A stretch of DNA of 64,000 nt from Halarcobacter sp. (GTDB taxonomy: Bacteria > Campylobacterota > Campylobacteria > Campylobacterales > Arcobacteraceae): contig NZ_OY780939.1 in the NCBI RefSeq assembly GCF_963675975.1, positions 2,480,001-2,544,000 on the forward strand, read 5' to 3'. Each line of letters opens with the position of its first letter. The first letter of the stretch is position 1. Under the pieces are notes generated by a model. The model was given only the letters and a program-made list of their open reading frames with translations. It was not told the origin of the DNA and made no database searches. The translations under genes and the position numbers were made by a program. This document shows positions 1-64,000 of this stretch, one piece after another.

Positions 1-377
1 GTCATAGGAATTGTTACACAATTTTCTTTATTCATATCTAGTAAAGATTCAGGTAAACCAGCATCTTCTCTACCAAAATAAATAAAATCCCCTACTTTAT
101 ATTTGGCATCAAAATAAACTTTGTCTGTTTTTGTTGTAGCAAAAAAATGTCTATCATTTAAAGGATTTTTTGACCAAAAATCTTCAATGTTTTCATACTC
201 TCTAACATCTAAATCATACCAATAATCAAGTCCAGCCCGTCTTACTTCTTTTTCTGTAATTTCACCAAAACCATAAGGTTTGATTAGGTGAAGTGTACAG
301 TTCATAGCAAAAGCTAAACGCCCTATTGTTCCAACATTTCCTGGAATTCTTGGTTCTAATAATACTATATTAAACAT
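1..377 (-). CDS. trmL: tRNA (cytidine(34)-2'-O)-methyltransferase TrmL, 3' part missing
   Basis: SPOUT-family methyltransferase expected to 2'-O-methylate the wobble nucleotide of certain tRNAs. About 125 codons are visible. The protein begins MFNIVLLEPRIPGNVG and then has GRLAFAM, followed by FGREDAGLPE, which corresponds to the FGxExxGLP SAM-binding loop of TrmL. The reading frame is open to the window edge, so the last ~30 residues lie outside. The ATG at 377 lies one base beyond the purU stop, so the two genes are probably co-transcribed with purU upstream. The family call is firm; only completeness is unknown. Confidence 0.88.
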   Translation of the reverse strand, partial: MFNIVLLEPRIPGNVGTIGRLAFAMNCTLHLIKPYGFGEITEKEVRRAGLDYWYDLDVREYENIEDFWSKNPLNDRHFFATTKTDKVYFDAKYKVGDFIYFGREDAGLPESLLDMNKENCVTIPM

Positions 378-378
378 A

Positions 379-1212
379 TTATAAAATTACTGTTTTATTT
401 CCGAAAACAAAAACTTTGTCTTCTAAAAGGTGTTGAAGTGCAGTAGATAATACTACTTTTTCTACATTTCGCCCTGCTCTTCTCATATCTTGCCAAGAGT
501 AAGTATGGTCAACTCTAACAACATCTTGAGCAATGATTGGACCTTCATCTAAGTCATCAGTTACATAGTGAGCTGTTGCACCAATAATCTTAACACCTCT
601 ATGGTGTGCTTGTTTATATGGATTTGCTCCTATAAATGCTGGTAAAAACGAGTGGTGGATATTAAGCACTTGTTGAGGGAAAGCATTTACAAATTTTGGA
701 GTTAGTATTCTCATATATTTTGCTAAAACAATTAGTTCTGGCTCATACTCTTTGATTTGTTCAATAACTAAATCTTCATGAGCTTCTCTATCCATATCTT
801 CTGCACTTATGCAGTGAAAAGGGATATTAAATTTTTCAACTAAATCTTGAAGATAATCATGGTTTGCAATTACTGCTTTAATATTTGCATCAAGCTCACC
901 ATCTATATATCTAATAAGTAAATCACCTAAAACATGTGATTCTTTTGTAGCTAAAATAACAATATCTTTTTTAGATTTTACATTTAGTTTTATTGTTGAT
1001 TCTTTTGGAAGAACTTCAATCAATTCTTTATATAAAATATCTCTATTTACATCTCCAGAGATTACAGTTCTCATAAAAAACTTTTTTGTGTCAGGATCAA
1101 CAAACTCAGCATTTTGTTCAATATTTAAGTGGTTTGCATAAAGAACTTTTGAGACATTGTAAACAAGTCCTTTTGCATCGATAGTGTCAATAAGAAGTAT
1201 ATATTCTTTCAT
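379..1212 (-). CDS. purU: Formyltetrahydrofolate deformylase PurU
   Basis: Hydrolyses 10-formyl-THF to THF and formate, balancing one-carbon units and supplying formate for purine synthesis. The 277-residue length is typical. An N-terminal ACT domain (about 1-80) is followed by the formyltransferase fold (about 84-277). Residues 184-191 read NIHHSFLP with the catalytic His, and the conserved DDLDEGPII lies at about 219-227 with the catalytic Asp. The ACT domain separates it from PurN. The gene ends one base before trmL and is preceded by a hairpin that probably terminates the upstream malic enzyme transcript. Confidence 0.95.
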   Translation of the reverse strand: MKEYILLIDTIDAKGLVYNVSKVLYANHLNIEQNAEFVDPDTKKFFMRTVISGDVNRDILYKELIEVLPKESTIKLNVKSKKDIVILATKESHVLGDLLIRYIDGELDANIKAVIANHDYLQDLVEKFNIPFHCISAEDMDREAHEDLVIEQIKEYEPELIVLAKYMRILTPKFVNAFPQQVLNIHHSFLPAFIGANPYKQAHHRGVKIIGATAHYVTDDLDEGPIIAQDVVRVDHTYSWQDMRRAGRNVEKVVLSTALQHLLEDKVFVFGNKTVIL

Positions 1213-1229
1213 TTCTTTCCTAAATAAAC

Positions 1230-1261
1230 GGTATTATTTCAATTAAAGTCGAAATAATACC
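1230..1261 (-). terminator. Hairpin terminator downstream of the malic enzyme gene
   Basis: A perfect 11-bp inverted repeat (GGTATTATTTC / GAAATAATACC) with a 10-nt loop lies between the malic enzyme stop and the purU start. Read on the minus strand it is followed by GTTTATTT, a moderate U-tract. It probably ends the malic enzyme transcript. Confidence 0.6.
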
Positions 1262-1272
1262 ATTAAATAGAT

Positions 1273-2532
1273 TTAAATCATTTTAGATAGTTTAGTTTTG
1301 TACTCTTCTATATCAAAAGTTTTAACTCTTGCCACACCTGAATCAACAGCAGCTTGTGCAACTGCAGCTGAAACTTCTACAATAAGTCTTTTGTCAAATG
1401 GTTTAGGTAAGATATACTCTTTTGAGTAAGCTAAGTGATCTCCAAAAATCTCTTTAATATCATCAGTTACTGGTTTTTTAGCTAAATCAGCAATTGCTTG
1501 TGCAGCTGCTTTTTTCATAGCCATATTGATTTTTTTAGCTTGTACATCTAATGCACCTCTAAAAATAAAAGGGAAACCAATTACATTGTTAACTTGGTTA
1601 TTAAAGTCACTTCTTCCTGTCCCAACAATAGCTTTATCTCTAATTGCTAAGATTTCATCTGGGAATAACTCAGGAGTTGGATTTGCAAGTGTAAATACGA
1701 TAGGCTCATCAGCCATAACTGCAATATGCTCTTGTGTAAATGTTCCTGGTCTAGAAAGTCCTAATACAACATCAGCTTCTCTAAATGCATCTAACATTGT
1801 TAATGGTTCAGAGATAGAAAACTCTTTTTTATATTTATTTAAATCTTCTCTACCATCATGAATAACACCTTTAGAGTCACACATAATAATATTTTCTACA
1901 CCAACAGCTTTATACATTCTACTACAAGAAATAGCTGCTGCTCCTGCTCCAACAACAACAACTTTTAAAGATGATAATTCTTTTTTAATAATATCACAAG
2001 CATTGATTAAACCTGCTGTTGTGATGATTGCAGTACCGTGTTGGTCATCGTGCATTACTGGAATATCTAGTTCATCAATTAATCTTCTCTCAATTTCAAA
2101 ACATTCTGGTGATTTAATATCTTCTAAGTTGATTCCCCCGAATGTAGGTGAGATAGCTTTACATACATTTACAAACTTATCTACGTCTACTTCGTCAACT
2201 TCAATATCAAATGAATCTATAGCTGAAAACTTTTTAAATAGTACAGATTTACCTTCCATAACTGGCTTAGATGCTAAAGCACCAATATTACCTAGGCCTA
2301 ATACAGCTGTACCATTTGAGATTACTGCTACAAGATTTCTTTTTGTAGTATATTTAAATGCATTTTCTGGGTCTTCTTCAATTGCAAGACAAGGAAATGC
2401 AACCCCTGGAGTATATGCCAAAGATAAGTCTCTTTGTGTTTTTAACTCTGTTGTTGTTTCAATTGCCAGTTTACCTGGATTTGGAAACTGGTGATATTCT
2501 AAAGCTTCTTCTTTAGTTACTTGTTTACTCAT
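1273..2532 (-). CDS. Malic enzyme (malate dehydrogenase, oxaloacetate-decarboxylating)
   Basis: Oxidative decarboxylation of malate to pyruvate with NAD(P)+, linking the TCA cycle to pyruvate. The 419-residue protein matches the short bacterial malic enzyme (catalytic part of MaeB) without the C-terminal phosphotransacetylase domain. LSLAYTPGVA (about 36-45) carries the catalytic Tyr. MHDDQHGTA (about 160-168) is the metal-binding segment. VVVVGAGAAA (about 191-200) is the nucleotide-binding glycine motif. The gene is flanked by its own terminator-like hairpin and about 150 bp of upstream sequence, so it looks monocistronic. Cofactor preference cannot be read from sequence. Confidence 0.93.
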   Translation of the reverse strand: MSKQVTKEEALEYHQFPNPGKLAIETTTELKTQRDLSLAYTPGVAFPCLAIEEDPENAFKYTTKRNLVAVISNGTAVLGLGNIGALASKPVMEGKSVLFKKFSAIDSFDIEVDEVDVDKFVNVCKAISPTFGGINLEDIKSPECFEIERRLIDELDIPVMHDDQHGTAIITTAGLINACDIIKKELSSLKVVVVGAGAAAISCSRMYKAVGVENIIMCDSKGVIHDGREDLNKYKKEFSISEPLTMLDAFREADVVLGLSRPGTFTQEHIAVMADEPIVFTLANPTPELFPDEILAIRDKAIVGTGRSDFNNQVNNVIGFPFIFRGALDVQAKKINMAMKKAAAQAIADLAKKPVTDDIKEIFGDHLAYSKEYILPKPFDKRLIVEVSAAVAQAAVDSGVARVKTFDIEEYKTKLSKMI

Positions 2533-2680
2533 TTCACTCTTCCTCTAGTTTAAATTGCAACTAAATTTTAACTTAGGATTACTTACAAAAAATGGAAAAA
2601 TGATAATTTGAACTTATAAATATTTTAATTAAATGTGAATTACATTTTTTCTACACTAGAATTACATAACTGCTACATAA

Positions 2681-3355
2681 TTACGATAGAATAGAGATTA
2701 TCCCGGCAAATCTTCCACAAGCTTTGTCAACTCTGTAGGAAAAATAATCTACTCCTGAGCACATTGTACATCTATCATTTATAGTTATATTTCTAACACC
2801 TAAGTCTTTAAGTTGTTTTTTATTTATACCTTGTAAATCTAGATATCTATTATTCTCAAACTCTATTCCAAAATTAATTTTTACTATGTTTGCAAGTTTT
2901 TCATCAACTTCATAACAACACTTTTGAATAGAAGGCCCCATGATAACTTCAATATTTTCTGGTTTACAAGAAAATTCTTCAATCATTTTTAACACAGTTT
3001 TTTCAGATATTTTCTGAAAAGTTGAGTTTCTACCAGCATGTACAGCTGCAATTACACCATTAAACTTATCAAACATCAAAATAGGAATACAATCTGCAAC
3101 CATAACCATAAGAGTCAAATTTTTCTCATTTGTTATTATTGCATCGCAATCATCTATAATTCTTGGTGAATCTTTTCCTACAACAGTAACGCAAGAACCA
3201 TGAACTTGATTCATAGAGATAAGATTTTTAATATCAAATTTAAATTTTTTTGAAAGTTCTAATCTGTTTTTATCAACATTCTCTTTTTTGTCTGGTACGT
3301 GATAAGCTAGATTTCCCTCATCTTTATTTGTGAAAGTATAAAAAATATCGTGCAT
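2681..3355 (-). CDS. pgeF: Peptidoglycan editing factor PgeF (YfiH / laccase-domain family)
   Basis: Member of the DUF152/YfiH family, once annotated polyphenol oxidase. The E. coli member (YfiH/PgeF) removes wrongly incorporated amino acids from UDP-MurNAc precursors, and some members act on purine nucleosides. The zinc-site residues are visible: His52 in NQVHG, Cys89 in VADC and His106 in AAVHAGR, followed by GPSIQKCCYEV. At 224 residues it is slightly shorter than E. coli YfiH (243). Divergent from aroE across about 100 bp. Confidence 0.85.
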   Translation of the reverse strand: MHDIFYTFTNKDEGNLAYHVPDKKENVDKNRLELSKKFKFDIKNLISMNQVHGSCVTVVGKDSPRIIDDCDAIITNEKNLTLMVMVADCIPILMFDKFNGVIAAVHAGRNSTFQKISEKTVLKMIEEFSCKPENIEVIMGPSIQKCCYEVDEKLANIVKINFGIEFENNRYLDLQGINKKQLKDLGVRNITINDRCTMCSGVDYFSYRVDKACGRFAGIISILS

Positions 3356-3454
3356 AGTATATATCTCCTTTCAATAAGCAAGCTATTGTACAATTAAATA
3401 TTTAATATATTCTTATTGATAATTTGATAAAATCATTTCTTTTAAAGGAAAATC

Positions 3455-4255
3455 ATGTCAGATAATAAAGAACTTTTTGCAATATTTGGAAACCCAGTAG
3501 AACACTCAAAATCACCACAAATGCACAATGCAGGATTTGATAATATAAATTTTAATGGTGAATATATAAAACATCTAATTGAAGATGGGAATGAAGTAAA
3601 AAATATATTTTTAGATAAGCACTATAAGGGTGTAAATATAACAGTTCCACATAAAGAATATGCATACAAAAATGCAGATGAAGTAAGAGGTTTAGCTCAA
3701 AAAATCAAAGCAGTAAATACATATATAAATGAAAATGGAAAAGTTATAGCATACAATACAGATGCTCCAGGATTTTTAAAAGCAATTGAAAGTTTTAAAG
3801 ATGTTAAATCAGTTCTTCTTTTAGGAGCTGGTGGAACAGCAAAAGCAATCAGTTTAGCCCTTCAAGAAAGTGATATAGCTGTAACAGTTTTAAACAGAAG
3901 TGAAAGTAAACTTGACTTTTTTAAAGAGCATGATATAGAGTGCTACTCTTGGGATACTTTCAAGCCTAAAGAATATGATTTAATAGTAAATTCTACAAGC
4001 GCAGGACTAAAAGATGAGTATCTTCCTTGTGATAAAGAATTACTAGAAAATGTATTTAAAACAGCAAAATATGCATTTGACTGTGTATATGGGAAAATTA
4101 CACCATTTTTAGCTTTAGCAAAAGAGAATAACTTAGAGATAAAAGATGGAGAAGATATGTTACTTTATCAAGGTGTTTTAGCATTTGAATACTTTACAAA
4201 TACAAAAGCTGATGAAAACTTAGTTGAAGCTATGAGAAAAGGCTTAAAAGGATGA
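3455..4255 (+). CDS. aroE: Shikimate dehydrogenase AroE
   Basis: Reduces 3-dehydroshikimate to shikimate with NADPH in the chorismate pathway. 266 residues, the usual size. Substrate motif SKSPQMHN at 18-25, catalytic Lys67 in NITVPHK, Asn88 and Asp103 in the shikimate site, and the nucleotide-binding loop LLGAGGTAK at about 122-130. Preceded by AAAGGA with good spacing to the ATG and by the -10-like TAAAAT near 3428. Convergent with the chemoreceptor gene. Confidence 0.95.
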   Translation: MSDNKELFAIFGNPVEHSKSPQMHNAGFDNINFNGEYIKHLIEDGNEVKNIFLDKHYKGVNITVPHKEYAYKNADEVRGLAQKIKAVNTYINENGKVIAYNTDAPGFLKAIESFKDVKSVLLLGAGGTAKAISLALQESDIAVTVLNRSESKLDFFKEHDIECYSWDTFKPKEYDLIVNSTSAGLKDEYLPCDKELLENVFKTAKYAFDCVYGKITPFLALAKENNLEIKDGEDMLLYQGVLAFEYFTNTKADENLVEAMRKGLKG

Positions 4256-4266
4256 CTTTTTTCTAA

Positions 4267-4294
4267 TGAGTGGGATTAAAAACTTTCCCACTCA
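4267..4294. other. Hairpin between convergent aroE and chemoreceptor genes
   Basis: A 9-bp perfect inverted repeat (TGAGTGGGA / TCCCACTCA) with a 10-nt loop. It covers the stop and last codons of the chemoreceptor gene. Neither side has a long T-tract, so it may be a weak bidirectional terminator or mRNA 3'-end protector. Confidence 0.4.
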
Positions 4295-6354
4295 CTATCA
4301 TCATTGTTATTTGGTTTTATATCTTGTTTATTAACTTTTTTTGTTTCTGCTTTTGGTTCTTGTTTATTTTTTTTAATTGATGGTTCTTCTTTATTTTTAA
4401 TTTTTATATCATCTCTTGCTTTTACACTATTTTTTCCCTCAAACTCTTTTTCATCAGCTTCTTTTACTATTTCATCTGCTATTGATTGAGTTTGTTCAGC
4501 AATATCTTTAGTTTCATTTGCAACAGCAGCATTTTGCTGAGTTTGTCTATCTAATAAATTAATTGCATCATTGATTTGAACAATTCCAGATTGTTGCTCT
4601 TTACTAGCAACTTCAACATCAGAGATAAGCTCTAAAGTAGTGTTGATATTTTTGTTAAGACCAACATAACCTTTAATCATAATATCAGCAATATTTTTAC
4701 CATCATTAGCTTTAACTGTAGCATTTTCAACTAAATCTTTAATCTCTTTAGCAGCTTCTGCTGATCTACTTGCAAGGTTTCTAACCTCTTGTGCAACAAC
4801 CGCAAATCCTTTACCAGCTTCTCCTGCTGTTGCAGCTTCAACAGCTGCATTTAGTGAAAGAATATTTGTTTGGAAAGCAATTTGGTCAATAACTGAAATA
4901 GCATCATTGATAGCTGTTACTTGTTCGTTTATACTATCCATTGCAGTAGTTGTTTGAGTTGCAAGTTTTTCACCCTCAGAAGATGATTTTTTAAGTTCAT
5001 TTGCATTTTGAGCCATTTTTACTACATTTTCTGTATTATGTGAAATATTTGATGTTATCTCTTCTAATGCTGCTGCTGTTTCTTCTAAACTTGCTGCTGC
5101 TTCATTTGAAGCACTGCTTAGCTTATCTACATTTGCTAAAAGAGTATAAGCACTATTTTGAAGAGTTAAACCATTTGATTTATTGTCAACTAACATTTCA
5201 TTTATAATTTCTGCAAGAGTATTTAAACCTTCTGCTGTATCACCTTTGGTTTTTTCTATTCTAAATCTGAAATTAAGTTTTTGATACTCTTTTAATGCTT
5301 TTTTTAACTCATTTAAATCATCTGCAACTGTTTTTGATATTGAAGTTAACATATCATTAAAGATAATTTTTAACTCTTCAAGATTTTTATTGTGGGTGCT
5401 TTTTACTATTCTCTCTTTTATGTTTCCTTCTTTTACTTTTTCAGCAACATCTTTTACATTGTCTAATAAAATCAAATCCTCTTCTAATAAAGATTTTGTA
5501 TTTTTTATATTTTCATTTACAATTATTGCTAATTGTGCAATTTCGTCTTTAGAGCTAGTATCTAATGGTGAAACATCATCTGATTCTTTATTTAAATAAG
5601 AGAAGAAACCTAATAAACCATTTTCAAATTTAGAAATTCCATTTCTTATTGTTCTACTTAAATAAATAGTAAACATTATTGCAATAATAATATTTATAAT
5701 AGACATAATAACAAAAGCGTAAAAAGATGTTTGAACCGCCCCATCTGTACTGAGTTGATTTTTATTTATAACTTTGTATGTTTCTTCTGTAAAAAAATCC
5801 ATTTTATCTCTCATACTGTTGTAATCACCTAAATAAGACTCAAAGTAATATTTTTTTGCTTCTTTAAACTCTTTATTTTTTATTTGAGATATTAGATTTT
5901 GAGTATCCCCTTCGACTTTTACAAATAATTTGTCAAACTTAATAAATTCATCCTTCAATTGGGGTAATTCTGCTTGCAAAAGATTTCTAAACTTTCCAAA
6001 TCTTTGCTTAACTTGATCAAGGTTTTTTAATGCTTCATCTATTAACGCTTGTGACTTATCTTGATCTTCAATAGTTAAAACTTGTGATATATCAATATTT
6101 GATTGGTATGAATCCCTATCTGCTTCAAGCAAATATATTAAACCCAAATTAATCATTTGTGATAATGCTACATTTGATTGATATGAGTCCCTATCACCTT
6201 CTAACAAGAAATCTATACCTGCATAATCTTTATGAGTTAGGTTATTTATATTCAGTTTAATTTTACTGATATTATAAGCAATATAAATACTTGATAACAT
6301 AGTAATAATTACAAGTATACTGAATGCACCAATGATTTTTCTTTTAATACTCAT
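4276..6354 (-). CDS. Methyl-accepting chemotaxis protein with C-terminal EWESF tether
   Basis: Transmembrane chemoreceptor of 692 residues. TM1 is at about 7-28, a periplasmic helical sensor at about 30-205, TM2 at about 208-232, HAMP-like segments follow, and the signalling tip around 490-540 contains [16 protein letters not shown] and [16 protein letters not shown]. The sensor contains two tandem 25-residue units sharing a LLE(G/A)DRDSYQSN core. After the helical bundle there is a ~50-residue Lys/Glu/Asn-rich linker ending in EWESF, resembling the xWxxF pentapeptide (NWETF in E. coli Tar/Tsr) that docks CheR/CheB. The ligand is unknown. The 260 bp upstream is gene-free and presumably holds the promoter. 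Confidence 0.93.
6070..6219 (-). repeat. Tandem 25-codon duplication in the chemoreceptor sensor domain
   Basis: Residues 46-70 and 71-95 of the chemoreceptor align without gaps and share LLE(G/A)DRDSYQSN and SQ at the same positions. The DNA has diverged at synonymous sites, so the duplication is not recent. It lies in the first sensor helix just after TM1. Confidence 0.75.
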
Positions 6355-6615
6355 AGCATTATCCTTTTAATAACTTTTTTATTTATACTACAAGTTAGAT
6401 ACTTAATGTTTTTTTAACATTTTAGGTTAATATATAATATTATTTAATATTTTTTACAAACTGTAACTATAGTCACAAAGTTCGACTATATAGTGCTTAT
6501 ATATAATTTTAGATTTTAAGTTAATATATTTTATTTTTTTAATAATTAAAAAGTAAAAACTCTAAAGAAGAGTCCAAAAGTTGAACTATTTAATAACTTT
6601 TCAAAAACAGTAGAA

Positions 6616-8877
6616 TTAGTTTATTTCTACTGCATTTCTTCCTTTGTTTTTTGCTACATAAACAGCTTCGTCCGCTCTTTTTATAGTTTGGTAAATATTT
6701 TCATCTTCTTTATAAATAGAAGCACCTATAGAACAAGTAATTTTCCCAACTACAGGAATTTTTTCCAACTCAATAACTCTTCTTAGATGCTCTAATGCTT
6801 TTTTTAGTCCTTCATTTGAATTAACCCTAAGAAATAAAATAAACTCTTCTCCACCCCATCTAATTAAGATATCATTTTCTCTTGAATACTTTTGTATTGT
6901 TTTTACAAAATGAATTAATACATCATCGCCAACATCATGTCCAAAAGTATCATTAACTCTTTTAAAATGATCAATATCTAAAAATGCAACCCCTAAAGAG
7001 AAACCATCACTAATAAAAGATTTTATAATATCTGGGATATTTTGTTCAAAATACTCTCTATTGTATGCATTTGTTAGTTTATCATGAATAGTTTTGTCTT
7101 CTAACTCAATATGATTTAACATAGTTTGAGTAATATCTGTAAAACTTAAAATATATAAATCTTCTTCAAACTTATTTACAGTTACAGCAAAAGCATGAAG
7201 ATTGTAATCATACATCAACATTCCCACTACTCTCTTTGAGTGAGGTAAACTTTCAATATTTTTAATCCAATCCTCTTTTTGCTCTACTTTTCCAAGATGG
7301 AAAAATCTATCATTTTCTACAAATAAATCACAAATACACTCAAATTTTTTATTAAAATCTTCTAGACTTTTAAAACCAGAAAATTCAAAAAACTTCTTAT
7401 TTGCAAAAGTTAATTGCTTTGAATTGGTTATGATGACAATATTATCTTGTAATTCAATAAATTTTTCTAATTTTCTATATTCATTTCTCTCTTTTGTAAT
7501 ATCTCTTGAAGAGGCATATAAATATATATCTCCATCAATTTCTACTTTTTTTGCACTTATTTGAACTTCAAGAATAGTTTTATCTTTTTTTATATGCAAA
7601 GTATTAAAAACTTGTGATGTATCTAGTAATGCATTTATTCTTTCAGGTATCTCTTTACCTGAAAATTTATAATCAAAATCCCTTACATTTAAACTTTTAA
7701 TCTCACTACAGCTATAACCTAACATCTTAGCAAATGATTTATTTGCTTCATAAATATTTCCATGAATATCCAAAATATGAATCCCATCTGATGCAATACT
7801 CATCAAATCTTTATATTTTGCTTTTTCTTTTTCAATATGTTTTTTTGCTCTTAATGTAATTTCCCTATTTCTCATTAACTGAAAAATAAATAAAAACATA
7901 CCAATCAATAACATAGAAAATATTATTTTTTTGTTTAATCTATGCTCTTCTATAACTTTTAATATATTATTAGATTCATAGAAAACAAAATACATAGTGT
8001 TGTCAGATTTTACATTTGAGATTGGTAAAAAAGAAACTACATAATGTTTATGTTCTATTTTACTTTTTGGTGAATGCCCCAAAGGAAGGTCAAAATTGAA
8101 AATTTCTTTTTCATCCATCTTTCTTTTTATATCATCCACAAACTCTTTTTCAAAATCAATATCTTTGAAAAAAACTTTATTTACTACTCTTTTAAGTTGT
8201 ACATATTGGTTGTTTTCAAAACTATCTTTATAATAAATTTTATATTCATCAAAAACAGTTTTATTAAATTTGTCTTTTTTTATTAAGAAATGCGTATAGA
8301 TATTTGTATAAACCTTTTCTATTTCATTTTCAACTTTATCTATACCAAAAGACATCTCAACACTTCCAAGATACTCTTCACCAAAAAATATTGGATAAAC
8401 ATTTCTCATACCAGGGAGAACTCTTCCTGTTTCTAGTCCATGAATACTTTTTTTATATCGATTAACATATTCAACTGTATATCTAAAAGAGCTAAGATTA
8501 TCTCCATATTTTTCTGGTTTGTGCATTCGCAAAAATGAAGTATTATCAGGTAGATGAAAATGAACTTGCCTAAATCCTAAAGAGGTAAGATACATATAAG
8601 TTTCATTTAATAAATTATATAACTTTTTTCTATCTCTTTGTTTAAATGCTTCTTTTATCTCAGGTCTATCTATAAAACCAATAAAAGTACTGTCAGCTAA
8701 GTTATTAAGTGATTTATTTATAGTTTTGTATTGAGTTTCTACTTTTTTTAGATTTTGATCTAATACTCTATTGGTCTCACCATCATAAAAAATTTGTATT
8801 TCATATAAAAGAACCAATTCAAAAATAACAAAAACGATAATAAGAAATATTCTATTTAATAAGTCTTTTTTTTCCAA
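6616..8877 (-). CDS. Membrane diguanylate cyclase with Cache-like sensor, PAS and GGDEF
   Basis: Makes c-di-GMP. A 753-residue protein with TM1 at about 9-26, an extracytoplasmic Cache-type sensor to about 325, TM2 at about 327-345, a PAS domain at about 355-470, a second weaker PAS-like region at about 475-590, and GGDEF at about 600-753. The active-site motif is GGEEF. The inhibitory I-site RxxD (REND) lies exactly five residues before it, so product inhibition is expected. There is no EAL or HD-GYP domain. The sensor segment with FRQVHFHLPDNTSFLR resembles double-Cache sensors of Campylobacterota. The signal is unknown. Confidence 0.92.
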   Translation of the reverse strand: MEKKDLLNRIFLIIVFVIFELVLLYEIQIFYDGETNRVLDQNLKKVETQYKTINKSLNNLADSTFIGFIDRPEIKEAFKQRDRKKLYNLLNETYMYLTSLGFRQVHFHLPDNTSFLRMHKPEKYGDNLSSFRYTVEYVNRYKKSIHGLETGRVLPGMRNVYPIFFGEEYLGSVEMSFGIDKVENEIEKVYTNIYTHFLIKKDKFNKTVFDEYKIYYKDSFENNQYVQLKRVVNKVFFKDIDFEKEFVDDIKRKMDEKEIFNFDLPLGHSPKSKIEHKHYVVSFLPISNVKSDNTMYFVFYESNNILKVIEEHRLNKKIIFSMLLIGMFLFIFQLMRNREITLRAKKHIEKEKAKYKDLMSIASDGIHILDIHGNIYEANKSFAKMLGYSCSEIKSLNVRDFDYKFSGKEIPERINALLDTSQVFNTLHIKKDKTILEVQISAKKVEIDGDIYLYASSRDITKERNEYRKLEKFIELQDNIVIITNSKQLTFANKKFFEFSGFKSLEDFNKKFECICDLFVENDRFFHLGKVEQKEDWIKNIESLPHSKRVVGMLMYDYNLHAFAVTVNKFEEDLYILSFTDITQTMLNHIELEDKTIHDKLTNAYNREYFEQNIPDIIKSFISDGFSLGVAFLDIDHFKRVNDTFGHDVGDDVLIHFVKTIQKYSRENDILIRWGGEEFILFLRVNSNEGLKKALEHLRRVIELEKIPVVGKITCSIGASIYKEDENIYQTIKRADEAVYVAKNKGRNAVEIN

Positions 8878-8980
8878 AAGAACCTTTCTTTTTAATTATC
8901 TAATTTTACAATTTTTGTACTTTATAAATAATGATTCACTTTAAAGAAATGCTATTTTCTGGGCTATATACAGAAGAATA

Positions 8981-9514
8981 TTATTTTTGGCTTATCTTTT
9001 TCTCCATACATTTTAAAATCTCATAAGTCTTACTCACATCATATGTAGCACTATGATAAGAAAGTGGATCAAAATCAATACCATAGAAAATACAAGTTTC
9101 ATCTAGTTTTGGATTTTTTATATTTCCATTTTTGTTTAGAGCTTTTACTATTTGTTTATTTTCTTTCATAGTACAAAAATGTTTTTCAAACTTAACAAGT
9201 CTATCAAGATGTCTTAGCTCAAAATTTATGTTATGAGCAATCAAAGTTTTAACTCCACTACAAAACTCAATAAACTCTTCATCTTCATTAAAATAAGAAC
9301 TATAGCTTGCACCGTTTCTATGAGCAATAATTTTTTCAGGGGTAAGTCTATGTACCTCAAAAGAATAAGGATTTACAGGATATCTAGATAAATAATATCG
9401 ATGGAACTTGTCAATAACTTTATAATCCCCATCCACAAGTTCTAACTTTACTGCTGCAGCTTCTATTACATCTTGGGGATTCATTGTGTTTGTTTCAAAA
9501 TCTAATATAATCAT
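8981..9514 (-). CDS. DEDDh 3'-5' exonuclease, DnaQ-like
   Basis: RNase H-fold exonuclease of 177 residues. Exo I is DFET (Asp5, Glu7), Exo II is HNINFELRHLD, and Exo III is HSATYD, with His and Asp separated by four residues as in DEDDh enzymes. It lacks any extra domain, so it could be a DNA polymerase proofreading-like subunit, an oligoribonuclease-like enzyme or a repair exonuclease; the sequence does not decide. A second exonuclease of the same superfamily lies at 37316-38053. Confidence 0.82.
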   Translation of the reverse strand: MIILDFETNTMNPQDVIEAAAVKLELVDGDYKVIDKFHRYYLSRYPVNPYSFEVHRLTPEKIIAHRNGASYSSYFNEDEEFIEFCSGVKTLIAHNINFELRHLDRLVKFEKHFCTMKENKQIVKALNKNGNIKNPKLDETCIFYGIDFDPLSYHSATYDVSKTYEILKCMEKKISQK

Positions 9515-9668
9515 AAAATTATTATACCAATAATATTAATAAATTTTTATATAAATATATTTGAAGCCTAAAAATAGAGTAAAAATGATATCACTAAGGG
9601 ATCTTAATAACTTTATAAGTTATAATTAATTCAAATTTAAAAATATTAATTTAATATGAAGGTTAAAA

Positions 9669-10244
9669 ATGATTAAAAAAAGAGTTTCAATACTATTTAC
9701 AACTGTCTGTCTAAGCACATCAGCATTTGCAGCGAACTATTATGTTTCAGACGAATTATTTACATATACACATTCAGGGCCAGGAACAAAATATAAAATT
9801 ATAGGAATTGTAAATGCAGGTGAAAAAATCAAAATTATAAGTACAAATGAAAAGGCTGGATATACGCAAATAGTAGATTCAAAAGATCGTAAAGTATGGA
9901 TAAACTCAAAATATGTTTCAAATCAACCAGGATTAAAAAAACAGTTAGAAAAACTTAAAAACTCATATTCAAAACTGGATAAAAACCAAATAACTTTAGA
10001 AAAAGAGTTAGCCACCAACATCGATCAAGTGAAAGAATTAAAAAAAATAAATTCATCTTTAAGTAAAGAATTAAAACAAGTTCAAGAAAAAAATGAAAAG
10101 TTAAATGAAAGGCTAGATAAAGAACAAAATGAACTATTGATGCGTTGGTTTACTTATGGTGGTATCGTTGCAGGAGCTGGTCTTATTCTTGGATTAATAC
10201 TTCCATATCTAATTCCTAATCGTAAACAAAAAGCACGTTGGTAA
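9669..10244 (+). CDS. SH3-domain membrane-anchored envelope protein (TIGR04211-like)
   Basis: A 191-residue exported protein. Sec signal peptide of about 21 residues ending AFA, bacterial SH3 domain at about 24-85 (YVSDELFTYTHSGPGTKY), a charged coiled coil at about 95-155, and a C-terminal TM helix at about 160-180 followed by a basic tail. This order matches the SH3-and-anchor family typified by YgiM. A cell-wall-binding role is likely but the ligand is unknown. TATAAT lies about 40 bp upstream, and a strong terminator follows. Confidence 0.8.
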   Translation: MIKKRVSILFTTVCLSTSAFAANYYVSDELFTYTHSGPGTKYKIIGIVNAGEKIKIISTNEKAGYTQIVDSKDRKVWINSKYVSNQPGLKKQLEKLKNSYSKLDKNQITLEKELATNIDQVKELKKINSSLSKELKQVQEKNEKLNERLDKEQNELLMRWFTYGGIVAGAGLILGLILPYLIPNRKQKARW

Positions 10245-10285
10245 AGTCAAGAAAACTACGAAAAAGAAGCACAATCTCAAAAGGT

Positions 10286-10317
10286 ATAAAATAGGATTTC
10301 CCTATTTTATATTTTTT
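10286..10317 (+). terminator. Rho-independent terminator after the SH3 protein gene
   Basis: A 10-bp perfect stem (ATAAAATAGG / CCTATTTTAT) with a 5-nt loop, followed by ATTTTTT. It also has an A-run on the other side, so it may serve the convergent gene at 10325. Confidence 0.8.
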
Positions 10318-10324
10318 CCCTTAT

Positions 10325-10684
10325 TTACTTGATAAATCTATTTTCTATTTCTGAAGCTTCTAATTCAATATTGTCTTCGTTTATAAAACCAAACCAGTAA
10401 GTATCTTCATTATCTTGAACTTCAATAACTAAGATATTGTCTTCCTTATGATTTTCAACAAACTTTTCAATAGCTTCAATAGCAGAATCTTTCCAATACT
10501 CTTCAATCTCTTCATTGTTTCCTGCATCAAAGAAAAGACAATCTTCGCATGCCGAAAAAAGATAGTTTCCAGCACCTTCATAAACTTCAAATGAACTATC
10601 ATCGTTGAATAGTTTTTCATTTGTAAATGGGCAATATAAGCTAAATTTTTTGTAATTTTTTGATTTTATAACTATTTTATTCAT
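10325..10684 (-). CDS. Hypothetical acidic protein, 119 aa
   Basis: Not recognised. A small, acidic, soluble protein with Cys at the start (YCPF) and a CxxC-type pair in SACEDC near residues 45-48, which could be a metal or redox site. No signal peptide or membrane segment. It is 14 bp downstream of the next small gene on the same strand, forming a two-gene unit with it. Codon use matches neighbouring genes. Confidence 0.6.
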   Translation of the reverse strand: MNKIVIKSKNYKKFSLYCPFTNEKLFNDDSSFEVYEGAGNYLFSACEDCLFFDAGNNEEIEEYWKDSAIEAIEKFVENHKEDNILVIEVQDNEDTYWFGFINEDNIELEASEIENRFIK

Positions 10685-10698
10685 AATTTTCCTAACTA

Positions 10699-11004
10699 TT
10701 AAATCTCTTCATCATCAAATTCAAGTATATCTTTTATCTCATTTTCACCTTTGATAATAGATACTTTTCCATCAGCCATAATCAAATCTAAACCTTTAGT
10801 TTGAAACTCGAGGTATTCTTCTGGTAATAACATCATCTCTTCCTCAGATTCTAAAGAAGGTGAACAGTAAGGGATAGATCCAAAATCATAATATTCATTT
10901 TCTCCTACTTTTATTTTAGTTATTCCTTCTTCATTTGTAACAAGTTCACATTCATCTGGTATTTGATAAGTTTCTTCAAGTTTTAGTTTTATAAATTTTG
11001 CCAT
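10699..11004 (-). CDS. Hypothetical acidic protein, 101 aa
   Basis: Not recognised. Strongly acidic, cytosolic, with a run of Glu residues around 54-63 and an acidic C-terminus EFDDEEI. It has a clear start (MAKFIKLKL) and is followed after 14 bp by another acidic small protein. The pairing and shared character suggest a joint role, but no function can be stated. Confidence 0.6.
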   Translation of the reverse strand: MAKFIKLKLEETYQIPDECELVTNEEGITKIKVGENEYYDFGSIPYCSPSLESEEEMMLLPEEYLEFQTKGLDLIMADGKVSIIKGENEIKDILEFDDEEI

Positions 11005-11057
11005 AAAATGCTCCTAAATTTTTTTGTATGTTATCTAAAATATACTATGTTTTTTGA

Positions 11058-11339
11058 TTAATATCTAGCTAAAATCTCAATAAGATGAAATCCAAACTCA
11101 GTTCTAATAGGTCCATGAACTCTATGTAAATCCTCTTTGAACACAATATTATCAAACTCTTTTACCATCTCACCTTTTGAAAAAGTACCTAAATTCCCTC
11201 CACTTTTTTTAGAAGGACATTTTGAGAACTTTTTAGCAGCTTTTTCAAAAGTGATTTCGTTTTTGATAATCTCTTTTTTTAGTTTTCTAGCTAACTTTTC
11301 GTTGTTTACTAAGATATGTCTAGCTGTAGCTTTTGCCAT
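11058..11339 (-). CDS. ppiC: Parvulin-type peptidyl-prolyl isomerase PpiC
   Basis: A single-domain cytosolic parvulin of 93 residues that accelerates cis-trans isomerisation of X-Pro bonds. Family signatures are ARHILV at 6-11, FSKCPSKKSGGNLGTFSKGEMV at its centre (quoted here only as a landmark around 38-60) and the C-terminal GPIRTEFGFHLIEI. The size equals E. coli PpiC (93). It marks the last clearly core gene before the accessory stretch that begins at 11365. Confidence 0.92.
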   Translation of the reverse strand: MAKATARHILVNNEKLARKLKKEIIKNEITFEKAAKKFSKCPSKKSGGNLGTFSKGEMVKEFDNIVFKEDLHRVHGPIRTEFGFHLIEILARY

Positions 11340-11364
11340 TTGGTTCCTTTTTATATAATGGGGA

Positions 11365-12213
11365 TTATATCGATTCTAATCTTTTTAAGACATCAAAACT
11401 TTTTATATCCATCTTTGAAAAAGCAAACCATTTTTTACCCAAGTCTTTTAAACTAGCTCCAAGATGATAAAGTTCTTTTTCATCAAGTATTAAAAATCTA
11501 TCGTGTGAGTTATCAAACTTTTTTATCTCTATTTTTTTATATTGAGAGTTGTATTTTTTAAGATCAAGATTTAGTTGTTTTGTGATGCTTTTTGTATATA
11601 TTATCACTTCTATATTTTGATTTTTTGAAAATAGAGTTAAGACACTATCATCCACATAGTTATCTATAAGTATTATTTTATCTTTTGCACTTCTTATTAA
11701 ATCAGATACAAAAGTGTAAGCATCAAATATCTGTCCATCGTAAAATATTCCTTGTTTTGGTTTAATATTTTTTGACTCTAATATATCAACCTTTTCACTT
11801 AAATAGTGTACTTTTTCTTCTAATGATACAAATCTATCATTTGTTATTTTGTCACTATTTATGACATAGCCATCAGTAATATATTGTTTTAAAATTGAGG
11901 TAGCCCATTTCCTAAATTTTGTTGCTTTTTTTGAATTAACTCTATATCCCACAGATATAATCATATCTAGATTATAAAAATTCATTCTTCTTTTTTTGCC
12001 ATCATTTGCAACTTGTTCCAAAATGGAACAGGTTGAAGCTTTGTCTAATTCATCTGTTTTGTAAATATTTCCTATATGTTTTACTATAGCAGGACGATTT
12101 ACATCAAATATACTTGCAATATCATTAGCACCAAGCCAAATATCATTTTCTTTAAGTGTAACATTTAGCTCTATTTCCCCAGTTTTATATATCACTATAT
12201 CTGTTGATTGCAT
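11365..12213 (-). CDS. RhuM-family protein fused to a phospholipase-D-like domain
   Basis: 282 residues. The N-terminus (about 5-120) matches the RhuM 'virulence protein' family: ENDIWLGANDIASIFDVNR, DGKKRRMNFYNLDMIISVGYRV, FRKWATSILKQYI. A short coiled coil (about 128-148) leads to a C-terminal domain (about 155-282) with HDRFLILD at 237-244, i.e. H-x-R-x4-D, a variant of the PLD HxKx4D signature with Arg for Lys, followed by GASLKDLG. Only one half-site is present, so an active enzyme would need to dimerise. RhuM proteins are common in mobile and defence regions but their function is not established. Confidence 0.8.
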   Translation of the reverse strand: MQSTDIVIYKTGEIELNVTLKENDIWLGANDIASIFDVNRPAIVKHIGNIYKTDELDKASTCSILEQVANDGKKRRMNFYNLDMIISVGYRVNSKKATKFRKWATSILKQYITDGYVINSDKITNDRFVSLEEKVHYLSEKVDILESKNIKPKQGIFYDGQIFDAYTFVSDLIRSAKDKIILIDNYVDDSVLTLFSKNQNIEVIIYTKSITKQLNLDLKKYNSQYKKIEIKKFDNSHDRFLILDEKELYHLGASLKDLGKKWFAFSKMDIKSFDVLKRLESI

Positions 12214-12316
12214 TTTTATCCTTCTATGATGATTTTAAATAAACATATCTATAATTTTTCTAGTGTTGTTAAATACATAAAAGATAATATCATTAAATAA
12301 TGTTTTTATTTATATT

Positions 12317-12333
12317 TATTGCATATTGCAATA
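12317..12333. repeat. 17-bp dyad TATTGCA-N3-TGCAATA (left copy)
   Basis: A perfect 7-bp inverted repeat with a 3-bp centre, in the 208-bp gene-free space between the RhuM and Abi genes. A second copy with two base changes lies at 13142-13158, so the pair brackets the Abi gene and its RNA. It could be an operator, or the target/end of a small inserted cassette. Confidence 0.5.
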
Positions 12334-12421
12334 TCTTAGAGGCCTAATAAAAAGTGGAAGATTAGAATATTTGATAACTTGTGTTAAAATTTTATTTTAA
12401 ATTCTTACGAGATGACCCATC

Positions 12422-13003
12422 TTAATCTATAAATTCTTTTGAAAGTAAATATATCTCTTCATCAAAATATAATAATAACAATTCAATTTCTTCTTTCATA
12501 TTTTTATATTCTTTTTTATTAATTATTTTTTCATAGTGAAATACTCTATTTCTAATTTTTCTTATTTTATTTAATTCTTTATCTAATATTTGCCTAGTTA
12601 TGAGTTTTTCATCTTTAGCTGGCATATTAGGAAAAATATATTTTATATCTTTTATTCTAAATAGATTAGAGTATGATCTTCTAAATAAAGAAGTCCAAAA
12701 ACCAAAAGGAAGTTCAGCTATAAGTTTGTCATGAGTTACTTCCTCTTTTCTTTGTTTTATTTTATTTTTTGATTCATTTATCCTTTGTTTGGTATCTGTG
12801 TGTAAAATATTAGATTCGAACCAATTTTTTGAAATCCTTTTTTTGAAATGATGATTGATAGAGTTTCTTAAACTAATTTCAAATATAGATAGTAATATAT
12901 AGTATTCTTCAGAGTTTTTTATATTTTGTTTGTATTCAACAAAATCTTTATACGATTCAAGTCGAATATTACTGATAAATCTAGATTTAATTTCATCTTT
13001 CAC
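12422..13003 (-). CDS. Abi-family HEPN protein (putative abortive-infection RNase toxin)
   Basis: 193 residues. The family pattern is clear: LLSIFEISLRNSIN (about 37-50), ELPFGFWTSLFRRSYSNLF (97-115) and KIRKIRNRVFHYE (146-158). R151 to H156 (RNRVFH) is the R-x4-H catalytic motif of HEPN RNases. It starts at a GTG preceded by AAGGA. The ribosome-binding region is overlapped by a divergent consensus promoter for a tiny RNA. Members of this family act in phage exclusion by RNA cleavage, and some AbiF-like relatives are paired with a neighbouring non-coding antitoxin RNA. Here the toxin role is inference; no protein antitoxin gene is adjacent. Confidence 0.8.
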   Translation of the reverse strand: MKDEIKSRFISNIRLESYKDFVEYKQNIKNSEEYYILLSIFEISLRNSINHHFKKRISKNWFESNILHTDTKQRINESKNKIKQRKEEVTHDKLIAELPFGFWTSLFRRSYSNLFRIKDIKYIFPNMPAKDEKLITRQILDKELNKIRKIRNRVFHYEKIINKKEYKNMKEEIELLLLYFDEEIYLLSKEFID

Positions 13004-13032
13004 TTGACATATCCTTACTATTTTAATATAAT
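13004..13032 (+). promoter_or_regulatory. Consensus sigma70 promoter, TTGACA-N17-TATAAT
   Basis: -35 TTGACA at 13004-13009 and -10 TATAAT at 13027-13032, both perfect, with an optimal 17-bp spacer. It points away from the Abi gene, and its -35 box touches the Abi GTG start, overlapping that gene's leader. No protein gene lies downstream on the plus strand; the transcript runs straight into a terminator. Confidence 0.8.
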
Positions 13033-13038
13033 TTTGTC

Positions 13039-13087
13039 ACGACGCCCAGTAAGACTTAAACCTTTGAGTTTAAGCTTGGGTTTTTTT
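13039..13087 (+). ncRNA. Candidate ~50-nt RNA divergent from the Abi gene
   Basis: Predicted from the consensus promoter and the strong terminator only about 50 bp beyond it. Transcription should start near 13039-13042 and end in the T-run at 13081-13087. Nearly all of the RNA folds into the terminator hairpin: CCC, AAG and CTTAAAC pair with GTTTAAG, CTT and GGG, with small bulges and a 6-nt loop CTTTGA. It would be complementary to the 5' leader of any Abi mRNA that begins upstream. It could be a cis-acting antitoxin RNA; it has no similarity I recognise to known RNA families. Confidence 0.55.
13045..13087 (+). terminator. Intrinsic terminator ending the tiny RNA
   Basis: A 13-bp bulged stem (CTTAAAC/GTTTAAG core at 13055-13061 and 13068-13074, extended by AAG/CTT and CCC/GGG) followed by seven T. 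The direction is plus; no plus-strand gene precedes it within 2 kb, supporting the small-RNA reading. Confidence 0.8.
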
Positions 13088-13141
13088 ATGCCAAAAAAAT
13101 CATTAAAAATAATAACATAAAAAAATATATTTATTTAAATA

Positions 13142-13158
13142 TATTGCAGATTGTAATA
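13142..13158. repeat. 17-bp dyad TATTGCA-N3-TGTAATA (right copy)
   Basis: Matches the dyad at 12317-12333 at 15 of 17 positions. It abuts the stop codon of the DUF2779 gene. The two copies lie about 825 bp apart and enclose exactly the Abi gene and the tiny RNA. Confidence 0.45.
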
Positions 13159-14638
13159 CTAGGAAATATTTCTCAAAACTTCCAATATCTTCACCATAGC
13201 CAAAGTATCAAGTTTACAATACGCTAAAAGTGAAGTTCTCATCTTTTGTTTTTCTTCTTCATCAAGCTTTGATAGATTTGCAAAGGCATTCATAGCTTGG
13301 CTTCCGTTTTGTACTCCATCTAACTCTTTGTAGGCTTTTTCAAACTCTGGAACTAAGGCAGGTAATACATACTTGATAGAGTAACTTCCTTGCATACTTG
13401 GTGTTACATACCATTTCTTTTGGAAAGGTGTCATTAGGTCTTGCATATTTTCGTTTATGGCTAGTAAGTGAGTACTAAGCTCTGGAAAAAGATTTGCTAG
13501 TCTTTTTATCACACCTTTTTCAAAACTCATATTGTAAGCCAATACTGTAACATCACTTGGGATATCTTCACATAGCTTTTGTGCTAACTCATATCTACTG
13601 TCTACACTATCTACACTCAAATACTCTTTATGAATTAGAGTACCATCTTCATACTCTATATGAAGTGAATATTGAAAAGGGATTTGCTCGAAGGGTTTTA
13701 TGCCTTTGTACTCTGGTATTGCTTGTTGGTAGGTTTCAAAGTCTAAGTGATATATTGGGTATGTGAGGTTTTCTAAAAAAGCTTTGATATTTTCTTTGTC
13801 TATGTGGTTTGTTTTTGATTTGTAGTTTTCTACTGCTTGAGCTTGATTTGCAGTCATATCAAAATCTTCTGGGATATCTTCTATATCTATGATACCTTGA
13901 TTGTATAACTCAACTTGCTTTTTACTTCCTAGATTGAAAATATTAAATATAGAATAATCTGGAATTTGTCTTTGTACTTTCCAACAATAGTTTTTCGCAT
14001 CACACTCATAAGGTTTGTTACAATGTTTTCCTATATCTATATCTGGCTCATTTACTTTGTCTTCAAGATAAGTTTCAAACTCTTTTAATATGACGGGGAT
14101 ATTTGACTGTAGATTTTGTACTTCACTTGTGACATCAACTATTTTAAATAGTTTGTCTAGTTCTAAACTCTCATCTCTTACATACTCATTGTTTATATGC
14201 ACTACACTTGCACTTTTTATACTAAAGCCTATGTTTTTTAGAACATAATACTGAATAGATACATCATGAAGATATATATCCTTTACCTCAGTAGAACTTT
14301 TAACCTCATAGATAGATACACCATCATCTTCTACTTTTAAAATATCTACCATGATAAGTATACCCTCAAAGTTAAAAGTAGCTTCGTAGATATTTGATAC
14401 ACCTTCTTTTAGCCATTCTTTTGTAGTAGATATCATCTCATCATAGTTTGTAGTGTATGTTACTTCTTTTCCATCAGGTAAAAGCTTGCAAGCTAAATCT
14501 CCTACTATATTTCCTGTATCAAATATAGCTTGTGCTTGTTCATCTGGTGGTGCTAGAACATTTGGCTTATATTTTTTAAGCCAAAGTGCTTTTGGGCATT
14601 GGATGCCTTTTGTGTAGAGGGGATTTAGATAGGTTCAT
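13159..14638 (-). pseudogene. DUF2779 nuclease (Cas4-like + DEDD exonuclease), frameshifted near the start
   Basis: The open frame 13159-14436 (425 codons) begins inside the protein. The missing 67 N-terminal codons are present upstream in another frame: MNLSKS starts at ATG 14638 and, after one extra G in GGGG at 14619-14622, the family sequence continues as LYTKGIQCPKALWLKKY. Restored length is 492 residues. Domains of the intact part: PD-(D/E)xK nuclease with Asp31 and EVK at 44-46, three Cys at 139, 145 and 151 that with the N-terminal CPKALW Cys would form a 4Fe-4S site, then a DEDDy exonuclease-like domain with DFET (about 232-235) and YCKLDT (406-411). The frameshift removes the fourth Cys. 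A sequencing error in a 4-base run is possible. Confidence 0.8.
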
Positions 14639-14717
14639 ATTAAACTACTAAATACACAAAATTATCTGATGCACATTTTAAAATATCCATTTTATTTCCT
14701 ATTTTAATAGTAACTTA

Positions 14718-17411
14718 TCAAATCATAGCTCTAATTAAGCCAACATCTCTTTGATTATTTCTTCGCTTCATATTATGTAAAATTTTATTTTCTGTTTCTG
14801 GTGACCAGTATATTTTTAATTCTTCTTTTGCTCTTGTAATTGCAGTATAAAATATGTTATGTGTGATTTGTTCTTCTACTTCATCTGTAATAACAATTTT
14901 AACAGAACTATATTCTAGACCTTGAGCTTTATGAATTGATACTGCATATGCAACTTGAAATGGAACAATAGATTCAGAAGATTCATCATCTTCATCTGTT
15001 GTTGGAAATTCATTAACTCTAAAACTTATAACAGATTTATTACTATCACTACTTACTAAATCAAAATCATAAAAATTAGCATCAAGTGCATTAACTACTT
15101 TATCTATTTCTATTTCAAATTCAATTTGTTGATCTAAAATATTTATATCAACTATTTTCCCTTTTAAATTATTATAGATTGCATCACCAAATCTATCTGT
15201 TTTATTAAATAAAATAGGGTCATCTTTTTTATAAATTAGATTTCCCCATTCAACAGATCTATTAGGATTATTAGCTTGTAAAAATCTATTGATATTATTA
15301 ATTCCATAAAGTCCATCATAATTTAAACAAAGTATTATTTCATCATCTTTATGATTTTCAAATATTGACTCATCTAAATTTATAGAATAGCTATTTTTTT
15401 GAATATGCTCAGAAATATCATCATTTAATTTTCTTACTTTATCCCAAAGTTCAAGAAGATCATCATTTTTGCTTCTCCATGGTTTAGTAAGTTCAAAAAT
15501 TGTATTTTTAGGTAAAAATTCTTTCGCTGTTTCAAACCAGTTTCCAAATCTAATAGCTTCTATCTGAAATATATCCCCAACTAATACTAAAAGGGAAAAA
15601 TTGGCTTTATTTAAAACTGCTAACATATCACTATTACTTACAGTACTACTTTCATCCATAAATAAGATGGTAGAATCAGTATTTCTATTCCATTTAGATA
15701 AAAACTTTGTTACAGTCATAAATTCACAATTTGGTGCATCAACTTTTCTATCTAAATTATCTTTTGCTGGATTTGTCTGAGCCAAATATATTTTTTCATA
15801 ATCTTTAAAAAAATTAGAAATATGATTTATCATTGTAGATTTTCCTGTACCTGCAGCTCCATATATCATAGCCACTTTTGAATGTTCGAACATTTTAATC
15901 AAAAACTTTTCTTTATCTTCACAGTCTATTTTATGATCTGTTTTATCAATCCATGCTTTTACAGAATTAGAATAATTATCTACACCAACATTTGATAATT
16001 CTTTTAACTCTTGTATTATCTCTATTGTATTTTCTTTATAATCTTTTATATATAAAAATTTATCTTTATAAGATTCAATCACACGACCTGACTGAGTCTT
16101 TTTATAAATTAAACTGTTGTATTTTCTTATTAAAGATTTTATGTCATCAAACTTTTCTAATTCACTTAATAGAGTAAATAATTCTCCCTTTGTTTCAGTA
16201 TTATTTTGAATAAATCTAGCTAAAAATTCATGTTCTCTATTTTCATATTCAATACATTCAAATAAGTCATATATTCTTGGATTATGATTTAATAATGAAG
16301 TTGTAAAAGGCATCTGATCAAAAGGTATACAACCCCATTTAAGAAATAAATCTGAGAGTTTAAAATTTGTCTCATTATGTATTTGTGTTTTTATAATTTT
16401 ATTATTCATAATAAATAAAAGATATCTAACAATATTCGATGCAGATCTATTATTTAATAATAAACTTCTACATCTATCAAGTACATTAAAAAACTGTATT
16501 TTACTACCCTCAGTAATATTATTTTTAATTTGATTATAATATTCTTGTTCTTGGACAACATATTCACTTAAACTTAAACTTGTTTGAGTTAAAAAGTGCA
16601 TTAATTCCCTATATTCTTTATGATTAGATTGTATATTGATACTTATACCAAAAATTTTTGCAAAATTCTTAAGTTCACATGGTCTAATAGATACTTCCCA
16701 ATTTTGTATAAGATTAATAGGCATTTGTTTACCTAAAACTTCAATATAAACCCTTCCAATATGTAAATCTACTGCATAATTCTGAACTATATCTAAATTT
16801 GTAAAAGCAATTATTCTATCAAATTTATCTACCATATCATGAGACTTTGTAAATGTTACTTCATAGTAAACATTATCATTGACAAAAAAAGGTTTAATTT
16901 TTTGAATATAATATCTATCTTTTTGAGTTTTGCCTACTAAAGGTATGTCAATTCTTTCAGCTATTTTTTTATAGTACTCTTGAGTTGTTTTATCTAATTG
17001 AATAGGAAATTCATTAATATTTGAGAAAATATCTAATTTATATTCAGTAAATAAAAATGATTTGATTTTTATAAGATACTCATAATACTTGAGCATTAAT
17101 CTTTCTGAGGCGTTTTCATCAGGGGTATAATGAGAAACGGAAATTTGAAGCAAATCATGGAATTTACCTAAAAATCTAAGTTTTCCTATTTTTTTTACAT
17201 ATTTTTCTGCCGTTCTATAATTTTCATACTGTGGCTTTAAAGATTGATTTTGTTTTTGATTGTATATTTTTAAAAAAATAAGTTCAATTAAATTTCTAAG
17301 ATTTGATAGTATATTTTGAGATAATAAACCTCTATCACTATCATCAAATATACTAATATTCTTTTCAACTAATTTATCAATATAACTTATTTTCTTATCT
17401 ATTTCATTCAT
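14718..17411 (-). CDS. SF1 (RecD/UvrD_C_2-type) helicase with long unique N-terminus
   Basis: 897 residues. The C-terminal ~390 residues form a superfamily 1 motor: motif I GAAGTGKST at 518-526, motif II LFMDES at about 583-588, motif III GDIFQIE at about 612-618, motif IV-like KPWRS at about 643-647, motif V SIHKAQGLEYS and motif VI YTAITRAKEEL near the end. The first ~500 residues are not recognised; the opening helices (IFDDSDRGLLSQ, ILSNLRNLIELIF) are reminiscent of HEPN-like helical modules but lack a clear R-x4-H. It lies 11 bp from sbcC and about 80 bp upstream of the frameshifted nuclease. A defence or repair helicase is likely by context. Confidence 0.85.
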   Translation of the reverse strand: MNEIDKKISYIDKLVEKNISIFDDSDRGLLSQNILSNLRNLIELIFLKIYNQKQNQSLKPQYENYRTAEKYVKKIGKLRFLGKFHDLLQISVSHYTPDENASERLMLKYYEYLIKIKSFLFTEYKLDIFSNINEFPIQLDKTTQEYYKKIAERIDIPLVGKTQKDRYYIQKIKPFFVNDNVYYEVTFTKSHDMVDKFDRIIAFTNLDIVQNYAVDLHIGRVYIEVLGKQMPINLIQNWEVSIRPCELKNFAKIFGISINIQSNHKEYRELMHFLTQTSLSLSEYVVQEQEYYNQIKNNITEGSKIQFFNVLDRCRSLLLNNRSASNIVRYLLFIMNNKIIKTQIHNETNFKLSDLFLKWGCIPFDQMPFTTSLLNHNPRIYDLFECIEYENREHEFLARFIQNNTETKGELFTLLSELEKFDDIKSLIRKYNSLIYKKTQSGRVIESYKDKFLYIKDYKENTIEIIQELKELSNVGVDNYSNSVKAWIDKTDHKIDCEDKEKFLIKMFEHSKVAMIYGAAGTGKSTMINHISNFFKDYEKIYLAQTNPAKDNLDRKVDAPNCEFMTVTKFLSKWNRNTDSTILFMDESSTVSNSDMLAVLNKANFSLLVLVGDIFQIEAIRFGNWFETAKEFLPKNTIFELTKPWRSKNDDLLELWDKVRKLNDDISEHIQKNSYSINLDESIFENHKDDEIILCLNYDGLYGINNINRFLQANNPNRSVEWGNLIYKKDDPILFNKTDRFGDAIYNNLKGKIVDINILDQQIEFEIEIDKVVNALDANFYDFDLVSSDSNKSVISFRVNEFPTTDEDDESSESIVPFQVAYAVSIHKAQGLEYSSVKIVITDEVEEQITHNIFYTAITRAKEELKIYWSPETENKILHNMKRRNNQRDVGLIRAMI

Positions 17412-17421
17412 TGTATTCCTT

Positions 17422-20400
17422 CTAATTCAATTCCAAAACACTCGTTCCATCACCTTTAGGCTCAACCTTTATCTGCAATGGAATTCTCTCTTTTAGTGCT
17501 TCCACATGGGAAATCACACCTACCATTTTTCCTGAACTTTGTAACTGATTTAGTGCATTTAGGGCTAGCTCTAGGCTATCACTATCTAGTGTTCCAAACC
17601 CTTCATCTAGGAAAAGTGAATCTATACTTATCTTTTGGCTTGCTAGATTTGATAGTCCTAAGGCTAAAGATAAACTTACTATGAAGCTTTCTCCACCTGA
17701 GAGTGTATTTACACCTCTTACCGCGTCTCCTTGGAAGCCATCTATTATCTCTATATCTAAAAGCTTGCTTGAGTCTGTGGCTCTTTGGAGTTCATATCTT
17801 GGGCTAAGTACACTTAAGTGTTTGTTTGCTAGGTAGATTAGTTGGTCTAGGGTTATACCTTGGGCAAATTTGGCAAATTTGTCTCCTGTGGCTGAACCTA
17901 TCATCTCATTTAGTTTTACCCATACTTTTGAGGCTTCTTTTTTCTTTTCAAGTTCTTTGATTTTGTCTTCTGATTTTTTCATATTTGAAGCATTTATCTC
18001 TAGCTCTTTTGAAAGGCTTCCAATACTTTCTTGAAGTTTGTCTATAGTGCTTTGTAACTCTTGTAGCTCTTTGTTTATATCTTCTAAAGTTCTGTTATCA
18101 AAAGAGAGTTCTTTTTCTTGCTCTTTATGCTCTTTTAGTTTTTTGGCTGTGTCTGTTTTGAGTGTTTGTATTTGTGAGTATTTCTCTTCTATGTTTTTAT
18201 ATAGAGTTGATAGAGTTTCAAACTGCTCTTTTTCTAGCTTTGCTTTTTCAAACTCTTCATATGAACTAAAGCCATACTCTTCTAGGACTTTGTGAAACTT
18301 CATAGTTAGCAGTTCTAGTGTTTGATTATCTTCTGTTTGTTTTTGTACTAGTTGTTCCATTTGTTTTGTAGTTGCTTCATCTTTTGTTTTTAGACTTGAA
18401 AGATATGTTTGCAAATCGTTATAATATTTTGAAACACTATCAAGACTTTTTTGAATAGTTTGTTCAAACTCATCTAGATTTGGTACATCTAAGATAGATT
18501 TGCTTTTTGTTTGTAACTCTTGAAGTTCTTTATTTAAAGCTTTTTGCTCTTGTTTTAACTCTTCTATTGCTTTGATGTTTGATTTTATCTGTTGTTCTTT
18601 TTGCACATGGTTGTTTACTACTGTTTGTTGGTTTTCTTTTTGTGCTTGTAGTTTCTCTTTTTGCTCTCTTAAAAGTACATACTCTTTTAGTTTGGCTTCA
18701 TTTATTTGGTTTTGTTCTTGCAGGTTTGCTTTTGAGTCTTGCTCTATTTTGAAACTATTTGCTTGGAAGAACTCTTCTATTTGTGTTTTTGTTGTTTGTT
18801 GTTTTTGTAAGTTTAGGTTTGAAGATTCTAGTTTTGTGCTTAATTTACCTAGATTTATTTGTGCTTGATTTAGTTCTTTGTTTTGCTCTTGTAGATAATC
18901 TTCTTGCTCTTTTATTTTTTTTGTGGTTTTGTCTATATCGATATTGATACTATGATTGATATATGGATGCTCTTTTGAACCACACAAGAAACACTCTTCC
19001 CCATCTTTTAGTTTGACTCTGTCTTGTTCGTAGTTTTTAATAAGAAGCTCTTTTTCTCTTGTTTGTTTTAAAGTTAATAGAGTCTCTTGTATTTGATTTA
19101 TTAGTTTTGTTTTTTCGTTGTTTAGGTTTGTTTGTGCTTTTATTTGTGAGTTGTATTCTTTTATGTTTGTTTGTTCTTGGGTTAGTTCTTGGTTTAGCTT
19201 TTCATAATCTTCTAGTGCTTTTAGAAGTGATTCTATCTCTTTTAGTTTGGCTCTTATGTTGTTTTCTTTTGTGTTTATATCTTTTGTTTGTTCCTCACAC
19301 GCTTTGTATTCATCTAAGAGATTGTTTAGTTGCTCTTTTGAAGTGTTTAAAGTGTTTGAAAAGCTTTCATAGTAGCTTTGCAGTTGTGATTCGTCATTTA
19401 ACAGTGTTTGAAAATCTACTTCAAATAGTTTTGCTAATTCTTGTAGATAGCTTGATATCTTTTTGCTTTTTTCTATGTTTAGGGCGTATTTATTCTCAAC
19501 TTGTGTTTGTAGAACTCTTACCTCTTTTAGTTTGTTGTAGTTTTGAGTGTATGAGAGTTTTTCTTTTTCTAGAGTTTCTTTTGAAGTGTCTAGTTCATTT
19601 GATTTGCTTGTTATCTCTTTTGTTAGGGTTTCTTTCTCTTGCTTTAGTGATTCTAATCTTTGCTTGTCATTTGTTATGGTTGTTGAGAGTTGGTTTTTTT
19701 CTTGGTTTATTGGCTGTATTCTTAGAGCCTTGTTTGCAAGTTCTAGTTTTAGGAACTCCTCTTTTTTGTCCTCTTTCTCTTTTGAGATTTGTTCGAACTC
19801 ATGAGTATATTTGATATTGTCATTTTCAAGAGTTTTTAAAGTATCTAGCCAAGTTGATATTTTCTTTAGTTGGGCTTCTTTTTTGTCTAGTTCTTGCTTT
19901 TGTTTTTTGCTCTCTTCTAGTTGTTTTGTTTTTTCTTGTACTATCTCAGTATCTAGTAGTTCTATACTTCCTAGTGCTATTTGGGTAGTTTCTATCTCTT
20001 TATTTTTTTCTGAAAAAGTTTGATATATGCTTTTTGAGATTTGTTTATAAATTTGTGTACCAGTTATATTTTCTAAAAGAGTAGAACGCTCATTAACATC
20101 TGCTTTTAGAAAAGCATCAAAAGAACCTTGTGCTAACATCATTGACCTAGTAAACCTATCAAAATCTAATCCAGTAATTTCTTCTACTACTTTTGGAACT
20201 TTTGATAAATATGATTCAATAACTTTTCCAGAATCTAAATCAACTATTTCCATCTTTGCTGGTTGAAACTTTCCATCTGGATTTTTTCTTGCTCTTTTTA
20301 CACCCCAAGAACATCTATAGTTTTTTCTTTTTACTTCAAATTCTACTTCACAAAATGCTTCTCCAGTATGTCTACTCATCAGGTCATTCGGATTTTTAAG

Positions 20401-20577
20401 TCTTGCTGTTCTTCCATATAGTGAGCAAGTTATTACATCTAGGATTGTACTTTTTCCTGCTCCTGTTGGTCCTGTTATTGCAAAAAGTGATTCATCTTTT
20501 AAAAACTTTTGAAAGTCTATTTCAAACTCTCTTTTTAGGGAGTTTATGTTTAGTAGTTTTACTTTTAGTATTTTCAT
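17422..20577 (-). CDS. sbcC: Exonuclease subunit SbcC (Rad50-like ATPase)
   Basis: SMC-family ATPase of the SbcCD DNA end and hairpin nuclease. 1051 residues, typical length. Walker A GPTGAGKST at about 36-44; long coiled coils broken by the zinc hook CFLC (Cys-x2-Cys) near the middle; C-terminal ABC signature LSGGESF and Walker B with D-loop SLFLDEGFGTLD. The start ATG shares its A with the sbcD stop (TAATG), so the pair is translationally coupled. Antisense frames on the plus strand are open over long distances because of the Lys/Gln/Leu-rich coiled coil, but are not genes. Confidence 0.97.
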   Translation of the reverse strand: MKILKVKLLNINSLKREFEIDFQKFLKDESLFAITGPTGAGKSTILDVITCSLYGRTARLKNPNDLMSRHTGEAFCEVEFEVKRKNYRCSWGVKRARKNPDGKFQPAKMEIVDLDSGKVIESYLSKVPKVVEEITGLDFDRFTRSMMLAQGSFDAFLKADVNERSTLLENITGTQIYKQISKSIYQTFSEKNKEIETTQIALGSIELLDTEIVQEKTKQLEESKKQKQELDKKEAQLKKISTWLDTLKTLENDNIKYTHEFEQISKEKEDKKEEFLKLELANKALRIQPINQEKNQLSTTITNDKQRLESLKQEKETLTKEITSKSNELDTSKETLEKEKLSYTQNYNKLKEVRVLQTQVENKYALNIEKSKKISSYLQELAKLFEVDFQTLLNDESQLQSYYESFSNTLNTSKEQLNNLLDEYKACEEQTKDINTKENNIRAKLKEIESLLKALEDYEKLNQELTQEQTNIKEYNSQIKAQTNLNNEKTKLINQIQETLLTLKQTREKELLIKNYEQDRVKLKDGEECFLCGSKEHPYINHSINIDIDKTTKKIKEQEDYLQEQNKELNQAQINLGKLSTKLESSNLNLQKQQTTKTQIEEFFQANSFKIEQDSKANLQEQNQINEAKLKEYVLLREQKEKLQAQKENQQTVVNNHVQKEQQIKSNIKAIEELKQEQKALNKELQELQTKSKSILDVPNLDEFEQTIQKSLDSVSKYYNDLQTYLSSLKTKDEATTKQMEQLVQKQTEDNQTLELLTMKFHKVLEEYGFSSYEEFEKAKLEKEQFETLSTLYKNIEEKYSQIQTLKTDTAKKLKEHKEQEKELSFDNRTLEDINKELQELQSTIDKLQESIGSLSKELEINASNMKKSEDKIKELEKKKEASKVWVKLNEMIGSATGDKFAKFAQGITLDQLIYLANKHLSVLSPRYELQRATDSSKLLDIEIIDGFQGDAVRGVNTLSGGESFIVSLSLALGLSNLASQKISIDSLFLDEGFGTLDSDSLELALNALNQLQSSGKMVGVISHVEALKERIPLQIKVEPKGDGTSVLELN

Positions 20578-21770
20578 TAGATTTGTTCCTCACTTTCGTG
20601 AAGCTTATTTACTACTTGAGAGAAACTAAGAGTTAGTTGCTCTTTGAACTCTTTGTCTTCTATGTTTTCTTGCTCTAATCTTTTTTCAAATACATCATTT
20701 ACACTTAGTTCATCTAGGCTTATAGCTTTTAGTTCTTTTGCTCTGATTTGTTTTTCACTTTTTGCTATTTTAACTGCAAGGATTATTAGGTCTAATTTTG
20801 TGGCTTCTTCTCTTATCTGTGTATTTGCAAACATTGGGTTATCATCTTTGATATGAACTTCTATCCAAGTTGTTTTATCTTCCACCTTTTTTAATTCATC
20901 TTTTATAGTTCCCAAGTTGCCTTTGATAACTTGCAGTTTTCTCTTTAGTGGGATTTCTAACTCTTCTACTTCTACACTATTATCAATAGTTACAAGGTTT
21001 ACTTTTTGAGTGTTTTTTGACTCTGAAAAACTTAGTGGTATTGGAGAGCCTGAGTATCTCACATGGTCAGAACCAACTGTTTGATTGATATGCAAGTGTC
21101 CTAAAGCTACATAGTCAAATAGACTTCCAAGATAATCTCCACCAATATCAAGTGTTCCACCTATATAGATATTTCTTTCACTTTCACTTGTTCTACTTCC
21201 TACAGTTGTAAGGTGTCCCATAGCTATGATTGGTACATTTAAGTTTAACTCTTTTGCTTTTTTGTATGCGTTTTCATAGTAGCTTTTGATACCATCATTT
21301 GCAAGCTTTTCTTTGTCACTTACAGTTTCTCCGCCAAGTGATTGTCTTATAACACTATCTCTTAAAAAAGGAACTGCACAAACTATTGCTTTAGTCTCAT
21401 CATCATCTTTTATAGGGATGATTATATTTTCCTCTTCATCGCCATTTACTACTACATGAACATTTAATGCTTCAAGTAGTTGTTTTGGTGCTTTTAGTGT
21501 AGAAACTGAGTCGTGGTTCCCTGCTGTGATGATTGTAGTTTTTAAACTCTTTTTTGATGATAACTGTTTTAAAAAGTTGTAGTAGAGTTCTAGTGCATAG
21601 TTTGGTGGTGTTCCTGTATCAAAAATATCTCCTGATACTAGTAAAAGTTCTATTTGTTTTTCTTCTATTGTATCTATTAGCCAAGATAAAAAAGCTTTGT
21701 GCTCCTCTACTCTGCTTTTGTTCATAAAGTTTTGTCCTAAATGCCAGTCCGATGTGTGTAATAATCTCAA
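20577..21770 (-). CDS. sbcD: Exonuclease subunit SbcD (Mre11-like)
   Basis: Metallophosphoesterase nuclease subunit that, with SbcC, cleaves DNA hairpins and processes double-strand ends. 397 residues. Phosphoesterase motifs: HTSDWHLGQ (5-13), SGDIFD (about 46-51), AGNHDS (about 83-88), MGHLT and GHLHI. It is the first gene of the minus-strand run that continues into sbcC and probably the helicase. About 200 bp of shared upstream region separates it from the divergent lipid-modification operon. Confidence 0.97.
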   Translation of the reverse strand: MRLLHTSDWHLGQNFMNKSRVEEHKAFLSWLIDTIEEKQIELLLVSGDIFDTGTPPNYALELYYNFLKQLSSKKSLKTTIITAGNHDSVSTLKAPKQLLEALNVHVVVNGDEEENIIIPIKDDDETKAIVCAVPFLRDSVIRQSLGGETVSDKEKLANDGIKSYYENAYKKAKELNLNVPIIAMGHLTTVGSRTSESERNIYIGGTLDIGGDYLGSLFDYVALGHLHINQTVGSDHVRYSGSPIPLSFSESKNTQKVNLVTIDNSVEVEELEIPLKRKLQVIKGNLGTIKDELKKVEDKTTWIEVHIKDDNPMFANTQIREEATKLDLIILAVKIAKSEKQIRAKELKAISLDELSVNDVFEKRLEQENIEDKEFKEQLTLSFSQVVNKLHESEEQI

Positions 21771-21967
21771 AATAATCCAACCAAAAATATTTTATTTACC
21801 ATTATATAGAAATATAATTAAACAATATAAGAAAAAATTATAAAAAATAATAATTTATTAAAATACGTCACAGTTTCTGTCACAAATTTAAAAAATCAAT
21901 AAAAAAACAATCAATTCCTACAAATATAACCTCAAAGTAGTATAGTTAAACAAAAAAAGAGTCTAAA

Positions 21968-22726
21968 ATGGAAAAGCAACAAAGATTTTGGATAGTAGGA
22001 AGTAGTAGTGGTATTGGTTTAGAGTTAGTAAAGATATTGTTATCTGAGGGGCATTTTGTGGTTGCTAGTTCAAGAACTGCCCAAGAAAATGAAGATTTAC
22101 TAAACTTACAAAACACATTTAAAGCCAACTTAAAACTTGTAAGTCTTGATGTAAACAACGATGAAGAGCTAGACTCAAAAGTAAAAGAGGCTTGGAAGTG
22201 TTTTAGAGGGCTTGACCTTTGGTTTTACAATGCTGGAGCATATGAAGTTATGGATATAGACAACTGGAACTTCAAACACTTTAAACAGATGAATGATGTA
22301 AACTATTTGGGTGTTTTAAAAATCATGACTAGAGTTTTACCATATTTTCAAAATCAAGGTTTTGGAAGATGGCTTTGGAACCTTAGTCTTTCTACATATT
22401 TTGGATTGCCAAAAGGTGGAGGATATTCTGCACCTAAAGCTGCACTTTTAAATTTAGCTCAATCTATACATCCAGAACTAAGAAACAAAAACATTACTCT
22501 GCAAGTAGTAAACCATGGGTTTGTAAAGACAAGACTTACAGCCAAAAATGACTTTGAGATGCCACAGTTAATGACACCACAGTTTACAGCAAAAAAGATT
22601 TATGAAGGGATACAAAAAGATGAAAGTTTTGAGATAAGATTTCCTTTTAAACTTGGTATATTTTTGAGAGTTTTATCCTATCTTCCTTATAAAATCTCAC
22701 TTGCACTTACAAGGAGAATGTTATGA
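21968..22726 (+). CDS. SDR-family oxidoreductase
   Basis: Short-chain dehydrogenase of 252 residues. Nucleotide-binding GSSSGIG (about 11-17), NAG at about 89-91 (FYNAGAYE), the catalytic Ser region SLSTYFG and YSAPKAA with the YxxxK pair (about 157-161). It opens an operon whose later members include a Cfa-type methyltransferase and a FAD oxidoreductase, a set found together in several Proteobacteria and linked there to membrane-lipid modification under oxidative or light stress. Overlaps the next gene by 4 bp (ATGA). Substrate unknown. Confidence 0.9.
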   Translation: MEKQQRFWIVGSSSGIGLELVKILLSEGHFVVASSRTAQENEDLLNLQNTFKANLKLVSLDVNNDEELDSKVKEAWKCFRGLDLWFYNAGAYEVMDIDNWNFKHFKQMNDVNYLGVLKIMTRVLPYFQNQGFGRWLWNLSLSTYFGLPKGGGYSAPKAALLNLAQSIHPELRNKNITLQVVNHGFVKTRLTAKNDFEMPQLMTPQFTAKKIYEGIQKDESFEIRFPFKLGIFLRVLSYLPYKISLALTRRML

Positions 22727-23133
22727 TTTATGCAGATTTTTTTGAAAATATAGACAAAGATACAAGTATACATGAGTTTGCGCAAGTGTTTGATTTAAAT
22801 GCAAAGTTTAAAGACCCTTTTCATGAAGTAAAAGGTTTAGATGAGATATATAAAGTGTTTCAAAAGATGTATGAAAACTTGGATAACCCTAGATTTACAA
22901 TCCTTGATACTATGTCTGAAAAAAACATCTCATATATCAAATGGGAATTTTCTTTTTACTTTAAAAAGCAACTAGTAAAACAAAGTTTTATAGGACTTAG
23001 TAGAGTTGTTTTTAACTCTGACAATAAAGCAATATCTCACGAAGACTTTTGGGATGTAGGAGAAAATATATATGAAAAAATCCCATTTATATCAAGCATA
23101 ATCAAGTTTGTAAAAAACAAGATTAAATCATGA
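22723..23133 (+). CDS. NTF2-like (SnoaL-type) small protein
   Basis: 136 residues with the NTF2-like pattern: an N-terminal helix, FKDPFHEVKG, FQKMYENLDNPRFTI, and the late HEDFWDVG motif. Such proteins may be small hydrolases, isomerases or binding proteins. The gene overlaps both neighbours by 4 bp, so co-expression is certain in practice. In related clusters this protein accompanies the Cfa-like enzyme, but its biochemical role is not known to me. Confidence 0.8.
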   Translation: MIYADFFENIDKDTSIHEFAQVFDLNAKFKDPFHEVKGLDEIYKVFQKMYENLDNPRFTILDTMSEKNISYIKWEFSFYFKKQLVKQSFIGLSRVVFNSDNKAISHEDFWDVGENIYEKIPFISSIIKFVKNKIKS

Positions 23134-24368
23134 TATATTATTACGCTTTACTTGCTTTCCCTTTGGCAACTATTGGGCTTCCTTTATATATCTATTTGCC
23201 TACATTTTATGCAACAAATGTAGGTATTGATATTGCTTTGGTTGGAATAATCTTATTTATAGCAAGAATAAGCGATGTGTTTACAGACCCATTACTTGGC
23301 GTTCTAAGTGATAAGTGTCTCAAAAAATACAACAGTAGAAAACCACTTATGATAGTTGGAGCATTTTTACTTGTTATCTCTTTTTATTTTCTTATAAATC
23401 CTAGTTTAGAATACAAAAGCTATTGGTTGTTTTTCTTTTCTGTTTTGATATATTTTGCTTGGAGTATGATAAGTATTCCATACCTTACTTGGAGTTCTGA
23501 ATTAAGTACAAACTATTATGAAAAAACAAAACTAAATAGTTTTAGAGAAGTATCAACTATCTTAGGACTTTTGTTAGCTTTAGTTGCTCCATATTTTGCA
23601 AGTTCTGATAGAATAGAAGAGAAGCTAAACATACTTTTTATGGTGTTCTTTTTTGTATTTGTTATCTTCTTTTTAATATCTATGATAAAAATAACTCCAC
23701 AACAAAAAGCTTTAAATAACACCTTTAACCTAAAAGATATAAAAGAGGTTTATAAAAAAATTCCTCAACTAAAAACCTTACAATTAGGGTATTTTTTCAA
23801 TAACCTTGCAAATGCGATTCCAGCAACACTATTTTTGCTTTTTATTGAAACTGTTATAAAAAAGGAGGAAAACTCATCAGAGGTTTTGATTTTATATTTT
23901 TTATCAGGAGTTTTAGCACTTCCTTTATGGACTTTATTGTCTAAAAAAATTGGCAAAAAAAATGTCTGGATTGCATCTATATTATTAGCTTCAAGCTCTT
24001 TTATATTTGTAATTTTTTTAGAAGAAAACGACCTTTTGCTTTTTGCAGTTATTTCTATAGTTTCAGGGCTATCACTTGGAGCTGATATTGCATTTCCAAC
24101 TGCTATACAAGCTGATTTAACTCAAAAGATAAAAACCATAAATGACAATATCTCAGGGCTTGTATTTGGAATATGGACTATGATTACTAAAATATCACTT
24201 GCTTTATCTATTGCTATTAGCTTTGGGATACTAGGTTTAGTAGACTTTGATAAGCAAAACCTTACAGCAACTTCATTGCTAACTATTACTTTACTATATG
24301 GTTTAGTACCAGTAGTTTTAAAATTTATATCAATATTTATTATTTTTAAGTACAATGAAGAAAATTAA
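23130..24368 (+). CDS. MFS transporter (GPH/MFS_2-like)
   Basis: Twelve hydrophobic segments over 412 residues, with DVFTDPLLGVLSDK (about 50-63), a GPH sugar-cation symporter-like motif following TM2. ATGA overlap with the previous gene. Its place in the lipid cluster argues for transport of a lipid precursor, a fatty acid or a small co-substrate rather than sugar, but this is inference. A 78-bp gap follows, the only break in the cluster. Confidence 0.85.
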   Translation: MIYYYALLAFPLATIGLPLYIYLPTFYATNVGIDIALVGIILFIARISDVFTDPLLGVLSDKCLKKYNSRKPLMIVGAFLLVISFYFLINPSLEYKSYWLFFFSVLIYFAWSMISIPYLTWSSELSTNYYEKTKLNSFREVSTILGLLLALVAPYFASSDRIEEKLNILFMVFFFVFVIFFLISMIKITPQQKALNNTFNLKDIKEVYKKIPQLKTLQLGYFFNNLANAIPATLFLLFIETVIKKEENSSEVLILYFLSGVLALPLWTLLSKKIGKKNVWIASILLASSSFIFVIFLEENDLLLFAVISIVSGLSLGADIAFPTAIQADLTQKIKTINDNISGLVFGIWTMITKISLALSIAISFGILGLVDFDKQNLTATSLLTITLLYGLVPVVLKFISIFIIFKYNEEN

Positions 24369-24446
24369 AAAATTTATTAAATGACATATTTTACATACAA
24401 AAAGACCTATATAAATATAAAATTGAAATAAAAATAGGAGGGTGAT

Positions 24447-24986
24447 GTGAGAGTTTGTCTAACTTTAGCTTTTATTTTATTACTTACTTCAATAAGCTTT
24501 TCATGGGCAAATTATACAAAAGCCCCTCCTCCTGTAACTTATGTAAACCCTAAGAGTTTTAGTGGTCTTTGGTATGAGATAGCAAGAACTTACAACTCTT
24601 TTGAAAAAAACTGTGTTGGTGCATCTGTTGAGTATAAACTAATAGATGAGTTTAAATACGATGTAACAAATAGATGTTTTGAAAAAACTTTTGAAGGCAA
24701 ACTTATATCTTACAACGGTACAGCTGAAGCTTTATATGAACAAAATATGTCTCAATTAGAGAAAACATATTTTTGGATATTTAGCAAAGATTATAGAGTG
24801 ATTTATTTAGATGATTACAAAACTGCTGTAATGAGTGATGAAAATATGGAAAATCTATGGATTATGAATAGAGAGCCTTTTCTTAGTAAAAAGAAGCTTG
24901 ATTCTATTTTGATGTTTTTAGATAAGTATGTTGATACTTCAAAACTGATATTTACACCTCAAAATAAAGATGGAAAATACAAATGA
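24447..24986 (+). CDS. Exported lipocalin-family protein (Blc-like)
   Basis: Lipocalins carry lipids or other hydrophobic ligands. 179 residues; Sec signal peptide of about 21 residues (LTLAFILLLTSISFSWA), then the lipocalin first motif GLWYEIAR at about 45-52, and conserved aromatic strands. There is no lipobox, unlike E. coli Blc, so it should be soluble in the periplasm. It starts at GTG 24447 just after a strong AGGAGGG at 24436-24442; the ATG two bases earlier runs into TGA at once. Overlaps the next gene by 4 bp. Confidence 0.88.
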   Translation: MRVCLTLAFILLLTSISFSWANYTKAPPPVTYVNPKSFSGLWYEIARTYNSFEKNCVGASVEYKLIDEFKYDVTNRCFEKTFEGKLISYNGTAEALYEQNMSQLEKTYFWIFSKDYRVIYLDDYKTAVMSDENMENLWIMNREPFLSKKKLDSILMFLDKYVDTSKLIFTPQNKDGKYK

Positions 24987-26236
24987 AAACAGAAAAAAAA
25001 CTAAAAATAGCAGTTCTTGGAGCTGGAATTAGTGGCTTGGGTACTGCTTACTTACTAAGTAAAAAACATAGCGTAGATTTATATGAAAAAGAAAACAGAC
25101 TTGGTGGTCATGCTAGAACAACTTTTGTAGAAGAAGATAATAGAAGATTTGGTGTTGATACAGGTTTTCTAGTTTTCAATCACGAAACATATCCTTTACT
25201 TACAAAACTTTTTAAAGAACTTGATGTAAAAATAGAAAACAGTGATATGAGTTTTGCTTTTTGGGACAAAAGTTCAGATATAGCTTACAACGGACAATCT
25301 TTAAAAGGGATGTTTGTACAAAAGAAAAATCTTTTTAATATAAGTCATTATGTGATGATTAGAGATATTATAAAGTTTAATAAAAAAGCAAATCAAGACT
25401 TAGAAAACAACTCAAAAGATTTAGATAAAACTCTAAAAGAATATTTAGAAGAGTTTTCTGATTACTTCAAACAAAGATATATTATCCCAATGGGTGCTTC
25501 TATTTGGTCAACTCCAACAAAAAAAATGAATGAGTTTCCAGCTAGAACTTTTTTGACTTTCTTTAAAAACCATGGACTTTTAGGTGTTGATACACACCAC
25601 CAATGGCTAACTGTTAGTGGAGGTTCTATAAATTATGTTGAAAAAGTGGCTCAAAATATCTCAGGAGATATATTTTTAAATGCCCAAATATCTTTCGTAG
25701 AGAGAGAAGAAAATACTGTAATTGTTCATCAAAAAGATGGCACAAAAAAAGTATATGATAAAGTGGTATTTGCAATGCATGCACCTGATGCTTTAGAGTT
25801 AATTGAAAAACCAACTTTAGATGAGATGGAGATACTTTCTTGTTTTACTTATAAAGAAAACCAAGCAGTATTACACAACGACAAAAAAGCATTATATCCA
25901 GACAAAAAAGCCTACGCAGCTTGGAACTATAAAAGTGAAAATAAAAATGGAGATGTAACTTTATCTTATTGGATTAATTTACTTCAAAATCTAGATGCAA
26001 AAAAAGAGTATTTTGTATCACTAAATGAGACTTCGAAATTAGATAAAATTATAGAAAAAATAGAATACTCTCACCCACAATTTGATTTAAGAGCAATAGA
26101 AGCACAAGAGAAACACCACCTAATAAGTGGCAAAAACAACACATATTATGCAGGTGCATATTGGAGATATGGCTTCCATGAAGATGGTTTATATAGTGCA
26201 AATAGAATTGCAAAAGAGTTTGGATGTGAATTATGA
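24983..26236 (+). CDS. FAD-dependent oxidoreductase (amine-oxidase fold)
   Basis: 417 residues. N-terminal Rossmann motif VLGAGISGLGTAYLL (about 11-25), followed by EKENRLGGHARTT, the classic amine oxidase/desaturase opening, and a C-terminal FAD-contact region YAGAYWRYGFHEDGL. It is immediately followed by DUF1365 and a Cfa-like methyltransferase; this trio recurs in many Proteobacteria. An oxidation of cyclopropane or methylated fatty acyl chains, or furan fatty acid formation, is a reasonable hypothesis but not shown by sequence. Confidence 0.88.
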   Translation: MKTEKKLKIAVLGAGISGLGTAYLLSKKHSVDLYEKENRLGGHARTTFVEEDNRRFGVDTGFLVFNHETYPLLTKLFKELDVKIENSDMSFAFWDKSSDIAYNGQSLKGMFVQKKNLFNISHYVMIRDIIKFNKKANQDLENNSKDLDKTLKEYLEEFSDYFKQRYIIPMGASIWSTPTKKMNEFPARTFLTFFKNHGLLGVDTHHQWLTVSGGSINYVEKVAQNISGDIFLNAQISFVEREENTVIVHQKDGTKKVYDKVVFAMHAPDALELIEKPTLDEMEILSCFTYKENQAVLHNDKKALYPDKKAYAAWNYKSENKNGDVTLSYWINLLQNLDAKKEYFVSLNETSKLDKIIEKIEYSHPQFDLRAIEAQEKHHLISGKNNTYYAGAYWRYGFHEDGLYSANRIAKEFGCEL

Positions 26237-26982
26237 GCCATAGATTTTATGATGGACAAATCTATCACAAAAGATTAAGTCCTACAAAACATGATTTTAC
26301 ATATAAATTTTTTATGGTTGATATTGAGATTTCTACTATAGAAAAGTTAAAAGATAAACTATTTTCTCTAAACAAATTTAATCTTTTTTCTTTTTATTCA
26401 AAAGATCATTTTGGAAACAGTAAAAACTTCAATGAAAACATAGAAAACTTACTAAAAAAATTTCCAGTAGATACAAAAGACAAAAACTACAAAATAAGAT
26501 TTATAACTCTTCCTAGAATATGTGGTTTTGTTTTTAATCCTATATCTTTATTGCTTTTACTTGAAAATGATAGACCAAAATATCTTTTAGCAGAGGTTCA
26601 TAACTACAACGGTGGGAGAATAATCTATCCACTTAAACTTGAAACAAAAGATGGAGAAAAATATTTTGCAGAAGGAAATAAAGATATGTATGTATCCCCT
26701 TTTTTTAAAAGAGATGGAGAATACAAGTTTACACTAAAGTATTCAAAAGAAGAGTTAGTTTTAAATATCTTGCTTTATGAAGATAAAGAAAAAATGCTAA
26801 CAACAACACTAAACACAAAAGCTATGCAGTTTAATACTAGAAATATTTTGAAACTGTTTTTAAAACACACTTTCTTAACTTTTTTTGTAGTTACTAGAAC
26901 TATTTATCAAAGTATAAAACTAAAACTAAAAGGGCTTAAATGGACAAGCCCAATAAAACAAGACCAAATAAGGAGATACTAA
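26233..26982 (+). CDS. DUF1365 family protein
   Basis: 249 residues. Family-typical opening SHRFYDGQIYHKRLSPTKH, the HFG pattern in KDHFGNS, and RICGFVFNPIS in the middle. Nearly always found next to a Cfa-like methyltransferase and a FAD oxidoreductase, as here. The molecular function is unknown. Its stop codon overlaps the start of the next gene (TAATG). Confidence 0.88.
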   Translation: MSHRFYDGQIYHKRLSPTKHDFTYKFFMVDIEISTIEKLKDKLFSLNKFNLFSFYSKDHFGNSKNFNENIENLLKKFPVDTKDKNYKIRFITLPRICGFVFNPISLLLLLENDRPKYLLAEVHNYNGGRIIYPLKLETKDGEKYFAEGNKDMYVSPFFKRDGEYKFTLKYSKEELVLNILLYEDKEKMLTTTLNTKAMQFNTRNILKLFLKHTFLTFFVVTRTIYQSIKLKLKGLKWTSPIKQDQIRRY

Positions 26983-28208
26983 TGGAAGGTTTCTGGAATA
27001 AAATAGGAAAAAACTTTTTATCTAAGATAGAAAAAGGTAGATTAGAAGTAACTTTTAGCAATGGAGAAACTATCACTTATGGAAATACAAGTACACCATT
27101 TGCAAAACTAAAACTAAACAATGCACAACTTTTCAAAAGACTAACTCTTTTTGGAGATATTGGTTTTGCGGAGAGTTATATGGATGGAGATTTTAAGTGT
27201 GATGATTTGACTTCATTGATAAAAATAGCACTTATAAACTCTTCACAACTACAAACAAAAAGTGAAGATGAAAAAAAATTTAGTTTATATAACACTTTTC
27301 CAGTTTTCAATAAAATAAAACATTATCTAAGAAAAAACTCAAAAACTAAATCTCAAAAAAACATCTCACAACACTATGATTTATCAAATGACTTTTTTAA
27401 ACTTATGCTTGATGATACGATGATGTACTCTTCTGCTGTATTTGAAACTTTTGATGAGCCTTTATATGATGCACAAAAAAGAAAAATAGATATCTTAGCA
27501 AAAAAACTGAATCTAAAAAAAGGTTCAAAAGTCCTAGAAATAGGTTCAGGTTGGGGAGCTATGTCTATGCATTTAGTGAAAGAATATGGTTGTGAAGTTA
27601 CAACTTTAACCCTATCAAAAGAGCAAAAGAAACTTTGTGAAGATAGATTTAAAGAGCATAAAATAGAAGAATCAGTAAATGTAATGCTTCAAGATTATAG
27701 AGATATGCAAGGTCAATTTGACGCGATTATTGCTGTAGAGATGTTTGAAGCAGTTGGAAGAGAATATTTTGATATCTTCTTTAAAAAATGTGAGAGTTTA
27801 TTAAGCCATCATGGAATACTTGTAATGCAAATAATAACAATGCCAGACCAAAGATATGATGCATACTGTAAAGGAACTGATTTTATACAAAAGTATATCT
27901 TCCCAGGAGGTCATCTTCCTAGTGTAGGAAAAATACTAGATGTAACTTCAAAAAACACAAAACTAAACCTTCTTCATATGGAAGAGTTTACAGAGCATTA
28001 TGCAAAAACTTTAAATATTTGGCATGAAAACTTTAATGAAAAGATTGAAGATATTAAAAAACTTGGTTTTGATGAGTATTTTATAAGAATGTGGAAAATG
28101 TACCTTTGTTATTGTGAAGCAGCCTTTTTAACTAGAAATATAAACTTAGTGCAAGTTGCATTTACAAGATATGAAAATATGGCTCTAAATCAAGGATATG
28201 TAGCATGA
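26982..28208 (+). CDS. Cyclopropane-fatty-acyl-phospholipid synthase family methyltransferase
   Basis: SAM-dependent enzyme that adds a methylene or methyl group to an unsaturated phospholipid acyl chain. 408 residues from the ATG at 26982, chosen because it is coupled to the previous stop and preceded by AGGAG at 26971-26975; the frame is open 42 bases further up but without a better site. Motifs: QHYDLSNDFF, MMYSSAVFE, the SAM loop VLEIGSGWGAM and EMFEAVGREYF. It belongs to the Cfa family but to the branch clustered with DUF1365, so it may not make simple cyclopropane rings. Confidence 0.93.
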   Translation: MEGFWNKIGKNFLSKIEKGRLEVTFSNGETITYGNTSTPFAKLKLNNAQLFKRLTLFGDIGFAESYMDGDFKCDDLTSLIKIALINSSQLQTKSEDEKKFSLYNTFPVFNKIKHYLRKNSKTKSQKNISQHYDLSNDFFKLMLDDTMMYSSAVFETFDEPLYDAQKRKIDILAKKLNLKKGSKVLEIGSGWGAMSMHLVKEYGCEVTTLTLSKEQKKLCEDRFKEHKIEESVNVMLQDYRDMQGQFDAIIAVEMFEAVGREYFDIFFKKCESLLSHHGILVMQIITMPDQRYDAYCKGTDFIQKYIFPGGHLPSVGKILDVTSKNTKLNLLHMEEFTEHYAKTLNIWHENFNEKIEDIKKLGFDEYFIRMWKMYLCYCEAAFLTRNINLVQVAFTRYENMALNQGYVA

Positions 28209-28741
28209 AAACAAAACTACTATTACTGATATTATTTTCTTTTTTATTAACAGGATGTTCAAAAATGCAATTAGAAGACTTTAAAAACAAAACACCAGAG
28301 TTTATACCTCAAGAGTATTTCAATGGCTCTATGACAGCTTATGGATTAGTAAAAGATAGAAGTGGGAAAATCATACGAACTTTCAAAGGAACACTTGTTG
28401 GTTCTTGGGATGAAAATGGAGTTGGAACTTTAGATGAAAAGTTTGTTTATGATGATGGAGAAAAACTAACTAGAGTTTGGACTTTAAAACCAACAGGAGA
28501 AAAAAGCTTTGATGCAACTGCAGGAGATATAGTTGGAACTGCTAAAATGGAAGCTTTAGGAAATACTGTGATGATAGATTATGTAATGACTGTCCCTTAT
28601 AAAGGTACTACAATAGATATTAGTGTAAAAGATTGGTTGCACTTACAAGAAGATGGAGTTATTATAAATCACTCAAAAATGAAAAAGTTTGGTTTTACAG
28701 TAGGAGAGTTGGTAATAACTATTATTAAAGATTTTCCATGA
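28205..28741 (+). CDS. DUF3833 lipoprotein
   Basis: 178 residues. Lipoprotein signal with lipobox LLTGC (Cys18). The body fits DUF3833: YFNGSMTAYGLVKDRSGK, FVYDDGEKLTRVWTLKP and DWLHLQEDGVIINHSKMKKFG. A predicted beta-rich lipid-binding type fold. ATGA overlap with the methyltransferase gene. This is the last gene of the lipid cluster; DUF3833 is a standard member of such clusters elsewhere. Confidence 0.85.
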   Translation: MKTKLLLLILFSFLLTGCSKMQLEDFKNKTPEFIPQEYFNGSMTAYGLVKDRSGKIIRTFKGTLVGSWDENGVGTLDEKFVYDDGEKLTRVWTLKPTGEKSFDATAGDIVGTAKMEALGNTVMIDYVMTVPYKGTTIDISVKDWLHLQEDGVIINHSKMKKFGFTVGELVITIIKDFP

Positions 28742-28842
28742 TAGCTATTTTAGCATCTAAATGAAATCTTTTATCAAAGTTTATTGAACAATTTAGTAAT
28801 ATAAATCTTTAAATTTTAATATATATAAAAAGGGTTTTAAAA

Positions 28843-29463
28843 TTGGCTAATAAAAATAAACATATTAAAAAACTATCAAATTATGCACTTGTAGGTGGAT
28901 TGGGTGCTTTTTTAATCACAGGACTTACAGGATGTGAAAATAAAGGCATCAGCGGTCAGAATCAACAACAAGGTGGTTCTGTAACAGATGCAACCCAAAA
29001 ACAAAATGCATTTGTGATTATTGAAAAATCTCAAGATGGTAAATATTCTATTGCAGATGAATTTCCAGCAGCTAAAACAACTATTGTTTTAAGAAGTCCT
29101 GATGGGAGTGAAAGAATTCTTTCGCAAGAAGAGATTGATGCTTTAGTAAAAGAGGAAGCTGCAAGAATCGACAATGGAACTTCTGGTCTTACAAATCCTC
29201 AAATGAGTGAGGGTATGGGTCTTGGTGGAGTTCTTTTATCTTCTATTGCTGGGGCTATGCTTGGTTCTTGGATTGGAAATAAACTATTTGGTAACCAAAA
29301 CTATCAAAACCAAAGAAAAGCTCAATACAAGTCACCTCAAACATATAGTAGATCTCAAAGTTCTTTTAAAAAAGCAGCTACAACAAGTAGTAGTACAAAA
29401 AAGAGTGGATTTTTTGGAAGTAAATCTGGTACTTCAAAATCTGGTTCTTTCTTTGGTGGGTGA
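28843..29463 (+). CDS. UPF0323 family lipoprotein
   Basis: 206 residues. It starts at TTG 28843 with AAAAAGGG eight bases upstream. Lipoprotein signal with lipobox LTGC (Cys30), a middle domain (NAFVIIEKSQDGKYSI, DEFPAAKTTIVLR), a Gly-rich hydrophobic segment at about 128-150, and a Ser/Thr/Lys/Gly-rich tail ending SGSFFGG. The family is found in Campylobacter and Helicobacter (Cj0371/HP0232 type). Three bases separate it from the next gene. Function not established. Confidence 0.85.
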   Translation: MANKNKHIKKLSNYALVGGLGAFLITGLTGCENKGISGQNQQQGGSVTDATQKQNAFVIIEKSQDGKYSIADEFPAAKTTIVLRSPDGSERILSQEEIDALVKEEAARIDNGTSGLTNPQMSEGMGLGGVLLSSIAGAMLGSWIGNKLFGNQNYQNQRKAQYKSPQTYSRSQSSFKKAATTSSSTKKSGFFGSKSGTSKSGSFFGG

Positions 29464-29466
29464 TAA

Positions 29467-30645
29467 ATGAAATTAGAAAAATTAAAACCATTAAGTGATG
29501 AATACTTAGAATCAATAGGTTTTGTTTGGCATACAGATGAAGATAACTCTTCTTATGTTGTTGATGAGATTGTACAAATCTCTGAAGAGGAAGCAAATAC
29601 TTATTATGAAGCTGTAAATGAGCTTTATGATATGTTTTGTGAAGCTGGGGAATATGTTATTGAAAACAATCTATTTCATGAGATAAATATACCTTTTAAC
29701 TTAGTAGAAGTTATAAAAGAATCTTGGGAAAATGATGTACATTGGCATCTTTATTCTAGATTTGATTTAGCTGGGGGAATTGATGGGAAACCTATTAAAC
29801 TAATAGAGTTTAATGCAGATACTCCTACATCACTTTTTGAGACAGCTATTATCCAATGGGCTATGCTTAAAGCAAATGATTATGAAGAAGCTAGTCAGTT
29901 TAACAATCTTTATGAAGCACTTAAAGATAACTTCAAAAGAATCATCACTTTAGATACTGAGATAGATAAATTTGAAGAGTATTATTCAAAACTAAACTGG
30001 AAGATTTTATTCTCTTCTATATCTAGTTCTAGTGAAGATATAAACACAACTAAACTTCTTCAACATATAGCAACTGAGGCTGGGTTTAATACAGACTTTG
30101 AATATATTGAAAATGTACAATTTAGTGATGAAGGTATTTTCAAAGATGAAGAAAGCTTTGAGTTTTGGTTTAAACTTATCCCTTGGGAAGATATAGCAAT
30201 AGATGAAAATGAACTTGCTCTTCTTTTAACAGAAATAGTAAAAGATAAAAAAGCAATCATTTTTAATCCTGCTTATACTTTAATGTTCCAATCAAAAGGT
30301 TTTATGAAAATCTTATGGGATTTATACCCAAATCATCCCCTACTTTTAGAAACTTCATTTGAGCCTTTAGAGGGTAAAAAACAAGTTGAAAAAAGATGTT
30401 TTGGACGAGAAGGAGCAAATACTAAAATCATAAATAGTGACGGAAGTATTGATGTGGAAACACAAGGTGATTATGAAGGTCACAAAGCTATTTACCAAGA
30501 ATATGTTGAACTTCCAACTGATAGTGAAGGAAACTCTTATCAAGCAGGTGTTTTTTATGCCTATGAAGCTTGTGGTTTAGGCTTTAGAAGAGGTGGAAAA
30601 ATCCTTAACAATATGTCAAAATTTGTAGGACATATTATAAAATAA
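29467..30645 (+). CDS. Glutathionylspermidine synthase family protein
   Basis: 392 residues, ATP-grasp C-N ligase fold. Family landmarks are DLAGGIDGKPIKLIEFNADTPTS (centre of the ATP-grasp, around residues 98-120), WDLYPNHPLLLETSF, GREGANTKI and the C-terminal AGVFYAYEACGLGFRRGG. There is no N-terminal amidase domain as in E. coli Gsp. Campylobacter has the same pair with a UPF0323 lipoprotein, which suggests an envelope or peptide-ligating role rather than glutathionylspermidine, but the substrate is unknown. Confidence 0.88.
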   Translation: MKLEKLKPLSDEYLESIGFVWHTDEDNSSYVVDEIVQISEEEANTYYEAVNELYDMFCEAGEYVIENNLFHEINIPFNLVEVIKESWENDVHWHLYSRFDLAGGIDGKPIKLIEFNADTPTSLFETAIIQWAMLKANDYEEASQFNNLYEALKDNFKRIITLDTEIDKFEEYYSKLNWKILFSSISSSSEDINTTKLLQHIATEAGFNTDFEYIENVQFSDEGIFKDEESFEFWFKLIPWEDIAIDENELALLLTEIVKDKKAIIFNPAYTLMFQSKGFMKILWDLYPNHPLLLETSFEPLEGKKQVEKRCFGREGANTKIINSDGSIDVETQGDYEGHKAIYQEYVELPTDSEGNSYQAGVFYAYEACGLGFRRGGKILNNMSKFVGHIIK

Positions 30646-30722
30646 AAATCTCTTTCAATTTTGATGCAAAATCATAATTTTGTAGTATACTTCGCCGTTT
30701 TATTTTACTACAAGATTATGAG

Positions 30723-31376
30723 ATGGCACACAGACATTATTTAGCAATATTTAAAGAGATAAAAGCTAGCAACTTTTTAAAGTTACAATCAATTGCACTT
30801 TTTATCACAACATATATAGATTGGACTTTAATCCCTTTTGTTACAAAACTTGAAGGTACTTATTTACCTGTATTTATGATTAGTTTTTTTATGCTTGTTG
30901 GAGCTTTAGATGGATTTATACAACCACTTTTTAAAAATATAAAAATCTACAATATCTATTTATTTACTATTTTGTTAGATATTATCCAAATAGGAAGTTA
31001 CTTTTTCTTTTCATATTCTATTTTGTTTTTTACTTATTTGATACTGACAATATTTACAATCCAAGCTATAACTTTTGAGATTGCTAGGGTTCATACAGTT
31101 GATTTTATGCAAGATGAGAAAATAGAGTTAAAAGATTACTTGATGTTGCGTTCTTTTATGATATCTTTAGCAATTGTAACTGGAAGTTTGAGTGCAATGC
31201 TATTTGATTATTTTACGAAAGATTTAACATATCTATTGATTTATTTATCTATTTTGGGAATTGTTGGTATTTTATTTCAATTTAGACTTTATGAAAAGTT
31301 TAAAAAACGAGTGATTTTCAATGAAATTCAAATAGAAAAAGATAAGAAAGAACTATTTGAAAAATTTAAGGTTTAA
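30723..31376 (+). CDS. Integral membrane protein, half-MFS-like
   Basis: 217 residues with about six hydrophobic segments and a charged C-terminal tail. It resembles half an MFS transporter but has no usable family motif. A TATACT -10-like box lies about 35 bp upstream. The 3' end overlaps the convergent lpxK gene by 11 bp. Function not recognised. Confidence 0.65.
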   Translation: MAHRHYLAIFKEIKASNFLKLQSIALFITTYIDWTLIPFVTKLEGTYLPVFMISFFMLVGALDGFIQPLFKNIKIYNIYLFTILLDIIQIGSYFFFSYSILFFTYLILTIFTIQAITFEIARVHTVDFMQDEKIELKDYLMLRSFMISLAIVTGSLSAMLFDYFTKDLTYLLIYLSILGIVGILFQFRLYEKFKKRVIFNEIQIEKDKKELFEKFKV

Positions 31377-32319
31377 GGTATTGATTTATATATTTATCTA
31401 TTAGATTAAAGTTTGCACTGTTTATAAACTCTAATTTCAGATCCATTAGAATTATATCTCCTATGTTAAATTTTTCTAATTTTACAAAATCTTTTGAAGT
31501 GGTAACTATAGTGTATCCCTCATATTTCTCTTTAATAGTGTTCAATTCTTCTAAAGTAAAATCATGGTGATCTTCAAAAGCTTCCATTTTTGTACCCTTA
31601 GGTAAAAACTCTAATACTCTTTTTGGTTTAGATATTGCAGTTAATAAAAGTAATTTTAGTGGTAAAACATTTAAAATATCACCATCTCTTACAAAAGTAA
31701 CCACTCTTTTAAAGTTTACACCCTCTTTTATCTCTAAATCAGCGAAAGAATAAGCCATTTTAGGTTCTCTATATCCACCACTTGGAAGACAAAATATATT
31801 TGTAGGTTCCTCTTTTGGTCTAATTAATACATCAAATTTTTTAATATCATATTTAGAAAAACCATCATCTAAAAATACTATTTTACACCCCATCTCTTTG
31901 GCCTTTAAAATAGCTTTTTTTCTATCTTCACTTACAATAACTGTAGCATTTGGCAGTGAATTTGAAAGTAACATTGCTTCATCACCACTTTGTTTTACAT
32001 CTTCAAGTATTTTACCTTTGTCTGATACAACAAATAAGCCTTTTGATTCTCTTCCATAACCTCTTAAGATTACAGCTACATCCTCATATTTACTAGCTAA
32101 TTCTATTGTCAAAGGAGTTTTTCCACTTCCCCCAACGATAATATTTCCTATAGAAATAACAGGAATACCAAAGTCAACAGTTTTTGCACTTGCTCGTTTA
32201 AAAGCAATAATAAGCATATAAATAAAAGTTAAAGGAAGTAATAAAAAAGAGATGATTCTTTGGAAGAAATTAGGGAAGAAGAGATACTCTTCAACCCATA
32301 AAAAAAACTTCTGATTCAA
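31366..32319 (-). CDS. lpxK: Tetraacyldisaccharide 4'-kinase LpxK
   Basis: Phosphorylates the 4'-position of the lipid A disaccharide at the inner membrane. 317 residues. N-terminal membrane helix (about 16-40), P-loop GNIIVGGSGKTPL at about 58-70, LRGYGR, and FLDDGFSKYDI matching the DDGxQ-type catalytic region. Three bases separate it from the upstream aminotransferase gene, suggesting a joint surface-glycolipid operon. Confidence 0.95.
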   Translation of the reverse strand: MNQKFFLWVEEYLFFPNFFQRIISFLLLPLTFIYMLIIAFKRASAKTVDFGIPVISIGNIIVGGSGKTPLTIELASKYEDVAVILRGYGRESKGLFVVSDKGKILEDVKQSGDEAMLLSNSLPNATVIVSEDRKKAILKAKEMGCKIVFLDDGFSKYDIKKFDVLIRPKEEPTNIFCLPSGGYREPKMAYSFADLEIKEGVNFKRVVTFVRDGDILNVLPLKLLLLTAISKPKRVLEFLPKGTKMEAFEDHHDFTLEELNTIKEKYEGYTIVTTSKDFVKLEKFNIGDIILMDLKLEFINSANFNLIDKYINQYLKP

Positions 32320-32322
32320 ATG

Positions 32323-33459
32323 TTATACCCAATCAGTAGCTATTTCAATAATTTGATCACAAATATAATTGACTTCTTCATCTGTTAAACCTGGATACAT
32401 AGGTATAGATAATATTTGTTGATATGAAGTTAATGCTGAACTAAATTCAGTAATCTTAATAGAATATTTGTGTTTATAATAAGATAAAAGGTGAAGTGGA
32501 ATATAGTTTAATCCAGTTGCTATTCCTCTTTCTCTTAACGCTCTAGCAAAAGCATCTCTGTTTCTAGAGATTTTAATGATAAAGTGTGTAAAGATATGCT
32601 CATCTTTATGTGGTGGAATAGTTACGTGTTTAATTCCAGATAATCTATCTTTATAGATTTTTGCAATCTCTTTTCTTCTTTTGATAAATTTATTTGTTTT
32701 TTTAAGTTGAGCTAGAGAAAATGCTGCATCAAGCTCAGAAATATCATATTTATGTCCAATATCAACTACATCATAAATATAATCTAAGTTACCAAAATCA
32801 TCATATGTAGTAGTAATGGCATGTGTTCTAAGTAGTTTTGCTCTTTCTGCAATCTCTTCATTGTTTGTAACAATTACACCTGATCTACTTACTGAATATT
32901 TACCATTTGATGGATTTGTAGAGAAGATTGTCATATCAGCTCTTAAGCTTCCTACAGTTTCATCATTGTAAGTTACACCTAAAGCACAAGTTGCATCTTC
33001 GATAAGTATAATTCCATATTTCTCTGCAATATCATAGATTCTGTCCAAATCAGGAGTTTGTCCTGCAACAAAAGTGATAATCGCACCTCTTAATTTTTTT
33101 GTTTTATTTTCAGCAAGTGCTTTTTCAAACTTATTAACATCAATATTCATATCTTCTGTATTGATATCAATAAAAATTGGCTCTGCATCAAAATGTCTAA
33201 CAACTTCTGGCACATTTACAAAAGAGTTAACAGACATTAAAATCTTATCTCCTCTTTTAAGTTTTATTGCACTTAAAGCCAAATGGATTGCAGCAGTAGC
33301 ATTACAAGTTGCTACAGCATATTTTGCACCTACAAAATTTGCAATATTGTCTTCAAATTCAACTACTTTGTTATCATCTTTATTAAGCTCTAAAACTGAC
33401 TTAATCTGACTTAACTCTTCCTCTCCGATTGAGGACTGATAAAAAGATATATCTTTCAT
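32323..33459 (-). CDS. DegT/DnrJ/EryC1/StrS-type sugar aminotransferase
   Basis: PLP enzyme that aminates keto-sugar nucleotides for LPS or glycan synthesis. 378 residues from the ATG at 33459, preferred over the in-frame GTG at 33471 because GGAG lies six bases before it. Family features: CNATAAIHLAL, EDATCALG, the PLP lysine in STNPSNGK (about 185-192) and KYDISELDAAFSLAQL. No sugar nucleotide biosynthesis genes are adjacent, so the product is unknown; the coupling to lpxK suggests lipid A or core modification. Confidence 0.88.
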   Translation of the reverse strand: MKDISFYQSSIGEEELSQIKSVLELNKDDNKVVEFEDNIANFVGAKYAVATCNATAAIHLALSAIKLKRGDKILMSVNSFVNVPEVVRHFDAEPIFIDINTEDMNIDVNKFEKALAENKTKKLRGAIITFVAGQTPDLDRIYDIAEKYGIILIEDATCALGVTYNDETVGSLRADMTIFSTNPSNGKYSVSRSGVIVTNNEEIAERAKLLRTHAITTTYDDFGNLDYIYDVVDIGHKYDISELDAAFSLAQLKKTNKFIKRRKEIAKIYKDRLSGIKHVTIPPHKDEHIFTHFIIKISRNRDAFARALRERGIATGLNYIPLHLLSYYKHKYSIKITEFSSALTSYQQILSIPMYPGLTDEEVNYICDQIIEIATDWV

Positions 33460-33598
33460 TATTAACTCCACTTTTTATTTGCAATTACAGGTAATTTTGC
33501 TTTTTTCTAAGAATCAGCATTGTGCTATAATTTCTTTTTTAATTTTCCCAATTAATCATAAATTTTTCTTATTTTGGGCCGAACTATCTTATTATAAT

Positions 33599-33808
33599 TT
33601 AATCTACCTTTGTTTTTTCATAAATTTCATCTAAAAATAACGAAGTAGTTTCTTTTATTTTGCTTTTTTGTAACAAAAGTTGCTCTTTTATTGAAATTAG
33701 CTCTTCTAACTGAAAATACTCTAAATAATTTGGATTAATCTCAATTGAGTCTTCACCTGTAGTTGAAATCAAACTTTTTATCTCTTCTATAATCTCTTTT
33801 TTTTCCAT
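33599..33808 (-). CDS. Small hypothetical protein, 69 aa
   Basis: Not recognised. Charged, helical, with two likely helices (KEIIEEIKSLI and QLEELISIKEQLLLQKSKIKE). It is adjacent to and on the same strand as two Bfd-like iron-sulphur proteins and a TerB-DnaJ protein, with no spacing, so it is very likely a real operon member. Confidence 0.6.
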   Translation of the reverse strand: MEKKEIIEEIKSLISTTGEDSIEINPNYLEYFQLEELISIKEQLLLQKSKIKETTSLFLDEIYEKTKVD

Positions 33809-34036
33809 CTATTTTACAAACTTTTTAACTATTTGATCCAAATAAAGTTCCATTTTTTCTACACCAATGTCTTTATCTGAACTTTGGCAACACTTGCAAC
33901 ATGTGCCTGCATCTGTTAGCTCACCAATTTTTTCAATTGAATTTGCACCATTCTCTTTAATTGAGAAAATTATCTCCCCTAATGTTACACCTCTACATTT
34001 GCAAACTTCGAAAGAATGAGGAAAACTTTTAGCCAT
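33809..34036 (-). CDS. Bfd-like 2Fe-2S protein (second copy)
   Basis: 75 residues. Cys pattern VCKC near residue 11-14 and TCCKCC near 46-51, i.e. C-x-C then C-x2-C as in BFD-like 2Fe-2S domains, with an additional Cys in the second cluster. TLGEI after the first pair is shared with its paralogue at 34029. Overlaps that gene by 8 bp. Related domains serve in bacterioferritin-associated ferredoxin and in nitrite reductase; stand-alone pairs have no established role. Confidence 0.78.
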   Translation of the reverse strand: MAKSFPHSFEVCKCRGVTLGEIIFSIKENGANSIEKIGELTDAGTCCKCCQSSDKDIGVEKMELYLDQIVKKFVK

Positions 34037-34259
34037 TTTGTACCTCTTTTAATATATCTTTTAAATATATCTCTTTTTTTACTTTTCCAAAATCAGTTTC
34101 AGGGAAAATACAATGTCTACACTCTGTACCAGCTGTTGTAAAATCTTGTATTTGACCTAATGTTTTGATTTTATTTGTATTGATAGAAGTTATAAGTTCC
34201 CCTAGAGTTACTTTTTTACAATTGCAAACCTCGTAATCATGTTTAAACTTTTCTATCAA
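34029..34259 (-). CDS. Bfd-like 2Fe-2S protein (first copy)
   Basis: 76 residues. VCNCKKVTLGELI at about 11-23 and AGTECRHC at about 44-51 give the C-x-C/C-x2-C 2Fe-2S pattern. It starts at TTG 34259 with AGAGG upstream; the start is directly next to the stop of the DnaJ-like gene. It is clearly a paralogue of the following gene, indicating a tandem duplication. Possible roles are iron release, electron transfer or Fe-S assembly. Confidence 0.78.
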   Translation of the reverse strand: MIEKFKHDYEVCNCKKVTLGELITSINTNKIKTLGQIQDFTTAGTECRHCIFPETDFGKVKKEIYLKDILKEVQNG

Positions 34260-35015
34260 TTATATACCTCTACTTTTTTTGATAAGTTCATAAGCTTCAT
34301 TTATCTCTTGAAGTTTTTTAGTAGCTTGATTGATAATATCCTCTGAAGCACCCTGCCCTGCAACTATATCAGGGTGATGTTTTTTAACTAAAGTTCTATA
34401 TTTTTTCTTTAAAACATTATCATCATCATCTTTATTAGCCTCTAAAACTTCATATGCTTTTTCTAAAGATATAGTTTCATTCTCTTTTTGATTTCTATAG
34501 AAATTTTCAAATTTATTTACTAAATTTTCAAAATCTACTTTTTTTATTTGTAGAGAATTTGAAATATCTTCAGTAATCATAAATTCAGTTTGTGAAAACT
34601 CTTTATCAATAAACGCAAGATTTAAAAGATATTCTAATATTTTAATACGCTTTTGGTAGTCGTGTTTTGTTATTTTATATAATTTCTCACATATATTAAT
34701 AGTATTGTCAAAGCTTTCTTTTTCTATATTATAGATATTTTTTAGTTTGTCTCTAACTTCTTCAGAGTTTTCAAAATGTCTTGAAATATCTGTAAAAGTA
34801 TGTTTTAACATCTCAGCTTCAAGCTCACTAACTTGACCATCTGCTTTTGCAACTTTTGCCATAAGAGCAACAAGAAGACCTGCTTCATGGTTCATCAAGT
34901 CACCATTAAATCTCTCTTTTATATCTAATTTAATATTTTCAAACTTTTCAGTTTTGTACCCTCTTGCAATAAAATAAAGTATAACACCAATTATCAGTAA
35001 AACAATAAGTTTCAT
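34260..35015 (-). CDS. Membrane-anchored TerB-like/DnaJ-domain protein (DjlA-like)
   Basis: 251 residues. N-terminal TM helix (about 2-19), a TerB-like helical domain (about 45-150, LMAKVAKADGQVSELEAEML), and a C-terminal J domain (about 182-250) with the HPD motif in KHHPDI. This is the DjlA arrangement: a membrane J-protein that recruits DnaK. Here it heads an operon with two 2Fe-2S proteins and a small helical protein, which suggests chaperone-assisted handling of iron-sulphur proteins. That link is inference. Confidence 0.85.
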   Translation of the reverse strand: MKLIVLLIIGVILYFIARGYKTEKFENIKLDIKERFNGDLMNHEAGLLVALMAKVAKADGQVSELEAEMLKHTFTDISRHFENSEEVRDKLKNIYNIEKESFDNTINICEKLYKITKHDYQKRIKILEYLLNLAFIDKEFSQTEFMITEDISNSLQIKKVDFENLVNKFENFYRNQKENETISLEKAYEVLEANKDDDDNVLKKKYRTLVKKHHPDIVAGQGASEDIINQATKKLQEINEAYELIKKSRGI

Positions 35016-35096
35016 CGTAGTCCTTTTAAATTAATGGCAAGATTTTAACAAAAATTAGGTAAAATCTTTACTTTTAAAACCAATTTGGAGAAGTAT

Positions 35097-35543
35097 ATGT
35101 TTGGAATGGGGTTTATGGAAATACTTCTAATTGCAATAATAGCAATTATTGCATTAGGACCTGAAAAACTACCTACAGCAATGGTAGAGATTGCGAAGTT
35201 TTTGAAAAAATTTAAATCGGGTGTTGAAGATGCAAAATCTACTCTAGATAACGAATTAAATATATCAGAGATGAAAGAAGAAGCAGCTAGATATAAAGCA
35301 CAAATAGAAGATGCAAAATCTACTTTAAATGTAAAAGAAAATTTAAATTTAGGATTAAATGACATTATCAATGAAGATGATGAAAAGCCTAAAAAATCAA
35401 AAGAAAAAGAAGACAAAAAAGAAAAAGTTTCATTAAAAGAGCCTAAGAAAAAAGATAAAGAAGAAGCTATTGAAGTGGAAGATGAAGCTGATAAATTCAA
35501 AGTTAAACTTGAAGATTTTGATAGTACAGAGGAAGTAAAATAA
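35097..35543 (+). CDS. tatB: Sec-independent translocase protein TatB
   Basis: Part of the twin-arginine translocase. 148 residues from ATG 35097, chosen because GGAG lies six bases before it; the in-frame TTG at 35085 would overlap that ribosome-binding site. One N-terminal TM helix followed by the TatA/B hinge LGPEKLP (about 21-27), then an amphipathic helix and a Lys/Glu-rich tail. Stop and tatC start overlap (TAATG). No tatA is present in the window. Confidence 0.92.
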   Translation: MFGMGFMEILLIAIIAIIALGPEKLPTAMVEIAKFLKKFKSGVEDAKSTLDNELNISEMKEEAARYKAQIEDAKSTLNVKENLNLGLNDIINEDDEKPKKSKEKEDKKEKVSLKEPKKKDKEEAIEVEDEADKFKVKLEDFDSTEEVK

Positions 35544-36277
35544 TGTTTGAAGATTTAAAACCACATATAGCAGATCTTAGAAAAAGACTTATTAATTCTA
35601 CTATTTGTTTATTTGTTGCATTTTTTGCTTGTTTTACATTTTATGAACCAATATTAAGTTGGATGATGGTACCAGTTGAAGCTGTACTTCCTCCAAACTC
35701 TCAAATGGTTGCAGTTGAGATTCAAGAAACATTTTTTACAGCATTAAAAGTTGCATTTTTTGGAGGATTTATCCTTTCATTACCAGTTATATTTTGGCAA
35801 ATGTGGCTATTTTTAGCTCCAGGACTTTATGACCATGAGAAAAAACTAGTTATCCCTTTTGTATTTTTTGCAACACTTATGTTTTTAAGTGGAGCAGCAT
35901 TTGCTTATTGGGTTGTTGTACCTTTTGGATTTGAGTTTTTAATCAACTTTGGTTCTGCTGTTGTTACAGTATTGCCAAGTATTGGTAAATATGTTGGATT
36001 TTTCACAAAACTTTTATTTGGTTTTGGGGTTGCATTTGAGCTTCCAGTTATAACGTTTTTCTTAGCTAAAATTGGACTTGTTGATGACAGAATGTTAAAA
36101 GACTTTTTTAAATATGCAGTTGTAATAATCTTTATATTTGCAGCACTTTTAACTCCACCTGATGTTTTAACACAGTTTTTGATGGCTGGACCACTTATCA
36201 TACTATATATTGTTTCAATATATATTGCAAAAATATTCAATCCAGCTACACCGATTGATGAAGATGATGAAGAATAA
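35543..36277 (+). CDS. tatC: Sec-independent translocase protein TatC
   Basis: Six-TM receptor of the Tat pathway, 244 residues. Early motif HIADLRKRLI (HL.ELR.R.), the conserved LFLAPGLY...EKKLVIPF stretch (around 90-112), and the late LLTPPDVLTQ. The acidic tail ends DEDDEE. The queA start follows within two bases of the stop. Confidence 0.96.
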   Translation: MFEDLKPHIADLRKRLINSTICLFVAFFACFTFYEPILSWMMVPVEAVLPPNSQMVAVEIQETFFTALKVAFFGGFILSLPVIFWQMWLFLAPGLYDHEKKLVIPFVFFATLMFLSGAAFAYWVVVPFGFEFLINFGSAVVTVLPSIGKYVGFFTKLLFGFGVAFELPVITFFLAKIGLVDDRMLKDFFKYAVVIIFIFAALLTPPDVLTQFLMAGPLIILYIVSIYIAKIFNPATPIDEDDEE

Positions 36278-36278
36278 A

Positions 36279-37304
36279 ATGGAGCTTGACCCACTAAAAA
36301 CTTCTAGCTATGATTATACTTTACCAAAAGAACTCATAGCTACTCATCCTGTATACCCAGCTGACAGTGCCAAACTTCTGGTTTACAATAGAAGTGAAGA
36401 TAAAATCACCCATACTACTTTTAAAGATTTGATGAAATTTATACCTGAAGATGTATCAATTTTTTTAAATGATACAAAAGTTATAAAAGCAAGAATCTTT
36501 GGAAATAAAGAATCTGGTGGAAAAGTAGAACTTTTATTTAACAAACCTCTTTTTATGGATAGATATTTAGTAATGATTAGAGGTAAAGTAAAGGTTGGAA
36601 ATAAACTATTCTTTGATGAAAATTTAAGTGCAGAAGTTCTTGAAGTAAATGAAGATGGAAGTAGAGTTGTAAACTTCTTCAAAGAGGATAAAAAACTAGA
36701 CTTTTTATCTTTAGTAGAGATTTTAAATAAAATAGGACACTTACCTCTTCCACCTTATATGAATAGAGAAGATGAAGAGAAAGACAATCAAGACTATCAA
36801 ACTTTATTTGCTAAAAAATATGGTGCAGTAGCAGCACCTACTGCTTCATTACACTTTACAGAAAAGTTATTGGAAGATATAAATAAAAAATTTCCAGTTA
36901 ACTATTTGACTCTTCACGTGGGAGCAGGAACTTTTAAACCTGTAGATGTGGAAGATATATTATCACATCCTATGCATAGCGAATATTTTGAAATAGATGC
37001 AAATGCAAAAAAAGCTTTAGATGAAGCAAAAAAAGTTTTAGCAGTAGGTACAACTGTTACAAGAACAATAGAGTACTATGCTAGAACAAATAAAATACAA
37101 GGTGAGTGTGACCTTTTTTTAAATCCACTAAACAAACCAATAAAAGTAGACCACCTACTTACAAATTTTCACCTACCAAAATCTACTTTAATTATGTTAA
37201 TAGCTTCATTTATAGGTCTTGAAAAGACATTAGAAGTTTATGAAGAAGCAATTAAAAATGAGTACAGATTTTATTCGTATGGTGATGGAATGCTAATTAT
37301 ATAA
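36279..37304 (+). CDS. queA: S-adenosylmethionine:tRNA ribosyltransferase-isomerase QueA
   Basis: Makes epoxyqueuosine in tRNA from SAM and preQ1-modified tRNA. 341 residues from ATG 36279; ATGs at 36264 and 36267 are possible but would lie inside tatC. The conserved start SYDYTLPKELIATHP, FLNDTKVIKARIF, GAVAAPTASLHFTEKLL and LHVGAGTFKPV are diagnostic. Upstream tatBC are probably co-transcribed. Confidence 0.95.
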   Translation: MELDPLKTSSYDYTLPKELIATHPVYPADSAKLLVYNRSEDKITHTTFKDLMKFIPEDVSIFLNDTKVIKARIFGNKESGGKVELLFNKPLFMDRYLVMIRGKVKVGNKLFFDENLSAEVLEVNEDGSRVVNFFKEDKKLDFLSLVEILNKIGHLPLPPYMNREDEEKDNQDYQTLFAKKYGAVAAPTASLHFTEKLLEDINKKFPVNYLTLHVGAGTFKPVDVEDILSHPMHSEYFEIDANAKKALDEAKKVLAVGTTVTRTIEYYARTNKIQGECDLFLNPLNKPIKVDHLLTNFHLPKSTLIMLIASFIGLEKTLEVYEEAIKNEYRFYSYGDGMLII

Positions 37305-37315
37305 GAGGAGAACAT

Positions 37316-38053
37316 ATGCCATATTACGTATTATTTGATACAGAAACAACAGGAAACCAAGAAGAAGATAGAGTTATTCAATTTGGTGCTATGATTGTTG
37401 ACCAACAAGGAAAAGTTGAAGCTTATGATGAGTTATGTTCTTCTAATGTTGAGATTAAACTTGAAGCAATGGAAGTACATAATATTACCCCTGATTTATT
37501 AGAAGGAAAACCAAAAGCAACTGAAACAACTTTTTATAAAAGATTAGAAGAGTTAAACTCAAATGAAAATTATCTAATAGCACATAATATTAACTTTGAT
37601 ATGGGAATGATTGAAAAAGAGGGATTTATAAACTCTTATCAAACTATAGATACTTTAAGATGTGCAAAACACTTATTCCCTGAGATGCCATACCATAGAC
37701 TTCAATACCTAAGATATGCTTTAGAGCTATACAAAAATGAGCAGCAAGAAGCTGCTAAATATAATATCACTATTAAAGCTCACGATGCTATTGGTGATGT
37801 ATTAGTTATGAAACTATTTTTATCAAAACTTGTTACAAAATGTAGAGAAATTTATCCAGATTATAATCCTATGGAAAAATTAGTTGACCTAACAAGAACC
37901 CCTGTACTTATAAAAACTTTTAGATTTGGAAAATATAAAGGTAGAGATATCGCTGAAGTTGCACAAGAAGATACAGGATATCTAAACTGGATGAAAACAA
38001 ATCTAGATTTAGATGAAGATTTAAAATATACTCTTGACAAAGTTTTAGGATAA
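37316..38053 (+). CDS. DEDDh 3'-5' exonuclease with C-terminal DUF3820-like domain
   Basis: 245 residues. FDTETTG (7-13) is Exo I, HNINFDMG is Exo II and HDAIGD is Exo III with the DEDDh spacing. After the nuclease (about 1-180) a small C-terminal domain FRFGKYKGRDIAEVAQ...YLNWM resembles DUF3820. The combination is common in Campylobacterota and probably acts in repair or RNA end trimming. A RBS (GAGGAG) lies just before the ATG. Confidence 0.87.
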   Translation: MPYYVLFDTETTGNQEEDRVIQFGAMIVDQQGKVEAYDELCSSNVEIKLEAMEVHNITPDLLEGKPKATETTFYKRLEELNSNENYLIAHNINFDMGMIEKEGFINSYQTIDTLRCAKHLFPEMPYHRLQYLRYALELYKNEQQEAAKYNITIKAHDAIGDVLVMKLFLSKLVTKCREIYPDYNPMEKLVDLTRTPVLIKTFRFGKYKGRDIAEVAQEDTGYLNWMKTNLDLDEDLKYTLDKVLG

Positions 38054-38091
38054 TCTAGCTTAGTTACATAAAAGTTTCATTTAAATTTCAC

Positions 38092-38097
38092 TATAAT
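38092..38097 (+). promoter_or_regulatory. -10 element before the sodium symporter pair
   Basis: A perfect TATAAT 28 bp before the GTG start of the first symporter gene. No good -35 box is seen, which is common for sigma70 promoters of this phylum. Confidence 0.5.
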
Positions 38098-38124
38098 TCC
38101 GTAAATTTATAAAAAGGTTTTATA

Positions 38125-39462
38125 GTGAATAAATTTTCACGCATTGGATTTATTTTTGCAGCAGCTGGTTCAGCCGTTGGATTGGGTAATATATGGAAAT
38201 TTCCATATGTAACTGGAGAGTTTGGTGGTGGTGCTTTTGTACTTGTTTATCTACTCTGTATTGTGTTTATTGGTCTTGTAGTATTTATTGCAGAATCATT
38301 TTTAGGACAATCTTCTGAAGTAAATGTTTCCTCAACTTTTATAAAAGTTTCAAAAAGTAAAAACTCAAACTGGAAGTATGGTGGATTTATGGTTTTTGCA
38401 GGACTTATAATTCTATCGTTTTATTCAGTTGTTTTAGGATGGATACTAAATTATATAGTTTTATCTTTTGGAAACTTACCAAACAGTGCAGAACTGGCAG
38501 GAAGTGGTTTTAATCAACTTGTATCAGAAGATATTGGATTACAAATAGTATTTCATAGTATTGTTGCTTTAATTACAATCTTTATTGTACTTCGTGGAAT
38601 AAAAGAAGGAATTGAAAAAATCAACCTAATACTAATGCCTTTATTAGGAATAATATTATTTGGATTATTAGCTTATGCTTTAAGTTTAGATAGTTTTTCA
38701 AAAGCTGTTTCATTTATGTTTAGTGCTAATTGGAGTAAAATAGATGAAAATGCTCTTTTAGCAGCATTAGGACAAGCATTCTTTACACTATCTTTAGGTA
38801 TTGGTACTATCATGACCTATTCTGCTTCTTTACCAAAAAATGAGAACTTTATTAAATCTTCATTTTATGTTGCTATAGTTGATACATCTATTGCAATAAT
38901 TGCTGGGCTTATAATCTTCTCTTTTCTTTTTGAAGCTGGTGCACAAAGTTCAGCTGGTCCTGGTTTAGTTTTTATCTCATTACCAGTGATCTTTGGACAA
39001 TGGGGTACTTTAGGAAATATTATTGCAATCTCATTTTTCTCAGCACTATTATTTGCAGGTATTACATCTGCTGTTTCAATGATTGAACCAGTTTTAATGC
39101 TTTTTATAGAAAGATTTAATATGACTAGAAAAAAAGCAGTAATAATTTGTGGTTCAATATTTTATCTTCTAGGAATAATAGCTTTACTTTCTATGTCTAA
39201 TGCATTTAAAGATTCCCTTACTTTCTTTGGTAAAAATGCATTTGATTGGATGGACTTTATAACTTCATCTGTATCGATGCCTATAGCAGCAATAGTTACT
39301 TGTCTTTTTTTAGGATTTTTTGTTGATAAACAAACAATTCAAAATAAATTCACTCAACACGTTTCAATAGGTATGTTTAATATTTGGTATGTATTAGTTA
39401 AATATATTGTACCTTTAGCAATTACAATATTACTTTTAAATAAATTAGGAGTTATTCAATAA
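38125..39462 (+). CDS. Neurotransmitter:sodium symporter family transporter (first of pair)
   Basis: LeuT-fold Na+-coupled amino acid or small-solute uptake carrier. 445 residues, about 11 TM helices. TM1 carries AAAGSAVGLGNIWKFPYVTGEFGGGAF, the sodium- and substrate-binding region (about 11-36; landmark only). It starts at GTG 38125 with AAAAAGG upstream. The stop overlaps the next start (TAATG). The substrate is not predictable. Confidence 0.93.
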   Translation: MNKFSRIGFIFAAAGSAVGLGNIWKFPYVTGEFGGGAFVLVYLLCIVFIGLVVFIAESFLGQSSEVNVSSTFIKVSKSKNSNWKYGGFMVFAGLIILSFYSVVLGWILNYIVLSFGNLPNSAELAGSGFNQLVSEDIGLQIVFHSIVALITIFIVLRGIKEGIEKINLILMPLLGIILFGLLAYALSLDSFSKAVSFMFSANWSKIDENALLAALGQAFFTLSLGIGTIMTYSASLPKNENFIKSSFYVAIVDTSIAIIAGLIIFSFLFEAGAQSSAGPGLVFISLPVIFGQWGTLGNIIAISFFSALLFAGITSAVSMIEPVLMLFIERFNMTRKKAVIICGSIFYLLGIIALLSMSNAFKDSLTFFGKNAFDWMDFITSSVSMPIAAIVTCLFLGFFVDKQTIQNKFTQHVSIGMFNIWYVLVKYIVPLAITILLLNKLGVIQ

Positions 39463-40796
39463 TGAACACATTTTCAAGAATTGGTTTTATATTAGCAGCA
39501 GCAGGTTCTGCTGTTGGTTTAGGAAATATATGGAAATTTCCATATGTAACAGGAGAAAACGGTGGAGGCGCATTTGTTTTAATATATTTACTTGCAATTG
39601 CTTTAATTGGTTTAACTATATTTATAGCAGAATCATACATAGGGAAAGAAGCAAGAACAAATGCAGCACATGCTTATCAGTTGGTTTCAAAAAGTAAAAA
39701 GAGAGCATGGAGATGGGCTGGATTTCAAATCTTTACAGGTATAGTGATTTTATCATTTTATGCATTTATTATTGGTTGGATTTTAAACTATATTTTACTT
39801 TCATTTAGTGGTTTTCCAAGTGATATAAAAGAAGCTGAAAGTGTATTTACAAACCTTATAACTATGGAGATTGGAACACAAATACTGTTTCATACAATTG
39901 TTACACTAACTATTATATTTATTATCTTAAAAGGTGTAAAAGAGGGAATTGAAAAATTAAATCTGATTTTAATGCCACTTTTAGGATTGATATTAATTGG
40001 TTTATTATTATACTCTTTAACACTTGATTCTTTTTCACAAGCAATTGAGTTTATGTTTATGCCTGATTGGTCTAAAATAAATGAAAATGCAATTTTAGCA
40101 GCTGTAGGACAAGCATTTTTTACTCTTTCTCTTGGTATGGGTATTATTATCACTTATTCAGCTTCTATGGGAAAAGAAACAAACTTTGTAAAATCTTCAA
40201 TTATGGTTGCTTTGGTTGATACTTCTGTTGCTATTGTTGCAGGTATTATTATCTTCTCATTTCTTTTTTCAGCTGGGGCTGAAAGTACAGCTGGACCTGG
40301 TTTAGTTTTTATCTCTTTACCACTTATATTCTCAACTTGGGGAATTTTTGGTCAGATAGTTGGTTGTGCCTTTTTTGTAGCACTATTATTTGCAGGGATT
40401 ACTTCAGCGGTATCTTTACTAGAGCCACCATTGATGTATTTAATGGAAAAATTTAATATGACAAGAGTAAAAGCTACTATTATAGCTGGAACTTTTTTCT
40501 ATATTTTAGGAATTGTAGCTTTATTATCTATGAGTAAAAGTTTTGGAGAACTTCTAACATTTTTTGATAAAAGTTTATTTGACTGGTTAGATTATTTAAC
40601 TTCATCAATTGCTATGCCTATTTCTGGATTTATAACTTGTATTTTCTTAGGATATTTTGTAGATCAAGAGGAATTAAAAGCAAAATTTACAACTCATGTA
40701 AATATTAGACTATATAAAGTTTGGTTAGTATTAATTAGATTTGTAGTTCCAGTTGCAATTGTATTATTATTTTTAAATAAACTTGGAGTTATTTAG
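39462..40796 (+). CDS. Neurotransmitter:sodium symporter family transporter (second of pair)
   Basis: 444 residues, close paralogue of the preceding gene with near-identical N-termini (FSRIGFI.AAAGSAVGLGN) and C-termini (LNKLGVI). Same fold and 11-TM layout. The sequences have diverged substantially in the middle, so the duplication is old and the two may differ in substrate or work as a pair. Translationally coupled to the first copy by TAATG. Confidence 0.93.
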   Translation: MNTFSRIGFILAAAGSAVGLGNIWKFPYVTGENGGGAFVLIYLLAIALIGLTIFIAESYIGKEARTNAAHAYQLVSKSKKRAWRWAGFQIFTGIVILSFYAFIIGWILNYILLSFSGFPSDIKEAESVFTNLITMEIGTQILFHTIVTLTIIFIILKGVKEGIEKLNLILMPLLGLILIGLLLYSLTLDSFSQAIEFMFMPDWSKINENAILAAVGQAFFTLSLGMGIIITYSASMGKETNFVKSSIMVALVDTSVAIVAGIIIFSFLFSAGAESTAGPGLVFISLPLIFSTWGIFGQIVGCAFFVALLFAGITSAVSLLEPPLMYLMEKFNMTRVKATIIAGTFFYILGIVALLSMSKSFGELLTFFDKSLFDWLDYLTSSIAMPISGFITCIFLGYFVDQEELKAKFTTHVNIRLYKVWLVLIRFVVPVAIVLLFLNKLGVI

Positions 40797-40798
40797 TT

Positions 40799-40824
40799 AG
40801 AAGATAGGTTCAAACCTATCTTCT
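40799..40824. other. Long hairpin at the convergent 3' ends
   Basis: A 12-bp perfect inverted repeat (AGAAGATAGGTT / AACCTATCTTCT) with a 2-nt centre, including the stop codon of the DEAD-box helicase and lying three bases after the symporter stop. It probably stops both converging transcripts although neither side has a run of T. Confidence 0.5.
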
Positions 40825-42090
40825 AAAACTTCTGTTAGAATCTCTTTTTGTAGTTTTTTTAGATTTTGCAGGCTCTTTTTTTACAGGAGCTTTTCTACCC
40901 TTTTTCTCACTTAATTTCTTTTTAGCTTGAACTTTTTGTCTTGGTTGTCTATCTTTTAAAGGGAAAGCCTCATGAACTTCTCTTTTTACATTTAGTTTTA
41001 AATTTCTTTCTATTTTTGTAAAATGATTATAATCTTCTGTTGTAAGTATAGAGATTACTTCACCTGTATTTCCAGCTCTACCTGTTCGCCCTACTCTATG
41101 GGTAAAATCATCTGTTGTTTCAGGTAAATTGTAATTTATAACTAATGGAAGTTTTTCGATATCTAAACCTCTTCCTGCTATATCTGTAGCTATTAAAACT
41201 TGTATTTTTTTATTTCTAAAATCTTTTATTGATTGAACTCTTTGTTTATATTCAATATCTCCATGTATAGCAGCTGCTTTTACACCTTGAGTATTAAAAT
41301 GTTCAATTGCAGCATCAGCTGCATCTTTTTTATTTACAAAAAGTAAGATTTGATCATAAGTAGAATCTTTTATAAGTTTTGTAACTAACTCTTTCTTTTT
41401 CTTTTTATCAATTTTAAATGCACGATGGTTTATTAAGTTTACTTTATCCCTTCTATCGTGTACTTGAACAGTAACTGGTTCATTTAAAAACTCTTTTGCA
41501 AGTTTATTGATATTTTGTGAGATTGTTGCAGAACACATAACAATTTGTCTTCTTGGTGAACACATTGAAAATATCTCTTCAATCTCTTCTAAAAACCCCA
41601 TCTCAAGCATTGTATCAGCTTCATCTAAAACAATAAAATTTACAGAACTTAAATCAAGAATCTCTTCTCTAACTAAATCTAAAAGTCTACCTGCTGTTGC
41701 AACTACAATATCAACACCAGTTGCAATTACTTGAGATTGTTTAGTTCTACTAGCTCCACCCATAACTTTTGTATGTTTTACTTTTAAAAACTGCCCATAA
41801 TCAGCTAAAGATTTTGAAACTTGTTCTACAAGTTCCCTTGTAGGAACTAAAACAAGTCCTCTTAAAACTCTATTATTAAAATTTAAATTAGAGTTTATTT
41901 TATTTAACATTGGAAGTACATATGCAGCTGTTTTCCCTGTACCTGATTTAGATGCAGCAATAACATCAATCCCTTTATTAACTATAGGAATTACTTTTTT
42001 TTGAACCTTTGTTGGAGTATCATAATCTTGTAACTCTATTGCTTTTAAAATAGATGGATTTAAATTTAATTCAGCGAATTTATTATTAAT
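40816..42090 (-). CDS. DEAD-box RNA helicase, apparent AUU start
   Basis: Unwinds or remodels RNA. From the only plausible start, ATT at 42088-42090, the protein has 424 residues: Q motif YDTPTKVQ (23-30), motif I SKSGTGKT (47-54), PTRELVEQ, DEAD as VLDEAD, SAT as CSATIS, and the C-terminal VGRTGRAG. The first in-frame ATG is at 41910, inside the ATP-binding domain and after motif I, so starting there would make a dead protein. Between the upstream stop and the Q motif there is no ATG, GTG or TTG in frame. AAAGGA ends six bases before the ATT. The tail is Lys/Arg-rich, RhlE/CsdA-like. Confidence 0.85.
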   Translation of the reverse strand: MNNKFAELNLNPSILKAIELQDYDTPTKVQKKVIPIVNKGIDVIAASKSGTGKTAAYVLPMLNKINSNLNFNNRVLRGLVLVPTRELVEQVSKSLADYGQFLKVKHTKVMGGASRTKQSQVIATGVDIVVATAGRLLDLVREEILDLSSVNFIVLDEADTMLEMGFLEEIEEIFSMCSPRRQIVMCSATISQNINKLAKEFLNEPVTVQVHDRRDKVNLINHRAFKIDKKKKKELVTKLIKDSTYDQILLFVNKKDAADAAIEHFNTQGVKAAAIHGDIEYKQRVQSIKDFRNKKIQVLIATDIAGRGLDIEKLPLVINYNLPETTDDFTHRVGRTGRAGNTGEVISILTTEDYNHFTKIERNLKLNVKREVHEAFPLKDRQPRQKVQAKKKLSEKKGRKAPVKKEPAKSKKTTKRDSNRSFRR

Positions 42091-42102
42091 AACTTATCCT
42101 TT
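42088..42102 (-). promoter_or_regulatory. Ribosome-binding site and AUU initiation codon of the DEAD-box helicase
   Basis: AAAGGA (42097-42102), six spacer bases, then ATT (42088-42090). The RBS overlaps the stop codon of the preceding gene. Rare AUU starts are known for infC and pcnB in E. coli, where they make translation sensitive to IF3. Confidence 0.6.
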
Positions 42103-42427
42103 AATATATACTTGACATAACTTCATCATCTAAGTATGAATCGATTTTTTTTGTTAATTCTTCAAATGACATTGTACCGTTTTTATTAAAAAGAACAATC
42201 TCTTCTCCAAAATCATTTTTAATAAAATGTTCCTCTTTTTTAACTTTTTTATAAAATGCTTTCATCTCTTCTGGTGAATCCAAATCGTTATATAAAAACC
42301 AATTAGCAGTAGTATCTTCCACTCTGATTAATCCATAAGTTTTTGCATCATCAACATAATCTTGAATTGTTCCATTATCAAATTTTGCACCAACAACTAT
42401 ATCATTTTCATTTAAAATCATTTCCAT
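42101..42427 (-). CDS. Conserved hypothetical protein, 108 aa
   Basis: Not recognised. The start is taken at ATG 42427 (MEMILNENDIVVG); an alternative ATG lies six bases later, and the longer frame to 42511 adds an unlikely Leu/Ile/Lys-rich leader. Acidic, soluble, with DDAKTYGLIRVEDTTANWFLY in the middle and a late FNKNGTMSFEELTKKID. It directly precedes and is probably co-transcribed with the DEAD-box helicase. Confidence 0.65.
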   Translation of the reverse strand: MEMILNENDIVVGAKFDNGTIQDYVDDAKTYGLIRVEDTTANWFLYNDLDSPEEMKAFYKKVKKEEHFIKNDFGEEIVLFNKNGTMSFEELTKKIDSYLDDEVMSSIY

Positions 42428-42572
42428 TTTGTAAAAACCTTGAACCTTTATAATGCGCAATAATAGCAAGATTTTGATTAAATGTTGTTTTTTGATTTTT
42501 AGAAATAACATATAATATATTTTTATATTTTTTAAAGTATTTAGATGATAATATTTTTATTAAAGGATGAAT

Positions 42573-43109
42573 ATGTCAATAACAATAGATGAAACTCAAA
42601 CACAAAATTTTGATATATTAAATAATAATGTAGAAAAAAAAGATTCAAAAACTAGTAACAGTTTTGATAAAAGTTTAGAAGAAGCACAAGTAAAAAATCA
42701 AATCTCTATAAATGAAGATAAAGAATCAAAAGAAAAATTAATTGAAGAACTATTAAATAAAATACGTGAGATAGTAAACTCTGGAATGAATGCAGAATTA
42801 AAAGATAAAATTGATAAATTGATTAAAGAGATAAATGAAAGTCTAAAAAACTCTTCTACAAATAGTAATTCCCTTAATAAATTAGAAAACCTTTTATCCC
42901 AATTACAAAGTTTAATGGAAGAACAAACAAAAAATCTCAGTGGAAATATGTTAAATAATGTTGATATGGAAAAAGAACTTAAAAATTTACTTTTAGAATT
43001 TAATAAGAATAATGAGGAAAACAATCAATATAATCCAATAAACAATTATAAAAGAGTTGATATAGAAGAGGAGTTGAAAAAGTTTCAAAATATTAAACTT
43101 GATATTTAG
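42573..43109 (+). CDS. Hypothetical acidic coiled-coil protein
   Basis: 178 residues from ATG 42573, which has AAAGGA at a good distance; ATG 42567 is too close to that site. Asn/Glu/Lys/Leu-rich, with two coiled-coil segments (about 50-90 and 100-145) and no membrane or signal segment. Followed after 21 bp by the transglycosylase gene. Flagellar hook-length or linker-type proteins have similar composition, but there is no basis for a specific assignment. Confidence 0.55.
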   Translation: MSITIDETQTQNFDILNNNVEKKDSKTSNSFDKSLEEAQVKNQISINEDKESKEKLIEELLNKIREIVNSGMNAELKDKIDKLIKEINESLKNSSTNSNSLNKLENLLSQLQSLMEEQTKNLSGNMLNNVDMEKELKNLLLEFNKNNEENNQYNPINNYKRVDIEEELKKFQNIKLDI

Positions 43110-43130
43110 TTTTTATGATAAAATAATTCT

Positions 43131-44279
43131 ATGAATTTCAAAGTAATAATTTTTTTAACTCTATTTTTATTTACTGGCTGTACTGTAAATGATGTGTATT
43201 CACTTTCAAGAGCAGCAATGAGTAAAGATCCGTCAATGGCTTTTAAATCTTTAGCAAAATCAAAAGCTATTTCATATGCGCAAAACCCTGATAAATTATC
43301 AAAAGACTTAACATTTTTAAGCTCATTTGTTAACGAAATAACAAAAAGCTGGGGAAAAGATAATGTTAAAATTCCAAAACAAAAAGAGTATGTAAAATAT
43401 CTTCAAAACTATAAAAGTAGAGCCTTAATAGATTTTGATACAGGAATAGTAACAGTTGAAACACTAGATTCAAAAGAAAGTTTAAAAAATGCGATTGTAA
43501 CAACTTTGCTTTTACCCGATGATCCAAGAGCAGCAGATCTTTTTGGAGCAAAAAAGATAAAACTTGGAGACACTCCTTATCTTTTAGGAGAGGTAAAAGA
43601 TGACCAAAATAAAGATATAAGATATCAATGGAGAGCAAATAGATATGCTGATATTCTTATGAAAAATAGATTAAAAGAAAAAAATATAAAAGATGGAAAT
43701 AAAAACCTAAAAGTAACTTATGTAACTATTCCTATGGTTAAAGATCATGGTTCTGTAAGAGTAAATAAATTTAAACCACTGGTGGAGAAATATGCAAAAA
43801 GGTACAACTTAAGTAAAAATCTAGTTTATGCAATAATAAAAACAGAAAGTAACTTTAATCAATTTGCAGTTAGTAGTGCAGGAGCTTTTGGCCTTATGCA
43901 AATAGTACCAAGTAGTGCAGGACAAGATGCCTATAAATATGTAAAAGGAAAAAATCAAAAACCCTCATCTTCTTACCTTTTCAATGCCCAAAATAACATT
44001 GAACTAGGAAGTGCTTATATAGAAATACTAAACACTAAATATCTAAAAGGAATCACAAATGAAGTTTCAAAAGAGTATTGTGTAATTAGTGCATATAATA
44101 CAGGTAGTGGAAATGTTTTAAAAACATTTTCAAAAAATAGAAATACTGCTGTAAATATTATAAATAAAAAATCTGCTTTAGAAGTTTATAATACCTTAAA
44201 AAACAATCTTCCTTATGAGGAAACAAGAAGATATTTAAATAAAGTAATCACTTACAAAAAAGAGTTTGTAAATATTTAA
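43131..44279 (+). CDS. mltC: Membrane-bound lytic murein transglycosylase, MltC-like
   Basis: Cleaves peptidoglycan glycan strands at the outer membrane. 382 residues; lipobox LFTGC (Cys17), an N-terminal DUF3393-type domain (about 40-200) and a C-terminal SLT domain (about 210-375) with catalytic Glu in KTESNFNQFAVSSAGAFGLMQI (around 241; landmark), and AYNTGSGNV. The 3' end overlaps the convergent response-regulator gene by 4 bp. Confidence 0.9.
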   Translation: MNFKVIIFLTLFLFTGCTVNDVYSLSRAAMSKDPSMAFKSLAKSKAISYAQNPDKLSKDLTFLSSFVNEITKSWGKDNVKIPKQKEYVKYLQNYKSRALIDFDTGIVTVETLDSKESLKNAIVTTLLLPDDPRAADLFGAKKIKLGDTPYLLGEVKDDQNKDIRYQWRANRYADILMKNRLKEKNIKDGNKNLKVTYVTIPMVKDHGSVRVNKFKPLVEKYAKRYNLSKNLVYAIIKTESNFNQFAVSSAGAFGLMQIVPSSAGQDAYKYVKGKNQKPSSSYLFNAQNNIELGSAYIEILNTKYLKGITNEVSKEYCVISAYNTGSGNVLKTFSKNRNTAVNIINKKSALEVYNTLKNNLPYEETRRYLNKVITYKKEFVNI

Positions 44280-45337
44280 TTTCCACTCATCATATTTATT
44301 TGAATCTCTTCAACTCTATCTTCTTGAATTTTTAATTTCTCTTTTAAAATATTGTTTTGTTTTTTTACTTCATAAAGCTCAAATAGAAGTTTTTGAGCAT
44401 TGTTTACATTTTCATCAACTTGTTCTTGAAGACTTTTTGCAAGTTTAGAATAATACTCTTTCTCTTTTTTTAACTCAGAATTTGTTTTTAAATTTTCACT
44501 TTTTAGTAAAAATATATGTTTTCTAAGAGATAAAATTTCATTTTCATATTTTGAAATAAGTGTAGAGAACTCAATAAATTTTTTAATTCTTCCATCATTA
44601 AAAAAGATTGGAAGGATTGTTGCATGGGTATAATAAAGGGCACCTTTTTTATTTATCTTTTTGCAAAGTCCAGTCCAAGTTTTACCACTTTTTAATAGTT
44701 CTAATATTTTTGATTGAGGTACTTCACAATTATAAGAAATGAGTTTATCAGTAAAATTTAGTCCAATTAACTCATCAATTTCAAAACCTGAATTTATTAA
44801 AAAAGAATCATTTACTGATATGATTTTAAAATTTAAATCTAACTCACACACAATATTACAAGAATCTAAAATAGCCATAAACTGTCTTAACTCATTGTTC
44901 TTTGTTGCTAATTCTTTCTTTTGATGCTTTCTTTTTATTATCTCAGATATAATTTTTAAAGTTGTATTCAATTGAATTGGTTTAACTATATAATTTGTCA
45001 AATTAAATTTTATAGCTTTTACTAAAAGATTCATATCAGAAAAAGTTGTAGTTATTAAAATAGGAATATCCCAATCTATTTGTCTAATTTCTGCTAAGAT
45101 ATCTATTCCCTTATAATTTGGAAAATCCATATCTGTTAATACGATATCAATGTTTGTTCTATTCTCACGGTAAAGTTTTATTGCCTCTTGTACATCTTGT
45201 GCAACAATCACTTTTTTAAAAAATGCAGAAAAAATATCATAATTTTGACTTCTTATATTTTCGTTACTTTCTACAAATAACATTGTTGAGCTAGATAAAT
45301 AATCTTTATTAAATGAGCATTCTTGTAAATTTGACAT
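44276..45337 (-). CDS. Response regulator with REC, PAS and coiled-coil, no output domain
   Basis: 353 residues from ATG 45337 (AGGA six bases before it); the upstream hydrophobic extension to 45415 is rejected. The receiver domain (about 17-135) has phospho-acceptor Asp in LTDMDFP and the conserved Lys in VKPIQL. It is followed by a PAS domain (about 160-270, ILDSCNIVCELDLNFKI) and a C-terminal coiled coil (about 275-345). There is no GGDEF, HTH or kinase domain; it may signal through protein contacts. No partner kinase is adjacent. Confidence 0.87.
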   Translation of the reverse strand: MSNLQECSFNKDYLSSSTMLFVESNENIRSQNYDIFSAFFKKVIVAQDVQEAIKLYRENRTNIDIVLTDMDFPNYKGIDILAEIRQIDWDIPILITTTFSDMNLLVKAIKFNLTNYIVKPIQLNTTLKIISEIIKRKHQKKELATKNNELRQFMAILDSCNIVCELDLNFKIISVNDSFLINSGFEIDELIGLNFTDKLISYNCEVPQSKILELLKSGKTWTGLCKKINKKGALYYTHATILPIFFNDGRIKKFIEFSTLISKYENEILSLRKHIFLLKSENLKTNSELKKEKEYYSKLAKSLQEQVDENVNNAQKLLFELYEVKKQNNILKEKLKIQEDRVEEIQINMMSGN

Positions 45338-45454
45338 AGTTTTTCCTAATATTAATAATATTAAATTCAGTAAAATAATTTTTATTATAGCATATGTTTT
45401 TATTATTTTTACCAATTAAATATTATTATTTAGTTTATTTTAATAAAATTTGCA

Positions 45455-46693
45455 TTAAATAAACATATTGATACTAAATATCATTAATAATATATTTAAA
45501 ATTATAAAATATTTTTTACCAAAAATACTTAATAAACTGAATAGTATATAAACAGCAAAAAAATAAAGTGAAGTTTCATATTGTTTAATATCTAAACTGA
45601 AATTTAATAAATACATTAAATAATTATCTAATAAATTACCATAATTTATCAAGTGAAGAAAAAGTTCAAAGGGATAAAAAATAGAAAAAATCAAAGTAAG
45701 AATAGGTGAAAAAAGTTGCTCATAAGAGGTATCAAAAAAGAAAAAATGAATTATTGGATTAAAAGCAAAATATATCCAGAAATTAAAAAATACTATATTT
45801 ATTAGTACAGGCAAACTTTTAAAATATTGTAAATATAAAAATATATAAAACACACCACTTAATGAAAACCATAAAGATATTGAAAATATATATTGTGGAT
45901 AAAGAGAGATTATAAATAAGCAAGTGATTAACAATGTTTTATAAGAAAGTAGTTTTATATTTGAGCGAAGAAATATTATTGCAAAAACAAACATTACAAA
46001 GCTTCTTAAAAGTGAAGGCACCATATCTGTTAATAAAAGATAAAAGAATAATACTATTGTTGATATAAACATAATATCCATCTTTCTATTTCTATATAAA
46101 AAGTATTTTTCCTGGATTATTTTATAAGGATAGAAAATCAATGCATATATTATAGCTGTTAGAATTGATAGGTGAAAACCTGAAATTGCTATTAAATGAC
46201 TAATTGAAAGTCCTGTATAAATATCTCTATATTCTTTAGATATGGGAACTGCTAAAAATAAAGCAGAGAATAGTTGTTTTAATTCTATTTGTTTATGTTG
46301 GGATACTATTTTTTCATATAAAATCTTTTTAAAATCATCCTCTTTTTTCTCTTTCTCAACATATATTGATTTAGCATAAAAACCTTTTAAAAAAGTAAAG
46401 AAATCAACTTGTAGTGTTATAAAAGCTATATTTATGTAATCTAGTTTTTCAACTTTTAATTTTTTGTTTATTGAGGTAAAAAATGTTAAGTCATCATTTT
46501 TTAGTTTTAATACATAATAGTCTTTTTTATTATAGATATTAATTATTCTAAAACTATCTTCATAAATCTCTTCTTGTTTTATTTTTGAATATTTAAAATA
46601 CTCGAAAATAAGATTTGTACTTAATACAAATAATATCAATAAAAAAAGTGCGAAAAAATCTTTCTTGTCTGAGAGTAATTGTAAACTATCCAT
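45455..46693 (-). CDS. comEC: ComEC/Rec2 family DNA-uptake channel protein, short form
   Basis: Inner-membrane channel for transforming DNA. 412 residues with many TM helices. The competence domain is marked by GLSISHLIAISGFHLSIL (around 170-188; landmark). It lacks the C-terminal metallo-beta-lactamase domain of longer ComEC proteins, which is normal for Campylobacterota homologues of about 420 residues. Last gene of the minus-strand run starting at ovoA, but with 30 bp of separation. Confidence 0.88.
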   Translation of the reverse strand: MDSLQLLSDKKDFFALFLLILFVLSTNLIFEYFKYSKIKQEEIYEDSFRIINIYNKKDYYVLKLKNDDLTFFTSINKKLKVEKLDYINIAFITLQVDFFTFLKGFYAKSIYVEKEKKEDDFKKILYEKIVSQHKQIELKQLFSALFLAVPISKEYRDIYTGLSISHLIAISGFHLSILTAIIYALIFYPYKIIQEKYFLYRNRKMDIMFISTIVLFFYLLLTDMVPSLLRSFVMFVFAIIFLRSNIKLLSYKTLLITCLFIISLYPQYIFSISLWFSLSGVFYIFLYLQYFKSLPVLINIVFFNFWIYFAFNPIIHFFFFDTSYEQLFSPILTLIFSIFYPFELFLHLINYGNLLDNYLMYLLNFSLDIKQYETSLYFFAVYILFSLLSIFGKKYFIILNILLMIFSINMFI

Positions 46694-46725
46694 TTGAATA
46701 GTTTACAATATTATAACTATAAATA

Positions 46726-48825
46726 TTATTTAGTAGCTTTTCTTTTCCATATACTCATTTGTGAGATTGAGTGTTGAAACTTTCTATTTGTTTCTTTTAT
46801 TACAAAAGGAACATCGATTGTATCTACAAGTTCATATCTGTCTTCTAAGTTTTGTTTTAAAGTATCTAAGGTTTTTACCTCTTTATTATCTCTAATAAAG
46901 CCACCTAACCAGTTTTGTTTTGGAGTATATTCTTCTAACCAAGTATAAGGGCTAAGTAAAACTAATAATCCATTTTCATTTACTCTGTTTGGTATATCAT
47001 CTAAAAACTTTTGTGGATAATATAATCTATCAATTAGGTTTGAACAAAATATTAGGTCGTATCCTGTATAAATATCTTTTAAGTTACAAGCATCTCCTTG
47101 CATAAACTCAACTTTATCTTTTATTTGTTCTAAATCCAAATCAGCTAAAGAAACAGTTTTTTCATCAAAAAGGTCACCCTCAGTTGCCACTTTATATGTT
47201 AAAGAATCATATTTTTTAAGCTTCACTCCAACATTAATAAAATTAGCACTAAAATCAATACCTAAAACCTCATCAAAAACTTTTCCTAACTCAAAAGTAC
47301 TTCTACCAACTGAACAACCCAAATCAAGTGCTTTGTTTGTATTAATATCTTTTAAATATGGTTTTAAAACCTCTACAGAGTTTTTAGGGAAGTTTTTTAC
47401 ATTGTAAAACTCTTCTCCATAATGAAACTCACAATACTGTGATATTTGTTCATCTGTTTCATATACATTGTCATTTAATTTTGTTCTATATTCATTATCA
47501 CTTTTTACATATCTAAATCCAGCATGTTGGAAAAAGTGTTTTCTAAAGGCATATCTTGCACTTCTTAAAATCTCATTTCCTAAACTAATAAAAGAACCAC
47601 CCTTCATAAGAGCATGTCTATCATCAAAAGTTGGAGTTGTAAAATCATCATAAGCTGGATGGGTTTTAAATCCATCAAATGGATACGTTGGAGTTATACT
47701 CCATTGCCATACATTTCCAACTACATCATAAAAGTCACCCATTTTATATTTATCAACTGGTGTTTGGTTAAAATATTTTAATCCAATATTTGCTTCACAC
47801 TCTTGGGCATTTACATAATCATTTAATCTATAATATTCATCTTCACTTGGAAGTCTAACTTCAAAACCTAACTTCTCACTTTTATATTTACAAAAAGCTT
47901 CAGCTTCATATACATTTATATCAACTGGATAGTTTAATGGTAATGGAATAATTCTATTTATCTCTCTTAAATAAAACTCTTCATCTTTTTTCACCCAAAA
48001 TGTTGGATATTTGGCTTTACTAAAATCTAACCACTTTAAGCCGTCTTTAGTAAAATAGTGTAGCTTAGAATAGCCACCTTCTTTTACAAATTCTAAAAAC
48101 TCTCCATTTGAAACTAAATATTTACTTGCTTTAAAATCTTTTATTTTTGCTTTATGAAAAGAGAATTCATTGTCCCAGCCGTAAAAAACTGGTTCATTAT
48201 AATCTTTTTCAAGGATTACTTCACCACCTTTTACTTCAACTAGTTCATTTTGTGGGTATTCATTGCTTGTTTCATTGTTATATTCAAATATTTCATCTTG
48301 GTTCAAATAGCTTATATCTAATTCTCTTAATAATACAGATGATGTTTCAATATGAATATTTTCATGTTCAATTCCCATAAGGATAATCCACAGAGGACTC
48401 TCCCAGTTAATTGGCATAGTAAATTCTAGATTTTCAATTAAATCTAAAATTATCTCTTTTACTTCATCTCTATATGCTTTTGTTTGCTCAAAGCTAGGCC
48501 AAGTATAGTTTTCACTATTTAAATCATCCCAACTCATCTCATCAACACCAATTGCAAATATTGATTCATAGCTTTTATTTATTCTTTTGTTTATAATATT
48601 TGCAACATTTAATTTATTCATAAAAAAAGTAGCAGTATGTCCATAATAAAAAATCAAAGGATGTCTTAATCTGTTTGGTTGTTCATATAAATAATCTTTT
48701 TTTTCTAATAATTCAAACAACTTTTCATCTAATTCATAAGTTTGTAAAAAATACTTTTTAATCTCTTCTCTTTTTTCTTCAACAGTCCCAACACTTAAAT
48801 TTATAGTATCTTTAATATAATTCAT
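46726..48825 (-). CDS. ovoA: OvoA: 5-histidylcysteine sulfoxide synthase / methyltransferase (ovothiol biosynthesis)
   Basis: Joins cysteine and histidine oxidatively using Fe(II) and O2, then methylates 5-thiohistidine to ovothiol A. 699 residues from ATG 48825 (AGAGG five bases upstream). Layout: DinB-like helical domain with the iron ligands HENIHIE (His156, His160, Glu162; HX3HXE); formylglycine-generating-enzyme-like domain (about 205-440, with GNVWQW, LMKGGSF, RSARYAFR); C-terminal SAM methyltransferase (about 455-699, LDLGCSVGRSTFELG). The fusion separates it from EgtB. The sulfoxide lyase OvoB is not in the window. Located 30 bp after the ADP-ribosylglycohydrolase-like gene, so probably one operon. 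Confidence 0.92.
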   Translation of the reverse strand: MNYIKDTINLSVGTVEEKREEIKKYFLQTYELDEKLFELLEKKDYLYEQPNRLRHPLIFYYGHTATFFMNKLNVANIINKRINKSYESIFAIGVDEMSWDDLNSENYTWPSFEQTKAYRDEVKEIILDLIENLEFTMPINWESPLWIILMGIEHENIHIETSSVLLRELDISYLNQDEIFEYNNETSNEYPQNELVEVKGGEVILEKDYNEPVFYGWDNEFSFHKAKIKDFKASKYLVSNGEFLEFVKEGGYSKLHYFTKDGLKWLDFSKAKYPTFWVKKDEEFYLREINRIIPLPLNYPVDINVYEAEAFCKYKSEKLGFEVRLPSEDEYYRLNDYVNAQECEANIGLKYFNQTPVDKYKMGDFYDVVGNVWQWSITPTYPFDGFKTHPAYDDFTTPTFDDRHALMKGGSFISLGNEILRSARYAFRKHFFQHAGFRYVKSDNEYRTKLNDNVYETDEQISQYCEFHYGEEFYNVKNFPKNSVEVLKPYLKDINTNKALDLGCSVGRSTFELGKVFDEVLGIDFSANFINVGVKLKKYDSLTYKVATEGDLFDEKTVSLADLDLEQIKDKVEFMQGDACNLKDIYTGYDLIFCSNLIDRLYYPQKFLDDIPNRVNENGLLVLLSPYTWLEEYTPKQNWLGGFIRDNKEVKTLDTLKQNLEDRYELVDTIDVPFVIKETNRKFQHSISQMSIWKRKATK

Positions 48826-48854
48826 AGTCACCTCTAGTTTATTTACTATATATC

Positions 48855-49922
48855 TTATTCAATAATATCTGAAAGTTTTTTAGTTAATTCTAAAATCTCA
48901 TCTTTTTCATTTAATCCATCAATAAACCTTTTAGGAATATTTTTTAATCCAACTTGAGCCCCAACTAAAGCTCCTGTTAATATAGATCTTGCTTGGTTTT
49001 GTCCACCACCATTTAGTGAGTTTAAAATTGCACCTTCAAAATCATCTTTAAATCTAGCAGCTAAATAATAACTAGCTGGCAATATATGATAAATAGCACA
49101 TGGCATACCATATACTAAAGATACTTTCCAAGCTGGTTCTATCTTAATATCTTTATCTTCAGCAGCTTGTGCCATATAAGAAGGTGATAAAAGTGCATCA
49201 GGAGAAGCAAATAATCCAATATTTGAAGGATCTTTTGCTCCTGGTTTTGGTGGCTGAAAATTATCAGATGTTACAGCATGAAAAGGTAGTTCCCCTTTTT
49301 TTACAAGTTTCATAAGTTTTATTGAGATATCTTTATCTAGCTTTTCACCTTGAATAAGTTGAGCTAATACAGCTGAGTATGCAACTGTCATAGAACCCAC
49401 TACATCATCTACTTGAGTTAAAAAAGTATTATGAGAAACACTTTTTGCCAGTTTTTTAGGGTTTCTTGCATACATTACAGCTAAAGCAAGTGTTCTTTCA
49501 ATAGCTTCAGTAGTATCTGCCCTACTTCCTACCTCATCCCAAGATAGTTTTTGTTCAACCCTTTGTCTATATACTTCTCTAATAGACTGTGAAGTATAAC
49601 CTCCTGGTCCATGAGTTGGAATTCCATCAATCTTTTTAAATAAATCTTCATCTAATTTTTTACAAAAATCTTCTTGATTATAACCCTTGCTGTCAATAAT
49701 AGATTTAATCATTAATTTTAAAATATATCCTGCTTGGGATTGATTTCCAGCCTTTTCATGCTCGTGATACCTTCCCTCTTTAGGATTTGTATAAGTTGTA
49801 ATCCATTCTCCATAATCTTTATATTGTTCATCTAAATCGTAATACCAATGTGGGCCTAAAGCTAAGGCATCTCCAATAAAGGCACCTAAAATTGCCCCTT
49901 GAGCTCTATCTTTTAAATCCAT
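48855..49922 (-). CDS. ADP-ribosylglycohydrolase family protein
   Basis: 355 residues. Opening AILGAFIGDALALGPHWYYD, matching the GDxxG-type metal site of the family, a THGPGGYTSQ stretch near 104, and the late GGGQNQARSILTGALVGA resembling the second metal motif. Some relatives remove ADP-ribose from proteins; others hydrolyse related N-glycosides. The gene sits behind two palindromic operator-like sites and directly upstream of ovoA. No ADP-ribosyltransferase is found nearby, so another substrate, perhaps in thiol metabolism, is possible. Confidence 0.85.
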   Translation of the reverse strand: MDLKDRAQGAILGAFIGDALALGPHWYYDLDEQYKDYGEWITTYTNPKEGRYHEHEKAGNQSQAGYILKLMIKSIIDSKGYNQEDFCKKLDEDLFKKIDGIPTHGPGGYTSQSIREVYRQRVEQKLSWDEVGSRADTTEAIERTLALAVMYARNPKKLAKSVSHNTFLTQVDDVVGSMTVAYSAVLAQLIQGEKLDKDISIKLMKLVKKGELPFHAVTSDNFQPPKPGAKDPSNIGLFASPDALLSPSYMAQAAEDKDIKIEPAWKVSLVYGMPCAIYHILPASYYLAARFKDDFEGAILNSLNGGGQNQARSILTGALVGAQVGLKNIPKRFIDGLNEKDEILELTKKLSDIIE

Positions 49923-49938
49923 AATATTTTCCTTTTAA

Positions 49939-49982
49939 TACTAATTAGTAGTAATTAAAACCAATTATAGTACTAATTAGTA
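49939..49982. promoter_or_regulatory. Two TACTAATTAGTA palindromes upstream of the ADPRH-ovoA pair
   Basis: Perfect 12-bp palindromes at 49939-49950 and 49971-49982, 32 bp apart centre to centre (about three helical turns). They lie 17 to 60 bp before the ADP-ribosylglycohydrolase start and look like a cooperative operator. The regulator is unknown and not in the window. Confidence 0.6.
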
Positions 49983-50042
49983 TTAATGTCAATAAAAGCT
50001 TGTTTAAATAATTTATATAAAATTATAAACAAGCTGTATTTT

Positions 50043-50522
50043 TTAAACGATTTTTTCTTTTGTAAGTATTATCCCATCAGTATCTGCATACACATAATCA
50101 CCTTCACAAAACTTCACTCCACCAAAAGAAAGCTCAATTCCTCTTTCACCTTGTGTCATAGGTATATATTTTCTAGGACAAGTTCCTCTAGCAAATAAAG
50201 CGACTGGTATATCTTTTATTTGGTGGGTATCTCTTATATATCCATTTACAATGATAGCTTCATAATTGTTTTTTAATGCAAACTTCATCAAGTTTTCACC
50301 CACAACTGCAAAGTATTCATCTTCTACATCTACTACAACTATTTTACCTGTACCATCTTCATCTCTTAATATTTTTATTAGTTCAATATTGTTTTTATCA
50401 AGTCTTACAGTTACAATATTTCCTTGTACTTTTTCTTTTGCACCATAGTTTTTAAATACACAATCTAACACATATACTTTGTCTGGATGTTCATCACAGA
50501 TATCAGCAGTAAAAAAATCCAT
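50043..50522 (-). CDS. RraA-fold protein (regulator of RNase E / HMG-aldolase-like)
   Basis: 159 residues, the usual RraA size. Features: PDKVYVLDCVFKNYGAK, VGENLMKFA, and the catalytic loop NGYIRDTHQI with the Arg-Asp pair of the aldolase/oxaloacetate decarboxylase branch. Campylobacter-type bacteria use RNase J and Y and, as far as I know, lack RNase E, so an RNase E inhibitor role is doubtful and an oxaloacetate decarboxylase or 4-hydroxy-4-methyl-2-oxoglutarate aldolase role is more plausible. It has an operator-like site upstream related to those before the ADPRH gene. Confidence 0.85.
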   Translation of the reverse strand: MDFFTADICDEHPDKVYVLDCVFKNYGAKEKVQGNIVTVRLDKNNIELIKILRDEDGTGKIVVVDVEDEYFAVVGENLMKFALKNNYEAIIVNGYIRDTHQIKDIPVALFARGTCPRKYIPMTQGERGIELSFGGVKFCEGDYVYADTDGIILTKEKIV

Positions 50523-50539
50523 TTACTATCCTTATAATT

Positions 50540-50551
50540 CATTAATTAGTA
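50540..50551. promoter_or_regulatory. Third, imperfect copy of the TACTAATTAGTA site
   Basis: CATTAATTAGTA matches the palindrome at 10 of 12 positions and lies 18-29 bp before the rraA start, so the RraA-fold gene and the ADPRH-ovoA pair may share a regulator. Confidence 0.4.
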
Positions 50552-50637
50552 ATTATCTCAAAAAATTTTTAATATTGACTTATTATCACATTTTTTATAC
50601 AAATTAATTGTAGAATATGGTAAATAAAGGATAATAA

Positions 50638-51609
50638 ATGAGTAAATATCTGTTTTTGATTGTTCCTTTACTATTTATTGGTTGCTCCACTAAACTTACA
50701 GTTAGAAGTTTAGAATCATCAAATATAGTAAAAGAGAATATCCATAATATATTTCTTGAACAATTTACAAATGATGATATAAATCAAACAAATTATCTTG
50801 AAAATGAACTTGCTAATGCAAAACTTGAAAGTAAAAATGTATTTACTATCAAACCCTCTTTTGAAAATATAGATGGAGTTGTCTCGGGGGAAGTATTAGA
50901 ATCAAGTCTTGATTTTTATAAATATTATGATGAAGATTTTACATCAAGATGTGCTAGATATGAAACAATAAATGGTATTAGAACTTGTGTAAGATATAAA
51001 CTTAGAAGAATCCCTTGTGAAAGAAAAAACTTCAGAGTTAAAACTCAAGTTAAAGTTTTAGATAAAAACCATGAAATTGTGTTCTCTAAAATATATACAA
51101 AAACAAAATTTGAAAATAGATGTTATAGATACTCAAGTGGATTTAACACACTTTTTCTATACAATAATCACTACTATAAAGAAGAGATACAAAGAATAAA
51201 TCCTAGTCTTGCAAAAGAGATTGCAAAAGATATTATAAAAGATATTGCACCACATTATAGGTTTTTAGATATTGAAGTAATAGAATCAATTAATAATGAT
51301 AATAAAAAAATACAAAAAGAGTTTGAAGATTCTATTAATCTATTAAAAGAAAAAAATATAAATAGTGCTGAACTAAAATTAGAAAAATTAAATAAAACCC
51401 TATATTCTAACAGCTATGAAGTATTGTACAATTTGGGATTAATAAATGAAAGTAAAAACAAACTACATAAAGCGATATATTATTATGAACAAGCTTTAAA
51501 ATTGGGAAATGAACCAAAAGATTTATCACTAATAAATGATGCTATAAATAGAGTAGAAAAAAACCTAAGAAATATAGATGAGACTAAGGCTCAATTAGAT
51601 AATATATAA
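50638..51609 (+). CDS. Hypothetical lipoprotein with C-terminal TPR-like repeats
   Basis: 323 residues. Lipobox LFIGC (Cys16). The middle has an unusual pair of Cys/Arg-rich segments (RCARYETINGIRTCVRYKLRR and RCYRYSSG, around 98-120 and 163-170; landmarks). The C-terminus (about 218-300) resembles one or two tetratricopeptide repeats (LGLINESKNKLHKAIYYYEQAL). Probably outer-membrane-attached. It precedes another lipoprotein gene by 23 bp. Function unknown. Confidence 0.72.
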   Translation: MSKYLFLIVPLLFIGCSTKLTVRSLESSNIVKENIHNIFLEQFTNDDINQTNYLENELANAKLESKNVFTIKPSFENIDGVVSGEVLESSLDFYKYYDEDFTSRCARYETINGIRTCVRYKLRRIPCERKNFRVKTQVKVLDKNHEIVFSKIYTKTKFENRCYRYSSGFNTLFLYNNHYYKEEIQRINPSLAKEIAKDIIKDIAPHYRFLDIEVIESINNDNKKIQKEFEDSINLLKEKNINSAELKLEKLNKTLYSNSYEVLYNLGLINESKNKLHKAIYYYEQALKLGNEPKDLSLINDAINRVEKNLRNIDETKAQLDNI

Positions 51610-51632
51610 AATATTACTAAAAAGGTTATATT

Positions 51633-52901
51633 TTGAAACTAGTAAAATATATATTATTAATTGTGGTTTTTCTTGCTTTTCAAGGATGTACTACAAAACA
51701 AGTAAAAATTGCTGATGTAAAGAACTACTCCCAAGATCCAAGTTTATATATAAAAAACTTCAAACAAACAAATATTGATACAAAAAAATTAAGTCAAAAG
51801 TATATAAAAAAATATTTTTCTCCTTGGGATTTAGAAAAGCTAAGCTACTCAAAAAAAGATGCTATGTGGGGAAATATCTACTCTAAAAGGGTAGTTTATT
51901 TAGAAAACTATAGACAAATAGAAAAAGAATGGTTTAAAAAGTTATTAGAAAATGCAAATTATGATGAATACAATAATGCAAAACTAAAAGCAATAACAAC
52001 AAAAAATGTTGATTTTAGAGTATTACCTACTAGTAGTGCCATACTTTACAATCCTAAAAAAGCTGGTGAAGGTTTCCCTTTTGACTATAACCAAAATTCA
52101 AGGGTTAAAATAAATACGCCTGTATTTGTGTCACACTTCTCTAAAGACAAAGCTTGGGCTTTGGTTCAATCTCACTATGTTTTAGGTTGGGTTAGAGTTG
52201 ATACTCTATATTTTGTAAATGATGAAGAGATTAAAAACTTTAAAAAATACCCTTTGGAAGTTATAGTTAAAGAGGGTTATCAAACTTTTAATATAAATAC
52301 TACAGAAAATCTAAAAGTTGGAACATTTTTCCCAAATACAGATGACAAGTATCTTTTAGCAACAAATACTGGAATAAAAGAAGTCAATATTTCTAAAGAC
52401 TCTATAGAGCCTTTTCCTTTGGAGTTTACTTCAAAAAATATAAATAAGCTCCTACAAGAGTTTATTGGTGAGCCATATGGATGGGGAGGACTAAACAACC
52501 ATAGAGATTGTTCTAGTTTTACCCAAGATTTTTTCACACCTTTTGCAATATATCTAAATAGAAACTCAAAAGCTCAAACTAAAGGTTATAAATATATAGA
52601 TATATACAAAATGTCAAATGATGAGAAAAAAGAGTTTATAGCAAACAATGCAATACCGTTTTTAACCCTTATCTATTTAAGAGGTCATATTATGCTATAT
52701 ATTGGAAATATGGACAATGAACCCCTAGCAATGCATAATATGTGGGGAGTTAGAACTTGGGATACTCTTTTTTCAAGGGGAAGAAATATTGTAGGGAAAA
52801 CAGTAATTACCTCTTTAGAACCAGGAATTGAAATACAAAATGTGGATAAAAACAGTACCATATTAAGTAAAATTAGAGGAATCGTTTTATTAGAAAAATA
52901 G
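51633..52901 (+). CDS. SH3-domain NlpC/P60 cell-wall peptidase lipoprotein
   Basis: 422 residues. It starts at TTG 51633 with AAAGG upstream. Lipobox FQGC (Cys19). N-terminal helper domain (about 40-125), SH3 modules (about 125-255), and a C-terminal NlpC/P60 domain with catalytic Cys in HRDCSSFT (around 290) and His in RGHIMLYIG (around 350). Expected to cut peptidoglycan stem peptides at the gamma-D-Glu to diamino acid bond. Co-directional with the upstream lipoprotein. Confidence 0.87.
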   Translation: MKLVKYILLIVVFLAFQGCTTKQVKIADVKNYSQDPSLYIKNFKQTNIDTKKLSQKYIKKYFSPWDLEKLSYSKKDAMWGNIYSKRVVYLENYRQIEKEWFKKLLENANYDEYNNAKLKAITTKNVDFRVLPTSSAILYNPKKAGEGFPFDYNQNSRVKINTPVFVSHFSKDKAWALVQSHYVLGWVRVDTLYFVNDEEIKNFKKYPLEVIVKEGYQTFNINTTENLKVGTFFPNTDDKYLLATNTGIKEVNISKDSIEPFPLEFTSKNINKLLQEFIGEPYGWGGLNNHRDCSSFTQDFFTPFAIYLNRNSKAQTKGYKYIDIYKMSNDEKKEFIANNAIPFLTLIYLRGHIMLYIGNMDNEPLAMHNMWGVRTWDTLFSRGRNIVGKTVITSLEPGIEIQNVDKNSTILSKIRGIVLLEK

Positions 52902-52971
52902 GACAAACACAATAAAAAACACCTATTAATTTCCATTTATTCATGATATGATAAGAAAAAAAGGAAGAGTC

Positions 52972-54393
52972 ATGAGAGTATTACTTACCGGTTCTTCAGG
53001 ATATATAGGAAGAAGACTAAAACAAAAACTATTAGCAGATGATAATATCAACTTAAGGCTATTTGTAAGAAATAAAAATACATTATCACGGGAACTATCT
53101 TCTAATATAGAAGTAGTTGAAGGTGATAGTTTTGATAAAAATAGTCTAAAAGAAGCTTTAAAAGATGTGGATGTAGCCTATTATCTAATACATTCTTTAA
53201 GTAGTAAAGACTATAAGAATCTAGATAAAATATCAGCTCAAAACTTTATTGATACAGCCCAAGAGTGCAATGTAAAAAAAGTGATATATTTAGGTGGTCT
53301 TGGAGTAAAAGATGAAAATACCAGTGAGCATCTTTTAAGTAGAATTGAAACCGGAGAGATATTAAGTTCTTCTAAAAAAGTACAGACAGTTTGGTTAAGA
53401 GCTGGAGTAATAATAGGTTCAGGAAGTACTAGTTTTGAGATAATTAGAAACCTAATAGAAAAACTTCCAATAATGACAACACCCAAATGGGTTAATACAA
53501 AAGCTCAACCAATTGCAGTTGAAGATGTAATACAGTATCTAACAGCTTCACTTTATTTACAAGAAAAAGAAAATATCATTGTTGATATAGGTTCAGAACA
53601 ACTTCAATACAAAGAGATGATGCTTCAAACTGCAAAGGCTTTAGGTCTAAAAAGGATACTTATTCCTCTTCCTTTTTTATCAATAAATCTATCTTCATAT
53701 TGGTTAAACCTTTTTACACCTGTACCTTTTAATGTAGCAAAAGCTTTAATTGAAGGTTTAAAATCAGAAGTAATAATACAAAATGAAAATGCAAAAAAAT
53801 ATTTTCCAAATATAAAACCAATAAGTTTTTTATCAAGTGTAAAAAAAGCTATTGAAGAGATAGAAACAAATCAAGTAATAAGTAGATGGAGTGATCACTC
53901 TGGGCAAATTTGGGACAAAAACCATACAGAGCAATTAGCTGATGCAGTTTTTGTAGATAGAAGAATAAAAGATATAAATGATTTACCAAATAAAAAAGTA
54001 TATGAAAGTTTTATTAGTATTGGTGGAAACAATGGTTGGTTTGCCTTTGATTATTTATGGAAACTAAGAGGTTTTATTGATAAAGCTTTAGGTGGTGTAG
54101 GATTAAGAAGAGGAAGAAGAGACCAAAATAAACTAAGAATTGGTGAGAGTTTAGACTTTTGGAGAGTTGTAGATATACAAGAAAATGAGAGACTTCTTTT
54201 ATATGCACAAATGAAACTACCAGGTGTTGCTTGGTTGGAGTTTAAAATAGAAGATAACAAACTAATACAATCCGCTTATTTTTATCCAAAAGGGGTATTG
54301 GGACGTTTATATTGGTATAGTTTAATACCTTTACACTATTTTGTATTTAATGATATGATTGATGGAATTATAAAAAGAGCTTCCAGTGGATAG
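52972..54393 (+). CDS. NAD-binding epimerase/SDR with DUF2867 domain
   Basis: 473 residues from ATG 52972, preceded by AAAGGAAG; the longer frame from 52948 would include that site. N-terminal extended-SDR domain with VLLTGSSGYIGRRL at 3-16, and a C-terminal DUF2867 domain (about 325-473, WFAFDYLWKLRGFIDKALGG, and YFYPKGVLGRLYWY). This NmrA-like/DUF2867 fusion is widespread but its substrate is not known. Its end overlaps the convergent gene by 26 bp. Confidence 0.87.
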   Translation: MRVLLTGSSGYIGRRLKQKLLADDNINLRLFVRNKNTLSRELSSNIEVVEGDSFDKNSLKEALKDVDVAYYLIHSLSSKDYKNLDKISAQNFIDTAQECNVKKVIYLGGLGVKDENTSEHLLSRIETGEILSSSKKVQTVWLRAGVIIGSGSTSFEIIRNLIEKLPIMTTPKWVNTKAQPIAVEDVIQYLTASLYLQEKENIIVDIGSEQLQYKEMMLQTAKALGLKRILIPLPFLSINLSSYWLNLFTPVPFNVAKALIEGLKSEVIIQNENAKKYFPNIKPISFLSSVKKAIEEIETNQVISRWSDHSGQIWDKNHTEQLADAVFVDRRIKDINDLPNKKVYESFISIGGNNGWFAFDYLWKLRGFIDKALGGVGLRRGRRDQNKLRIGESLDFWRVVDIQENERLLLYAQMKLPGVAWLEFKIEDNKLIQSAYFYPKGVLGRLYWYSLIPLHYFVFNDMIDGIIKRASSG

Positions 54394-55111
54394 CATAGTT
54401 TTCTTCAAACTCTTTTAGTCTTGAAAGAAACATATTGTAGTGTTTTTCTTCTTTTACTAAAAAGAAATAAACCCTTGGAGAATAAGGTTTATGCTTGATA
54501 GCCAATACCTTTTTGAATCTATTTTTAAAATCTTGAAGTAGTATTTCTATTTGTTCATCGTGTGAAAAACATCTATTTAAATGATGATAAACAATCAAGG
54601 TTTCACTTATATCAAAAAGCATCTCAATCTCATCTAAAAAAATATATTTTCCACTTTTTGATTTTTTTTCTAAAGAGTTATAACTTAGAATCTCTATATC
54701 TTTTTTAACTCTATCGCATCTTGTTGCTATTCCATTATCTGAGTCAGTAAGAATGATTTGCTTATTTTTTGAAAACTCATAAGCTTTTAAAAACCAATTT
54801 TTTCTATACTCAAGATTGCAATCCTTTTCTAATATATCCCTAAAGTAGCTTGTATTATTAATCAATCTTGCATCTTCTAAAGCTTTTACTTCTCTTCTAT
54901 TTTCAATAATATATTTAAAACTATCTTCTAAATCTTTATCAAAACCTTTTACTTTTTCAAAATAGTTAATATATCTTCCATCACTATTGTGGGTTTCATC
55001 AGGGTACATAAACCAAAGTTGAGATATCAAAAAAGAGGAATCTAAAAAAAGATATCGAAGAAGTTGAAACTTTCCAAAATCTCCAATATCAGCTGCATAT
55101 CTATCTTGCAA
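54368..55111 (-). CDS. Conserved hypothetical protein, 247 aa
   Basis: The opening DRYAADIGDFGKFQLLRYLF and FMYPDETHNSDGRYINYF match a scattered family of uncharacterised bacterial and phage proteins. No membrane segment. A mid-region IILTDSDNGIATRC may be an active-site loop. It is immediately upstream-adjacent (3') to the RND pump, starting right at its stop, and overlaps the SDR-DUF2867 gene 3' end by 26 bp. I cannot name a function. Confidence 0.68.
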   Translation of the reverse strand: MQDRYAADIGDFGKFQLLRYLFLDSSFLISQLWFMYPDETHNSDGRYINYFEKVKGFDKDLEDSFKYIIENRREVKALEDARLINNTSYFRDILEKDCNLEYRKNWFLKAYEFSKNKQIILTDSDNGIATRCDRVKKDIEILSYNSLEKKSKSGKYIFLDEIEMLFDISETLIVYHHLNRCFSHDEQIEILLQDFKNRFKKVLAIKHKPYSPRVYFFLVKEEKHYNMFLSRLKEFEENYAIHWKLFL

Positions 55112-58100
55112 CTATTTATCCACTTTTCTTAAATAGATAATTCGATAAACCATAGGTACATAATAAAGGTTTAATATAGTTGCCCAAAGGATTCCAAAAC
55201 CTAAAGCTAAAGCCATTGGTTGAAGAATCAAAGCTTGTCCTGAAGGGAAAAATATCAAACTACTTAAACCTAAAACAGTAGTAATTGATGTTAGTAAAAT
55301 TGGTCTTAATCTTAAAATAGCATACTCTTTTAGCTCTTCTAAGTTTTTAGATTTTTTAATAAAATCCATCATAATAATTCCATCATTTACTATAACTCCG
55401 GCAAGTCCTACCATACCAATTAAACTTGGCATTGTAATATTTACTCCCATAATAAAGTGTCCAAAATATACACCTAAAATAGATAAAGGGATAGTTGTAA
55501 TAATAATCAAAGATTTAACAATAGAATCAAACATCCATACAAGAGCAATAAAGATTAGAATTACAGCCATTAAAGCTGCTTGTCCCATCTCTCTTTGAAC
55601 CTTTTCATTCTCTTGTTGTTCCCCTTTTATATCAATACTTACACTTGTTTTTAAACTATCTAAAGTTGGTTTTAATTTTTCAAACACTTCATTTGAAGTT
55701 GTATTTGTAATAGATGCTGTTACACTTGTAATTCTTTTATTATCTTCTTTAAATATTTGAGAATATGCAGGTATTTTAATAAAATCAACCACATTTGACA
55801 ATAAAACTTTTTGTTCAGTGTTTGGAATAGAGATTTCTAATCTATCTAATGAACTTAAGATATCTTTGTTTTCACTTTTAAATACAATATCAATAATCCC
55901 TTTATCATCAAACATTTTAGAATAAGTACCTTTTAAATACATTGGTCTAAGCTCAGATAAAATTTGCTCTTCATTAAAGCCTAAATCGTATCCATAAGAG
56001 TTTACTTTAAATTTCAACTCATAATTTCCAAGTAAGGAATCATCAGCAATATTTGAAACCCCAGAGATAGAGCTTAAAGTATCTTTTAATACTTTTACAG
56101 CATCTTGTACTTTTTGGGTGTCTCCCGAAACAGATAGTTCTAAATCGTTTTTAACAATCCCAGCTTTTGGTACAAAAACTTTTAATTCATCAAAACTTTT
56201 TATATCAATACTTTTGTCAAAATGTTTTTTTATAAGATTTTCTATATCTTGTGCACTGCTTTCTCTTAACATATTTGTATCATCATATTTTGGAGACAAA
56301 TATGGATTAATATATTTATCAAAAATATTTTGAGGGGCTCTTTCATATAAGTTTACAAAAATCTGGAAATAAAACTCTTCATATTCTGGTTGGTTTTTAC
56401 CATCAAGTTTCATCCCTGTAACTGAACTAATAGATTGAATTTCAGTTTTAAAGTCTAAATTTTTTAAAAGTAATTTTTCTAATTCAAAAACTCTTTGTTC
56501 CGTCTGTTCTATTTTATTTCCAACTCCAACAGAACCTGTAATATATACTTGGGTAGAATCAAAATCTGGCATAAACTTAAATTTTGAAGACTTCATAAGT
56601 ATCATTGTCCCAGCAATAATTGCAAATACTAGAAGTGCTAAAGATATATATTTTCCTTTTAATAAAAAGTTTAAAATATCGTGATATAGTTTTTTATTAA
56701 AATCCCAGATTTTGTGAGATTTTCTATCTTCATGGCTAACTTTTAATAACTCTTTTGCATGCAAAGGTAAAAAGAAAAAAGCCTCAAGTAAGGAACTTAT
56801 TAATAGTATAGAAATCATAATTGGCAAAATTTTCATAAATTTACCAGTTTCACCACTCATCAAAAGTATAGGTAAAAAAGCAAATATAGTTGTGGCAGTT
56901 GCAGTTAATACAGCAGGATACATCTCTAGTGCACCATCTCTAGCAGCTGTAAATTTATCTTTTCCCATCTCTAAATGTCTATAAATATTTTCTGCAACTA
57001 CAATAGCCTCATCTACTAACATACCTAAAGCTATTAAAGCCCCTAAAAGAGATAGCATATTTAAACTATATCCCAATGCTTCTGCTGAGATTAAACCTAT
57101 CATAAAAGAGGTTGGAATACCTACTGCTATAACTAATGCAATTCTAAAGTTTATAAAAAGTAATAAAGCAACAAATAAAAGCATCAATCCAAAAAGAATA
57201 TTAGATACAACAGTATTAAGTCTATTTTTAATCCAAATAGAAGTATCAATATATGTATCAAAATCTATATTTGTATATTTTTTTTCAAACTCTTTTGTTA
57301 TCTCTTTAATCTTTTTAACTAACTCAATAGAGTCACCCTCTTCACTTTTACTAATACTTATGGCTACATTTGTTTTTGCATTAAAGTGGGATTTATCACT
57401 TACGTCAGCAAAGGTATATTCTATATTTGCAATATCTTTTAAATATAAAGTTTTATCCCCTACTCTGATTTTGGTATTTTTTATATCTTCAATATTTTTT
57501 TCACCATTATATGTACTTAAATAATAGTGTCTTGAACTATCTTTTATAATCCCAACAGGAAATATTGAACTTAGGTTTTGAACAACTGAGACAACTTGAA
57601 CATTTGACAATCCAAAAGCTTCAATTTTGTCTTCATTAAAAGAGATAAGTAACTCTTTATCACTTTTTCCTAGTACACTTACATTTTCTAAGTCTTTTAG
57701 TTGTTGGATTTTTGATTTTACATCATCAGCTATATCTAATAACTCTTCTTTTGAAGCTTCTGTATTAGAATAAACTGCTACAGTAATCAAAGGAAAGTTT
57801 TGAGTTAGAGTTTTTACTGTAGGGTCATCCATATCTGATGGAAGATTTGTTTTAATTTTTGTGATAATATCTTTTATATCATCAACTACTAGATTTGATT
57901 CCTCTCCACTTTTAAGTTCTGCTGTTATTGAAAAACTTCCATTTTTTATAACAGAAGTAATCTTTTCTACTTCACTTACACTTAAAAGCTCATCTTCTAT
58001 CTCTTCAACTGCAATTTTATCTAATATATCAGAACTAGCTCCTGCATATGAACCTGATATTAAAACTGCATCCATAGATGAAGGGGGAAATATTTCTTTT

Positions 58101-58204
58101 GGTATTTTTAAATAAGCAAAAATAGAAAGTATAAAGATAAAAATTAAAAAGAGATGGTTAAGAATATTCTTTTTTAGAGCAAACTCAATTATTGTTTGGA
58201 TCAT
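55112..58204 (-). CDS. RND-family efflux permease (HAE1/AcrB-type)
   Basis: 1030 residues from ATG 58204 (GAGGG upstream; the TTG at 58216 would overlap that site). Inner-membrane proton antiporter with 12 TM helices and two large periplasmic loops. Charged residue motifs typical of RND TM4 (LGALIALGMLVDEAIVVAENIYR around 390-412; landmark) with an Asp-Glu rather than Asp-Asp pair. GVIVNDGIIMMDF appears in the second half. No membrane-fusion or outer-membrane partner is encoded next to it. Its start overlaps the ftsL-like gene by 20 bp. Confidence 0.9.
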   Translation of the reverse strand: MIQTIIEFALKKNILNHLFLIFIFILSIFAYLKIPKEIFPPSSMDAVLISGSYAGASSDILDKIAVEEIEDELLSVSEVEKITSVIKNGSFSITAELKSGEESNLVVDDIKDIITKIKTNLPSDMDDPTVKTLTQNFPLITVAVYSNTEASKEELLDIADDVKSKIQQLKDLENVSVLGKSDKELLISFNEDKIEAFGLSNVQVVSVVQNLSSIFPVGIIKDSSRHYYLSTYNGEKNIEDIKNTKIRVGDKTLYLKDIANIEYTFADVSDKSHFNAKTNVAISISKSEEGDSIELVKKIKEITKEFEKKYTNIDFDTYIDTSIWIKNRLNTVVSNILFGLMLLFVALLLFINFRIALVIAVGIPTSFMIGLISAEALGYSLNMLSLLGALIALGMLVDEAIVVAENIYRHLEMGKDKFTAARDGALEMYPAVLTATATTIFAFLPILLMSGETGKFMKILPIMISILLISSLLEAFFFLPLHAKELLKVSHEDRKSHKIWDFNKKLYHDILNFLLKGKYISLALLVFAIIAGTMILMKSSKFKFMPDFDSTQVYITGSVGVGNKIEQTEQRVFELEKLLLKNLDFKTEIQSISSVTGMKLDGKNQPEYEEFYFQIFVNLYERAPQNIFDKYINPYLSPKYDDTNMLRESSAQDIENLIKKHFDKSIDIKSFDELKVFVPKAGIVKNDLELSVSGDTQKVQDAVKVLKDTLSSISGVSNIADDSLLGNYELKFKVNSYGYDLGFNEEQILSELRPMYLKGTYSKMFDDKGIIDIVFKSENKDILSSLDRLEISIPNTEQKVLLSNVVDFIKIPAYSQIFKEDNKRITSVTASITNTTSNEVFEKLKPTLDSLKTSVSIDIKGEQQENEKVQREMGQAALMAVILIFIALVWMFDSIVKSLIIITTIPLSILGVYFGHFIMGVNITMPSLIGMVGLAGVIVNDGIIMMDFIKKSKNLEELKEYAILRLRPILLTSITTVLGLSSLIFFPSGQALILQPMALALGFGILWATILNLYYVPMVYRIIYLRKVDK

Positions 58205-58454
58205 ATTTTCCCTCAATACTAAATATTATAAGTGAATCCTCAATCTGGTTTTTAAATTTCATATCTTCTAATTGTTGAGCAAGGAATTTATTTTCCTCTT
58301 TTAAAGATATATAATGGGCATACAGTTTATTTATATCTTTACTTACATAATATATATTATTCACTAAATAGATTTTAGGGAAATAAAGAGTTAGAACAAC
58401 TAATAATGCTGAAAAAACAATAATTATTGAATTTTTAGAATTTAGTTTAGTCAA
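58185..58454 (-). CDS. ftsL: FtsL-like small division protein (candidate)
   Basis: 89 residues: short cytoplasmic N-terminus, one TM helix (about 9-30), then a leucine-rich coiled coil (about 32-75). It directly follows rsmH, overlapping it by 8 bp, the position in which ftsL is found across bacteria. It starts at TTG 58454. FtsL sequences are very diverged, so the call rests on size, topology and position. Downstream lies an RND pump instead of ftsI. Confidence 0.62.
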   Translation of the reverse strand: MTKLNSKNSIIIVFSALLVVLTLYFPKIYLVNNIYYVSKDINKLYAHYISLKEENKFLAQQLEDMKFKNQIEDSLIIFSIEGKYDPNNN

Positions 58455-59349
58455 ATTTAAATATCCTTAATTTTGAACTTCTACTTCTTGGATTTTGTTT
58501 AATTTCATCTTTTGTTGGGATAATTGGTTTTTTTGTAAGTATTTTTCCTAAAGCATGATTATTCCCACAAGTACATTTAAAAGAATCTGGTGGACAAATA
58601 CAAGATTTTTTCCATTTTTTAAAATAGTTTTTAACAATTCTATCCTCTAATGAATGAAATGAGATAATTGCAACTATACAATTTTTAGGTTTTATAGCTT
58701 CAATTGATTCAAAAAGTCTTTCTAAAACACCTAATTCATCATTTACTTCTATTCTAATTCCTTGAAAAGGAAGTGTTGCTGGATGAATTTTCCCTTTACT
58801 CATATTTTTTGATAAAAAATCTGCTAACTCTTTTGCAGAATTAAAAGGTCTATTGTTTACAATCAAAGATGCAACTTTTTTATACTCTCTTACTTCACCA
58901 TACTCTTTAAATACTCTTTCTAATTCGTTTTGAGAATATGTATTAACTACAACAGAAGCATCTAGACTTTTTGTTTGGTCCATTCTCATATCAAGAGTGT
59001 CCCCATCAAAGCCAAAACCTCTTTCACTTTTATCTAGTTGTAAAGATGAGACTCCAATATCAGCTAAAATACCTCTTATTTGAAAACCTTTAAAAGTTTC
59101 AAGTACATGTTCAAAATTTCCTTGGTTGAAAAGAACTCTTTGCTTATAATCATTTAATCTATTTTTTGAAAAAACCAATGCTTCTTCATCTTGGTCATTA
59201 CATATTAGTTGAATATTATCATTTTGTTTTAATAAACCTAAGCTATGACCAGCATATCCAGTAGTACAGTCAATAATATATCCACTATCAATATCTTTAA
59301 AGGCTTCTAAAACCTCTTCATATAGTACTGGAATATGGGGAACTTCCAT
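58447..59349 (-). CDS. rsmH: 16S rRNA (cytosine(1402)-N(4))-methyltransferase RsmH
   Basis: Methylates C1402 in the ribosomal P site. 300 residues. Start VPHIPVLYEEVLEAF; SAM motif DCTTGYAGHS (about 28-37); GILADIGVSSLQLD; GFGFDGDTLDMRMD; IISFHSLEDRIVK; and the C-terminal SRSSKLRIFK. A Cys cluster near 250-262 (CICPPDSFKCTC) is typical of this phylum. Heads the operon with the ftsL candidate. Confidence 0.96.
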   Translation of the reverse strand: MEVPHIPVLYEEVLEAFKDIDSGYIIDCTTGYAGHSLGLLKQNDNIQLICNDQDEEALVFSKNRLNDYKQRVLFNQGNFEHVLETFKGFQIRGILADIGVSSLQLDKSERGFGFDGDTLDMRMDQTKSLDASVVVNTYSQNELERVFKEYGEVREYKKVASLIVNNRPFNSAKELADFLSKNMSKGKIHPATLPFQGIRIEVNDELGVLERLFESIEAIKPKNCIVAIISFHSLEDRIVKNYFKKWKKSCICPPDSFKCTCGNNHALGKILTKKPIIPTKDEIKQNPRSRSSKLRIFKFD

Positions 59350-59422
59350 AATCTATCCTTAATAACAATCTTTTATTTGTGATTGGTTATAATACCCAAA
59401 ATAATATTTAAGGCTTTTTAAA

Positions 59423-60004
59423 ATGATTGATGCAAATATAGTAAAGCTTTTAAGTGACTTATCATTAACAATGTTTAGAAAAAACTTTTTTGGTATATAT
59501 CATGGTGCTATCTCTGCAAAACTCGATTATAATTCATTTATAATAAACTCTGCTGATGCAATATTTGATGAGATGAGAGAAAACTCTTTTTGTGAACTTA
59601 ATATGACAAAAAAAGATTATAGATGGAAAATTGCAAGTATAGAATCAGATATACACTCAACTATATATACAAATATTCATGAAGCAAAATATATTGCTTT
59701 TGGTGTACCTATTTATACAACAGCTTATACTTTTGATCATGATGAAATAATTCTTGATGATTTTTTTGGAAAAACAACCTTAGGTGGTAAAGTTCCAATT
59801 TATGATCCAGGAGATTTCAACACTTGGTATGATAGAAATGCTTTAGAGATTACAAAATACTTAAAAGAAAGCAATGAAAGAATTATGGTTATAAGAGGAA
59901 TTGGTACATATGTTTATGACAGAGACATAAATAATTTAGTAAAAAGAGTAGCAATTTTAGAGAACTCTTGTAGGCTTTTGAGCCTAAAATCATCGTATCA
60001 ATAA
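59423..60004 (+). CDS. Class II aldolase/adducin-domain protein
   Basis: 193 residues. The pattern resembles class II aldolases: FFGIYHGAISAKLDYNSFIIN near the start, HSTIYTNIHEAKYIAFGVPIYTTA in the middle with a possible metal His, and an aldolase-like C-terminus. Metal ligands are incomplete, so activity is uncertain. A TATAAT box lies 30 bp upstream. A hairpin follows about 30 bp after the stop. Confidence 0.72.
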   Translation: MIDANIVKLLSDLSLTMFRKNFFGIYHGAISAKLDYNSFIINSADAIFDEMRENSFCELNMTKKDYRWKIASIESDIHSTIYTNIHEAKYIAFGVPIYTTAYTFDHDEIILDDFFGKTTLGGKVPIYDPGDFNTWYDRNALEITKYLKESNERIMVIRGIGTYVYDRDINNLVKRVAILENSCRLLSLKSSYQ

Positions 60005-60032
60005 TAAAAATGCAAATTTTTCTATAATAATT

Positions 60033-60058
60033 TAGCTAAAGAGCCTCATTTTTAGCTA
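60033..60058 (+). terminator. Hairpin between the aldolase-like gene and the HU gene
   Basis: An 8-bp perfect inverted repeat (TAGCTAAA / TTTAGCTA) with a 10-nt loop, followed by TTTT. It may end the aldolase-like transcript or form part of the HU leader. Confidence 0.45.
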
Positions 60059-60120
60059 TTTTAAAGCTTAAATACTATAAAGTTTTTAAATATTTTAAAT
60101 CTTACACAAGGAGTTCTTCT

Positions 60121-60396
60121 ATGAACAAAGCTGAATTTATTGACGCAGTTGCAGCAAAGGCTGGATTATCTAAAAAAGATGCTAAAGGTGCAGTTGATGC
60201 AGTATTAGACACAATTACTGAGACTTTAGTAAAAAAAGAAACTGTTAGTTTCATCGGATTCGGTACTTTTAGTACAGCTGATAGAGCTGAGAGAACTGCA
60301 AAAGTTCCTGGAACAGACAAAACTGTTAAAGTTCCAGCTACAACTGTTGCAAAATTCAAAGTTGGAAAAGCTTTAAAAGAAGCGGTTGCTAAATAA
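60121..60396 (+). CDS. hup: HU family DNA-binding protein
   Basis: Nucleoid-associated protein of 91 residues. It has MNKAEFIDAVAAKAGLSKKDA at the start (landmark), GFGTFSTADRAERTAKVPGT for the beta-arm, and VAKFKVGKALKEAV at the end. Strong AAGGAG seven bases before the ATG and a -10 box upstream; a strong terminator follows. Codon use is the most optimised in the window, as expected for a very abundant protein. Confidence 0.96.
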   Translation: MNKAEFIDAVAAKAGLSKKDAKGAVDAVLDTITETLVKKETVSFIGFGTFSTADRAERTAKVPGTDKTVKVPATTVAKFKVGKALKEAVAK

Positions 60397-60416
60397 TTAC
60401 TTCTTTTTTATCTCTT

Positions 60417-60448
60417 AAAAGGGAAACCTTCGGGTTTCCCTTTTTTTT
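60417..60448 (+). terminator. Rho-independent terminator of the HU gene
   Basis: Stem GGGAAACC / GGTTTCCC with a TTCG tetraloop, extended by A-T pairs, followed by eight T. Textbook structure. Confidence 0.95.
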
Positions 60449-60507
60449 ACTCTAAATTAAATAACTTATTAAGAATTATTCAGTATAATTCTGTCCTATT
60501 TTTAAGT

Positions 60508-60594
60508 GCCCGTGTGGTGAAACTGGTAAACACGTCGGATTCAAAATCCGATGACTTCACGGTCTTGTCGGTTCGAGTCCGACCACGGGTACCA
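60508..60594 (+). tRNA. tRNA-Leu (anticodon CAA)
   Basis: An 87-nt class II tRNA with encoded CCA. Acceptor strand GCCCGTG pairs with CACGGGT (first pair G-U). The anticodon loop TTCAAAA gives CAA, reading UUG. The long variable arm and the GTTCGAGTC T-loop region are present. The next gene's stop lies two bases beyond the CCA on the other strand. Confidence 0.96.
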
Positions 60595-60595
60595 C

Positions 60596-61213
60596 TTAAT
60601 ATATTTTTGATTTTATAGCAAGTGAATTATTTTCTTTAAATTCATATTCAAAATATTTTAGATTTATATTCTCTTTAATTTTTTCTAATTCATCAATTCT
60701 TAATTTATCATCTGGATCTTTAGCAGTTATAATTAATTGATTTTCAATAATCTCTTTTTTTGTAAAATATATATTTGATTCTAAATTAATAAAATCAAAA
60801 AATTTATCTACTGTATCTATTGAATCGAATCTAAATCTGTTTGGACAGATAAATTCATTTGATAAATTTATATAATCTAATACAGCTTTTAGATCAACAG
60901 GTTTTAACAATCGAACAAATTTAAGAGTAGAAAGACAAGTATCACAATCAATAGGACAATTAATACTATCACTTATCAATATAACTTTCTGAGAAGGATT
61001 AACAGTAAAAATATGATTTATGAATTTATTAGAATTTTCACAATTATGTTCAATAATAATATATTTATACTTATTTGCACTATATTCTTCTATTAATTCT
61101 ATATAATTGTCATTAACCACTAATTCAAACTCTGTAAACTCATTAATAAGTAAACTTATTTTTTCAATAGTGTTATTTTCTGTATCTACTAATAAAATTT
61201 TATTATTATTCAT
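60596..61213 (-). CDS. Pseudo-receiver protein (REC-like, phospho-Asp replaced by Glu)
   Basis: 205 residues. The first ~118 residues follow the receiver fold: KILLVDTENN start, third strand IIIEHN where Asp would be expected but Glu is found, VILISDS, and LLKPVD with the conserved Lys. A Cys cluster (CPIDCDTC, around 87-94) is unusual for a receiver. The C-terminal 85 residues are unrecognised. Probably not phosphorylated in the normal way; may be constitutively active or sense redox or metal through the Cys. Confidence 0.7.
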   Translation of the reverse strand: MNNNKILLVDTENNTIEKISLLINEFTEFELVVNDNYIELIEEYSANKYKYIIIEHNCENSNKFINHIFTVNPSQKVILISDSINCPIDCDTCLSTLKFVRLLKPVDLKAVLDYINLSNEFICPNRFRFDSIDTVDKFFDFINLESNIYFTKKEIIENQLIITAKDPDDKLRIDELEKIKENINLKYFEYEFKENNSLAIKSKIY

Positions 61214-61288
61214 TTACTACCTTAAATTTTATTATTAAATAATACAATAAGTAGACAAAAAACTTTATATAAAGAATTAAATAATATA

Positions 61289-62323
61289 TTATTTTCCTAA
61301 TATATCTTCGATAATTTTATCAATTCTTTCTTTTGTTGTATTCCAGGAAAATACAAATCTTCCACCACCTAAACCAATAAAACTATAAAATAGCCATTTC
61401 TTAGTTCTTAATTTAGTTACCATATCCTCAGTCATTTCTACAAATACACTATTTGATTCTACGGGGAATTTTATACTTATATTATCAATCTCTTTTATTC
61501 TTTTTTCAAAATATTTAGCCATAGCATTTGCATGTTCTGCATTTTTTCTCCACAAATCATTTTCCAATAATCCAATCCACTGGGCTGAAATAAATCTCAT
61601 TTTAGAAGCTAATTGCCCTGCTTGTTTACATCTATAGTCAAAATCTTCTGCTAAATCTTTATTAAAGAATATAACAACTTCACCCATAGCCATACCATTT
61701 TTTGTTCCTGAAAAGCATAATACATCAACTCCTACTTTCCAAGTAATATCAGCAGGTTTACAATCTAAACTAGCAACTGCATTGGCAAATCTTGCTCCAT
61801 CCATTTGAATATACAGATTATATTTATTTGCAACTTCTTTTATAGCTTTTAACTCTTCTATTGTATAAACTGTACCTAATTCAGTCGATTGTGTTATAGA
61901 TATAACTTTTGGCTTAGGATAATGAATATCATCTCTTTTTGTTGCAAAATGACTTATCTCTTCAGGAGTTAATTTTCCATTATTCGAATTACCCACAAGT
62001 AGTTTTGCTCCATTTGAAAAAAATTCTGGAGCACCACATTCATCTGTTTCTATATGTGCGACATCACTACAAATAATACTATGATAAGAGTTACATAAAG
62101 ATGCCAAACTTAAAGAATTTGCAGCAGTTCCATTAAATACAAAAAAAACTTCACAATCTATTTCAAACAATTCTCTTAATTTATCTGCAGCATATTTTGT
62201 ATAATAGTCATTTCCATAAGCTGGAGCATAATCATTATTTGATTCTATTATTTTTTCAAGTACTTCAGGACAAATTTGTGAATAATTGTCACTTGCAAAT
62301 TGCTCTTCTATCTTTTCATACAT
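61289..62323 (-). CDS. ltaE: Low-specificity L-threonine aldolase
   Basis: PLP enzyme that splits threonine or allo-threonine to glycine and acetaldehyde. 344 residues. Early FASDNYSQICPEVL (SDN motif), YGNDYYT, FNGTAANSLSL, QMDGARFANA, and the PLP lysine in CFSGTKNGMA (around 206-210). Typical length. Preceded by its own upstream region of more than 200 bp shared with the divergent Fur-box operon. Confidence 0.94.
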   Translation of the reverse strand: MYEKIEEQFASDNYSQICPEVLEKIIESNNDYAPAYGNDYYTKYAADKLRELFEIDCEVFFVFNGTAANSLSLASLCNSYHSIICSDVAHIETDECGAPEFFSNGAKLLVGNSNNGKLTPEEISHFATKRDDIHYPKPKVISITQSTELGTVYTIEELKAIKEVANKYNLYIQMDGARFANAVASLDCKPADITWKVGVDVLCFSGTKNGMAMGEVVIFFNKDLAEDFDYRCKQAGQLASKMRFISAQWIGLLENDLWRKNAEHANAMAKYFEKRIKEIDNISIKFPVESNSVFVEMTEDMVTKLRTKKWLFYSFIGLGGGRFVFSWNTTKERIDKIIEDILGK

Positions 62324-62499
62324 ATCTATCCTTTATCATTTACTATGATTAATTATATCATTATCAAAAAAGATTATTTTATTTATTACTGATAGAAAAT
62401 AGACTTATTAATTAGCTACAAAAATTTTATTTTAACTTAAATACTAATTAAATTTTTAAAGTAATATAAATATTCATAATTTTAAGCTCACACAAAGTT

Positions 62500-62518
62500 A
62501 ATAATGATTATCATATTG
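62500..62518. promoter_or_regulatory. Fur-box-like 19-bp site
   Basis: AATAATGATTATCATATTG matches the 19-bp Fur consensus (GATAATGATAATCATTATC) at 14 positions, including the central ATGAT-ATCAT core. It lies about 30 bp before the mini membrane protein start, a good place for iron repression. Confidence 0.6.
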
Positions 62519-62549
62519 ATTATAAATTACACATCAAAAAAGGAAAATT

Positions 62550-62669
62550 ATGGAAGAGGTATTTTTAATATTAATTGCTTTATTTTCAGCATATTATTTT
62601 TATAAAAAAACATTCAAAAATAATGGTTGCAATTGTGGAAGTAAAGACTGTCCTTCTGAAAAAAAATGA
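62550..62669 (+). CDS. FeoB-associated-type Cys-rich mini membrane protein, 39 aa
   Basis: Too short for routine ORF calls. From ATG 62550 (AGGAAA upstream) it encodes 39 residues: an N-terminal TM helix (VFLILIALFSAYYFYKK, 4-20), then a Cys tail CNCGSKDCPSEKK. This is the plan of FeoB-associated Cys-rich membrane proteins. The stop overlaps the start of the ABC ATPase (ATGA). No feoA or feoB is in the window, so a role with the adjacent transporter in metal handling is likely but inferred. Confidence 0.8.
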   Translation: MEEVFLILIALFSAYYFYKKTFKNNGCNCGSKDCPSEKK

Positions 62670-63493
62670 ATCTAATTGAAATAAAAAATCTGTATCATTC
62701 TTATGGTACAAAAATTATCTATGAAAATTTAAATTTAAATATTAAAGAGGGTTCGATATATGGAATTCTTGGGAAAAATGGTGTTGGAAAATCAACACTA
62801 ATAAATATACTTATGGGATACATAACTCCCAAAAAAGGAAGATGTTTAATCTTTGGCGAAACTTCTCATAATCTATCAACTACAACAAAAGAAAAAATAG
62901 CTCTACTTCATGAGGGATTTGTTGCATATGATTATATGACAATTAAAGAGATTGAAGCTTTTTTTGCCCCATTTTATAAAAATTGGAATAAAAATATTTT
63001 TTATGAACTTGTAGATTTAATGAATTTAGATTATAAGCAAAAACTTTCTACTTTATCCTTTGGACAAAAATCTCAAGTTGTTTTAGGAACAATTTTCGCC
63101 CAAGATGCAAAACTATTGATTTTAGATGATTATTCAATGGGTTTAGATGCTGGATATAGAAGATTGTTTATTGATTATTTAAAAGATTATGTAAAAGATA
63201 AAAATAAAACTGTACTAATAACTTCTCATGTTATGGGTGATTTAGTTGGGCTTATTGATGAAATGGCAATTGTACAAAAAGGTGGTGTTATTCATCAAGA
63301 TACAATGAATAATTTTATTAAAAACTTTAAATGCTATAGACTAAATAATGAAAAAATACCAGAATCAAAAGTACATAGAATAGAAGAATATAAAGGTGAA
63401 AAGAAACTGTATACCTTTGAAAACATAGAAGAACTTAAAGAAATTCAAACAGATTTTGAAGAAAAATTTTTGGGCTTTGTTGGAAAATATTGA
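62666..63493 (+). CDS. ABC transporter ATP-binding protein
   Basis: 275 residues. Walker A GKNGVGKST (about 36-44), signature LSFGQ (about 130-134), Walker B LLILDDYSMGLD (about 149-160) with Asp in place of the usual catalytic Glu, and an H-loop His in TSHVMGD. A C-terminal tail of ~60 residues follows. Coupled to the mini membrane protein by ATGA and to the permease by one base. YtrB-like ATPases have related sequences. Substrate unknown; the Fur-box suggests iron or another metal-related cargo. Confidence 0.88.
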   Translation: MNLIEIKNLYHSYGTKIIYENLNLNIKEGSIYGILGKNGVGKSTLINILMGYITPKKGRCLIFGETSHNLSTTTKEKIALLHEGFVAYDYMTIKEIEAFFAPFYKNWNKNIFYELVDLMNLDYKQKLSTLSFGQKSQVVLGTIFAQDAKLLILDDYSMGLDAGYRRLFIDYLKDYVKDKNKTVLITSHVMGDLVGLIDEMAIVQKGGVIHQDTMNNFIKNFKCYRLNNEKIPESKVHRIEEYKGEKKLYTFENIEELKEIQTDFEEKFLGFVGKY

Positions 63494-63494
63494 A

Positions 63495-64000
63495 ATGATT
63501 AAATCTATTATAAAAAAAGAATGGTTAAAAATTAGATTTATTGTCTTAACCTTATTTATAATCTCTATAGGCATAGTTACGAATTTTTGGCATAATTTGG
63601 ATTTTTTATTTTCTACTGTTGAACCTGAATCTATGATGTGGTATCGATTTGCTACATTAGCACAAAAACCTTATGAATCTTTGTCTTATTTATTTTATTT
63701 TATTGGACTTTCAATCTCTATTTTTCAATTTATTCCAGAAAGAGTTAGAAATAGAATAAAAATTATAACTAATCTTCCAATATCAATGGTTAAATCTCTT
63801 TTTTTACACCTATTTATTGGTATTTTTTATATTTTTATTTTAAGTTCTATTGTTACAGTTGCTCTTTTATATATTATTTCAAACTATTACCCAGTTGAAA
63901 TTTTATTGGTAGCTTTAAAAGATATATGTTTTTATTTTTTAGGTTCTATTATAATTTATTTAGGTGTTAGCAGTGCCATAATTGAAAAAAACTCTATAAT
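63495..64000 (+). CDS. ABC-2-type permease, 5' part
   Basis: The first 168 codons from ATG 63495, open to the window end. Basic N-terminus MIKSIIKKEW, TM1 at about 15-32, further hydrophobic segments at about 64-84, 100-128 and 138-160. A membrane partner of the preceding ATPase. No substrate-binding protein is visible, as is usual for ABC-2 exporters. Confidence 0.82.
   Translation, partial: MIKSIIKKEWLKIRFIVLTLFIISIGIVTNFWHNLDFLFSTVEPESMMWYRFATLAQKPYESLSYLFYFIGLSISIFQFIPERVRNRIKIITNLPISMVKSLFLHLFIGIFYIFILSSIVTVALLYIISNYYPVEILLVALKDICFYFLGSIIIYLGVSSAIIEKNSI

Follow-up and report, generated by a model that had tools for sequence, protein, structure and literature searches.

A conserved AUU, AUA or AUC codon as the apparent start of a DEAD-box RNA helicase gene in the Arcobacteraceae

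A DEAD-box RNA helicase gene of Halarcobacter sp. appears to start with AUU, and comparison with its orthologs makes it very probable that this start is genuine and under selection. The whole bacterial family Arcobacteraceae keeps AUU, AUA or AUC (AUH; ATH in the DNA) as the start of this gene, the codon drifting among the three and never becoming a canonical ATG, GTG or TTG, and a second helicase of the family shares the trait. To our knowledge, very few bacterial genes keep such starts. No earlier report of a helicase with an AUU start, of Arcobacter start codons or of a non-AUG DbpA was found in the open-licence papers searched.

Results

The window, a stretch of 64,000 nucleotides, belongs to a complete genome of 3.27 Mb whose relatives are Arcobacteraceae. 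The helicase gene lies on the minus strand (40816-42090) and has 424 codons and a TAG stop codon (40818-40816). Its product carries the DEAD and Helicase_C domains (PF00270, 152.7 bits, and PF00271, 107.2 bits, both above cut-off), the Q motif, Walker A, DEAD, SAT and motif VI, and a basic C-terminal tail, and is thus a DEAD-box RNA helicase. No curated cut-off of the NCBIfam equivalogs (RhlE, CshA, SrmB, DbpA) was reached; the nearest models are RhlE1, RhlE and CshA, with the top score for RhlE1 (372 bits vs a cut-off of 750), and the DbpA RNA-binding domain was not found. Convergent with the helicase gene, two adjoining genes on the plus strand (38125-40796) encode similar membrane proteins of 445 and 444 aa, a pair that resembles tandem sodium-dependent transporters.

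Read on the minus strand, the 5' end of the helicase frame consists of an in-frame TAA (42096-42094), GTT (42093-42091) and ATT (42090-42088), followed by AAT AAT AAA TTC GCT GAA TTA. Only GTT and ATT separate the stop codon, which limits the possible starts, from the coding region, and AAAGGA (42102-42097), a Shine-Dalgarno sequence, precedes ATT by 6 bases. The earliest in-frame ATG is at 41910, downstream of Walker A, and the open reading frame from there is 364 aa; the 59 N-terminal codons ahead of it (42087-41911) encode the Q motif and Walker A. An earlier note on this DNA had described this layout, with both motifs ahead of the first ATG, no ATG, GTG or TTG between the stop and the conserved start region (GTT ATT AAT AAT AAA), and AAAGGA six bases before ATT, and the sequence agrees with it at each point.

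A search of 104 Arcobacteraceae genomes at a threshold of E 1e-99 gave helicase orthologs in 81, spanning 15 of 20 genera, and the start region was read in 77. The start codon is ATC in 37, ATA in 23 and ATT in 17 of these, and canonical in none. An AAAGGA-like sequence stands 6 bases before ATH in 74 orthologs and 5 or 7 bases before it in the other three, and no ATG, GTG or TTG with a Shine-Dalgarno sequence was found at or shortly upstream of the start in any of the 77. The strongly conserved alignment columns are AAGGA, which is nearly invariant, AT, and then AAA and TTT; the third base of the start is A, C or T freely and never G. The position of the upstream stop codon varies, and in several species a single codon (GTT, ATT, AAG, AAT, TTT or CTC) stands between it and ATH; because that codon differs between species, ATH is the sole start candidate common to all. 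The gene thus combines the lack of a usable ATG, GTG or TTG with an ATH codon, a Shine-Dalgarno sequence and conservation across species. The AUU start proposed in the earlier note is therefore borne out as AUU, AUA or AUC with a conserved Shine-Dalgarno sequence and spacing, and an ATG in relatives, which the same note had named as the observation that would speak against it, was looked for and is absent from all 77 orthologs, including that of the 95%-identical sister, in which the start is ATA. One further homolog with an ATG start (L038, 41% identity) was excluded; its genus has no ortholog passing E 1e-99, and it is probably not an ortholog but would otherwise be the single possible exception to the ATH rule.

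On a well-supported maximum-likelihood protein tree, at least 13 changes occurred among ATT, ATA and ATC, whereas a canonical codon never arose. ATC accounts for 48% of the helicase starts vs 11% of the isoleucine codons in the same genes, so the start does not behave like an ordinary internal isoleucine codon, a comparison that shared ancestry makes rough. Third-position G is rare in these genes, and the absence of G at the start is for that reason weak evidence when taken alone; the argument that AUH is retained is carried by the contrast with paralogs and outgroups. All 18 helicase homologs taken from the class outside this family carry ATG, GTG or TTG at the start, and for two other DEAD-box paralogs within the Arcobacteraceae the start is canonical in 29 of 29 and 30 of 30. 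The start region folds more weakly than mononucleotide-shuffled sequence (mean -3.0 vs -4.0 kcal/mol) and thus gives no sign of a leader structure.

The fourth DEAD-box paralog, DbpA (above the NCBIfam equivalog cut-off and with the DbpA RNA-binding domain), behaves differently from the other two. Among the Arcobacteraceae, 39 of 69 DbpA genes have no canonical start before the conserved region and carry ATH near a Shine-Dalgarno-like sequence; the copy in the same genome (C1:1864687-1866054) also lacks a canonical start and has ATA after AGGA. Outside the family the DbpA start is canonical in 21 of 21, and that of E. coli MG1655 dbpA is GTG by annotation. The start state of DbpA changed 8 to 11 times on the tree between non-canonical and ATG, GTG or TTG. 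Such repeated switching indicates that selection can readily arrive at canonical codons in these genomes, and the helicase described here never took them.

General laxity of start codons in this genome was considered and is not supported. The window and a 400 kb sample (about 464 kb together) were scanned by scoring how coding-like the sequence ahead of the first canonical start is in 385 gene-like open reading frames, a procedure that detects only a long coding stretch before that codon and misses genes in which a canonical codon falls near the start by chance. Most high-scoring frames are short and resemble antisense shadows of real genes. The long frames with clearly high scores are the helicase gene and one other, a 491-codon frame on the minus strand (13162-14634) with no canonical start before coding-like sequence and, at E 1e-20, no match in NCBIfam; an ATG close by on the upstream side, but in a different frame, makes this gene appear frameshifted near its start, whether naturally or by sequencing error. 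No other intact gene of the helicase's sort was seen in the roughly 464 kb.

Discussion

The best reading of these observations is a conserved and deliberately weak start of the kind known from infC, pcnB, ccpN and sigR. The strong and exactly spaced Shine-Dalgarno sequence would direct translation from AUU, and selection would hold the start weak while leaving its third base free to vary between A, C and U. Initiation factor IF3 destabilises 30S complexes formed on such codons. The tie to initiation factor status suggested in the earlier note is plausible from how IF3 is known to behave, and we lean slightly towards control of the helicase start by IF3, under which a low helicase level would be expected to rise once free 30S subunits exceed the factor.

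A rival to the regulatory part alone accepts the AUH start as genuine and has it hold the helicase at a steady low level, with nothing regulated. This is a serious and plausible alternative, if not a probable one, as unregulated weak expression would leave the same sequence pattern. An AUH codon combined with a strong Shine-Dalgarno sequence is one way to reach a favoured low level of helicase, and the title of Binns and Masters 2002, cited in PMC13009471, describes translation of E. coli pcnB as limited by its AUU start codon. The alternation of DbpA between AUH and AUG, GUG or UUG is likewise what tuning of a level would be expected to produce. However, the focal helicase never switched to GUG or UUG in 77 species, though both of these lower expression too, and the class of codons that it kept is the one against which IF3 discriminates.

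Very improbable is the reading in which translation arrives from the gene upstream, through coupling or a frameshift, and ATT is no independent initiation codon. Upstream of the helicase, on the same strand, lies a small open reading frame (42101-42511) whose position is conserved within the genus; there its stop codon falls inside the Shine-Dalgarno sequence (TAAAGGA), which makes coupling possible in this genus. However, that gene is absent in most other genera and AAAGGA is still kept with its spacing of 6 bases to ATH, a TATAAT-like box is seen by eye about 30-60 bases before the start in these genera, and many species have in-frame stops one to a few codons upstream; coupling would in any case still require an initiation codon. 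Frameshifting or fusion with the upstream frame was rejected on the same grounds, as the upstream gene varies between genera and the start motif is constant.

Initiation at an internal ATG, with the N-terminal part of the protein not made, is less probable still. Gene finders limited to ATG, GTG and TTG would call such starts, either at 41910 or, in some other genera, at an in-frame ATG that lies nine codons downstream of ATH inside the Q-motif region. Neither candidate is preceded by a Shine-Dalgarno sequence, many orthologs lack such an ATG, and a start at 41910 drops the Q motif and Walker A. A DEAD-box helicase without the Q motif and the ATP-binding loop could not work. Over the 58-59 codons before the first ATG, 12 of 12 species pairs have a dN much lower than dS, which also holds for the remainder of the gene, and differences in this part concentrate at third positions; by this measure purifying selection acts at the protein level on the stretch ahead of the first ATG, and on this evidence and the ortholog comparison an internal start was rejected. 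A sequencing error or a strain-specific mutation of an ATG has a negligible probability, being excluded by ATH in all 77 species, drawn from 15 genera.

Returning to a weak start that answers to IF3, a speculative extension is that it ties production of the helicase to an excess of 30S subunits, for example when 50S assembly lags; the idea comes from the AUH trait being common to the helicase and DbpA. DbpA is a 50S-assembly helicase in E. coli. The two helicases might then form an IF3-responsive set in which the AUH starts register how many free 30S subunits there are relative to IF3, a proposal that we consider rather unlikely as it stands. Under it, delays in large-subunit assembly or RNA unfolding would raise helicase synthesis, a homeostatic feedback joining ribosome assembly to initiation fidelity, with infC itself outside AUH control.

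Start codons outside the set AUG, GUG and UUG are repressed by IF3, and infC is the standard case (PMC5472188). The parallel with infC drawn in the earlier note does not carry over to this family, where infC starts with UUG, not with the AUU, AUA or AUC known from other bacteria, in 30 of 30 Arcobacteraceae examined (AAT TTG AGT downstream of a GGGAG- or AAGGA-like sequence; most have a stop codon shortly upstream). An autoregulatory IF3 loop like that of E. coli is thus not evident here.

The helicase offers a clean natural system in which to ask what purpose IF3-sensitive starts serve. There is also a practical side, as standard annotation may cut the Q motif and the ATP-binding loop off the Arcobacteraceae protein.

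Among known systems, the closest proteins are the RhlE/CshA-type helicases of other Campylobacterota, which have the same domains, about 40% identity and an alignable start region but, unlike the Arcobacteraceae helicase with its AUH codon, start with ATG, GTG or TTG (18/18). E. coli infC (AUU; ATC in Streptomyces and AUA in S. aureus) resembles the helicase in having a selected AUH start with an effective Shine-Dalgarno sequence, whereas infC encodes IF3 itself and so closes a feedback loop, and the gene here encodes an RNA helicase. E. coli pcnB, for poly(A) polymerase, is like the helicase an RNA-metabolism enzyme kept low by an AUU start, although the proteins are unrelated. In S. aureus, the starts of cvfC1 (AUU) and ccpN (AUA) are conserved and in poor medium yield about 10% of the expression obtained with AUG, and ccpN reaches up to 30% in rich medium (PMC13009471). 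These two genes share with the helicase a conserved AUH codon and a strong Shine-Dalgarno sequence; they encode a transcriptional repressor (ccpN) and a small protein (cvfC1) in a different phylum, and their initiation was demonstrated by retapamulin profiling (PMC13009471), whereas the helicase start is known from sequence and all three AUH codons interchange in it. Streptomyces sigR likewise has a genus-wide non-canonical start with a conserved ribosome-binding site that standard gene finders misannotate; its start codon is GTC or GTT rather than AUH, it encodes a sigma factor, and repression by IF3 from its GTC start was shown by experiment (PMC5472188), whereas the case for the helicase is drawn from sequence comparison.
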